Source: a virus. From it: a stretch of DNA of 36,019 nt. The translations under genes were made by a program, and so were the position numbers. Positions 1-36,019 of the stretch are shown one piece after another. Where the stretch lies: IMG/VR virus record IMGVR_UViG_3300037502_001445, positions 1-36,019 of that record. One strand, given 5' to 3'. Numbering within the stretch: the stretch's first letter is position 1; each line of letters begins with the position of its first letter. Under the pieces are notes generated by a model. That model did no database searches. It worked only from the letters and a program-made list of their open reading frames with translations, and was not told where the DNA came from.

Positions 1-323
1 CCGTCTCCGCCAATGCTGACGTGTTCGGCAATGCTCGGGTGTTAGGCAATGCTCGGGTGTTCGGCAATGCTCGGGTGTTAGGCAATGCTCGGGTGTTAGG
101 CAATGCTTGGGTGTCCGGCAATGCTCGGGTGTTCGGCAATGCTCGGGTGTTAGGCAATGCTTGGGTGTCCGGCAATGCTCGGGTGTTCGGCAATGCTTGG
201 GTGTCCGGCGATGCTCGGGTGTCCGGCGATGCTCGGGTGTTAGGCAATGCTGAGGTGTTCGGCAATGCTCGGGTGTTAGGCAATGCTTGGGTGTCCGGCG
301 ATGCTCGGGTGTCCGGCGATGCT
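1..323 (+). repeat. 18-bp tandem repeat array (hexapeptide coding), left copy
   Basis: Direct reading shows about 17 tandem 18-bp units of the form GGCAATGCTCGGGTGTTA/C. Units differ mainly at the last base of the Leu/Phe codon and in a few Arg/Trp/Glu codons, alternating L and F over much of the array. DNA-level identity, not just protein-level, indicates recent expansion by unequal recombination or slippage. The first unit (bases 3-20) is divergent. The same array continues at 35862-36019. Confidence 0.97.
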
Positions 324-560
324 GAAAAGTGCGCTAAAAAAGCATTCACATTGTCAACCGATAGTTACCACCTAACTATAACCGACACACACATTACAAT
401 AGGCTGCCAAAATCACCCTATAGATTTTTGGGAAAAAGCATCAGTAGATGACATTCGCAGAATGGATGGTGACGGAAGCGCTGAGCTTTGGAAGAAGTAC
501 AAGCCGTTTATTTTAATGCTTGAGAAGCAAAGAAACGGAGATAACAATGCCAAAAATTAA
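1..560 (+). CDS. Hexapeptide-repeat protein, 3' part (5' part at 35706-36019)
   Basis: The frame is already open at base 3, so this is the C-terminal part of a protein whose start lies at the other end of the window. About 17 near-identical hexapeptides of the type G-N/D-A-R/W/E-V-L/F/S are followed, after about residue 105, by a non-repetitive tail containing the pattern TIGCQNHPIDFW and DDIRRMDGDG. The V-x-G-N-A-x period fits a left-handed beta-helix, as in YdcK-like and polymer-forming hexapeptide proteins that occur in enterobacterial phages; their function is not known to me. The stop TAA overlaps the next gene by 14 bases. Family resemblance is by pattern only. Confidence 0.85.
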   Translation, partial: VSANADVFGNARVLGNARVFGNARVLGNARVLGNAWVSGNARVFGNARVLGNAWVSGNARVFGNAWVSGDARVSGDARVLGNAEVFGNARVLGNAWVSGDARVSGDAEKCAKKAFTLSTDSYHLTITDTHITIGCQNHPIDFWEKASVDDIRRMDGDGSAELWKKYKPFILMLEKQRNGDNNAKN

Positions 561-735
561 CGTACTAGGCCATGAATTAACCGGAAGCCAAGAGGCTATC
601 GATGCGTTTAACAAATTCATGGTCAATCGAGCTAACGCAGAGTGCGAACGCATGGACAAGGCTCAGCAAACTATTAACTCAATTTACGCTCAGTTAAAAG
701 AGCTAGAAAAGCAGATTGGAGCAGAAGATGAATAA
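547..735 (+). CDS. Small phage protein, 62 aa, coiled-coil C-terminus
   Basis: Starts MPKINVLGHELTG at ATG 547, preceded by CGGAG at a proper distance; it begins 14 bases inside the end of the repeat-protein gene, so the two are translationally coupled. The second half (from about residue 30) is charged and helical with a heptad-like pattern ending LKELEKQIGAEDE. I recognise no family. An upstream in-frame start at 520 lies inside the neighbouring gene and lacks a good ribosome binding site. Confidence 0.75.
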   Translation: MPKINVLGHELTGSQEAIDAFNKFMVNRANAECERMDKAQQTINSIYAQLKELEKQIGAEDE

Positions 736-1312
736 CCTAACCAACGAAAAAATCCGAGCAATTTTGGATGGTGCGCCTGATGGAGTTTGTTCATTTGAAG
801 GGTGGCGGAAACGAGCGAAGTTTGGTTATACCGAAAGCCACAACCTATCCGACCTCCGCGAAATCCTCGCCCTGCGTGAGTCCTTATCTAAAATGATGGA
901 GCAACGAGACGAGTTTGATAATGAGTGCACGAAACTAGCCATGCAAAATAATAAGCTGAGTCAGCGTGTGGCGGAGTTGGAAAGCCAGCAGAATCCAGTT
1001 AAATGGTTCACGTACTGCTGTGATGACGGGTACAACGAGCATGATAGCTATGAAGCCGCAAAAGAATACGGTGATGAATTGGTGCGCTCGTGGTTGCATG
1101 ATTGCTGGGATGAAGAAGTTGCAAATGTCCGTATGGGCGTTGTTACCCATGAAGCGAAAGAGGGTGAAAGAACTTATCGTCAAGGCGAAATTGACGAAGA
1201 AGGTTGTGACGAATCAGGTATGTGGTGGGCTAGCGATTGGGATTATGTAGTCAACTGGTCGCTTGAACCACTCCCACAACCACCAAAGGAGAACATCAAT
1301 GAGCGAGATTAA
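728..1312 (+). CDS. Hypothetical phage protein with central coiled coil, 194 aa
   Basis: ATG 728 is preceded by GGAG (718-721) and overlaps the stop of the previous gene. The N-terminal third resembles the general style of Ea22/ead-type accessory phage proteins. A coiled coil at about residues 50-90 is followed by a very acidic, Trp- and Tyr-rich C-terminal half. No catalytic motif is visible. The start at TTG 716 is possible but less likely. The gene belongs to a run of tightly packed small rightward genes. Confidence 0.75.
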   Translation: MNNLTNEKIRAILDGAPDGVCSFEGWRKRAKFGYTESHNLSDLREILALRESLSKMMEQRDEFDNECTKLAMQNNKLSQRVAELESQQNPVKWFTYCCDDGYNEHDSYEAAKEYGDELVRSWLHDCWDEEVANVRMGVVTHEAKEGERTYRQGEIDEEGCDESGMWWASDWDYVVNWSLEPLPQPPKENINERD

Positions 1313-1553
1313 GCGGTATCACCCAATGATAGACAGAACAGGTCGTTACACGGCTGCAAAAATGCGTCAAATCGCTTGCGGTAGCTACGTTAACTACCAA
1401 GACCACACCGCAGCCCTCAACCAAGCGCTTATTGATGCGGTAGAGGATTTTACAGCGGAATTACTTAAAGAATGGGTAACAGGAATGACGTTAGCCGATG
1501 TATGGGGTGTCGAAAACAAATTCATCAAACAACTAAAGGAGCAAGGGGAATGA
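1299..1553 (+). CDS. Hypothetical phage protein, 84 aa
   Basis: Begins MSEIKRYHPMID at ATG 1299 with AAAGGAG upstream; it overlaps the previous gene end by 14 bases. The sequence is mixed charged and helical, with no motif I recognise. Its stop TGA overlaps the next start in an ATGA arrangement, suggesting coupled translation. Confidence 0.7.
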   Translation: MSEIKRYHPMIDRTGRYTAAKMRQIACGSYVNYQDHTAALNQALIDAVEDFTAELLKEWVTGMTLADVWGVENKFIKQLKEQGE

Positions 1554-1780
1554 AAAGCAAATTAAAGCTACCAGATTGGACTAAAAACCTACCTAATAAA
1601 GCGCTTATAAACGCTAAAGATATGGCAAAAATATCAGGCTACAAAGATGTCCACTGTGCAGTCAATCAGGGTTCTTTGCCTAAGCCTAGCCATCGCTTTG
1701 ATGGCGGCAGAAACAAAGGCATGATGATGTGGAAGCTTGGGGATCTAAGAAAAGCAGAGAAGGAACAACTTGATGACTAA
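1550..1780 (+). CDS. Small AlpA/excisionase-like winged-helix DNA-binding protein
   Basis: 76 aa, start ATG 1550 with AAGGGG ahead. Residues about 20-70 have the pattern of AlpA/MerR-like winged helices: an INAKDMAKISGY helix-turn-helix, then NQGSLPKPSHRF (the usual G-x-F/L-P-x-P turn) and a C-terminal MMMWKLGDLRKAE helix. Such proteins act as excisionases or transcription regulators. No integrase is present in the window, so a regulatory or orphan role is more likely than excision. Family assignment is by motif inspection. Confidence 0.7.
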   Translation: MKSKLKLPDWTKNLPNKALINAKDMAKISGYKDVHCAVNQGSLPKPSHRFDGGRNKGMMMWKLGDLRKAEKEQLDD

Positions 1781-1952
1781 CACGGAAGAATTGATCCATG
1801 AATTACGCATGAACTGTGATCACGATGCGGCCAATCTTATTGAAGAACTCCAAGCCCGATGCGCAGAGTTGGAGCGGGAGCGTGATGAGTTATTGAAAAA
1901 GCTGAACGATTTAGGTAATATCAACTTAGGCTGTGAGAAGCCGAACAAGTAA
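1773..1952 (+). CDS. Small coiled-coil phage protein, 59 aa
   Basis: MTNTEELIHELRMN start at ATG 1773 overlapping the upstream stop; AAGGA lies 8-12 bases ahead. Residues 1-50 form an acidic amphipathic helix ending in a heptad pattern (ELERERDELLKKLNDLG), as in many small Ea22-like phage proteins. Function unknown. Confidence 0.65.
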   Translation: MTNTEELIHELRMNCDHDAANLIEELQARCAELERERDELLKKLNDLGNINLGCEKPNK

Positions 1953-1962
1953 GTGTAAAAAC

Positions 1963-2036
1963 AGCGAGTGCATTGTTTTCGGAGGTCAGCTTACAGGCCA
2001 ATTCTCACCCGATTACAGTGCATTCGCTTTTTTATT
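1963..2036 (+). promoter_or_regulatory. Long inverted repeat with U-tract ahead of the HNH/AP2 gene
   Basis: AGCGAGTGCATTGT (1963-1976) can pair with ACAGTGCATTCGCT (2015-2028) over 14 bp with two G-U pairs; the second arm is followed by TTTTTT. A GGAGGT element (1981-1986) lies in the loop, and TTG-GTG-ATG start candidates follow at 2035-2041. It may be an intrinsic terminator or a hairpin controlling translation of the downstream gene. The pairing is seen in the sequence; the role is inferred. Confidence 0.6.
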
Positions 2037-2040
2037 GGTG

Positions 2041-2616
2041 ATGATTATGGCAAGACTTATTGCTGGAGTTGGAAATAAAGACGTTGTGCCAATTGAAGAG
2101 GGGATTTTCAAAGCTTGGTCAGCAATGCTGCACAGGTGTTACGGAAACACGATGAGAAGCAGGAAAACTAATTGCTACGATGGTGTCGAGGTTTGTCATG
2201 AATGGCTTACGTTCTCAAACTTTCAGTCTTGGGCAAAAACAAGATACAAGAAAGGGCTTCAATTAGATAAGGATATTTTATGCCGAGGTTCAAGTAAAAT
2301 TTATTCTCCTGATACTTGTTTGTTTGTAACGGCAGAGATAAACAACTTCTTGTCGTGCGTAAAAAGGACAGAAAGAGAAACACCAGTTGGCGTGCAGGTT
2401 GTTGACAAGAAAAATCCTTACATGGCATTTATAAGCAAAAAAAATAAAACTATAAACCTTGGTTATTATGATAACCCAAAAGACGCGCACAACGCATGGT
2501 TAAAAGAAAAGATTTCAATTGGACTTGAACTATCAAAAGGCGTTGAATTAGAAGAAGCAAGATTAAGTTTTATCGAGTTTATAAAAAGCGATAGATTTGC
2601 AAAATCTTTCAGGTAA
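2041..2616 (+). CDS. HNH/AP2-type endonuclease-like mobile protein
   Basis: About 191 aa from ATG 2041 (alternative ATG 2047; the frame is open further upstream to 1933 but that part is not protein-like). The order FKAWSAMLHRCYG, NCYDGVEVCHEWL.FSNFQSWA, GLQLDKDIL, YSPDTCLFVTAEINN is the familiar signature of free-standing phage HNH-like homing proteins, and the C-terminal GVQVVDKKNPYMAFISKKN plus LGYYDNPKDAHNAWL pattern is an AP2-type DNA-binding repeat. The gene is richer in A and T than its neighbours, fitting a mobile insert. Start choice is uncertain because no strong ribosome site directly precedes it. Confidence 0.75.
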   Translation: MIMARLIAGVGNKDVVPIEEGIFKAWSAMLHRCYGNTMRSRKTNCYDGVEVCHEWLTFSNFQSWAKTRYKKGLQLDKDILCRGSSKIYSPDTCLFVTAEINNFLSCVKRTERETPVGVQVVDKKNPYMAFISKKNKTINLGYYDNPKDAHNAWLKEKISIGLELSKGVELEEARLSFIEFIKSDRFAKSFR

Positions 2617-2630
2617 AACAGGCCGATAAT

Positions 2631-2831
2631 ATGAAAACCGACACCACTAAACTAAAAGACTTCGATATGTGCGTATACCTTAACACTGAAACAAAATAGG
2701 TCGCATTGTGTGGGTGGTGCGGAAAGACAAAGCGATTCATCAATCTAGATTCATCAGTCGACAGTAAAGAGTTTGATGCGACACATTTTATCGAGTACCC
2801 GAAAGATGGAAGTCAGGGTAATTTGATATAA
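2631..2831 (+). pseudogene. Small ORF interrupted by one in-frame TAG
   Basis: From ATG 2631 the frame runs 22 codons to TAG at 2697 and then stays open for 43 more codons to TAA 2829-2831, ten bases before the next gene start. The part after TAG has protein-like features (LCGWCGKTKRF, a CxxC pair) and ends at a normal gene junction. This looks like one 66-codon gene carrying an amber mutation, or a sequencing error. Function unknown. Confidence 0.45.
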
Positions 2832-2840
2832 GGAGCAACC

Positions 2841-3116
2841 ATGATTACCGAATGGCACCACAAAACAGCACAGGCATATGCAAAGGCGCATCACGGTCAC
2901 GTTAACGAGTTGCGCAGAAACAAAGCCAGTATGACTTTACCAGGCTACTCATCAGCACAGCACAGGAGCTATTACGAGATGGAAGCATGGCTAATAAATT
3001 CCGGCGTAGTAATCGACGTTAGCAGAGAAAAGCAGCGTGAAACACCGCAAAGAGTTATTGATAAAATACGCAATTGTTGCCAGCGTGCGTCGAGCATCAT
3101 GCATTCTATCGCATAA
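2841..3116 (+). CDS. Hypothetical phage protein, 91 aa
   Basis: Starts MITEWHHKTAQAYAKAHH at ATG 2841 with AAGGAG (2830-2835) at good spacing. His-rich and basic, with two Cys near the C-terminus. No family recognised. It ends just before a promoter for the next gene, so it probably closes the operon that begins at the repeat gene. Confidence 0.7.
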   Translation: MITEWHHKTAQAYAKAHHGHVNELRRNKASMTLPGYSSAQHRSYYEMEAWLINSGVVIDVSREKQRETPQRVIDKIRNCCQRASSIMHSIA

Positions 3117-3140
3117 ATCATGCAGTTCGTCGCAGTTTTA

Positions 3141-3168
3141 TTGCGGTAGTTTCATGCGCACGTATACT
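3141..3168 (+). promoter_or_regulatory. Sigma70-type promoter for 3204
   Basis: TTGCGG (3141-3146), 16-base spacer, TATACT (3163-3168). The leader that follows (ACGCAACAACGAGTGCAGATAAA then ATG, in part) resembles leaders of other early genes in this genome. Confidence 0.6.
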
Positions 3169-3203
3169 GGAATCATCAAAACGCAACAACGAGTGCAGAT
3201 AAA

Positions 3204-3623
3204 ATGTTTCACACAAGTCCGGTAAAAATCGAATCAATCAACAACAACGGCATCGCTGGCAGCTGCTTGTTTTTCTCTGATGATGTTTATCGTATGAGCA
3301 GTGAAAGCAAGTTTGTTTATGAAGCTGACTTCAATTGCGTTTCTGCAAGCCAGCTGCACGATGAGGAAATCATCAACGAGATTGCAAACTACTTTGACGT
3401 TGACGCGGAAACCGCAGAAGCATTGCTTGATGGCAGCGAGAACGAGTGGAACCTAGAAGGTTTCGAATGCGATGGTGACGATAGTTGGTGGTTGCAGGGT
3501 AAACGAGGCGAATGCGCAGTAAAAATGGGCTACGACGGCTGTGAAGACGAAGATGAGCAAGGCACTGTTTACATCGTGCCGATGCTTGGGCGTGAGTCGG
3601 AGCTTACTTTAATCGAATCGTAA
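3204..3623 (+). CDS. MFHTSP-type phage protein, possible ADP-ribosyltransferase fold
   Basis: 139 aa. The protein opens with FHTSP, has LFFSDDVYRM at about residue 27, and ends with GYDGCEDEDEQGTVYIV. This H-T, FF-x5-Y and D-E-Q-G-T-x-Y order resembles polyvalent ADP-ribosyltransferase-like phage proteins (H-Y-E/Q type), which often modify host proteins early in infection. The middle is acidic and helical. It is the first gene behind its own promoter, fitting early expression. The family call is inference from motif order, not from alignment; a plain conserved hypothetical is the alternative. Confidence 0.7.
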   Translation: MFHTSPVKIESINNNGIAGSCLFFSDDVYRMSSESKFVYEADFNCVSASQLHDEEIINEIANYFDVDAETAEALLDGSENEWNLEGFECDGDDSWWLQGKRGECAVKMGYDGCEDEDEQGTVYIVPMLGRESELTLIES

Positions 3624-3633
3624 TGGAGGGAAT

Positions 3634-3786
3634 ATGATTAACGACTACATGGTGAAGAAAGCCGAGAAATCAAAGCGAAAAGCACGAGATTGGTTCGGCG
3701 ACGCTGTATCGTTCGCGCTTTTCATTGTGTGGGCTATGGTGTTAGGCGGAATGTCAGGCCTTGCTTACAATGCTATCTTTGGTTAA
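3634..3786 (+). CDS. Small single-pass membrane protein, 50 aa
   Basis: ATG 3634 follows GGAGGG at 3625-3630. A basic N-terminus (KKAEKSKRKARDW) precedes one hydrophobic segment (about residues 24-45, AVSFALFIVWAMVLGGMSGL). Such short basic-then-hydrophobic proteins usually sit in the inner membrane with the N-terminus in the cytoplasm. Function unknown. The next small membrane gene overlaps its end. Confidence 0.7.
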   Translation: MINDYMVKKAEKSKRKARDWFGDAVSFALFIVWAMVLGGMSGLAYNAIFG

Positions 3787-3892
3787 TGAGATTTTACTGA
3801 TTTACATATTAGCCAGTCTTGCAATCTGCTTCGCAGGTTGGATTTGGCTGGCATGGGTTGAACATCGAGAGGAGAAAAAAAGTGAACGTTGA
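3779..3892 (+). CDS. Tiny membrane protein, 37 aa, probable TTG start
   Basis: Frame from TTG 3779 gives a hydrophobic helix (LLIYILASLAICFAGWIWLAWV) followed by a charged tail EHREEKKSER; this layout is common in tiny phage membrane proteins. It overlaps the preceding gene by 8 bases and the following gene by 11 bases in different frames, so translation is probably coupled. No ATG is available in frame and the ribosome site is weak, so the start is uncertain. Confidence 0.5.
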   Translation: MVNEILLIYILASLAICFAGWIWLAWVEHREEKKSER

Positions 3893-4076
3893 ACAACTAA
3901 AAAAAGAAGTTAGCGGAGTAAAATTTATTGTAAAAGACAGCTTTTGCGGTTGGTGGACAAAAGATGGCTTCACAAACGACGAGTCGAAAGCTCATGTTTT
4001 TTGTGGAAAGTTTGAATCTGAAAGCCAAGCTGAGGCAGTTTTAAAGCATGGCTGTCAATTGAAGGCTGTTGATTAA
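3882..4076 (+). CDS. Hypothetical phage protein, 64 aa (GTG start)
   Basis: GTG 3882 is preceded by GAGGAG at 3869-3874, a better start than the upstream TTG 3819. The protein contains an aromatic core (FCGWWTKDGFTNDES) and a C-terminal EAVLKHGCQLK segment resembling a small alpha/beta fold. No family recognised. Confidence 0.65.
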   Translation: MNVEQLKKEVSGVKFIVKDSFCGWWTKDGFTNDESKAHVFCGKFESESQAEAVLKHGCQLKAVD

Positions 4077-4103
4077 TTAGCAAAAAAATGGATAAAGCAA
4101 AAC

Positions 4104-4418
4104 GTGAAGCGATTGATAAAGCGGTGGTTGCCGCCTGTTAGAAGCAAGTGGAAACACCGAAATGGTAATATTTACACTGTTGAGGGGTACGCAAATGAGT
4201 ACAGCACGAGCGATAAATACCCAGTCACAGTTATATATGTCGGTGAAAATGGCAAGCGTTGGTGCAGGCCTGCCGATGATTGGTTGCGATCAATGACAGA
4301 GCATGCCGAGCGCGATGAGTTGATTGATGAACTAGACAGGCTCATGAACTCACCAAGTCAGCGTCGAGCTATAGCCGCTCGTATTGTAGACAAAGGCTGG
4401 CGACCACCCAAAAACTAG
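4104..4418 (+). CDS. Phage protein of DUF1653-like type, 104 aa
   Basis: GTG start at 4104. The core SKWKHRNGNIYTVEGYANEYST..YPVTVIYVGENGKRWCRPADDW is typical of small SH3-like DUF1653-type domains that occur in phages and bacteria; their role is unknown. A helical tail follows (ERDELIDELDRLM). The stop is TAG, after which the frame stays open to another TAG at 4506. A 16-codon ORF (ATG 4088) in another frame overlaps the start and may act as a leader. Confidence 0.65.
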   Translation: MKRLIKRWLPPVRSKWKHRNGNIYTVEGYANEYSTSDKYPVTVIYVGENGKRWCRPADDWLRSMTEHAERDELIDELDRLMNSPSQRRAIAARIVDKGWRPPKN

Positions 4419-4566
4419 GCTAAAATAAACACACCCGAAAGGGCGTTTAGAATGTTGACAGTGGGAAAGACTACACGCGGCGCACAGGACACATTACGAA
4501 CCCGATAGGTGCCGCATGTCATTTAATCGGTAAGCATCGACCGGCGTGGCAGGGCGACCAATTTAA
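4419..4566. other. Structured spacer before the tRNA gene, with an 18-codon ORF at 4452
   Basis: 148 bases without a clear gene. A CCC-GAAA-GGG hairpin lies at about 4434-4443; CCGAT/ATCGG and CGGT/ACCG inverted repeats lie at about 4502-4545. A -35-like TTGACA (4455-4460) has no matching -10. A small ORF from ATG 4452 to TAG 4508 is preceded by AAAGGG; it is in the frame of the upstream gene and continues to TAA 4522 if TAG is read through. I cannot decide whether this is RNA or a degraded gene. Confidence 0.35.
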
Positions 4567-4643
4567 GCGTCATTAGCTCAATTGGATAGAGCAACAGCCT
4601 TCTAAGCTGTCGGTTGCAGGTTCGATTCCTGCATGACGCGCCA
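4567..4643 (+). tRNA. tRNA-Arg (anticodon TCT)
   Basis: A complete cloverleaf can be folded by eye: acceptor GCGTCAT/ATGACGC, D stem GCTC/GAGC, anticodon stem ACAGC/GCTGT with loop CTTCTAA (anticodon TCT, reading AGA), T stem GCAGG/CCTGC with loop TTCGATT, and an encoded CCA at 4641-4643. Phage tRNA-Arg(UCU) genes commonly supply a tRNA that is rare in the host. Confidence 0.95.
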
Positions 4644-4658
4644 ACTTAAGGCATAGAC

Positions 4659-4841
4659 ATGAACGAACTAGAAACCCAATCATGCGAGATAACATACCGC
4701 AAAGTTCGCGGGATAAAAGTTGTTCAATGCTTCGTTGATGGCCTGCTATTCGATGAAAGCACAAAGGTTCACGGAACCTGGTATCCAATTGACACCGAAA
4801 ACGGCGAGCTTTACTACGATGAGCCGGAGACTATTCACTAA
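4659..4841 (+). CDS. Hypothetical phage protein, 60 aa
   Basis: ATG 4659, with AAGG about 8 bases before. Acidic with a beta-rich pattern (ITYRKVRGIKVVQCFVDGLLFDES). Its TAA overlaps the ATG of the HslV-like gene (TAATG), so the two are probably co-translated. Family unknown. Confidence 0.7.
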   Translation: MNELETQSCEITYRKVRGIKVVQCFVDGLLFDESTKVHGTWYPIDTENGELYYDEPETIH

Positions 4842-5278
4842 TGACCACTATTGCATACGACCATAGCAAAAAACAGATAGCGGTTGACAGCCGAGCATCA
4901 GGCGACAACTTAATCCACAGCGACAAGGCTAAAAAGTGGCTTTATCACAAAAGCGAAATCTGGTTTTTTACAGGCTCTTTATGCGACAATGAAAAGCTAC
5001 TCGGCATGGAGCATGACCACAATCCGGAAGTTAAGCCAGACTGCACAGCCTTAATGGTCAAAGACAGTCAAGTTTATCTAGTTACGTTTAATGGCGACTA
5101 CTGCGCCCACACTAAAATTGATTACGATTTTACACTAGGCTCAGGCAGCGACTTTGCATTAGCAGCATTAGATTTTAATAAAACAGCTAAAGAGGCTGTT
5201 GCATACGCAAAAACCCGAGACACTAAGACTGGCGGCAAAGTACACGTTTACGATATTGCATCAGCCAAATTCCTCTGA
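4841..5278 (+). CDS. HslV-like proteasome-family (Ntn hydrolase) protein
   Basis: 145 aa, begins MTTIAYDHSKKQIAVDSRAS. Removing Met would expose the nucleophile Thr as in HslV (TTI...). Also kept are the Asp in IAVDSRA, a Lys pair at about 31-32 (position of the HslV catalytic Lys) and the LGSGSDFALAALDF loop matching the HslV GSGG-x-A-AA motif. The family cleaves peptides inside an oligomeric chamber; phage members exist but their targets are not established. No HslU-like ATPase is in the window. It sits directly before the terminase promoter; a role in head maturation or in degrading host proteins is conjecture. Confidence 0.8.
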   Translation: MTTIAYDHSKKQIAVDSRASGDNLIHSDKAKKWLYHKSEIWFFTGSLCDNEKLLGMEHDHNPEVKPDCTALMVKDSQVYLVTFNGDYCAHTKIDYDFTLGSGSDFALAALDFNKTAKEAVAYAKTRDTKTGGKVHVYDIASAKFL

Positions 5279-5279
5279 T

Positions 5280-5308
5280 TTGCCATAACCCACCAATAAC
5301 CCTATAAT
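5280..5308 (+). promoter_or_regulatory. Sigma70 promoter for the packaging/head operon
   Basis: TTGCCA (5280-5285), 17-base spacer, perfect TATAAT (5303-5308) followed by CAC. The same CTATAATCAC block recurs at the scaffold promoter. Start of transcription would fall about 40 bases before the terminase small-subunit gene. Confidence 0.75.
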
Positions 5309-5356
5309 CACTGTAACGGCAGGTTGCCAATCATTTTTGCTTAGGTGAGGTTCACG

Positions 5357-5788
5357 GTGGCAAAAGACAATTCACTATCCGCAAAGCAAAGAGCTTTCGT
5401 TACTGAGTACGTAAAAGACCACAACGCAACAAAAGCGGCAGAGCGAGCAGGATATTCTAAAAAAACCGCTTATTCACAAGGCCAGCGTTTGTTGAAGAAA
5501 GCTGAGATAAAATCAGCTGTAGAGTCATTCGAGAAAGAACGAGGCGAAAAAGCTGGCTTAACTGTTGATTGGTTCGTATCTAACTTAATGAGCCTTCATG
5601 AAAAGTCAGTCAGAACAATCATCGACCAACAAGGCAACACCCGCATGGATTCGCCCGCCACCGCAGCAAAGTGCTTGGAAATGAGCATGAAGTATTTGAA
5701 CATAGCAGGCGGCGCTGATAGCGATGAAGGTGATTCGCCTATAACCATTCAGATTGTAAACCCTAATGCCTCAGATAAAGCCGAGTAA
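5357..5788 (+). CDS. terS: Terminase small subunit
   Basis: 143 aa. The N-terminal helix-turn-helix SAKQRAFVTEYVKDHNATKAAERAGYSKKTAYSQG is the classic Terminase_2 DNA-binding domain, followed by a helical oligomerisation region and an acidic C-terminus. It recognises the packaging site and delivers DNA to the large subunit. GTG 5357 is chosen because GAGG lies 6 bases upstream and the protein then starts MAKDN; GTG 5345 would place the ribosome site inside the gene. It overlaps the large-subunit gene by 23 bases. Confidence 0.92.
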   Translation: MAKDNSLSAKQRAFVTEYVKDHNATKAAERAGYSKKTAYSQGQRLLKKAEIKSAVESFEKERGEKAGLTVDWFVSNLMSLHEKSVRTIIDQQGNTRMDSPATAAKCLEMSMKYLNIAGGADSDEGDSPITIQIVNPNASDKAE

Positions 5789-7028
5789 GCCACAGTTTGA
5801 TTACATAACCTGTAATGACCCCTATCCGGCCATGGTATCGGGGTTCGGTGCCGGAAAGACTCAGGCGGCTGTTAATCGCTCTATTATTGGCAAGCTACAA
5901 TACCCTACTCTAAACCGCGGCTTCTATGAGCCGACTTATGACTTGGTAAGAATGATCGCATTTCCACGATTTGAGGAAGTGCTAACCGAGCTAGGTATTC
6001 CGTACAAACTGTATAAGTCACCGCTCAACTACATCGAAATTGAAAATCACGGAAAAATCTTCTTTCGCTCGATGGACACGCCGAGCCGAATCATTGGCTA
6101 TGAACACGCGGACGCAGACGTTGACGAGTTAGACACGCTCAAAAAAGATGATGCGGCCGAGGTATGGCGGCGCATCCTATCACGTAACCGCCAGAAGAAG
6201 CCGGACGGGAAGCCTAACACCATAGGCGTTACCACAACACCAGAAGGCTTTCGGTTCGTTTACGAGAACTGGAAGAAAGAGCCTAAAGACGGATACCGGA
6301 TTATTCAGGCTTCAACCAACAGCAACCCGCACTTACCAGAGGGCTACATTCAGTCATTGATGGACATATACCCTAGCAACTTGTTAGAGGCTTACATTGA
6401 TGGACGGTTCGTTAACCTGACCAGCGGCAGTGTATACCCGACATTTAGCCGAGAAGAACTTGACTGCAACGAATCCTATCAACCAAAAGACGCCAGCAAG
6501 GGGTTAATGGCCGACGTGATTCACATAGGCATGGACTTCAACGTAAACAAAATGGCCGCTTGCGTATTCGTACAGCGTGGCGACAATTGGGCGCAGGTTG
6601 ACGAAGTGAAAGACGGGCGCGACACACCGCAGATGATCGAGATTATTCAGCAACGCTATCCCGATTCACGTGTAATCATATACCCTGACGCAAGCGGTAA
6701 GAACGCATCAAGCAAAGGAGCAAGCCTGTCCGATATATCGCTATTACGAAAAGCAGGCTTTGAGATACGCGCCAAAGATAGCAACCCGCCGATTAAAGAC
6801 CGCGTGGCGGCAGTTAACAAGGCACTGGAAGATGGCAAGATTAAAATCAACATTCGCAAATGCCCGACTACAGCAGACCACCTAGAGCAACAGGCATACG
6901 ACGCAAACGGGCAACCCGACAAGAAATCAGGGCTTGACCATATGCCTGATGCTTTTGGGTACTTTGTGTACTACAATATGCCTATAATCAAACCAATGGC
7001 TGCACCACAAGTAAGGCGCTTTAGATGA
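5766..7028 (+). CDS. terL: Terminase large subunit
   Basis: 420 aa, packaging ATPase-nuclease. Walker A GFGAGKT at residues 26-32, Walker B-like ADVDELD at 117-123, ATPase coupling motif VTTTPEG at about 156. The C-terminal RNase H-like nuclease has acidic residues in HIGMDFNVNK (D257), YPDASG (D308) and DHMPDAFGYF (D395). Length is normal for the Terminase_6/XtmB type. With circularly permuted genome ends this would fit headful packaging, though that cannot be proven from sequence alone. Confidence 0.95.
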   Translation: MPQIKPSKPQFDYITCNDPYPAMVSGFGAGKTQAAVNRSIIGKLQYPTLNRGFYEPTYDLVRMIAFPRFEEVLTELGIPYKLYKSPLNYIEIENHGKIFFRSMDTPSRIIGYEHADADVDELDTLKKDDAAEVWRRILSRNRQKKPDGKPNTIGVTTTPEGFRFVYENWKKEPKDGYRIIQASTNSNPHLPEGYIQSLMDIYPSNLLEAYIDGRFVNLTSGSVYPTFSREELDCNESYQPKDASKGLMADVIHIGMDFNVNKMAACVFVQRGDNWAQVDEVKDGRDTPQMIEIIQQRYPDSRVIIYPDASGKNASSKGASLSDISLLRKAGFEIRAKDSNPPIKDRVAAVNKALEDGKIKINIRKCPTTADHLEQQAYDANGQPDKKSGLDHMPDAFGYFVYYNMPIIKPMAAPQVRRFR

Positions 7029-8182
7029 CAGACACACGGCTAGACGCAGAATTACGCAGAGAGGTTTACCGGCAACGGTTTGCCTCTTATCTAGTCAATG
7101 AATACGTTAAGTCAACGGTTCAGGGCTTAAGCCGGTCATTACCGCGCGCTCTATCTGATTATGACTTTCCAAACCTAACCCGACGCGAGCTCAACCAGGT
7201 AACGGCCGCCATGCGTCAAGAATTTGGCGACAAGTGGTCTGCCATGTGGCAATCAATCACTGACGAACTGCGCGAGCTAGGGCTTCACGAAGCAGAAGCG
7301 TTGCAGGAGCTTTACACCGACTGGACAGAGCAACAGCTATCAAGGCCAGCCGAAGAAGTGCTAATTGGTGCCATGAATGCCGCGACAATGACCCTAGTTA
7401 GCGGTGAGCGAGTCGATGCCGGCGTATGGGATAGATTCATCAGGGAAAACCAGAACGCTACATACAAGCTCGTTGATGGACTTGTACGCATAGGACAACA
7501 GGAAGGCGCGACCAATCAGGAAATCGTTAGGCAGTTGCGCGGTAGCTACAATCGCTCAACCGGAACCTACCAAGGCGGCATACTGCAAGGACGCGCCACA
7601 CAGTGGGCTGAAACCCTTGTGAGAACCGGCACTAAGCACTACGCCGCAACCGCAAGAGAGCGCACCATTCAAGCGAACCGTGACATTCTCGATCGGCGCA
7701 TATTGATAGCTACACTAGATTCCAGAACAACAATTTTGTGCAGAGCCAGACATTTGAAGCAGTGGGATTTAGACGACGACAACTACCCGCGCCTACCATT
7801 TCACTTTAACGAGCGTTCAGATTATCTGTTTCTGATGCCCGGCGAAGATGGGCTTGACGGTACGATTGCAAGCGTAGGTGGTAAATCTAAAAACCCGAAG
7901 GACTACCGAGAGCGACCGCGGTACCGAGGCAGACGCGACAACAGCATATATGACCCCGAACAGGTGAGCGCTAACGTCACTCAGTCAGAATGGCTACGCA
8001 GACAGCCACGCGCTTTTGTCGAGTCGGCATTGGGCGATACACGTGCTAAACTATTCTTAGATGGCAAGCTGGACATTGATAATTTTGTTGATATGCAAGG
8101 CAGGCCGCTTACACTAGACGAATTAAGAGCAACCACAGCAGGCGAAAGAGCATTCCGCCGCGCAGGTTTGACAGGTGAATGA
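7025..8182 (+). CDS. Head morphogenesis protein (SPP1 gp7/Mu F-like)
   Basis: 385 aa, overlapping terL by ATGA. The helical N-terminal half and the region WAETLVRTGTKHYAATARERT.....LIATLDSRTTILCRARH (about residues 197-245), followed by FHFNERSDYL, are hallmarks of the Phage_Mu_F/SPP1 gp7 head morphogenesis family. These minor head proteins bind the portal and are injected or incorporated with DNA. Position between terminase and portal is common in siphophages with DUF4055 portals. Confidence 0.85.
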   Translation: MTDTRLDAELRREVYRQRFASYLVNEYVKSTVQGLSRSLPRALSDYDFPNLTRRELNQVTAAMRQEFGDKWSAMWQSITDELRELGLHEAEALQELYTDWTEQQLSRPAEEVLIGAMNAATMTLVSGERVDAGVWDRFIRENQNATYKLVDGLVRIGQQEGATNQEIVRQLRGSYNRSTGTYQGGILQGRATQWAETLVRTGTKHYAATARERTIQANRDILDRRILIATLDSRTTILCRARHLKQWDLDDDNYPRLPFHFNERSDYLFLMPGEDGLDGTIASVGGKSKNPKDYRERPRYRGRRDNSIYDPEQVSANVTQSEWLRRQPRAFVESALGDTRAKLFLDGKLDIDNFVDMQGRPLTLDELRATTAGERAFRRAGLTGE

Positions 8183-9672
8183 ACATGAAAGATGATCGCG
8201 GAGTAAAGACAGAACACCCGATTTACGAAAAGACCATTAGCGCCGTTAAGCTCGTGCGCGATGCGGTTGACGGTAGCGCGGTAATTAAGTCAGACAAGAA
8301 TAAATACACGTACCTGCCTCACCCATGCCCGCACGAGAAGAACAAGCCAGAGGGCACTGAGCAATATAACCGGTACATCGCAAAAGCAGAGTATGACAAT
8401 GTGCCACAGTTCACGCTTGATGCACTTGTCGGCGCTATGTTCCGCAAAGACCCTGAGATTAAATTACCGGCTACACTTGTTTATCTGCTGGATGACTCAG
8501 ACGGAGACGGTACCGACCTTGTTGAATCCATGAGCGTTGCCGCTTCCGAGTGTTTGCAGATGTTCTATTTTGGAATGCTTGCCGAATACACGCGTATTGA
8601 TGGCATTGAGCCGGAAAACCTAACGCGCACAGAAGCAGAGGAAATGGGGCTAAAAGCTACTATTAAGCACTACCCGCGCGAGTCAATCATCAACTGGGGT
8701 TTCCGCATCATTGGCGGCAAAAAGATGCTTTCATTCGTCGTGCTGAAAGAAAAAGATATGCGGCGCATTGAAGGACGCTATGACCAAGAAGAAGTGACAA
8801 GCTACCTTGTGCTTGGCCTTGATGCTGATGGCGATTACTTCCAAGAGGAATACGTCGAGAAGAAAGACGGTGAGGGCGAGTGGTCACCACCTATCTACCC
8901 GAAAGCAAACGGTGAAACGCTGAAATACATCCCGTTTGAATTCATCATGTCAACCAAGATGCAAGCAGGGCAAATCCCACCGAAGCTCGGCTATATTCAT
9001 CCTGTCGCAGAAAAAGCGATCGCCCGCTATCAGGTGTCGGCGGACATGAAAGAATCCATGTGGTTTAGCTCAGCGCCTATTTTCACATCGAGCGGCTGGA
9101 CTGACCAAGCGTTTGATATGTTTAAGAAGATGACCGGGCAGGATTCTATTAGTAGCTCCCCAGGCTCACACATCCCATTACCAGATGGCGGTACATTCGA
9201 AATTAACTCGTGGGATATGGCGAACAGCTCGTTTATTAGCTACATGGAAAAGAACGCGGCTGAAATTCGCGCATTGGGCGGCGTATTCGACACCACGGGC
9301 GAGCGCGAAGAACAAACGGCTACATCGGCGGCGATTAAAGCGGCTGAGAAAACCGGTACATTGTCCGGTATTACCGGAAACATCGAAAAGTCAATGCGTA
9401 AGCTGATTGCTTACTGCGGGCAGTTTATGGGATTAAGCTATGATGAAGCGTTTAACGCGACTGAAATCAGCATCGACCGAGCGTTTACTGTAACCAAGCT
9501 ATCAGCACAAGAAATCCAAGCCATCACTGCGGCATGGATGCAAGGATTGATGACCACGGCTGATGCACAGAAGAACTTGCGTCAGGGCGGCTTAGAGATT
9601 GAAGAAGTCGAGGCGCTACTCGATGACCAAAGCGGAAGAAATCAACCGCCTATTGGCGAAAATAACGAATAG
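8179..9672 (+). CDS. Portal protein (DUF4055 family)
   Basis: 497 aa, overlapping the previous gene by 4 bases. It forms the dodecameric DNA gate at one head vertex. The start HPIYEKTISAVKLVRDAVDGS, the LPHPCPHEKNKPEGTEQYNRYIAKAEYDNVPQFTLDALVGAMFRKDP-like block and the C-terminal AEKTGTLSGITGNIEKSMRKL helix are characteristic of DUF4055 portals. The stop is TAG and is directly followed by a promoter. ATG 8185 is an alternative start. Confidence 0.88.
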   Translation: MNMKDDRGVKTEHPIYEKTISAVKLVRDAVDGSAVIKSDKNKYTYLPHPCPHEKNKPEGTEQYNRYIAKAEYDNVPQFTLDALVGAMFRKDPEIKLPATLVYLLDDSDGDGTDLVESMSVAASECLQMFYFGMLAEYTRIDGIEPENLTRTEAEEMGLKATIKHYPRESIINWGFRIIGGKKMLSFVVLKEKDMRRIEGRYDQEEVTSYLVLGLDADGDYFQEEYVEKKDGEGEWSPPIYPKANGETLKYIPFEFIMSTKMQAGQIPPKLGYIHPVAEKAIARYQVSADMKESMWFSSAPIFTSSGWTDQAFDMFKKMTGQDSISSSPGSHIPLPDGGTFEINSWDMANSSFISYMEKNAAEIRALGGVFDTTGEREEQTATSAAIKAAEKTGTLSGITGNIEKSMRKLIAYCGQFMGLSYDEAFNATEISIDRAFTVTKLSAQEIQAITAAWMQGLMTTADAQKNLRQGGLEIEEVEALLDDQSGRNQPPIGENNE

Positions 9673-9700
9673 TTGCGGTTTTTAACCAACATACTATAAT
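9673..9700 (+). promoter_or_regulatory. Sigma70 promoter for scaffold and coat genes
   Basis: TTGCGG (9673-9678), 16-base spacer, TATAAT (9695-9700) followed by CAC, identical around the -10 to the terminase promoter. A GAGGTTC element, also present ahead of the terminase gene, occurs at 9711 and again at 9740 as ribosome site of the scaffold gene. Confidence 0.7.
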
Positions 9701-9747
9701 CACAATGTGTGAGGTTCACACAATAACAGGCTAAAGCGAGGTTCGTC

Positions 9748-10470
9748 ATGCCACTAGAGTTACAATACGATAGCAAAGATGCGATTCCCGAAGATTTTCA
9801 GGACTCGTTCACAGAATTCAAAGACGGCGATAAAACCGTTTATGTGCATAAAGACTTAGCCGAAGCGCGTAAAGAGCAGTACCGGCTTAAAGGCGACCTG
9901 TCGGAAGCGCAGAAGAAAGCAGAGTCTGCTAATTCGCGTCTAACTGAGTTAGAGCGAGCAGAGCAAGAGCGCAAAGAGCGAGAGCAACAGCGCGAACGTG
10001 ACGAGCTAGAGGGCAAAGGGCAGTACAAAGAAATCCTCGAAGATGAAAAACGTCGTCACGGAGAAACCAAGAAGCAGTACGACGAGCGTATTGCTAAACT
10101 GCAAAAGCAGTTGCGGGATAAAGAGCTTTCGAGTGTTATCTCTAAAGTTGAAGCAAAAGCGCCGGAGAAAAGCCGTAAGGAATTGGCTCGGATTGCTAAA
10201 CTAGATTTTGATTTTAACGAGGATGGCGAGCTAGTCGTTCTCGATGAAAACGGCAAGGCGACAAGTCAATCAGTCGATGATTACTTGGCGTCACTGCCAG
10301 AACGTTACCCGACGCTTGTGTCTGCGGTGCAGAGCAACGGCGGTAAAGGAAAGGGCGGTCGTGGAGGTTCCGACGACTCAGCTAAAACTATGAATCGGTC
10401 AGACTTCGATAATCTATCACAGCCGGAGCGCATGAAGTTTATCAAAGCTGGCGGTAAAGTTTCTAACTAA
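9748..10470 (+). CDS. Scaffolding protein
   Basis: 240 aa, very charged. Residues about 35-135 form a long coiled coil rich in Glu, Arg, Lys and Gln, followed by a short ordered domain and a Gly-rich, basic tail ending MKFIKAGGKVSN. This architecture and position just before the major coat gene identify the scaffold that templates procapsid assembly and leaves before packaging. No protease motif is visible, so it is probably released intact, as in P22. Ribosome site GCGAGG. Confidence 0.85.
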   Translation: MPLELQYDSKDAIPEDFQDSFTEFKDGDKTVYVHKDLAEARKEQYRLKGDLSEAQKKAESANSRLTELERAEQERKEREQQRERDELEGKGQYKEILEDEKRRHGETKKQYDERIAKLQKQLRDKELSSVISKVEAKAPEKSRKELARIAKLDFDFNEDGELVVLDENGKATSQSVDDYLASLPERYPTLVSAVQSNGGKGKGGRGGSDDSAKTMNRSDFDNLSQPERMKFIKAGGKVSN

Positions 10471-10486
10471 GTAAAAGGAGCCTATT

Positions 10487-11656
10487 ATGGCCAACGTATT
10501 AACAGATTTAGCGGCTGACATCTATAAAGCGGCCGATGTGGTAGGCCGAGAGCTTGTCGGCTTTATTCCTTCATCTACCATTAACGGCGATGAGTCACAG
10601 CGCGTTGCAGTGGGCGACACTGTACGTTCAGCGTTCACACAGCCTGCAACTGCGGTTGATGTAGCGCCATCAATGACCATCCCCGAAGGCACTGACCAAA
10701 CCGTTGATAACAAAACGGCCACCATCAGCAAGTCGCGCGCGGTGCAAATCCCGTGGACTGGTGAAGATATGCGTCACGTTAACAACGGCGCAGGCTTTGA
10801 AACCATCTACGGCGACCAATTAGCGCAGGCCATGCGCACACTGACGAACGAGATGGAAACTGACTTGGCTATCGAGGCTTACCGCAACGCATCACGCGTT
10901 AAAGGCTCGGCAGGCACTACGCCGTTTGCGTCGAATTATGATATTATTCCAGAGGTGCGCAAAATACTGGTTGATAACGGATGCCCTACCTCAGATCGAC
11001 AATTAACGCTGGTAATGGATACGGCGGCAGGAGCCAATTTGCGCAAGAAGGCAAATCTGCAAAGTGTTAGTGACTCCGGAAACGACCAACTACTACGTCA
11101 AGGCACCTTGCTCGATCTGCAAGGAATCATGATTAAAGAGTCAGGCAACGTTGCATTACACACCGCAGGCTCAATCACTGCCAACGTAACCGTAACTGGT
11201 GCAGAGTCAGTTGGCGCAACTGAAATCGGTGTTACCACTGACGGCACCGGCGCGGTTAGCTTGGTCAAAGGTGATGTCGTTACCTTCGCCGGTGGCGATG
11301 ACCAATACGTTGTTGCGGCTGATGTTACAATCGGGTCTAGCACTACTGGTGTGATCACCATTCAAGAGCCGGGTTTACGTTCAGCGCTTGCAGGTAGTGA
11401 GGCAGTTGCGGCAGAGGCAAGCTATACCGGCAACGTAGTATTCCACCGCCGCGCATTAGAGCTAATCGTTCGTCCGCCAGCTGTACCAAGCGGCGGCGAC
11501 CAAGCAGACGACGCCATGGTTATTCAAGACCCGTGGTCAGGCATTCCGTTTGAAGTTCGCGTATATCGCGGCTACAAAAAAGCGATGTTTGAAGTTGCGG
11601 TGGCTTATGGCTACAAGTGCTGGTTGCCTAAGTTCGTCGCTGGCTTGCAAGGCTAA
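10487..11656 (+). CDS. Major capsid protein (P22 coat-like)
   Basis: 389 aa with a strong AAGGAG site. The segments VGRELVGFIPSS, DTVRSAFTQPATAVDV, TVDNKTATISKSRAVQIPWTGED and TLVMDTAAGANLRKKANLQ match the P22 gp5-type coat family of HK97-fold proteins. A Thr/Gly/Val-rich stretch at about residues 225-310 looks like an inserted beta domain, analogous to the P22 I-domain or an Ig-like insert, followed by the C-terminal shell strands. An intrinsic terminator follows directly. Confidence 0.9.
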   Translation: MANVLTDLAADIYKAADVVGRELVGFIPSSTINGDESQRVAVGDTVRSAFTQPATAVDVAPSMTIPEGTDQTVDNKTATISKSRAVQIPWTGEDMRHVNNGAGFETIYGDQLAQAMRTLTNEMETDLAIEAYRNASRVKGSAGTTPFASNYDIIPEVRKILVDNGCPTSDRQLTLVMDTAAGANLRKKANLQSVSDSGNDQLLRQGTLLDLQGIMIKESGNVALHTAGSITANVTVTGAESVGATEIGVTTDGTGAVSLVKGDVVTFAGGDDQYVVAADVTIGSSTTGVITIQEPGLRSALAGSEAVAAEASYTGNVVFHRRALELIVRPPAVPSGGDQADDAMVIQDPWSGIPFEVRVYRGYKKAMFEVAVAYGYKCWLPKFVAGLQG

Positions 11657-11683
11657 TGTGCATTAGCTGAAAATACGTACTAT

Positions 11684-11711
11684 AATAGCCCCTATATGGG
11701 GCTATTTTTTT
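11684..11711 (+). terminator. Intrinsic terminator after the coat gene
   Basis: AATAGCCCC (11684-11692), loop TATAT, GGGGCTATT (11698-11706), then a T run. The sequence ACTATAAT at 11679-11686 overlaps the first arm and matches the -10 block of the two upstream promoters, though no good -35 precedes it. Confidence 0.88.
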
Positions 11712-11729
11712 AACCAATGGAGAAACCCA

Positions 11730-11900
11730 ATGGCTAAGTTAAACACAGTTAAAGTAAAAGCTGACCATTTAGAAAGTGGCTATATGCTCGTAAACGAATC
11801 AGACTTTGACAAGTCAAAGCATGAGCTATACGGCAAGCCTGAAAAGAAAGCAGAGCCGAAGAAAGAGCCTGCTAAGAAATCAGCGAAAACGAGTAAATAA
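11730..11900 (+). CDS. Small Lys-rich protein after the coat gene, 56 aa
   Basis: ATG 11730 preceded by AATGGAG. The first half is ordered (VKVKADHLESGYMLVNESDFD), the second is a Lys/Glu/Pro/Ala-rich tail (KPEKKAEPKKEPAKKSAKTSK). Small genes at this position often encode capsid-associated or head-fibre proteins, but no function can be assigned. It is the first gene beyond the terminator. Confidence 0.75.
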   Translation: MAKLNTVKVKADHLESGYMLVNESDFDKSKHELYGKPEKKAEPKKEPAKKSAKTSK

Positions 11901-11902
11901 AA

Positions 11903-12442
11903 ATGGACTTCTTTCTCGGGTTGCCGCGAAAACTCGTAACACTGCCTGACAAGCTAGGCATCAGTCGAATGCAAGTAGACGTCGGCTCTACAGGCTTCTT
12001 CGATAATCGAGAGTCGCGGTACTTCCGAGAGTTTGACATTCCAGCCGGTGTTTCGTGGTGGATTAAAGTTGTTGTTCCTCAAAACGGAATTATACTGCGA
12101 ACGCAGGAAGTTTCGGTTGATACAGGCGTTGTAAGGTTCAGGGCTTGGCGAGACTTAGCTATTGACGCTAACTTTGTAGCGCCTGCCACGCCGACTGATG
12201 TTCACACGAACACAAGCGCTTTGGTTAGCGGGCTCTTTCGGCAGAACAACCTACCTTCCGCCCCTGATTACACAATGCTAACGCAAATCACTGAGTCAGG
12301 CGCAGCTAATCAGGCGGTAAGCGGTGGTATTTGCTCAGAGTCTAAGCGCGTCAGAACGTCAAACGCAACAGCGCAGCGTATCAGCGTCGGCCTAACAACG
12401 TCTGACGAGCGCGGCATCGATGCAGGCACGTATTACCTCTAA
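11903..12442 (+). CDS. Virion-associated protein candidate, 179 aa, probably truncated by TAA
   Basis: MDFFLGLPRKLVTLPDKLG start at ATG 11903. The protein is beta-rich (IPAGVSWWIKVVVPQNGIILRTQEVSVDTG), like head-decoration or fibre proteins found between coat and connector genes. It ends GTYYL at TAA 12440, but the same frame then stays open 24 codons with sensible sequence (LQNIGSGNVTGEYVLKFEE) and stops exactly at the TAATG junction with the next gene. So the natural C-terminus is very probably at 12517 and the TAA is a nonsense change or a read error (TTA to TAA would suffice). Confidence 0.7.
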   Translation: MDFFLGLPRKLVTLPDKLGISRMQVDVGSTGFFDNRESRYFREFDIPAGVSWWIKVVVPQNGIILRTQEVSVDTGVVRFRAWRDLAIDANFVAPATPTDVHTNTSALVSGLFRQNNLPSAPDYTMLTQITESGAANQAVSGGICSESKRVRTSNATAQRISVGLTTSDERGIDAGTYYL

Positions 12443-12517
12443 TTGCAAAATATCGGCTCAGGCAACGTCACAGGCGAATACGTATTGAAGTTTGAAGAAC
12501 GAATAGGAGAGGGCTAA
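12443..12517 (+). other. In-frame continuation of 11903 gene beyond TAA
   Basis: 24 sense codons in frame with the preceding gene, carrying the ribosome site GGAGAGGG of the next gene and ending in TAA overlapping the next ATG. This is the expected shape of an intact gene end. Confidence 0.6.
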
Positions 12518-13053
12518 TGGCGTTTATTGTTGAAGATGGCTCAATCGTTGCGAATGCTAATGCCTATATCACAGTCGAATTTTACCGCGAGTATTGGGCT
12601 GACCGTGGCGTTGATGTTGCCGACCCAACACAGACGGACGCACAGATTCAGGCGGCTATCATTTTGGCGACGCAGTACATCGATAATGCTAATTCGTGGA
12701 AAGGCTTTATTGTCACTGACAAGCAGGCGCTGGATTGGCCGCGCTCTAGCGTTTACGACAAGGACGGGCGCGACATTGATTATCAATCAATCCCACTTGA
12801 AGTTAAAAGCGCAACAGCTGAATATGCTTATCGATCAATTACCAACACTGACGGACTATTGCCCGACCCCGGCGATTTGGGTGCAGTAAAGCGTCAACGC
12901 GACAAAGTAGGCTCACTGGAAACGGAAACCGAATACCAAGATAACACGGGCGGATATTTCGGCATTAAAGAATATCCAGCGGCTGACCGGTATTTAGCCG
13001 AGTTTCGCAAGGGCGGCGTAGGTGGCAATTTTGCCAGGCTGACAAGGTGCTAA
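12517..13053 (+). CDS. Head-tail adaptor protein (DnaT-like domain type)
   Basis: 178 aa. MAFIVEDGSIVANANAYITVEFYREYWADRG followed by DAQIQAAIILATQYIDNANSWKG and QALDWPRSSVYDKDGRDI.YQSIPLEVKSATAEYA is the well-known pattern of phage head-completion adaptors annotated as putative DnaT-like or gp6-like. It would bind the portal ring from outside after packaging. Good GGAGAGGG ribosome site; one base separates it from the next gene. Confidence 0.82.
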   Translation: MAFIVEDGSIVANANAYITVEFYREYWADRGVDVADPTQTDAQIQAAIILATQYIDNANSWKGFIVTDKQALDWPRSSVYDKDGRDIDYQSIPLEVKSATAEYAYRSITNTDGLLPDPGDLGAVKRQRDKVGSLETETEYQDNTGGYFGIKEYPAADRYLAEFRKGGVGGNFARLTRC

Positions 13054-13054
13054 G

Positions 13055-13414
13055 ATGGCAGTATTACCAAGCAAGTTCCAGCAATTAGCGACCAAGCTAC
13101 TAGGTGACACGTTCGGCGCGTTTGCAAAAGACTTGACGTTAAAGCGCACTGTTCCGGCTCAATACCCGAGCCCATCGACCACTGTTGAGCAGACAGGAAA
13201 GGCGACAACGCTTGAAACGGATTTTGCAAAATTCGACGGAGAGCTAATACAGACCGGCGATATTATTGTCGTGACAGAATTTCAGCAGTGGACGACAGTT
13301 AAACCGCGCACTGACTTAACAAGCGTCACTTATGACGGTAAAGCCTATCAGATTGTCAATTATCAGGCCGACCCTGCCGAGGCTACCTATACAATACAGT
13401 TGAGGCCGCTGTAA
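13055..13414 (+). CDS. Head closure / neck protein
   Basis: 119 aa, small beta-rich protein (FDGELIQTGDIIVVTEFQQWTTVKPRTDLTSVTYDGKAYQIVNYQ). Sequence pattern and place between adaptor and HK97 gp10-like gene fit a head-closure (stopper) protein that joins neck and tail. No catalytic motif. TAATG overlap with the next gene. Confidence 0.7.
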   Translation: MAVLPSKFQQLATKLLGDTFGAFAKDLTLKRTVPAQYPSPSTTVEQTGKATTLETDFAKFDGELIQTGDIIVVTEFQQWTTVKPRTDLTSVTYDGKAYQIVNYQADPAEATYTIQLRPL

Positions 13415-13782
13415 TGAGCTTTGCGAACGATTTATCAATAGACGACGAGCTGACTGCCGAGATTAACAAAGAAGCACGCATAGTTGCTCTCAAGGCGCTT
13501 CGTAATGTGGTGTTGGCAACTCCGGTGGACACAGGGCGTGCACGTGGCAATTGGCGCGTTGGAGTTAACTTTGACCCGACAGGCGAAATTGAGCGCAAAA
13601 GCCGGAAAGGCTCTATTGCAATCAAGGTCGGTCAGTCAGAGATTGCAGGCGCTAAAGATAAAGGCTTGGTTGATATCGTGATTGCAAACAACTTATCTTA
13701 CATCGAGCGCTTAAACGATGGCTGGTCAGAGCAGGCACCCGCAAAGTTCGTTGAGAAAGCAATACGGAGAGCTGTTAAATGA
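13414..13782 (+). CDS. Tail completion protein (HK97 gp10-like)
   Basis: 122 aa. The core LRNVVLATPVDTGRARGNWRVGVN near residues 28-50 and IANNLSYIERLNDGWSEQAPAKFVEKAI at the C-terminus are characteristic of the HK97 gp10-like family of neck/tail-completion proteins. Overlaps both neighbours by 1-4 bases. Confidence 0.82.
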   Translation: MSFANDLSIDDELTAEINKEARIVALKALRNVVLATPVDTGRARGNWRVGVNFDPTGEIERKSRKGSIAIKVGQSEIAGAKDKGLVDIVIANNLSYIERLNDGWSEQAPAKFVEKAIRRAVK

Positions 13783-14243
13783 CCGCAAACAAAAGCACAC
13801 GCAACGCGCACGATGAAATCATTAAACGGCTTTTGGGTGGCTTGCCTTCCGGTTACACCTATGAGCAGGTCAAGTTGCCTAATATGCGCTTTACTACGCC
13901 ATCTAACGACCGATGGCTACGCCTATCAATCATTACATTAGACACTGAGAATACTCAGGCAGGCTCTAACCCGTGGGAGCGCACAGAGGCTTTGGCTGTT
14001 GTTGACATATTCTATCCTACCGGCTCGTTTCTCAATCCCGACTATCCGTGGTCTGCTGACGCAAAACCAAACATGACAGACGCCGAGGTTATCAAGTCAT
14101 TATTTAGCAATCAGCGGTTTAATGGCGTAAACTGTGAAGAAGCGACCATTGACGAGTTGGGCGACTTCGAGGGGCGCGTAACGGAGTCTGGAACGTGGTT
14201 TCAAACGCAAGTATCAATCAATTTTTACTATGAGGGCTGTTAA
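13779..14243 (+). CDS. Tail terminator protein (DUF4128-like)
   Basis: 154 aa. The N-terminal helix and the beta segments WLRLSIITLDTEN..GSNPWERTEALAVVDIFYPTG and TWFQTQVSINFYYEG match small tail-terminator proteins that cap the tail tube and fix its length. Overlaps the upstream gene by ATGA and is followed directly by the tail tube gene. Confidence 0.75.
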   Translation: MTANKSTRNAHDEIIKRLLGGLPSGYTYEQVKLPNMRFTTPSNDRWLRLSIITLDTENTQAGSNPWERTEALAVVDIFYPTGSFLNPDYPWSADAKPNMTDAEVIKSLFSNQRFNGVNCEEATIDELGDFEGRVTESGTWFQTQVSINFYYEGC

Positions 14244-14245
14244 CT

Positions 14246-15406
14246 ATGGCTGCACGTACATTATCCGGCAACGACATTTCCGTTTGGAAGGTCGAGCAAA
14301 CCGTAAAGGGTGAGATACCCGCCAATCCTGAATTTAACTATTTCCGACGTACTGAGGGTGCCGCGCGCAAGCAGGTTGCTTATGTGCAATCGTCAGAGGT
14401 CAAGACAAACCGGCAGGCGCGTCAAAACCTGAAAGATACCGTCACATTCCCATCCGAGTTGTCGTTTGAAATGACCAAGCAGACCATCGGAGAAATGCAG
14501 GCGGCATTCCAAAGCACTGAGTCGGTACGAACCGCAACAAGTGCAACCATCGCCTTTGATGCTACAGGCGCGAGCTCAACTGATGGCTCTTTCGCAGGCT
14601 TCGATGCAGGCGACTACATCTTTGTTAGTGGTTCAACAAGTAACGACCGAGTTTTCAAGATTACCGCCAAGACAGACAGCGACAATGTTGATTTATCGCC
14701 AGCGCCAACAACTGAAGCGGCAGGGGCATCAATCACGATTGACTCGAACCGTACAGTTACAGGTAAAACGCCGCGTTATTTTGCAATTCAAACGCGCACG
14801 GTTGACCAATCAGCCGTTGGTAACGTCGATTACCGCACGTTCTACGATTGCCAAATCAATACCGGCTCGTTCGAGATTGCGGAAAGCGGCATTGTCACAG
14901 GGGCGGCTAACTACGTTGGTGAGCAATTAAACCCCGGCTCAGCTTCAATCAGCGGCCAAACTGACGCGGCAATTGACCAATCGGCGGTCATTTCTGCTCA
15001 GTCCGGTATCGAGCAGTTTTGGGTGGACGGAACGCCGGACGATTGCATCATCAAATCTATGGGTTTTGAGCTGACCAACAACTTGCAGGAAGATAACGCG
15101 GCGGCTTGTGAAGGCGCAGAGTACGCCAACGGTGACTTGGGGCTTACAGGTTCACTTGTTGCGCGTAACCGCATTGATGACGCGAACGTATGGCGTGACC
15201 GATACGAGAACGGCACTAACTTAGAGTTGGCTGTAACCGTTGACCACGGAAACGACGAAAAAACCGTTTTTGTTGTCGAGTCGTGCAAAATTACTGAGCA
15301 CACCCGCGCCAACGGCTCAAACGCTGTGGCAAACTCAGAAATGACCTACTCAGCGGAAGAATCCAGTCGAGGTTATACGGCGGCTATCTACCGTAATTGG
15401 GTGTAA
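14246..15406 (+). CDS. Major tail tube protein
   Basis: 386 aa. MAARTLSGNDISVWKVEQTVKGEIP start, then the YVQSSEVKTNRQARQNLKDTVTFPSELSFEMTKQTIGEMQAAFQ block typical of siphophage tube proteins, a middle beta-rich insert (about residues 95-175, possibly an Ig-like or surface domain), and a C-terminal tube domain ending RGYTAAIYRNWV. It polymerises as hexameric rings around the tape measure. An intrinsic terminator follows. Confidence 0.85.
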   Translation: MAARTLSGNDISVWKVEQTVKGEIPANPEFNYFRRTEGAARKQVAYVQSSEVKTNRQARQNLKDTVTFPSELSFEMTKQTIGEMQAAFQSTESVRTATSATIAFDATGASSTDGSFAGFDAGDYIFVSGSTSNDRVFKITAKTDSDNVDLSPAPTTEAAGASITIDSNRTVTGKTPRYFAIQTRTVDQSAVGNVDYRTFYDCQINTGSFEIAESGIVTGAANYVGEQLNPGSASISGQTDAAIDQSAVISAQSGIEQFWVDGTPDDCIIKSMGFELTNNLQEDNAAACEGAEYANGDLGLTGSLVARNRIDDANVWRDRYENGTNLELAVTVDHGNDEKTVFVVESCKITEHTRANGSNAVANSEMTYSAEESSRGYTAAIYRNWV

Positions 15407-15419
15407 TTACAGGAATAAG

Positions 15420-15443
15420 AAAGGGGCTTAATGCCCCTTTTTT
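15420..15443. terminator. Convergent terminator after the tail tube gene
   Basis: AAAGGGGC, loop TTAAT, GCCCCTTT then TTT on the plus strand. On the minus strand the U-tract is weaker. It separates rightward head/tail transcription from the five-gene leftward island whose last stop codon lies in the loop. Confidence 0.85.
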
Positions 15444-15634
15444 CTATTTAAAATCTTGAACAATGCAACTATTGAGCCATTGCCCACAATGGTGAAAAAG
15501 TAAGCATACAAAAAGAACAGGATAAAAGACAATATCTCACCGCTTTCTATCGCGTTAATGTAAAAAATTAATGCCGGAACCACTGCAAAGCAAATGACAA
15601 AAAGAATAAAAACATCAGTAATAAGCCTTTTCAT
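15428..15634 (-). CDS. Small membrane protein with two hydrophobic helices, 68 aa
   Basis: MKRLITDVFILFVICFAVVPALIFYIN gives one hydrophobic segment (residues 6-28) and SFILFFLYAYFFTIVGNGSIVALF a second (about 36-60), ending in a basic tail LNRKKGH. Last gene of a leftward five-gene island inside the tail cluster. Small two-helix inner-membrane proteins in such islands can serve superinfection exclusion, but nothing here proves that. Confidence 0.7.
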   Translation of the reverse strand: MKRLITDVFILFVICFAVVPALIFYINAIESGEILSFILFFLYAYFFTIVGNGSIVALFKILNRKKGH

Positions 15635-15873
15635 TTCAATTCCTTCAGTTTAACGCCTGTCAATTCGTACATGACGTATGCGAACGTGTGAACATCAACG
15701 CGCCTTGAACATAGCCTCCTTAATTGCTTGTAAGCTACCCCTATTCGCGGCTCAATTTCCAGCATTTGAAATAAATCCTCAGCCGTAACAAAACCCTGCC
15801 GGTAAACCTGCTTTACAACTACAGGGCGTCGGTCTAGCTTGTCGAATATAAAATCAATCAGTTTGCGTATCAT
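15631..15873 (-). CDS. Hypothetical protein of leftward island, 80 aa
   Basis: MIRKLIDFIFDKLDRRPVVVKQ start, overlapping the next gene by ATGA. Basic; residues 27-75 (TAEDLFQMLEIEPRIGVAYKQLRRLCSRRVD) have a helical, possibly DNA-binding look. Not recognised. Confidence 0.65.
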   Translation of the reverse strand: MIRKLIDFIFDKLDRRPVVVKQVYRQGFVTAEDLFQMLEIEPRIGVAYKQLRRLCSRRVDVHTFAYVMYELTGVKLKELK

Positions 15874-16138
15874 TATTAACCCTCACTATGTAGCTGTTTT
15901 TCTGCATAGCCCTGTTGTGTCTGCGAAACCTGCGCTTGTCTAATTTAGGCCTGCTAGTCATAAATAGCTTTGCCGGGGTGCTTTTAATCGCCTCAAGTTT
16001 GGACTTAAAAGTTGCAATTTGGAATGGGTTTATGGGTAGTCCTAGCATTTGGTTTTTCAGCTTGTAAACCTCAAATTTTACTATCTCGTTAGCTAAAACC
16101 ATAGCCTTCATATATTGCCGCTGGTCAATCTTGTTCAT
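15854..16138 (-). CDS. Hypothetical basic protein of leftward island, 94 aa
   Basis: MNKIDQRQYMKAMVLANEIVKFEVYKLKNQML opens with a long amphipathic helix; the C-terminal half is strongly basic (SRPKLDKRRFRRHNRAMQKN). Overlaps both neighbours (14 and 20 bases). A nucleic-acid-binding or assembly role would fit the charge, but no family is recognised. Confidence 0.65.
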   Translation of the reverse strand: MNKIDQRQYMKAMVLANEIVKFEVYKLKNQMLGLPINPFQIATFKSKLEAIKSTPAKLFMTSRPKLDKRRFRRHNRAMQKNSYIVRVNNDTQTD

Positions 16139-16301
16139 CTATCGCCTCCAGTTTCCGCTTAACTCCCAAGCACACAATTTCAAATAGTGCTGCTTTGTTT
16201 TTATGCCAGTTAATTAGCGTCTGAATGCTAACCCCGCTAAGTCGGCTTAACTCAGCGAGGCTATCAAGCCCCGCTTTTTTTGCTTGTTGTGATGGGGTCA
16301 T
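16125..16301 (-). CDS. Small helix-turn-helix protein, 58 aa
   Basis: Starts MTPSQQAKKAGLDSLAELS at 16301 with AAGGAG 8 bases before. Residues 9-37 (AGLDSLAELSRLSGVSIQTLINWHKNK) are a clear XRE-type helix-turn-helix, a type widespread as tiny putative regulators in phages. It may control the divergent promoters upstream of the island. Its start overlaps the stop of the preceding leftward gene by 4 bases. Confidence 0.75.
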   Translation of the reverse strand: MTPSQQAKKAGLDSLAELSRLSGVSIQTLINWHKNKAALFEIVCLGVKRKLEAIDEQD

Positions 16302-16453
16302 GTTAGCTCCTTTATATCGTATGAGTTGAAGATGTAAATGCCAGCGCTCATATCTTGGCTTTCTAGCTCTAAAAGGTAAGCTAAAGCCTTTTCCTTGCTG
16401 TCAAAGCTACCGCTCAATACGCGGCCGCTTTTTGCCGATGTCACATAATACAT
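16298..16453 (-). CDS. Hypothetical protein, first gene of leftward island, 51 aa
   Basis: MYYVTSAKSGRVLSGSFDSKEKALAYLLELES start at 16453 with a strong AAAGGAG. Beta-beta-alpha arrangement (YYVTS.SGRVLSGSF, then a helix), common in tiny phage proteins. The stop overlaps the HTH gene by ATGA. Function unknown. Confidence 0.7.
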   Translation of the reverse strand: MYYVTSAKSGRVLSGSFDSKEKALAYLLELESQDMSAGIYIFNSYDIKELT

Positions 16454-16558
16454 AAAAACTCCTTTATTTTATTGCTTCCAAGTATGCTTTTTTGCTAATG
16501 CGTAGGCAGAATCTAATCCAAAATGACTGGGCGTCCTTTTCGCATTAACTTGATAAAA

Positions 16559-16586
16559 AGTATATCAAACTATTGTAGTATTACAA
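16559..16586 (-). promoter_or_regulatory. Promoter of the leftward island
   Basis: On the minus strand TTGTAA (16586-16581), 16-base spacer, TATACT (16564-16559). The surrounding 16540-16625 region is strongly A+T rich. Confidence 0.55.
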
Positions 16587-16612
16587 GTATTTTAGTAATT
16601 ATTTTAGATTAT

Positions 16613-16640
16613 TTGTAACCTGCCATATGTGTAGTAAACT
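16613..16640 (+). promoter_or_regulatory. Promoter for tail chaperone and downstream tail genes
   Basis: TTGTAA (16613-16618), 16-base spacer, TAAACT (16635-16640); the ribosome site AAAGGAG follows before ATG 16665. The same -35 hexamer and spacing appear in the opposing promoter of the leftward island. Confidence 0.5.
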
Positions 16641-16664
16641 CAACGCAAACAAAGGAGATTAAAA

Positions 16665-17177
16665 ATGACATCACCGCTAGAGCTATTCAGAGAAGACAAA
16701 GACAAGCAAGAAAACGGCTCCCCCTGCTACGTGGGCGACATGACGTTTTACATCAAGCGCAACGGTACGCCTGAATCGAAAAAGCAGATGGCTGATATAC
16801 GCGAAACGCTGTACGGCCTGCATCCGAGCCCCAAAGAAATTGACGAATGGCGCATATGGGCGCATTGGCTGGCAGAGTACGGCGTGACCCATTGGGAAAT
16901 CATGCAAGAAACCGACGAGGGCGAGAAACCGTTAGAGTTTAGTCGGAGGGCGGCGCGTGACGTGTTTCTGAATGACGAGTACCGTTTGAGCCTTGTGCCG
17001 CACCTCGCTAACTTCTGTCTGAGCTACGAGAACTACCTATTTGACCAAGCGCAAGAGGACGCCGAAGCCGTAAAAAAGCCGTCAACTTCTACAGCGACTT
17101 CACCTCCGCAGACGAAGCGCGACGAGAGCTCAAAATCCTCTACCCCGAAAAAACGGAAGCCGAAATCGAAGAAATGA
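16665..17177 (+). CDS. Tail assembly chaperone G
   Basis: 170 aa. Acidic N-terminal domain with Trp-rich core (KEIDEWRIWAHWLAEYGVTHWEIMQ) and a low-complexity Ser/Thr/Pro/Lys tail, placed right before the tape measure gene: the lambda gpG position. At codons 136-138 (GTA AAA AAG) it carries a frameshift site; ribosomes that slip enter the T frame. Such proteins coat the tape measure during tail assembly and are absent from the finished virion. Confidence 0.82.
   Translation: MTSPLELFREDKDKQENGSPCYVGDMTFYIKRNGTPESKKQMADIRETLYGLHPSPKEIDEWRIWAHWLAEYGVTHWEIMQETDEGEKPLEFSRRAARDVFLNDEYRLSLVPHLANFCLSYENYLFDQAQEDAEAVKKPSTSTATSPPQTKRDESSKSSTPKKRKPKSKK
17072..17078 (+). other. Programmed -1 frameshift site A AAA AAG (G to GT)
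   Basis: The heptamer A AAA AAG lies in the zero frame of the G gene (codons GTA AAA AAG). A -1 slip continues as GCC GTC AAC TTC from 17078 without a stop through the ORF ending at 17416, giving a GT fusion of about 250 residues. This heptamer is the same as in E. coli dnaX. Frame geometry is read directly; frameshifting efficiency is not known. Confidence 0.88.
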
Positions 17178-17416
17178 TACCGAAGCTGAACGGCAGGCAA
17201 CAGGAGCTTCTTTACTTTTTCAACCGGCTTTCACGGCAACGCGATTACATGGGCGAAACTAAGCCAGTGCCGAAAGCGCTAAAGCTGCATGAAATTCGCG
17301 CAGAATTGCCCTATACTACTTACAATCCTGAGTGGTTCGTTTGGTGCATTGAGCAGATAGACATGCAATGGCTAAATGATAAATATGACGAGATAAGGCG
17401 GCGTAATGGCAACTGA
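17174..17416 (+). CDS. Tail assembly chaperone T domain (expressed as GT fusion)
   Basis: An ATG at 17174 overlaps the G stop, but the frame is open upstream to at least 17078, where the -1 frameshift from G joins it; the added stretch NFYSDFTSADEARRELKILYP is protein-like. The domain (LNGRQQELLYFFNRLSRQRDYMGE..YNPEWFVWCIEQIDMQWLNDKYDEIRRR) is the T part that contacts tail tube and tape measure. Its end overlaps the tape measure start by 11 bases. Independent translation from ATG 17174 is possible but less expected. Confidence 0.8.
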   Translation: MIPKLNGRQQELLYFFNRLSRQRDYMGETKPVPKALKLHEIRAELPYTTYNPEWFVWCIEQIDMQWLNDKYDEIRRRNGN

Positions 17417-19532
17417 AAAACGAATTAAGATAGTCGTTGACTCTAAGAACGCAAAACGTGATGTTGACGACTTAGATAATTCAATGCGCGGCCTCGGTGG
17501 AACGGCTGACCGCACAACTAGCGGACTCAGTACATTATCCCGCGTTGCCACCGCTGTTATCTCTGCCGTAGCTGTTCAGCGTGTCGTCGCATATGCCGAC
17601 GCATTCAGCGAATTACAAACACAGCTTAAACTTGTTACCGATTCATCAGCAGAGCTTAACCGAACCACACAAACGCTTCTCAAGCTGTCAAATGAAACCG
17701 CTAGTAGCCTAGATGGCACGGTCGGTATTTACACTAAGCTGACACGCGCTACGGAGCAATTAGAAGCATCAGAAGAAGAAATTCTAGCCGTTACCCGTGC
17801 CATCAACCAATCATTCGTCATCTCAGGCGCATCAGCAGAAGAGGCGGCCAACGCTATCCGTCAGTTAAATCAGGGTCTAGCATCAGGTGTATTGCGCGGC
17901 GAAGAATTTAACGCAATCAACGAAAACGCAGACCGACTAGCTCGCGCGCTTGCTGACTCTCTAGGTGTTACTCGTGGCGAACTGAGAGCATTGGCCGCAG
18001 AGGGTGTGTTAACTACTGAAACTGTATTTAACGCGCTGAAAGGACAGGCTGATGCTATCAATGACGAATACGGACAGGTGGATTTAACGGTCGGGCGAGC
18101 ATTCAGTAATCTTAATGACTCGTTGACAGTGGCGGTTGGTCGATTTGACCAAGCTACGGGGGCGTCAGGAGCTTTCGCGCAAGGCATAGATAGAATATCT
18201 GACGCGATCAATGACGCAGACTTTAAGTCTTTTGGAGAAGATGTTGCTGAGCAGTGGGATTTGGCTTATGAAGGTTTGATACGCTACCTGCCACTTGTTG
18301 CGCTCGCTGAGAAAGTGAACGAGGCTTATGCAAATTCGGCAGATGATAATAACGACACCGTAAACGAGGGTTTGCGTGAAACAATACGCCTTTACGGGCA
18401 GCTCGCACAAGTTACCGGCATGGCATCACCAAGGCCAGTACGAGTTGACCAAGACGGCGCAAGTCAATCCACCGGAGTTTTGCGCTCCGATGCTGGTGCG
18501 GCAAATGAGTTTGCAACAGAAGGAACAACAGAAGTTCCCGGTATCAACCCGAAAGGAGGCGCTACGGGCGAGGCGGCTTTAATCCTGTTACGCAACCAAG
18601 CGGCGGAGGACGCAGCCAGAGCGCGTGAAGAACTAGAGCGGCAGAACCAAGCGATACTGTCAGAGCAGTTCGTGCAATCCGAGCAAATGCGCACAGAGCA
18701 ACTACAAAACGAATTAGCGCGGCGATTAGAAGTGCAACGCGCCTATGAAGAAACGAGCTTTGGAGATGACGCAACATTCTATGAGCGCAGACTTGCTGAA
18801 AACCAGTTCCGCAAAGAAGAGCAGCTGGCAATGCTTGAGGAAGAGCGTCAAAACGAGATTGCTCAACAACAACTGCGACGCGAAAGAATTATTGAAAATG
18901 AGAGGTTAACATCAGAAGCGCGGCAGGAGGCGCTGGCCGAAATCCGCGAACAAGAGCTAACGCAACAGCAGATATTTGAAGATAAAAAGACAAGGATTGA
19001 GCAGGAAGCGGCGCAAACAAGAACTGAGATTAAGAAAGCTGAGGAACAGGCCAAGCTACAAGCAACGCTGGGCGCGGCTAGTGATATTATCGGCGCCATC
19101 GGCGCTATCGGCAAAAACTCAGTAAAAGTTCAAAAGGCAGTTGCAATAGCTCAGGCTGGCATATCTATCGCGTCCGGCATCGCAAGAGCCCAAGAGCTTG
19201 GGTTTCCTGCTAACATCGCAGAGGCGGCGCGTGTAGCGGCTGTTGGCGCAAAAGCATTTTCAGCTATCAGGTCGGCAGAAGTTGGCGGCAGTCCAGCCAA
19301 CCCGCAGTCAGTCGCAAGCGGCTCAGGTGGTGCCGCATCAGTTAGCGCATCAACGCCAATCAGGACGCAAGAACCACCAAGTCAATCATCAGTGTTTGAG
19401 ATTAAAGGCTTCTCCGAGCTTGCTCAGCGCTTATCAGAGTTTGACCCTGGCGAGCCATTACCGGCAGAGATTGCACAGCGTTTAGCTATCAGCATTGAAA
19501 GTATCAGAACATTAGAGGGCGGTAGCGCATGA
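17406..19532 (+). CDS. Tape measure protein
   Basis: 708 aa. The N-terminal tape-measure domain (about residues 50-250) has LSNETASSLDGTVGIYTKLTRA, VISGASAEEAANAIRQLNQGLASGVLRGEEFNAINENADRL-type sequence as in lambda-like tape measures. Then follow a hydrophobic segment, a long coiled coil (about 395-560, many EERQNE/AEIREQE repeats) and a Gly/Ala-rich end. By the usual relation of about 0.15 nm per residue, the tail would be near 105 nm. It determines tail length and helps DNA ejection. Confidence 0.92.
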   Translation: MATEKRIKIVVDSKNAKRDVDDLDNSMRGLGGTADRTTSGLSTLSRVATAVISAVAVQRVVAYADAFSELQTQLKLVTDSSAELNRTTQTLLKLSNETASSLDGTVGIYTKLTRATEQLEASEEEILAVTRAINQSFVISGASAEEAANAIRQLNQGLASGVLRGEEFNAINENADRLARALADSLGVTRGELRALAAEGVLTTETVFNALKGQADAINDEYGQVDLTVGRAFSNLNDSLTVAVGRFDQATGASGAFAQGIDRISDAINDADFKSFGEDVAEQWDLAYEGLIRYLPLVALAEKVNEAYANSADDNNDTVNEGLRETIRLYGQLAQVTGMASPRPVRVDQDGASQSTGVLRSDAGAANEFATEGTTEVPGINPKGGATGEAALILLRNQAAEDAARAREELERQNQAILSEQFVQSEQMRTEQLQNELARRLEVQRAYEETSFGDDATFYERRLAENQFRKEEQLAMLEEERQNEIAQQQLRRERIIENERLTSEARQEALAEIREQELTQQQIFEDKKTRIEQEAAQTRTEIKKAEEQAKLQATLGAASDIIGAIGAIGKNSVKVQKAVAIAQAGISIASGIARAQELGFPANIAEAARVAAVGAKAFSAIRSAEVGGSPANPQSVASGSGGAASVSASTPIRTQEPPSQSSVFEIKGFSELAQRLSEFDPGEPLPAEIAQRLAISIESIRTLEGGSA

Positions 19533-20329
19533 CAAATTTAGTTTCAGTCGCGGCAAGTAGCGTATTACAGCTAAAGAAAGAGCCGCGGCTCGCATATCTT
19601 AATTTTGCCAAAACAGCGGCAAACATTACAGCTAGTCATGACGCGTCAAGCGTTGCGGCGCTTTATGACGATATGACTACAGTTAAATGGCGTCCGGGCG
19701 TTAGCGGCGTTTCATACGTTCAGTTTGAGTCAACTCTATTTGCTAACGGTGTTGGTCAAAATCTGCCAACGTACGACTATGCCGCGGTTGTTGGATGCAA
19801 TTGGGCTACCGCTGGCGCATCAATCATCGTTAAAGACGAGAACGACACTATTGTCGGTCAAGTTACGGGGTTACGAGATAATCAGCCTGCCTTCATGGTG
19901 TTTGAGTCTCGCACAAGCGGCGCGTTGCGGTTCGAGTTTACAGCAAGCAACGCTTCGTTAGAGGTTGGTGAAATATATTACGGCAAGACAACCGAGCTAC
20001 CGCGTAACGTGTCAGTCGGGTATCAGCCCGGGCGCTGGACGACTAACGACATCATCACCACGGGGCGCACAGAGTCAAATCAATTTAGCAATTCGACTAT
20101 ACGCGCTCGCGGCACCACAGAACGCTTTAGTATCAACTATGTTCCGCTTTCATTTATGGAAGTTCAGTACGTTAACTTCATTAACGATGCAAAAGGTCTA
20201 CCGGTGTTCTTTCTGTGGAATCAGAACGAGCGCAGTCACGCTGTTTACGGCTATTGGGATGCAAGCCCGCCGCGCTTTACATCAAGCCTTTACAGCAGTA
20301 TTGATTTGACTATACGGGGTGTCGCTTGA
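19529..20329 (+). CDS. Distal tail / minor tail protein
   Basis: 266 aa, overlapping the tape measure gene by ATGA. Beta-rich throughout, with WRPGVSGVSYVQFES, VGYQPGRWTTNDIITTGRTESNQFSNS and NYVPLSFMEVQYVNFINDAKGLPVFFLWN, patterns of tail-tip proteins that attach the hub to the tube. It overlaps the next gene by 4 bases (TTGA). Exact family not assigned. Confidence 0.7.
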   Translation: MTNLVSVAASSVLQLKKEPRLAYLNFAKTAANITASHDASSVAALYDDMTTVKWRPGVSGVSYVQFESTLFANGVGQNLPTYDYAAVVGCNWATAGASIIVKDENDTIVGQVTGLRDNQPAFMVFESRTSGALRFEFTASNASLEVGEIYYGKTTELPRNVSVGYQPGRWTTNDIITTGRTESNQFSNSTIRARGTTERFSINYVPLSFMEVQYVNFINDAKGLPVFFLWNQNERSHAVYGYWDASPPRFTSSLYSSIDLTIRGVA

Positions 20330-22671
20330 GCTACGTAACAAAAAAAACGCAATCGCAAAGACAGGCGTTCACGCTCATTGAAATAGACGTCGATATTAAC
20401 GACCCGGCGCTTGATGCTGAATTTGCGCAAGACCCGAACAGCTACGGAACCCCGCGCACAACAGACGATATACGCGCTTATACCGGCGTTGACTTTCGCA
20501 CATACCGATTCAGCGACCAACAGCTTTTTGGCATAGACCACTTTACCGGCCTTGATTCAGTTAACACGACCACACCTAAAGTTGAGCCAGGAAAATCAAT
20601 CGGCTTTCGCGCGAGCGCATCAATCAAGCTACAAGACTTTATCGACAATGACGTTTTCAGCCTTCCCCCGCCATATGACGACAGAAGAACTACGGGCGCG
20701 TTTTGGCCTAAATTCATAGCTCGAAACTACCTTAAAAACCGGAAGTGCCGAGTCATCCGAGGCTACGACCCGTTTAACTTTGACTTGGCTAACTGTCAGG
20801 TCGAAAACTACATCATCGATGAAGAACCGAGAATCGACATAAAAGGCAACGTAACGCTTAAATTGGTTGACCCTTTGAAACTGACCAACGGAGTTAATGC
20901 GAAGGCTCCTGCGGTTTCTCAGGGTGTTCTAGCGTCAGACTTAAACGATAGCGCGACAACGCTTGATTATACATCGACCGTTGCGGACGAATACGGAGCT
21001 GTTGGCGCAACCGGCGTTATTGCTTTATCGAAAGAAGTTATGACGTATGAAGTGCTAACCGCAGGAACATCGGGACAATTGCAAGTCGTGCGCGGAGCAT
21101 TCAAGTCAGAGCAACAAACGCACGATGCAGGCGACACGATTCAAAAATGCTTGTTCTATGATGACACAAACATCATGGATATTTTCGATGACTTGATACG
21201 CAACAATACCGAGATTGATAACGCCTACATCACGACGACTAAATGGAATGCGTTAAAAACCGGCGAGCTGGCAAACTTTAACCTGACTAACATCATCACC
21301 AAGCCGACAGAAGTTAAAAAGCTGCTGAATCAGTTGATACAGATTAGCGGCGCTTCCATGTACTTTGATGTTATAACTGAAACTATTGAAGTGGTGCCAA
21401 CGCCGAATTTTGATAGCCCGGTCATCAGCTACAACGAAACATCGCACATTGAACAAGATTCGATTAGCGTGAAGCCAGCAGACGACAAATTGATAACTCG
21501 CCAGATCATCTACTGGGATAAGCGAAACCCGACCGAGGGCGACGACGAAAACAACTTTGCAAAACGCTTTGCGGTTATTGATGCAAGCGTCGAGGCGGGG
21601 GCCAACATCGGCGTTCAGTCTAGCGGTGACGATATTAAATCATCGTGGCTAGTCAATGACGTTGAAGACAACCAGATTGCAACCAGTATTGTTCAGCGCA
21701 ACGTCCAGCGCTTTAACTCAATACCGCGAGAAATAGAATTTACTGTTGACTCGCGCTGGGTTGGAGAGCTTGAGAACGGCAACCGTATGTGGCTTGGCTC
21801 GGTATTCGAAGTTGCGGTGACGAACGAAGTCAATCCCGACGGCACTAAAAGAACGGTTACAGCGCAGTGTGTAGAGATTAAACGCGACCGCGACGATGAT
21901 AAATGGAAAATAAAAGGGCTGACGTACAACGCTAACGTGGCGGCTAATGTCGATTACTACGTCGAAGGCGAGAAATTGGATTACATTCTGGCCGATGACC
22001 CTGATTTTGCGCCTATATTGACAGCAGGCGGTGCGAGAGAATACGTCGTTGTTATTACTAATTCTGCAACGATTGGCTCAACATCCGTCAGCAACGCATC
22101 ATTCCGACAGGGTACATTTCCATCCGGCGCTACGCTTAAACTTACCCATCAGGGCAAGGTTCTGGGTAAGGGCGGCAAAGGCGGCAAAGGCGGTGATATT
22201 TCCAATGTTGGCGGGTGTCAGGCTGGCTCAGGTTTTGACGGCCAGGACGGCGGCGATGCGTTCGAATTTACAACTGATGTGGTGCTGGATAACCTGCTTG
22301 GCTTGATTGGCGCTGGCGGCGGTGGCGGTGCTGGCTCCGATGCTCAATGCTTTACTGACACCAGTGGTGAGGCAGGCTCGGGCGGTGGTGGCGGGCAAGG
22401 CTTTCAAGGTGGCGCAGGAGGTGCCGCGGGCGCGGCTTTAGACCCTCAATATACTGAGGGTGTTAGCGGCCAGTCTGGCACCAGAAACTACGCAGGAGAT
22501 GGCGGAACATCGAACGCCGGAGATGGCGGCACGCTTGGACAGGACGGTCAATCAGCATTTGTGGGAATCAGTCAAGGCGGCTCCGCTGGTCGTGCTATAC
22601 TTACTAACGGAAACACAGTTACAATTACTGCTGGCGACAACGCCGAGCAAATTAAAGGGGATATAGTCTAA
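20326..22671 (+). CDS. Tail hub protein with C-terminal glycine-rich adhesin-like domain
   Basis: 781 aa from a TTG start overlapping the upstream stop. Residues 1-200 and 280-560 look like a baseplate hub/tail-tip core (VRGYDPFNFDLANCQVENYIIDEEPRIDIKGNVTLKLVDPLKL; NRMWLGSVFEVAVTN). From about residue 608 to 765 the sequence becomes Gly-rich (GKGGKGGKGGD, GAGGGGGAGSDA, GSGGGGGQGFQGG), as in T4 gp38-type receptor-recognition adhesins with polyglycine helices. So host receptor binding is likely carried by this tip. The start codon is unusual but supported by the tight overlap. Confidence 0.8.
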   Translation: MSYVTKKTQSQRQAFTLIEIDVDINDPALDAEFAQDPNSYGTPRTTDDIRAYTGVDFRTYRFSDQQLFGIDHFTGLDSVNTTTPKVEPGKSIGFRASASIKLQDFIDNDVFSLPPPYDDRRTTGAFWPKFIARNYLKNRKCRVIRGYDPFNFDLANCQVENYIIDEEPRIDIKGNVTLKLVDPLKLTNGVNAKAPAVSQGVLASDLNDSATTLDYTSTVADEYGAVGATGVIALSKEVMTYEVLTAGTSGQLQVVRGAFKSEQQTHDAGDTIQKCLFYDDTNIMDIFDDLIRNNTEIDNAYITTTKWNALKTGELANFNLTNIITKPTEVKKLLNQLIQISGASMYFDVITETIEVVPTPNFDSPVISYNETSHIEQDSISVKPADDKLITRQIIYWDKRNPTEGDDENNFAKRFAVIDASVEAGANIGVQSSGDDIKSSWLVNDVEDNQIATSIVQRNVQRFNSIPREIEFTVDSRWVGELENGNRMWLGSVFEVAVTNEVNPDGTKRTVTAQCVEIKRDRDDDKWKIKGLTYNANVAANVDYYVEGEKLDYILADDPDFAPILTAGGAREYVVVITNSATIGSTSVSNASFRQGTFPSGATLKLTHQGKVLGKGGKGGKGGDISNVGGCQAGSGFDGQDGGDAFEFTTDVVLDNLLGLIGAGGGGGAGSDAQCFTDTSGEAGSGGGGGQGFQGGAGGAAGAALDPQYTEGVSGQSGTRNYAGDGGTSNAGDGGTLGQDGQSAFVGISQGGSAGRAILTNGNTVTITAGDNAEQIKGDIV

Positions 22672-25319
22672 TGGCTTCTCTAGCAAACTATGTATTTACA
22701 CTTGTTTTAGATAAAGACGACGCGAACGGAAACAACGTTGGTAAAAACGTGCCGATTCAAATTCGCACCGCTGATGCGGCGGCTAATTTAGTTACGATAT
22801 ACTCTGACGCCGACGGATTAAATCCCATAAATCAGGAAACGTCCGTTACTAACTCGCTCGGCAAATTCAGCTTTTGGGCTGAGCGTGGCCTTTATCAAGT
22901 TTATGTAAATAATCAGCCTAACGAAATTATACCAGTAAACGGGTTTGTTACTTATGATTCGCTAGAGATAACTGACATTGGACAGAGTGCGCAAGAAGTA
23001 GAAGATGCGAAAGACCAAGCTCTTATTGATATTCAATCTGACGTTGACGAGGTTGATTCAGCTAAGAGCAACGCCTTAAACGTAGTCATTCCAGGCTACG
23101 TGCAAGACGTTCAGGACAGAGCAGATCAAGCAGACAATCAAATAGAAAGCATCGTAACAAACACTCAGGATTTAGCTGAAGCAAAGTTAGACGATGTTGG
23201 TTTTATCTATAAAGACCCTGAAACTTTTGCGACTGGATCAACGCTTAGCGGAAACGCAGAGGCGCTACTATGGTCTGTTGACGATGGCGGTAATGGAGAA
23301 TATTACCGCTGGACAGGCGCTTTCCCTAAAGTGGTTCCAGCTAACTCGACGCCTGCTTCAACAGGCGGTGTTGACGAGGGCGCATGGAAAGCAACTGGTT
23401 ACTCATCTTTAAAGCAAGAGCTAGCATCTAGCGATGCAGATAAAGGCGCATTGCTTGTTAAACGTGCAACTGTCAACGTTGCAAGCGTAGCTGACTTAAA
23501 AGCATCACCTGCTACGCTTGGAACTATCATCGAGACTCGGGGATACTATTCATCAGATGACGGTGGCGCTAATAAATATATCGTCGTTCCTGCTGCGACT
23601 GGAACAGATGACGGTGGTTCGTATATTGATATGGACAGCGGGCTTCAAGCTAAAGGATTGTTTCAGAGTAACGTATCTGCGGAGCAATTCGGGGCCGTTG
23701 GGGATGGTGTGGCTAATGACACTCTTGCTTTTGAATCACTAAGTCTTTTTTCAAACGGGAGAATGATTGTTCTACGGGGCGGCGCAACTTACTTGGTTGA
23801 TAGCGTTTCTTTCCCAGCTAACTGCACTTTGATAACCAATGGCGCTAAATTCGTATTTTCGGGCGTGGGCGCAGGGACTAACCAGCGCGTGATTAACGTT
23901 TCTGGATCTGGTCACTTTAGGGCGACTGAAATCCGTGTAGAAGTACCGACAGGGATAGTGCACCAAAACATGGTCAGTGTTTCTGCAAGCACGGTGAACA
24001 TCGACAGAATTGAAGCGATTAGCGCAGACCAACAAGCTTACGGAAACGAGCTTTTAGACGGTGCGGTTAGCATAACGGGTGATATTGTAAACGTTGGCTC
24101 ATATCAAATAACTAATAGTGATCGAGCTTTTATCATTAACGGCTGTAGGAGTGTAGAGGTAGGCGCTGGAGAGATAAACTCATACCGTCTAGGTATTTGG
24201 ATTGAAAACTGTGATACAATAAAAATAAAAGAGCCTGTTGTAAAAACCGCCTCGCCAAATGCAAACTTTGACCCAGGGAACAACGGTATATTGATGGCTA
24301 AAGTCCGCGACGTGTACATCCAAAAACCGATTATCGAAGATGCGGGCGAACACGGTATTCGCGTTGGTGGTGGCGGCGGTTTTAATTCCGACAATATAAC
24401 GATTGACCGTCCTAAAGTTTTACGGCCTGGGCGTAACGGGATAAAAATACGACCTGATGAAGCTAATAAAGCAAATAACGTGTGGATCTTGTTTCCTGAA
24501 GTTGTTGATGCAGGCTTTGGGAGTACAGCGAGTGGTAACAATAAAAATGGGTTGCTGCTAGAACGCTGCGTTTACGCAACGGTTATAGAACCCCGTATAA
24601 TAAAAGACCAACGCGCTGTATCCGCCGTTAGGGGTATTGAATGTTTTGACGTTAACAATATACGTATTGTTGGCGGGTATGTTTATGACCCCGCTGAAAA
24701 CTCACTATTCGTGACCAGTGTAGGCAACGACGATAGCGGGTCTACAATTTACAAAGACATTAATGACTTGTCGGTTTCAGCAGGTTTCCGATCTTCTACC
24801 GCAGGTCAAAGCGGAATACTTGTGGACTATCAAAACGCAAAACTCAGAAACCTAGACATTGACTGCGTGGTAACGGATTCAGGTAATTTCGGCTTTGAAC
24901 TTAGAGACGACTCCGGTTTGGGTGCAATACAACAGCGCGGCTCGTTAAAAATCCGTAGCAACGGAGATTCTTCAGGCGCTTACGGGGGTTCTGGGTTAGA
25001 GCAATCAAGAATGCTTATTGATGTTGCGTCTAGCGTGATTGAGGGCTTTGTAGGATCGGATGGTGTAACAGGGAATAACCTGCCGCACAACGTCTCTATT
25101 TCTAAAGTAGCGACTGGTATTTACGACATAGTTCACAACTTAGGATTTGGAGACTCAAACTTAATCCCGAACATCATCGCGTATGATGCGAACGTTTACC
25201 CGTCAATCATAGCGAATGCAGATATAAACACGTTGCGGGTGAGATTTAAAACTGGCGGCGGTACTGATTTCGATACTGACTTCTTTTTTGAAATTAGATC
25301 CAATGGTCGTTCTTATTGA
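22671..25319 (+). CDS. Tailspike with P22-type head and right-handed beta-helix
   Basis: 882 aa; TAATG overlap with the hub gene. Residues 1-100 resemble the P22 tailspike head-binding domain (YSDADGLNPINQETSVTNSLGKFSFWAERGLYQVYVN). A helical linker with a coiled coil (about 105-180) follows. Near residues 337-350, EQFGAVGDGVANDT starts a pectate-lyase-like beta-helix running to about 750, with turns such as GILMAKVRDVYIQKPIIEDAGEHGIRV. A small C-terminal domain follows. Such spikes bind and often cleave surface polysaccharides; catalytic residues cannot be named from sequence alone. Confidence 0.88.
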   Translation: MASLANYVFTLVLDKDDANGNNVGKNVPIQIRTADAAANLVTIYSDADGLNPINQETSVTNSLGKFSFWAERGLYQVYVNNQPNEIIPVNGFVTYDSLEITDIGQSAQEVEDAKDQALIDIQSDVDEVDSAKSNALNVVIPGYVQDVQDRADQADNQIESIVTNTQDLAEAKLDDVGFIYKDPETFATGSTLSGNAEALLWSVDDGGNGEYYRWTGAFPKVVPANSTPASTGGVDEGAWKATGYSSLKQELASSDADKGALLVKRATVNVASVADLKASPATLGTIIETRGYYSSDDGGANKYIVVPAATGTDDGGSYIDMDSGLQAKGLFQSNVSAEQFGAVGDGVANDTLAFESLSLFSNGRMIVLRGGATYLVDSVSFPANCTLITNGAKFVFSGVGAGTNQRVINVSGSGHFRATEIRVEVPTGIVHQNMVSVSASTVNIDRIEAISADQQAYGNELLDGAVSITGDIVNVGSYQITNSDRAFIINGCRSVEVGAGEINSYRLGIWIENCDTIKIKEPVVKTASPNANFDPGNNGILMAKVRDVYIQKPIIEDAGEHGIRVGGGGGFNSDNITIDRPKVLRPGRNGIKIRPDEANKANNVWILFPEVVDAGFGSTASGNNKNGLLLERCVYATVIEPRIIKDQRAVSAVRGIECFDVNNIRIVGGYVYDPAENSLFVTSVGNDDSGSTIYKDINDLSVSAGFRSSTAGQSGILVDYQNAKLRNLDIDCVVTDSGNFGFELRDDSGLGAIQQRGSLKIRSNGDSSGAYGGSGLEQSRMLIDVASSVIEGFVGSDGVTGNNLPHNVSISKVATGIYDIVHNLGFGDSNLIPNIIAYDANVYPSIIANADINTLRVRFKTGGGTDFDTDFFFEIRSNGRSY

Positions 25320-25343
25320 TATAAACATGCAATTTATAAAGGA

Positions 25344-25443
25344 ATGACATCAGGCATGGAGCTTAACTTTTGTTAAGGCATTATTAATACTAGTAATGGT
25401 TGACTTGGCGATTGTTATGTTTATATTGGTGGCGAAGAAATAA
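25344..25443 (+). pseudogene. Frameshifted tiny membrane protein gene
   Basis: ATG 25344 or 25356 starts MTSGMELNF; a TTTT run (25368-25371) leads to an early TAA. If one T is ignored, the protein continues VKALLILVMVDLAIVMFILVAKK to TAA 25443, a typical tiny one-helix membrane protein just ahead of a terminator. A related small protein (30952) shares the layout and a 14-bp identical stretch. Either a one-base indel, a read error, or a slippage-controlled gene. Confidence 0.5.
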
Positions 25444-25445
25444 TT

Positions 25446-25468
25446 AAAGGGGCTTTCACCCCTTTTTT
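25446..25468 (+). terminator. Terminator after the tailspike region
   Basis: AAAGGGG, loop CTTTCA, CCCCTTT followed by TTT. The stop codon of the leftward 50-aa gene overlaps its T-tract, so it may work for both directions. Confidence 0.85.
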
Positions 25469-25619
25469 ATGAATTTCTCCACATTTTAACGTTAGACCAA
25501 TCAACGCTATCTGGTTTAACGCGCAACTTTTTTTGCCCCGCTGGCTTGATGAATTCAACATCAACCAACTCACCACAATCAGACGGTTTACTATTACCTT
25601 TTAAATTTTTCCATGACAT
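25467..25619 (-). CDS. Antisense-oriented small protein, 50 aa
   Basis: MSWKNLKGNSKPSDCGELVDVEFIK start at 25619 with AAAAGG ahead; ends WSNVKMWRNS. Small, beta-rich, mixed charge; it contains one Cys. It is the only leftward gene between the tailspike and the lysis cassette and is bounded by a terminator, giving a moron-like one-gene unit. No family recognised. Confidence 0.65.
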   Translation of the reverse strand: MSWKNLKGNSKPSDCGELVDVEFIKPAGQKKLRVKPDSVDWSNVKMWRNS

Positions 25620-25634
25620 AATATTTACCTTTTG

Positions 25635-25643
25635 TGCTATGAT
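25635..25643 (+). promoter_or_regulatory. Extended -10 promoter for the lysis cassette
   Basis: TGCTATGAT reads as an extended -10 (TGn plus TATGAT). The -35 region (about 25616) is poor. It lies 30 bases before the 16-aa gene that begins the lysis block. Confidence 0.4.
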
Positions 25644-25672
25644 TTAAATCCATTCACTGATTGGAGTATAGC

Positions 25673-25723
25673 ATGGCGACTACACGACAAAAGAAACGCG
25701 GCGGCGGTACTAAGCGTAAATAA
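25673..25723 (+). CDS. Tiny basic peptide, 16 aa
   Basis: MATTRQKKRGGGTKRK from ATG 25673 with TTGGAG ahead. Its TAA overlaps the ATG of the next gene (TAATG). Very basic, Gly-rich short peptides of this kind appear in some phages; it may be functional or act as a translational leader for the downstream membrane protein. Confidence 0.5.
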   Translation: MATTRQKKRGGGTKRK

Positions 25724-26157
25724 TGATTTATGCTGATTACGCATTGATAGCTTGTTTCGTCCTATCGGCTGTAATGGTTGATGGGCGAAACGCTATAATT
25801 TCGCTGTTTGCATTTCTGTTATCCATTCAGTTTTTTTACATGCCGATTTCGCCAAGCAACACCCATCTTGCAACGGCTTTTATTTACGCCTTATCGGTCA
25901 TTCCTGCTTCATTAAAGCAAAAGCGCTACATTTTTTTGATTTCCGCATTCCAGTACATTATGGCAGTTGACGCATACGCGAGCCCATACAATGAAACGCT
26001 ATTATTTATGGCTTACCCATACGTATCATTTGCGCTAAACTTGTTGCTATTAAGCAATTTATGGAACAAGGAAAATATCAATGCTACTCAAACTGATCGC
26101 TTTTTTGGCATTTTTAGGCGTTGGTCTGCTATTATTAGTCGCATGGATAAACATTAG
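25723..26157 (+). CDS. Polytopic membrane protein in lysis region, 144 aa
   Basis: Four or five hydrophobic segments can be seen (about residues 6-20, 25-42, 48-62, 70-88, 95-112). Ends with a basic cytoplasmic tail ..RRWSAIISRMDKH and TAG. Position before the lysozyme suggests a holin-like or lysis-associated role but its segments are not of a known holin class. It overlaps the next small gene, in a different frame. Confidence 0.65.
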   Translation: MIYADYALIACFVLSAVMVDGRNAIISLFAFLLSIQFFYMPISPSNTHLATAFIYALSVIPASLKQKRYIFLISAFQYIMAVDAYASPYNETLLFMAYPYVSFALNLLLLSNLWNKENINATQTDRFFGIFRRWSAIISRMDKH

Positions 26158-26197
26158 ACACGCTGATAAAAAGCAAAGGGCTAAGAGAAATGAATGA
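26081..26197 (+). CDS. Tiny one-helix membrane protein, 38 aa
   Basis: MLLKLIAFLAFLGVGLLLLVAWINI makes one hydrophobic helix, then a basic tail RHADKKQRAKRNE. ATG 26081 has AAGGAAA about 8 bases before. It lies within the 3' end of the preceding gene in another frame and overlaps the next ATG. Could be a small lysis accessory (pinholin-like or antiholin-like); this is only positional inference. Confidence 0.55.
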   Translation: MLLKLIAFLAFLGVGLLLLVAWINIRHADKKQRAKRNE

Positions 26198-26582
26198 CCA
26201 ACCATCGACCACAGAAGTGTTAAGAGAACACCGCTACGAAATCGACACACTGAAAGAACAGTCGTCTGAAACCAACCGCAATATCAACAAGCTCATCGAT
26301 TCGATGAACGGACTATCGAAAAACTTCGCTGTTTACGCTGAGAAGCACGACCGAACCCGCGACGATGTGACAAAACTCCACGATGAGATTAAGTCCGGCT
26401 TTGTTAGCGTCAGACAGGACTTAGAGCAAACTAAAAAGCTCGTGCAAGCGCACGAAGTCATTATCGCAGGTCATACACCCGTGATTGACTCCCTCAGAAA
26501 ACTTAATAACCGCTTGATGATAGCGGCCATACTCTTTATCGCATCAAGCTCAACGGTAGGCTACTTAGCCGTTCAGGGGTGA
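26190..26582 (+). CDS. XhlA-like coiled-coil membrane protein
   Basis: 130 aa. A long coiled coil (about residues 10-100, TLKEQSSETNRNINKLIDSMNGLSK...) is followed by one C-terminal membrane helix (LMIAAILFIASSSTVGYLAV). This layout matches haemolysin XhlA-like holin partners found directly upstream of phage endolysins. Start overlaps the previous gene by 8 bases. Confidence 0.7.
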   Translation: MNDQPSTTEVLREHRYEIDTLKEQSSETNRNINKLIDSMNGLSKNFAVYAEKHDRTRDDVTKLHDEIKSGFVSVRQDLEQTKKLVQAHEVIIAGHTPVIDSLRKLNNRLMIAAILFIASSSTVGYLAVQG

Positions 26583-26585
26583 TTT

Positions 26586-26990
26586 ATGAACAACTTAGAG
26601 CGCCAGCTATTGCGGCATGAAGGTTTAAAGCTAAAGCCTTACCGCGACACGGTAGGCAAGTTAACCATCGGCATTGGCCGCAACTTAGATGACAACGGCA
26701 TCAGCGAGTCAGAGGCGTTAACTATGCTACGCAACGACATAGCAGAGGTTAAGTCGTCACTAGAGCGCTTTAAGTGGTACGAGCGCATAGATGCTAACCG
26801 ACAAGACGTAATCGCCAATATGTGCTTTAACATGGGATTGCCGACGCTTCTTAAATTTAAGCGGATGATTAAGGCTTTAGAAGATCACAATTACAATCAG
26901 GCGGCCAACGAGATGCTAGACTCTAAATGGGCGCAACAAGTAGGCAATCGAGCCGTTGAGTTAGCCCGCATAATGAGGAATGATTTATGA
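26586..26990 (+). CDS. Endolysin, T4-type lysozyme (GH24)
   Basis: 134 aa. The catalytic triad E12-x8-D21-x5-T27 in RHEGLKLKPYRDTVGKLTIGIG is as in T4 lysozyme, with the GxGxN turn (IGIGRNL) and the C-terminal ANMCFNMGLPTLLKFKRM block. It cleaves peptidoglycan between MurNAc and GlcNAc. There is no signal or SAR segment, so release needs a holin. Slightly short for the family but no motif is missing. Confidence 0.93.
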   Translation: MNNLERQLLRHEGLKLKPYRDTVGKLTIGIGRNLDDNGISESEALTMLRNDIAEVKSSLERFKWYERIDANRQDVIANMCFNMGLPTLLKFKRMIKALEDHNYNQAANEMLDSKWAQQVGNRAVELARIMRNDL

Positions 26991-27379
26991 GCATTTTAAC
27001 CGCTTTAATACCGATTGTCGGAGATGTGCTGGACAGGGTTCTTCCTGACGAGCAAGCAAAGCAAAAAGCAAAGGCTGAGCTAACTAGCAAAATGCTAGAG
27101 CAACAAGCAAATATCGAGAACGCGGCGGCTGGCGTTGTTAAAACCGAGGCGGCAAGCAAGCACTGGCTGGCGGCAAATTGGCGACCACTTTTGATGATTA
27201 CGTTCGGCGGACTTATCGTTGCGCGATGGTTTGGGTGGGCTGCACCCAATCTTACCGAGTCTGAGTACCTTGCATTGTGGGATATTGTCGAGCTCGGTAT
27301 TGGCGGTTACGTCATTGGTCGTTCTGGCGAAAAGATAGCCCCGCTTTTTGCTGATGCAATAAAAAACCGAAAACAATAA
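26987..27379 (+). CDS. Holin, 3-TM type
   Basis: 130 aa, overlapping the lysozyme gene by 4 bases. An amphipathic N-terminus and helical stretch (DEQAKQKAKAELTSKMLEQQANIENAA) precede ASKHWLAANWRPLLMITFGGLIVARW and WDIVELGIGGYVIGRSGEK, the pattern of the GTA/3-TM holin family. It would form membrane lesions that let the lysozyme reach peptidoglycan. Ends the rightward lysis block; spanin genes were not seen. Confidence 0.85.
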   Translation: MSILTALIPIVGDVLDRVLPDEQAKQKAKAELTSKMLEQQANIENAAAGVVKTEAASKHWLAANWRPLLMITFGGLIVARWFGWAAPNLTESEYLALWDIVELGIGGYVIGRSGEKIAPLFADAIKNRKQ

Positions 27380-27383
27380 GCAT

Positions 27384-27419
27384 AAAAAAGCCCGGCGAAA
27401 CTGGATAGAAAAGCCGGGC
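27384..27419 (-). terminator. Terminator of the leftward recombination operon
   Basis: On the minus strand GCCCGGC, 16-base loop, GCCGGGC and then TTTTTT. It is about 60 bases beyond the stop of the NinG gene. In the plus direction there is no U-tract. Confidence 0.85.
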
Positions 27420-27478
27420 AAGCACAACAACGAGAGAGAACGTGAATCGCAGGGAGCATAGCAACTCACATCTTTAAT
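27420..27478. other. Short spacer without gene
   Basis: Contains CACAACAACGAGAGAGAA, reminiscent of leaders of other early genes, but no ORF follows on the plus strand. Nothing else recognised. Confidence 0.4.
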
Positions 27479-28054
27479 TTAGCGCCTGAATAAACGTTTG
27501 TAAAGCCTTTGTTTCTTATTGTATATCCGCTTGATGCGCTCTAAGTATTCTTTGCTAAAAGTACGGGTGCTATTATCCTGCTCTATTCGCTCGACCCGTT
27601 CTATTCCAATACGTCTAATCAAGTTGATTCGATAGTCAACGACAGCGCCAGACATATATCGGTTGCAGTAGTGGCACTGAGCCGCCATGTTAAACAGATT
27701 AAACCGCAAATGACCTGCTGCGCCGCGCGACCGGTAATGGCCGCAGTCTACCTTGCCGCCATACGTATTCCAGTCCATAGGCTTGTTACAGCTAATGCAA
27801 GGCTTACCATAATCGCGAATACGCACAAACCCATTGATTGCCGATTGAGCTTCTGAAATCAACTGTGAGCGAGTTTTATTTTTGCGGCGGTATTCCGTCG
27901 CCTCTTTCCTGTTAGCCTTTTCACGATCGATTTTGCCCTGCTCTAGCGCACACTTTGGATTAGCGCAACACTTCTGCATCGAATTGAAAGGCATAAACCA
28001 TTCGCCGCACTGCGGGCACTTGCGCTTTCGTAGTTTAAATCCGGTGCGTTTCAT
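27479..28054 (-). CDS. ninG: NinG-like recombination protein
   Basis: 191 aa. MKRTGFKLRKRKCPQCGEWFMPFNSMQKCCANPKCAL with two Cys pairs, KANRKEATEYRRKNKTRSQLISEAQSAINGFVRIRD, then CISCNKPM, CGHYRSRGAAGHLRFNLFNMAAQCHYCNR: the full lambda NinG (Rap) signature. Rap is a Holliday-junction-type endonuclease aiding RecA/Red recombination. It is the last gene of the leftward operon with ERF and RecE-like genes, overlapping its neighbour by 4 bases. Confidence 0.92.
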   Translation of the reverse strand: MKRTGFKLRKRKCPQCGEWFMPFNSMQKCCANPKCALEQGKIDREKANRKEATEYRRKNKTRSQLISEAQSAINGFVRIRDYGKPCISCNKPMDWNTYGGKVDCGHYRSRGAAGHLRFNLFNMAAQCHYCNRYMSGAVVDYRINLIRRIGIERVERIEQDNSTRTFSKEYLERIKRIYNKKQRLYKRLFRR

Positions 28055-28659
28055 CCCATGCTCACCAGTTGGTCAATAACATTTTGCGCCTCGGCTTCTG
28101 ATTCAAAGTGTCGAGATAGAATCATTTTCCATATAACCGAAAAGCAGTTGCGGTAAAAATCGTTAAACTGTTCCTGACTCATCGAATTAAAGTTAATCGA
28201 CTTGGCCTGTCGTTTCAGCGTACCGTCAGGATACTGTATTAAATCATAATAACCCACTTGCAACTTTAGCCACTCGACAAAGCTATCAATCGTCACTGGC
28301 GGCGCTTCTATGCGTTCACTTCGTGATTGCTCAATAGACTTAATATAATCGCTGTACGCTTGCCTGAGTGCGTTTTTCGTTGATTCATCGCGTCCGTTCG
28401 CAAGCCATTTTGCAAATTGCGACGCGCCGTGCTTTTCTGCCGGGCTCATATAACCGGTTTTTGGCTCATAGTAATCCATAGCCAAGCGAATCAATCCGCC
28501 GTAGAAAAGCCGGTGGTGCTTTATGCTTCGGTCTGATTGCGTTTTAATCTCAGCTTTGTATATGTGTCCGGCGGATAGCGAGTTCATAACCTCGCGGTCG
28601 ACTTCGGCAACAGGGCAGAATAATCCGCCCTGTTTTGTGATCATCATTTCTTTAGCCAT
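28051..28659 (-). CDS. DUF1367-family phage protein
   Basis: 202 aa. LFCPVAEVDREVMNSLSAGHIYKAEIKTQSDRSIKHHRLFYGGLIRLAMDYYEP is the typical DUF1367 N-terminal block, also LKRQAKSINFNSMSQEQFNDFYRNCF near the C-terminus. Members occur next to NinG-type and recombination genes in lambdoid phages; biochemical function is not established. Overlaps both neighbours. Confidence 0.82.
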   Translation of the reverse strand: MAKEMMITKQGGLFCPVAEVDREVMNSLSAGHIYKAEIKTQSDRSIKHHRLFYGGLIRLAMDYYEPKTGYMSPAEKHGASQFAKWLANGRDESTKNALRQAYSDYIKSIEQSRSERIEAPPVTIDSFVEWLKLQVGYYDLIQYPDGTLKRQAKSINFNSMSQEQFNDFYRNCFSVIWKMILSRHFESEAEAQNVIDQLVSMG

Positions 28660-29494
28660 TGTTGTTTTCCATTATCAACCTTTCTGTTTGCGAAAACTGG
28701 TAGTCGCTACGGCTAACAACTGGCGCATCACCAATATCGCCAGACTCCAAGTATTGCTTGTATTTTTTAAGGGCTGAGTTTCGCAGTTGCATGCCCTGTA
28801 TATTATCGGCTTCTGACAGGACGACGGTTTTAACAGGGTAGCGGCCACAATTTGCAGACTTGCTAACCACGATAAAGCCAAATAGCGGCGTATCGCCAGT
28901 TAGCTTTTGGTGCCCGTCGGAGTAATGCGCATCTTGCATAAAGTATTGGAAATCGTGAATTCCGTACTTAATAAACCGGCCGATGTCGTCTGCGGTTTTT
29001 AAATCAAATATCAACGGTTCGTTCTTAGCCATGCGGTCAGGACGACACTTGCATCGAATTCCGGTTTCTTCATCAGTCCAAAATATGCTTGACTCGCTAT
29101 AGCCTTCCATTTCTAGCCACATTCTAGCGCGAGGGTGAGCCATAATTGAATCAACCATAATGTCAATGCGGCGATTGTCGTCAGCGGTGATGATAGTTTT
29201 GTCTTTATGCTCAGACTCAAATTCAGACCACGCCTCTTTGTTGGCTTTGCTGCGTCGGTCAATATCAAGACCGACGACAAACTCTTTGTTGAACAGCTCA
29301 GGCTCTAACGCTTTACAGTGCGCCGCCTTGCCAATATCAAGAGTTTTAACCTTACCTTCATCTACTGGCGCAGACTTAGACCAAAGCCAATCAGCGATAT
29401 CATCATTAACTGCCGATAGGTCAGACTTACTCATGGCATCAGCGGCGCGATAATCGCGCTCGCTCATGTCCGTAAAAAATTCTGGCTTATTCAT
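28652..29494 (-). CDS. RecE-like exonuclease (PD-D/ExK)
   Basis: 280 aa. LDIGKAAHCKALEPELF, RCKCRPDRM and LIFDLKTADD give the conserved His, Asp and DxK residues of the exonuclease VIII/RecE nuclease domain; the late GFIVVSKSANCGRYPVKTVVLSEA belongs to the same domain. It digests one strand of duplex DNA to give 3' tails for the annealing protein encoded directly upstream. Start MNKPEFFTDMSERDYR at 29494; ATGA-like overlap with both genes. Confidence 0.88.
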   Translation of the reverse strand: MNKPEFFTDMSERDYRAADAMSKSDLSAVNDDIADWLWSKSAPVDEGKVKTLDIGKAAHCKALEPELFNKEFVVGLDIDRRSKANKEAWSEFESEHKDKTIITADDNRRIDIMVDSIMAHPRARMWLEMEGYSESSIFWTDEETGIRCKCRPDRMAKNEPLIFDLKTADDIGRFIKYGIHDFQYFMQDAHYSDGHQKLTGDTPLFGFIVVSKSANCGRYPVKTVVLSEADNIQGMQLRNSALKKYKQYLESGDIGDAPVVSRSDYQFSQTERLIMENNNG

Positions 29495-30209
29495 TGTGCG
29501 CCTCCAGTTTTTTTATTTCTGCTTTTGTTACATCGCTAACTTTGAAATCAGACTCAAGCGCTTCAATAATGGAATCAGCTGAGCGGCCAGCCTTTACTTC
29601 CTCAAGCATTTTTGCACGATGCTGCCGGAAGCCTTTGTATTCAGGTTTGTTCTTGTACTGCTCCGGCAGTCGTCCATCAATATCTTCGTCAGCCGTGGTG
29701 ATACCTAGAGCACCGATTAAAGTGTAGCGTTGGCCGTATGTCTGCGCCGAGCCGATAGCCTGAATCGCGTTCTTGCTACCTGACGTGTCAGGGTTAACGG
29801 TCATGCTCGTTGATTTACTATGGCCTGCAACGTGCGTAATCGTACAGGTAACTGAAATGCCGTTTGCATCATGTACGTTTTGAAACGTGTACGATAGACC
29901 GCACTCATGCAGAGTCGATTTAATCTGTTCGATGATGTCACCGAGCGGCGCGTATTTGTAGTTATGCGCCTGCTTGCGCTTTTCAATGCGCGGGCATTTG
30001 TGCTGAAAGTCAGACAAGGCAACGTTAAATGCCTTTTCAGCTTCACGAGCTTCCCAACGCTCCTGCATCTGCATCAAGCGTTCTAGTTTGTCGATGTCAG
30101 CATCTTTGTTGATTGCCAGCTCGACCAACTGCATAGGATTCGTTTGCTGTGTCTGTTGTTGCGCCACTTCGCGTGATTCTCGTTGTATCAATTCGTTGTT
30201 GTTGCTCAT
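29487..30209 (-). CDS. erf: ERF-family single-strand annealing protein
   Basis: 240 aa. The N-terminal FNVALSDFQHKCPRIEKRKQAHNYKYAPLGDIIEQIKSTLHECGLSYTFQ and TITHVAGHSKSTSMTVNPDTSGSKNAIQAIGSAQTYGQRYTLIGALGITTADEDID patterns define the ERF superfamily. It anneals complementary strands in phage recombination. The C-terminal part is helical and charged. With the RecE-like nuclease it forms a two-component recombinase. Confidence 0.93.
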   Translation of the reverse strand: MSNNNELIQRESREVAQQQTQQTNPMQLVELAINKDADIDKLERLMQMQERWEAREAEKAFNVALSDFQHKCPRIEKRKQAHNYKYAPLGDIIEQIKSTLHECGLSYTFQNVHDANGISVTCTITHVAGHSKSTSMTVNPDTSGSKNAIQAIGSAQTYGQRYTLIGALGITTADEDIDGRLPEQYKNKPEYKGFRQHRAKMLEEVKAGRSADSIIEALESDFKVSDVTKAEIKKLEAHNE

Positions 30210-30211
30210 TG

Positions 30212-30376
30212 TTACTCTCCGTCGTTTTCCAGCATTTCTAATTGCTCGCGCAAATCCTGAATATCAATATTGCGCAAACTTACTTGAAGCGTTCTGCCAT
30301 CGCTTGCAGGCGTTGCTGTAATTGTAATCACATCAGTGCAGGTCAGGGTTAAATCTGCGGTTTCACGTTCAATCAT
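30212..30376 (-). CDS. Small protein opening the recombination operon, 54 aa
   Basis: MIERETADLTLTCTDVITITATPASDGR start at 30376 with CGGAG before; ends with a helix DLREQLEMLENDGE. Beta-rich then helical. Function unknown; a role in recombination or control is suggested only by position at the head of the erf operon. Confidence 0.65.
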   Translation of the reverse strand: MIERETADLTLTCTDVITITATPASDGRTLQVSLRNIDIQDLREQLEMLENDGE

Positions 30377-30391
30377 TTTTATGCTCCGTTG

Positions 30392-30420
30392 TTGTTGTTT
30401 CGTCAGTAATCGTATATCAT
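30392..30420 (+). promoter_or_regulatory. Rightward promoter for the Cro-like/MazG genes
   Basis: TTGTTG (30392-30397), 17-base spacer, TATCAT (30415-30420). It overlaps the leftward promoter of the recombination operon. Confidence 0.5.
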
Positions 30421-30437
30421 GTTTACTATCCAGTCAA
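30409..30437 (-). promoter_or_regulatory. Leftward promoter of the recombination operon
   Basis: On the minus strand TTGACT (30437-30432), 17-base spacer, TACGAT (30414-30409). AGTAA...TTACT half-sites (30405-30427 region) lie across both promoters and are a candidate operator. Confidence 0.6.
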
Positions 30438-30453
30438 CTGCGAGGCATTAAAA

Positions 30454-30636
30454 ATGGATAAATTAAACCGGATTCGAGAGTTGCTCGAAGATAGAAATCT
30501 AACTAAAGTTGCGCCGCGAGTCGGCATTACCCGCGTTTACCTGACTTACATTAAAAACGGGCAGGCTACGCCTAGCGAATCACTACAAACTAAACTACTC
30601 GACTATTTGGAGGGTCGAACCAATGAAAGTAAATAA
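30454..30636 (+). CDS. Cro-like helix-turn-helix protein, 60 aa
   Basis: MDKLNRIRELLEDRNLTKVAPRVGITRVYLTYIKNGQ contains an XRE-type helix-turn-helix (about residues 15-38), followed by SLQTKLLDYLEGRT. It shares DRNL, an Ala/Gly pattern and the DYLE end with the protein at 33397, so the two are paralogous regulators. It faces the leftward recombination operon across overlapping promoters, in the position of a lambdoid regulator. Overlaps the next gene by 14 bases. Confidence 0.8.
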   Translation: MDKLNRIRELLEDRNLTKVAPRVGITRVYLTYIKNGQATPSESLQTKLLDYLEGRTNESK

Positions 30637-30952
30637 CATCATTCATACCAACAAAGACGCTAATTGCTTTATTGCTCAAATCACAGACTGGCATTATGAC
30701 CGGGGGCTTATTCAGAACAGCACAGATAGCGCTCAGTATTTAAAGCTTATTTCCGAGGCTGGCGAGCTTGCGGATAACATCGCAAAAGGCAAGTGCATCA
30801 AAGATGATATTGGCGACATGATTACTGTGCTAATTAACATTGCAGAGCGTAACGGTCTATCTATTCAGGAATGTTTAGAGCATGCCTACAACGACATTAA
30901 AGATAGAACCGGATATATGAGCGAAAACGGCGTGTACATCAAGGACGAATAG
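30623..30952 (+). CDS. MazG-like nucleotide pyrophosphohydrolase
   Basis: 109 aa. KLISEAGELADNIAKGKCIKDDIGDMITVLINIA contains the metal-binding ExxE (E45, E48) and DxxD (D62, D65) of the all-alpha NTP-PPase superfamily. WHYDRGLIQNSTDSAQYLKL and YNDIKDRTGYM are typical of phage MazG-like members. These hydrolyse NTPs or alarmones and can blunt host stress responses. Ends in TAG directly followed by TGA. Confidence 0.85.
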   Translation: MKVNNIIHTNKDANCFIAQITDWHYDRGLIQNSTDSAQYLKLISEAGELADNIAKGKCIKDDIGDMITVLINIAERNGLSIQECLEHAYNDIKDRTGYMSENGVYIKDE

Positions 30953-31044
30953 TGAGCGGCATATCAGTTGTACTCGAAGTGTTCGCGCTGTTTTTAATAC
31001 TAGTAATAGCGATACAGATAGCGTCAAAAGATAAGGGGCATTAA
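30952..31044 (+). CDS. Tiny membrane protein, 30 aa (GTG start)
   Basis: GTG 30952 overlaps the MazG-like stop; AAGGAC lies ahead. SVVLEVFALFLILVIAIQIA is one hydrophobic helix with the short tail SKDKGH. Resembles the broken gene at 25344 in size and in a 14-bp identical stretch. Its stop lies inside the terminator hairpin. Confidence 0.5.
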   Translation: MSGISVVLEVFALFLILVIAIQIASKDKGH

Positions 31045-31054
31045 GCCCCTTTTA
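31033..31054. terminator. Convergent terminator between 30952 and 31052 genes
   Basis: AAGGGGC, loop ATTAA, GCCCCTT then TTAT. It lies between two converging transcription units; stop codons of both sit in or next to it. Confidence 0.78.
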
Positions 31055-31240
31055 TATTTCCACTTCTTCTAAAACTAAATCACTAGATAGGTCGCTGGCA
31101 TCGCGCCACATTTCAGGCTGATTCCTCGGTACAAACTCATCACCGTCAAAATACCCAAGATAGCAATACTCGCCATCTTTAATTGTGATAACCGCGCCCT
31201 TTGCTAGTGTGCTTAACACTTTATAAGTTCCGTTATTCAT
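31052..31240 (-). CDS. Hypothetical early protein, 62 aa
   Basis: MNNGTYKVLSTLAKGAVITIKDGEYCYLGYFDGDEFVPRN is a small beta-rich protein, SH3-like in pattern, with an acidic end. Last gene of the leftward early operon. Family not recognised. Confidence 0.65.
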   Translation of the reverse strand: MNNGTYKVLSTLAKGAVITIKDGEYCYLGYFDGDEFVPRNQPEMWRDASDLSSDLVLEEVEI

Positions 31241-31314
31241 CGCTTATCCTTGCCGCGTTCTGCTTGTACGTCGGCGCATTCCTGCAATAAGTGTAGGCTT
31301 GTTTTATTAGGCAT
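31237..31314 (-). CDS. Very short ORF, 25 aa, possible remnant
   Basis: MPNKTSLHLLQECADVQAERGKDKR with a strong AAGGAG before ATG 31314 and an ATGA overlap with the next gene. The LLQECADVQAERGKD segment looks like the N-terminus of a longer phage protein type (DUF6378-like in my reading), so this may be a truncated gene kept for translation coupling. Uncertain. Confidence 0.45.
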   Translation of the reverse strand: MPNKTSLHLLQECADVQAERGKDKR

Positions 31315-31318
31315 TTTC

Positions 31319-31894
31319 TTACTCCTTAATTGGTATATCAATACTATTCGGTGTTTCATTTCCAAAAACGTCCCAACCTTCTGGGGCTGTACGTGCAAAC
31401 ATTTCTAAGCGTGGTAGGTCTCCGCAAAATTCGACAATGCGTTTTCTTGCTTCGTCCGGTTTTTTACTGTGTCCGTCTAGCGGCTCAATTAAAACGCTAC
31501 TTACTGAATTACTGGATTTGAATGGCTTGCCTTTTACGCCAATCAGACAGACTTCGCAGTTGCTTTTTGTGTACCAACCTATGCCGAAAAATGGCTTCCC
31601 GTTCTTTCTGTTGGTTTTGATCCAGCTAAAGCCAAGAGTTTTATACTTGAAACCCCATGCCTTTATGGTATCTAAGCCTTGTTGTAAGTTGGGGAAAGTG
31701 ACCCACATAAACAACATGCAGTTATCTGCGGACACTGATTGAACATCTAGGTTCATGATGTCTTGTTTGCTCATGGTCTGGTAATGAGCATTAACACCGC
31801 CATGCTTTTTTCCATGCTTGCTTGCTCCGCGCTTATCGTTATAAGACCAAGGCGGATCGGCGTAAATTATGCTGTACTTTTTATTGTTGCTCAT
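31319..31894 (-). CDS. MT-A70-family adenine methyltransferase
   Basis: 191 aa. SIIYADPPWSYNDK puts the DPPW catalytic motif at residues 13-16; GFSWIKTNRKNGKPFFGIGWYTKSNCEVCLIGVKG and HSKKPDEARKRIVEFCGDLPRLEMFAR are the remaining MT-A70 blocks including the SAM-contacting part. In phages such enzymes methylate N6 of adenine in DNA and can protect it from restriction. Site specificity cannot be read from the sequence. It overlaps the upstream gene by 14 bases. Confidence 0.92.
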   Translation of the reverse strand: MSNNKKYSIIYADPPWSYNDKRGASKHGKKHGGVNAHYQTMSKQDIMNLDVQSVSADNCMLFMWVTFPNLQQGLDTIKAWGFKYKTLGFSWIKTNRKNGKPFFGIGWYTKSNCEVCLIGVKGKPFKSSNSVSSVLIEPLDGHSKKPDEARKRIVEFCGDLPRLEMFARTAPEGWDVFGNETPNSIDIPIKE

Positions 31895-32063
31895 GCGTCA
31901 CCGCCTTTTTTGGAATGCCTTTATGCAACGGAAAGAACGGAAACTTTATAACACCGTTTGGTAGTTGAATCTCCGTTGTAACCGTAAACTCTTTAACAGA
32001 TTCACCATAGCCGCGCTCTATGAACGGCGTCTGCGTAACCGCGCCCGGTGTTTTGTGGCTCAT
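31881..32063 (-). CDS. Hypothetical early protein, 60 aa
   Basis: MSHKTPGAVTQTPFIERGYGESVKEFTVTTEIQLPNGVIKFPFF, beta-rich; ends KKAVTHEQQ. Start overlaps the upstream stop by 4 bases. No family recognised. Confidence 0.65.
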   Translation of the reverse strand: MSHKTPGAVTQTPFIERGYGESVKEFTVTTEIQLPNGVIKFPFFPLHKGIPKKAVTHEQQ

Positions 32064-32290
32064 TGTACTTGCTCCTCCAGTTTAGATATTTCATTCATCA
32101 GCCGATAGGCTTTATCCGAGATATACCATTCATACGCATCAGGCTCAGCGCGTGTTAGCAGGCCGCTGGCTCTAAAAGTAGCCATCCGGTTTGTATTGAC
32201 ACCAACTTCCACGGCGTCTTTCTGTCTGAACGGTTGTGGAAGTGCGGCGCACCGAAGTAGCGCCATGTATGCTCCAACTGTAATTTTCAT
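32060..32290 (-). CDS. Hypothetical early protein, winged-helix-like, 76 aa
   Basis: MKITVGAYMALLRCAALPQPFRQKDAVEVGVNTNRMATFRASGLLTR...WYISDKAYRLMNEISKLEEQV. The helix-strand order with G-L-L-T-R turn and Y-x-I-S-D-K strand looks like a small winged helix. Could be a regulator; not proven. Overlaps both neighbours by 4 bases. Confidence 0.65.
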   Translation of the reverse strand: MKITVGAYMALLRCAALPQPFRQKDAVEVGVNTNRMATFRASGLLTRAEPDAYEWYISDKAYRLMNEISKLEEQVQ

Positions 32291-32598
32291 AGCTCACCTC
32301 GCGCTTTGGCTAGTGCTTTTTCTGCAAGTGAAACAGCTTCATTCATGTCGCTATATTCTTCGCGCATAAAAACACTGCTTTCGATTAACTCTTTGACAGC
32401 TAGATACAAATCAGGCGCGGCGGCGATTAGGTTGGCGTTGGCATTCATTTCTTCGTCATCCTCTCCGCCATCTCCACGCTCAGGTGCAGAGGCTATGTGG
32501 TAGTAACCATACCCAGCAGGCTGCCCAATTGTAACCCCATCAAAACTATCGTACTCAAGTATTTCCCACTCGCCCTTAGTCCAATTCTCGTTACTCAT
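32287..32598 (-). CDS. Conserved-type phage protein, 103 aa
   Basis: MSNENWTKGEWEILEYDSFDGVTIG... followed by MNANANLIAAAPDLYLAVKELIE, a motif very common in small phage early proteins, then a helical end SLAEKALAKARGEL. Function not known. ATGA overlaps on both sides. Confidence 0.75.
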   Translation of the reverse strand: MSNENWTKGEWEILEYDSFDGVTIGQPAGYGYYHIASAPERGDGGEDDEEMNANANLIAAAPDLYLAVKELIESSVFMREEYSDMNEAVSLAEKALAKARGEL

Positions 32599-32867
32599 AG
32601 CACAGCCTCCTGTTTTGCCGCGTCAATGTCATTTTTGAAGCACTCGAATGCGAACGGACTGTCAGTGTCGCCTAAAACAAAGCCGTAAAGCTCCTGCGTC
32701 AATTCTTCTAACGTTCCGTTTTCTGGTGATGCGCGCTCACCGGCGATGCGCTTGCAGTCATCATGCGTGGCATTCTCGATAATGCTCATATATTCACTGT
32801 CTGTTAGCGCACGGCGTGTAATGCGTGGAATTTTGCGCAGTTTGTCAAAGTCGATTACGTTGCTCAT
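32595..32867 (-). CDS. Hypothetical early protein, 90 aa
   Basis: MSNVIDFDKLRKIPRITRRALTDSEYMSII... helical and acidic. Preceded by the GGAGAAATAAAATGA junction shared with two upstream genes. No family recognised. Confidence 0.65.
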   Translation of the reverse strand: MSNVIDFDKLRKIPRITRRALTDSEYMSIIENATHDDCKRIAGERASPENGTLEELTQELYGFVLGDTDSPFAFECFKNDIDAAKQEAVL

Positions 32868-32868
32868 T

Positions 32869-33045
32869 TTATTTCTCCGATTCTTCCAGCTTAATTAGTT
32901 TTAGCGCATAGTCTCCGCGCTTTGCTATCATGTCATCACCGCCACCAATCTCTATAAGAACATCAATCGCGTTGCCGATAACTTGGTTGGAATATTCGGT
33001 TTCAGTCATACCGTTTAGCTTTGCTATGTCAGTCGTTGTTGTCAT
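32869..33045 (-). CDS. Hypothetical early protein, 58 aa
   Basis: MTTTTDIAKLNGMTETEYSNQVIGNAIDVLIEIGG...KLIKLEESEK, start 33045, helical and acidic. Its last codons (GAG AAA TAA) supply the ribosome site for the next gene, and the same arrangement precedes its own start. Function unknown. Confidence 0.65.
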   Translation of the reverse strand: MTTTTDIAKLNGMTETEYSNQVIGNAIDVLIEIGGGDDMIAKRGDYALKLIKLEESEK

Positions 33046-33046
33046 T

Positions 33047-33298
33047 TTATTTCTCCAGTTCTGCTAGTAGTGCGTCTGCAAAACGAACACTGTCTTTAGC
33101 AACAAGCCCATCTGCGCGAATACTGTGTTTGTTAGCCGTGACGCAGTATTTAACAACTGCGTCACTATTAGATAAAAACCCCTGCATTGCCGCCATAGCA
33201 AATTGCTCACGCTTGGTTAAGCCACCCTCTATCACTGATGCATTCCCAACGGACTGACCTGTTGGCATTGCTGGCATATCGGCGTTTTTAATCTTCAT
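33047..33298 (-). CDS. Conserved-type phage protein, first gene of leftward early operon, 83 aa
   Basis: MKIKNADMPAMPTGQSVGNASVIEGGLTKREQFAMAAMQGFLSN contains the TKREQFAMAAMQG block found in many small phage early proteins. Function unknown. GGAGAAATAAA ribosome site directly behind the leftward promoter at 33332-33360. Confidence 0.75.
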   Translation of the reverse strand: MKIKNADMPAMPTGQSVGNASVIEGGLTKREQFAMAAMQGFLSNSDAVVKYCVTANKHSIRADGLVAKDSVRFADALLAELEK

Positions 33299-33326
33299 TT
33301 TATTTCTCCGTTTGTTGTCTTAAAGT

Positions 33327-33355
33327 TTGACAGTATCGGTAAGCGTGATTATATT
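33327..33355 (+). promoter_or_regulatory. Rightward early promoter (replication operon)
   Basis: Perfect TTGACA (33327-33332), 17-base spacer, TATATT (33350-33355). It shares almost all its bases with the leftward promoter at 33332-33360. Drives the Cro-like and replication genes. Confidence 0.82.
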
Positions 33356-33360
33356 GTCAA
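33332..33360 (-). promoter_or_regulatory. Leftward early promoter
   Basis: On the minus strand perfect TTGACA (33360-33355), 17-base spacer, GATACT (33337-33332). The arms TTGACAgTAT and TTGACAaTAT form an inverted repeat across the two promoters, which makes a natural operator for a dimeric HTH protein. Confidence 0.82.
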
Positions 33361-33396
33361 GCGAACCCGATAAATAATTTATAAGGATAACTGAAA

Positions 33397-33570
33397 ATGC
33401 TTACACTTGACCAAATACAGAAGAAACTGGCCGACCGCAATCTAAACATGATTGCGCGTGAAACCGGCTTGGCATATGACACTGTTTGGCGAATCGCAAA
33501 AAAGCGAGCTAAACAGCCAACGTATGACGCAATTAAGCGCATTAGCGATTATTTGGAGGCAAACGCATGA
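33397..33570 (+). CDS. Cro-like helix-turn-helix protein, 57 aa
   Basis: MLTLDQIQKKLADRNLNMIARETGLAYDTVWRIAKKRAKQPTYDAIKRISDYLEANA: an XRE-type helix-turn-helix at about residues 15-38, likely binding the operator between the two promoters just upstream. Paralogous to the protein at 30454. ATAAGGA site ahead of ATG 33397; ends in an ATGA overlap with the replication gene. Confidence 0.82.
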   Translation: MLTLDQIQKKLADRNLNMIARETGLAYDTVWRIAKKRAKQPTYDAIKRISDYLEANA

Positions 33571-34379
33571 AGTGGTTTAAACACTCGTCACTTGCCGCGC
33601 AGGACGCTAAATTAAAAAAGCTACGCATTCGGTATGGGATGCAAGGCTACGGTCTTTACTGGTATTGCTTAGAGCTTATTGCAAGCGAGGTTGATTCAAA
33701 CAAATTAACTTTTGAACTTGAACACGACAGCGAAATACTTGCGCATGATACCGGTATAAACAGCAAGGTCGTAGAAGAAATGATGTTTTACATGGTTGAG
33801 CTTGGACTATTTGAAAATATCGACGGCGTAATAACCTGCTTTGCTTTGGCTAAAAGGGCTGACGAGTACCTTGTCAAGTCACTGAAACGAGAAGGGAAAT
33901 TAAAAGAGCTTGAAAATGTCCGGTCAATGTCTGGACACTCTCTGGATAAAGTCCGCCCAGAGGAGAGTAAAGGAGAGGAGATAAAAGAAAATAAGAGTAA
34001 CAAAAACAATACGTCAGTTTCGCAAGCGAATCCTGACCCGATCGATGAAACTATCCAGACGATATTTGATTATTGGAAGTCGGTCATGGGTAAAGATGGG
34101 AAATCCAAGCTAACCCAAAAGCGCAAGTCGAAAATTAAAGCTCGCTTGAAAGACGGTTTTGAACCTAGGGAGATATGCGAAGCAATCAATGGTTGTGCTA
34201 AGTCACCTCACCACATGGGGCAGAACGACACTGGCGCAATCTATGACGACCTTGAACTGATTTGCCGCGATGACAGCAAGGTAAAAATGTTTTTGTCGAT
34301 TAACCAGAAGTATGAACAGCCATACTCAGCGGCTACGGCAAAGACGATTGAGACATTAAACAACATGGAGTTTGACTAA
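33567..34379 (+). CDS. Replication initiator-like protein (Lin1244/Lin1753 N-terminal type)
   Basis: 270 aa. MKWFKHSSLAAQDAKLKKLRIRYGMQGYGLYWYCLELIAS is the winged-helix N-terminal domain typical of DUF4373-type phage replication proteins. A linker rich in Lys, Glu, Asn and Ser (about 125-155) precedes a helical C-terminal part (KARLKDGFEPREICEAINGCAKSPHHM). It stands in the lambda O position. The purine-rich, A-rich linker DNA (33955-34015) is a possible origin site, as in lambda O, but no iterons were seen. Confidence 0.75.
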   Translation: MKWFKHSSLAAQDAKLKKLRIRYGMQGYGLYWYCLELIASEVDSNKLTFELEHDSEILAHDTGINSKVVEEMMFYMVELGLFENIDGVITCFALAKRADEYLVKSLKREGKLKELENVRSMSGHSLDKVRPEESKGEEIKENKSNKNNTSVSQANPDPIDETIQTIFDYWKSVMGKDGKSKLTQKRKSKIKARLKDGFEPREICEAINGCAKSPHHMGQNDTGAIYDDLELICRDDSKVKMFLSINQKYEQPYSAATAKTIETLNNMEFD

Positions 34380-34570
34380 TGAACCACAAAGAGTTTGATG
34401 AATTTCGATGGGGCGTAAACATTTATGTAGAGCACAAGGGGATTATTAAGTACGTTATTGCGGTCGATTTTGAAGAAAGGTTGTTGGCTTTGGTTTTTGA
34501 TAGGCGCTATTGCCCTACCGAAGAATGGGAGTGGGTAAGATGCGAAAACGTAGAGGTTTGCGATGACTAA
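34379..34570 (+). CDS. Hypothetical protein, 63 aa
   Basis: MNHKEFDEFRWGVNIYVEHKGIIKYVIAVDFEERLLALVFD: beta-rich and aromatic, acidic end. TAATG overlap with the replication gene and 8-base overlap with the next. Function unknown. Confidence 0.68.
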   Translation: MNHKEFDEFRWGVNIYVEHKGIIKYVIAVDFEERLLALVFDRRYCPTEEWEWVRCENVEVCDD

Positions 34571-35129
34571 CGAATCATTTAAACAAATCATGGCGCTACT
34601 ATCAGAACAGTACCAGCGCAATGTGTCACCGCTAATGGCAAAGGCCTATTGGCAAGTGCTGAAAGACTTTACCAATGAGCAAGTTGAAAAAGCGGTGATG
34701 GATTACATAGGCGATCCCGATTGTTGCAATTTCTGGCCACAGCCGGGCGCGATAAAAGCCAAGATTACAGGCACTGGAAAACAGCAGGATATGAGCATTG
34801 AAGATTCTGCGATGACAGCTTGGAATATAATACTAGGCGAGATTCGCAGAGTCGGCGCGTATGGAAACTTAGAGATTGACGACAAAGTTGCCATGAAAGC
34901 AGTGCAAAACATCGGTGGCTGGCAGAGCCTATGCCACAGTACTGATGACGCGTTAAAGACATGGAAGCGAAAAGAGTTTATCAGTGCGTATAAAACATTT
35001 GTTGGCGCAGATAGCCTACCAGAGTCTTTGCGTGGTATCGGACAGTCAAGCCGTGAACACATAGAGTGGCGAGAAGCTCTTAAACGGATTCAGGGAGGCG
35101 TTAAAGATGTTAATCAATGCAAGGACTAG
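34563..35129 (+). CDS. Replication-associated protein, possible helicase loader type
   Basis: 188 aa. MTNESFKQIMALLSEQYQRNVSPLMAKAYWQVLKDFTNEQVEKAVMDYIGDPDCCNFWPQPGAIKAKI is the pattern of DUF6475/G40P-loader-like phage proteins that follow an initiator gene and may deliver the replicative helicase. The C-terminal domain has VQNIGGWQSLCHSTDDALKTWKRKEFISAY. No ATPase motif is present. The helicase itself is not in the window, so a host helicase would be used. Confidence 0.68.
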   Translation: MTNESFKQIMALLSEQYQRNVSPLMAKAYWQVLKDFTNEQVEKAVMDYIGDPDCCNFWPQPGAIKAKITGTGKQQDMSIEDSAMTAWNIILGEIRRVGAYGNLEIDDKVAMKAVQNIGGWQSLCHSTDDALKTWKRKEFISAYKTFVGADSLPESLRGIGQSSREHIEWREALKRIQGGVKDVNQCKD

Positions 35130-35361
35130 CCTTAACAGAGTTATGCTTATCTGTGAGCTTTACAAGCGCTTTAAAGAGGGTTGCTTCAGGTACAACCAGA
35201 TAGTTGAGCAAGCCGACATTAACGGCACTGGCTATGCAGTTACCGTAAAGAGCCTGGTCAACAACGAGTGGGCAATTAAATCCGGTGACGGAAAATATAG
35301 ACTGACGGAGAAATCGTTTGACTTGGTAGACAAGATTAAAACGGTTGCTAAAGGCTTATGA
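35107..35361 (+). CDS. Winged-helix protein, 84 aa
   Basis: MLINARTSLNRVMLICELYKRFKEGCFRYNQIVEQADINGTGYAVTVKSLVNNEWAIKSGDGKYRLT. A helix-turn-helix followed by a W-x-I...GKYRLT wing. Similar to the next gene in the second half, suggesting tandem duplication. Overlaps the previous gene by 23 bases. Confidence 0.7.
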   Translation: MLINARTSLNRVMLICELYKRFKEGCFRYNQIVEQADINGTGYAVTVKSLVNNEWAIKSGDGKYRLTEKSFDLVDKIKTVAKGL

Positions 35362-35606
35362 TAAACAGAAACCAAACGACTATCTGGCGAGCATTAACAA
35401 TCAGGGATTTACAAAGGCAGTACGGAGCCAATAACTTCTCCTTCACCGACGTAAGAAACTCGGCAGGTAAATTTGGCTGTGAAGCACACACGGTTGTTTT
35501 CGCCCTAATGTCATCAGGATGGATTGAAAGAACTGGTCGCGGCAAATACAGGCTCACAACAGAAGCAATCAAGGAAATGACTTACATGCGGCAGCAATTT
35601 ATATAA
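35358..35606 (+). CDS. Winged-helix protein, paralogue of 35107 gene, 82 aa
   Basis: MINRNQTTIWRALTIRDLQRQYGANNFSFTDVRNSAGKFGCEAHTVVFALMSSGWIERTGRGKYRLT. Same S/N-x-W-I/A-x8-GKYRLT wing as its neighbour. A DNA-binding role in replication or regulation is plausible. Overlaps the previous stop by 4 bases; ends TATAA before a promoter. Confidence 0.7.
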   Translation: MINRNQTTIWRALTIRDLQRQYGANNFSFTDVRNSAGKFGCEAHTVVFALMSSGWIERTGRGKYRLTTEAIKEMTYMRQQFI

Positions 35607-35650
35607 TTCCGCATTTCGTCGTGTTTTCTTGTTGATTCATCGCAACTTGA

Positions 35651-35678
35651 TTGCACGGCGTAGTGCTTCATCTAATAT
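35651..35678 (+). promoter_or_regulatory. Promoter for the hexapeptide-repeat gene
   Basis: TTGCAC (35651-35656), 16-base spacer, TAATAT (35673-35678), followed by an AAAACAACAACGGAGAG leader like that of other early genes. Confidence 0.55.
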
Positions 35679-35705
35679 CTGAGAAAACAACAACGGAGAG
35701 ATAAA

Positions 35706-36019
35706 ATGAAAGACAAAAAGTACGAATTAGATAAAACCAAAACTAAAAAAGCGCCTAATGGAGCTACGCTCTATGCAGTTGTGGCACTTAAATCATTCGG
35801 CACTATTGAAGCTGGCGATGTCGGTGGATACATTGAATCGGAAAAAAATCTAAGTCAGTCCGGCGATGCTTGGGTGTCCGGCAATGCTCGGGTGTTCGGC
35901 AATGCTCGGGTGTTAGGCAATGCTGAGGTGTTCGGCAATGCTCTGGTGTTAGGCAATGCTCGGGTGTTCGGCAATGCTCGGGTGTTAGGCAATGCTCGGG
36001 TGTTCGGCAATGCTCGGGT
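35706..36019 (+). CDS. Hexapeptide-repeat protein, 5' part (continues at position 1)
   Basis: ATG 35706 follows CGGAGAG. Residues 1-52 form a small N-terminal domain (YELDKTKTKKAPNGATLYAVVALKSFGTIEAGDVGGYIES-like, KNLSQSGDAWV), typical of YdcK-type phage proteins; then hexapeptide repeats begin and run off the end with two bases of the next codon. Together with 1-560 the protein would have at least 285 residues and over 25 repeats. Frames at the two ends do not match without extra bases. Confidence 0.85.
   Translation, partial: MKDKKYELDKTKTKKAPNGATLYAVVALKSFGTIEAGDVGGYIESEKNLSQSGDAWVSGNARVFGNARVLGNAEVFGNALVLGNARVFGNARVLGNARVFGNAR
35862..36019 (+). repeat. 18-bp tandem repeat array, right copy
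   Basis: About nine 18-bp units identical in type to those at 1-323 (GGCAATGCTCGGGTGTTC/A). The window ends inside a unit. Confidence 0.97.

Follow-up and report, generated by a model that had tools for sequence, protein, structure and literature searches.

A probable exchangeable accessory operon between the tail tube and chaperone genes of a marine siphophage

What are five small leftward genes doing between the tail tube and tail chaperone genes of a phage whose late cluster runs rightward? The window, i.e., the whole stretch of DNA analysed here, is a virus record of 36,019 bases from one marine tailed phage. Both of its ends (1-400 and 35786-36019) fall inside one 18-bp tandem repeat that codes for GNARVL/GNAWVS-type hexapeptides; the window is therefore probably a nearly complete genome, circular or permuted, and the repeat at both contig ends suggests that a circular genome was broken within the repeat gene. 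The rightward late cluster comprises terminase (5345-7028), head morphogenesis, portal, scaffold, capsid, connectors, tail terminator, tail tube, chaperone and tape measure genes. The original prediction, made from the sequence of the locus, took the interruption for a moron carrying its own transcription signals.

Architecture of the island and its control region

The features of the locus are as follows.

14246-15406, plus strand: tail tube gene, left flank of the slot (Phage_tube_2, E 3.6e-14; phrog_290, E 5.7e-32)
15414-15445, both strands: two-way intrinsic terminator of tail tube gene and island (hairpin 15420-15440), from folding
15428-15634, minus strand: island gene 5, 68 aa, two hydrophobic stretches, from hydrophobicity
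15631-15873, minus strand: island gene 4, 80 aa, basic, ORF
15854-16138, minus strand: island gene 3, 94 aa, strongly basic, predicted all-helical
16125-16301, minus strand: island gene 2, 58 aa, small HTH protein (phrog_409)
16298-16453, minus strand: island gene 1, 51 aa, ORF
16454-16664, no strand assigned: A+T-rich divergent control region, from position
16665-17177, plus strand: tail assembly chaperone gene, right flank of the slot (phrog_313, E 4.1e-10)
17406-19532, plus strand: tape measure gene, in the late cluster 3' of the chaperone

The profile matches bear out the proposed identity of both flanking genes, and the five minus-strand ORFs between them (15428-16453, 51-94 aa) are present as described. 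From gene 1 to gene 5, successive ORFs overlap by 4, 14, 20 and 4 nt, and a Shine-Dalgarno-like sequence lies 5' of all five starts (AAGGAG, AAGGAG, TGGAGG, GAGGG and GAAGGA). On the minus strand, 1026 nt of 15407-16664 fall within ATG-initiated ORFs 45 aa or longer, and the plus strand contains no such ORF; 0 of 2000 dinucleotide shuffles matched this coverage (mean 123 nt, maximum 726 nt). Island GC is about 0.39 against about 0.50 in the surroundings, whereas third-position GC barely differs (0.46 against 0.49). A search of 50,697 phage records found no relatives of genes 1, 4 and 5, as might be expected if the ORFs were spurious and the A+T-rich spacer were non-coding or decaying; the shuffle result, the ribosome-binding sequences at all five starts and the homologues of genes 2 and 3 contradict this reading and render it extremely improbable. 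A DNA-level search of the same phage collection with positions 15000-17000 returned no match, and viral contigs scanned with four queries from the window, namely its tail tube, chaperone, gene 3 and gene 4 sequences, gave nothing.

The terminator predicted to be shared with the tail tube gene is recovered by folding on both strands, at -16.6 kcal/mol (z -3.3) on the plus strand and -13.2 kcal/mol (z -2.7) on the minus strand. A near copy of its stem (92%) lies at 31033-31058, at the convergent end of a MazG operon and a leftward small gene. A promoter of the island's own is plausible. The proposed TTGTAA-N16-TATACT is present on the minus strand at 16586-16559 with an extended -10 TG; however, promoter-like matches in the region do not exceed the shuffle count (4 found, 4.9 expected), and the candidate is backed by its position. 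A candidate rightward promoter, TTGTAA-N16-TAAACT at 16613-16640, scores below the scan threshold and is likewise placed by position. The best inverted repeat of the control region (11/14 matched) is not significant, being equalled or exceeded in 63 of 200 shuffles, and no palindromic operator could be assigned to the gene 2 HTH protein within this region; the self-regulation proposed originally is thus not borne out by these sequences.

These signals are consistent with a simple transcriptional scheme. Host sigma-70 RNA polymerase would transcribe the island leftward from its own promoter, probably early in infection; the two-way terminator would separate the late rightward transcripts from the island transcript, neither running into the other; and the rightward promoter in the divergent region would restart the chaperone and tape measure genes. 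Within the chaperone gene, the -1 frame is open over 17045-17413, with a second chaperone-like ORF at 17174-17416; a frameshift may be possible at the run G AAA AAA C (17147-17154), whose phase, however, is not that of a canonical slippery sequence.

The tube/chaperone boundary in related phages

Relatives of the locus were collected with a tail-tube profile built from Pseudoalteromonas phage tubes, single-sequence scans having found nothing. The profile identified 23 IMG/VR loci, two of which are copies of phages H105/1 and BS5. The nearest relatives of the window's tail tube, the Pseudoalteromonas phage tubes, share 29-34% identity with it, and the empty sites described below therefore do not come from close kin. 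Scans with the capsid and tape measure gave many relatives, all without the window's tail tube or chaperone and thus uninformative on the slot. Bacterial and archaeal genomes yielded one match, a partial and probably misbinned contig, and so no prophage context.

Phages BS5 and HS2 and contig L040 have an empty slot: tube and chaperone are separated by 51-54 nt holding the terminator only. In H105/1, HS5, HS1 and contigs among L025-L039 it is filled, with gaps of 331-884 nt and differing genes, leftward in every case:

L025, L027 and L029: gap 331-332 nt, 61-aa membrane-type protein
H105/1: gap 391 nt, 79-aa protein
L032: gap 518 nt, 121-aa product
L031 and L039: gap 532 nt, leftward cargo
L034: gap 589 nt, YopX
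L037: gap 707 nt, membrane-type protein and NinX
L030: gap 724 nt, three genes
L035: gap 884 nt, D12 DNA methyltransferase
Window: gap 1258 nt, the five island genes

In every filled slot the GC of the cargo lies below that of the flanks (0.32-0.39 against 0.42-0.50). The sharpest comparison is between L035 and H105/1, whose DNA is 93% identical over tube and chaperone and 99% over the last 80 nt before the chaperone, against 27% over the cargo; the L035 tail tube, next to the methyltransferase gene, is 98% identical to that of H105/1. Because near-identical flanks enclose differing cargo here, and because the slot is empty or refilled elsewhere, the tube/chaperone slot is, on these alignments, a fixed site of cargo exchange. 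In the open-access literature we did not find it described as such; the annotation of the H105/1 record does include the antisense gene and the terminators.

The location between tail tube and chaperone would also suit an essential, lineage-specific tail-assembly block, for instance one exerting antisense control of tail gene dosage, in which the terminator and restart promoter could tune the tube:chaperone ratio. The terminator after the tail tube is retained even in empty slots, so dosage control would need no cargo. The empty slots of BS5 and HS2 and the unrelated genes elsewhere led us to reject this explanation, which we judge highly improbable.

The presence/absence comparison proposed with the original prediction thus shows an island that is not conserved in all relatives, and the moron reading gains from cargo being present, absent or replaced at exactly this boundary. 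As in a moron, the island is absent between the same genes in relatives, differs from them in composition and has its own terminator. Since the slot is empty or carries other cargo in relatives, we consider it likely that the island is an exchangeable multi-gene accessory operon, a moron occupying an antisense cargo slot at the tube/chaperone boundary of a marine siphophage group, and not a tail-assembly block. The empty slots further suggest that it is dispensable for lytic growth. None of the relatives compared carries the same five genes, and they lend no support to the operon moving as a unit.

A comparable arrangement occurs elsewhere in the late cluster. Vibrio phages 1.197.A (L010, 1438-2354) and 1.060.A (L011, 1237-2295) carry antisense islands between the Ad1 and head closure genes. 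Judged by gene order, this boundary is another late-cluster slot in the Vibrio phages. The cargo of the Ad1 slot in L025 (3050-3856) has a Rha-like N-terminus fused to a T5orf172/GIY-YIG-like domain.

Island proteins and their possible roles

None of the island proteins had been recognised originally, which still applies to genes 1, 4 and 5 but no longer to gene 2, now placed in a large small-HTH family, or to gene 3, for which distant relatives near helicase genes were found. The HTH is real: gene 2 belongs to the 'MTPSxxAKxAGLKSLAE' family of small HTH proteins and matches phrog_409 (E 1e-5), with a MerR-like Pfam match (E 2e-4) below the Pfam cut-off. The 50,697 phage records contain 47 relatives, mostly in Vibrio, Pseudoalteromonas and Marinomonas phages, with a best identity of 65% over 46 residues; overall identity to eight aligned family members is 38-56%. 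The family is also found on at least 80 viral contigs, and among the 71 relatives from 80 of these with a clear start, 39 share the ATGA overlap with the upstream gene that gene 2 has.

In sequence and in this overlap, gene 2 thus resembles phrog_409-like proteins such as gp43 of PspP-H6/1, whereas the setting differs. Relatives occur in many phage operons with varying neighbours; those inspected lie mostly in small-gene early/replication operons near DnaB, NinG, Erf and SSB, or in insertions among head genes, and none was located between tail tube and chaperone. Some are found inside virion clusters, beside the portal gene (L153), before a scaffold-like gene (L197) and in L209. On this last contig (39-2691), five small antisense genes, the second of which encodes a gene-2-type HTH protein, converge on a portal gene (phrog_145, E 9e-104), and two proteins encoded after the HTH protein look hydrophobic on inspection. 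As read from its gene layout, L209, an unrelated contig, is an independent repeat of the architecture of the window's island.

Gene 3 encodes a protein with 20 K/R and 7 D/E residues, whose single-sequence structure model is helical (pLDDT 83); fold comparison with this model gave nothing significant, the best viral hit having E 0.067. Its distant relatives, in Aeromonas phage KLEA5 (E 1e-4) and, weakly, in Vibrio phages (E 0.3), are encoded immediately 5' of helicase genes or separated from them by one small gene. The structure model of gene 4 was of low confidence, too poor for use, and was set aside. Gene 5, with its two predicted hydrophobic stretches, agrees with the two-helix membrane protein proposed earlier and is likely to be a small inner-membrane protein. 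It gave no significant match in Pfam, PHROGs, PADLOC or NCBIfam and no homology to known exclusion proteins; matches to TraL and DUF3169, below curated cut-offs, were discarded as hydrophobicity bias. The set would thus comprise a DNA-binding HTH protein, a basic helical protein and a small inner-membrane protein. Most likely the products are small accessory proteins directed at the host or at phage, and not parts of the virion or of tail assembly.

One functional sub-case of the moron reading is superinfection exclusion or prophage defence, in which gene 5 would block DNA entry by related phages and the HTH protein would keep the operon on in lysogens. Gene 5 has the expected form, being small, with two predicted hydrophobic stretches and encoded in the tail region, and membrane-type cargo recurs in the slot (L025, L030, L031 and L037). 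HK97 gp15, which blocks the DNA entry of related phages, is encoded by a moron between the tail chaperone and tape measure genes. Hybrids that carry a different tail tube and tape measure evade exclusion by gp15 (PMC10883804). Other slot cargo (methyltransferase, YopX, NinX) is of a different type, however, and no sequence match to an exclusion protein and no PADLOC match were obtained. No integrase-like ORF, nor an integrase-sized one of unassigned function, is evident in the window; lysogeny is therefore doubtful and lysogenic conversion uncertain. The presence of Erf and Cro/CI genes has led others to infer that phages of the H105/1 group may have an integrating life style (PMC5498523). On balance, we regard exclusion as a possible but unlikely role.

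Small overlapping genes with an HTH protein and an A+T-rich control region would also fit an addiction pair, of toxin-antitoxin or another type, in which the HTH protein would be the autoregulating antitoxin. Yet the island proteins have no significant defence or toxin-antitoxin family match in PADLOC, NCBIfam or Pfam, relatives of the HTH protein keep changing neighbours across many phage operons, and the promoter region lacks a significant palindrome, all of which makes an addiction pair quite improbable. Anti-defence, also suggested originally, is a conjecture in view of the same database results.

Known morons and a shared motif in H105/1-type phages

Phage morons were reportedly described for HK97 and HK022 by Juhala et al. 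in 2000. The window's island is like those of HK97, where gp23 is annotated as a reverse moron, in placing extra genes with small products and a terminator between conserved tail genes; it differs in being a five-gene antisense operon with a regulator-like protein at the tube/chaperone boundary, whereas the HK97 units are single genes. We know of no sequence relation between the two. The ORF 8-10 segment of SPP1, with its own transcription signals, also interrupts a conserved virion gene order (PMC6316719), but at another position, with other genes and with a replication origin. Morons in tail clusters, reverse ones included, are thus already known, and the window's island is a new multi-gene one.

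The closest parallels are the Pseudoalteromonas phages H105/1, HS1 and HS5, which share with the window the boundary, the antisense orientation, the terminator directly after the tube, A+T-rich cargo and a divergent control region before the chaperone. Their cargo is a single 79-aa gene unrelated to the window's five, and a conserved palindrome-like element in their control region is absent from the window. A stretch of about 25-30 nt 5' of the chaperone gene (AACATTTAGCTATAAGCATATAACT) hardly varies across the H105/1 group, against 72-75% identity of tube DNA between subgroups. The 13-bp core motif TTTAGCTATAWGC has three exact copies each in H105/1 and HS5, and HS5 has one further site with one mismatch; shuffles give an expectation of 0.13 sites in each genome when up to one mismatch is allowed. 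Each copy lies in its own divergent control region of an antisense island, before the portal region, Ad1 and the chaperone:

9452 (minus), 17183 (plus) and 20359 (plus) in H105/1 (L012): TTTAGCTATAWGC, divergent control regions

The motif is a possible shared operator of the late-cluster islands in H105/1-type phages. The element is absent from the window, whose own best inverted repeat is not significant, so the hint of common control concerns the relatives and not the window. We tentatively hypothesize, at somewhat less than even confidence, that the late cluster of this marine phage group contains fixed antisense cargo sockets under common control by a phage regulator that would switch all of them together; the window would then be a variant with one socket, governed by a control sequence and a regulator of its own.

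The analysis identifies a reusable insertion site for small genes in a marine phage group. Because cargo turns over at such slots while the neighbouring tail genes and the control region remain in place, they are productive places to search for anti-defence, exclusion and host-takeover genes, and the motif common to three sockets in the relatives offers a directly testable regulatory hypothesis.
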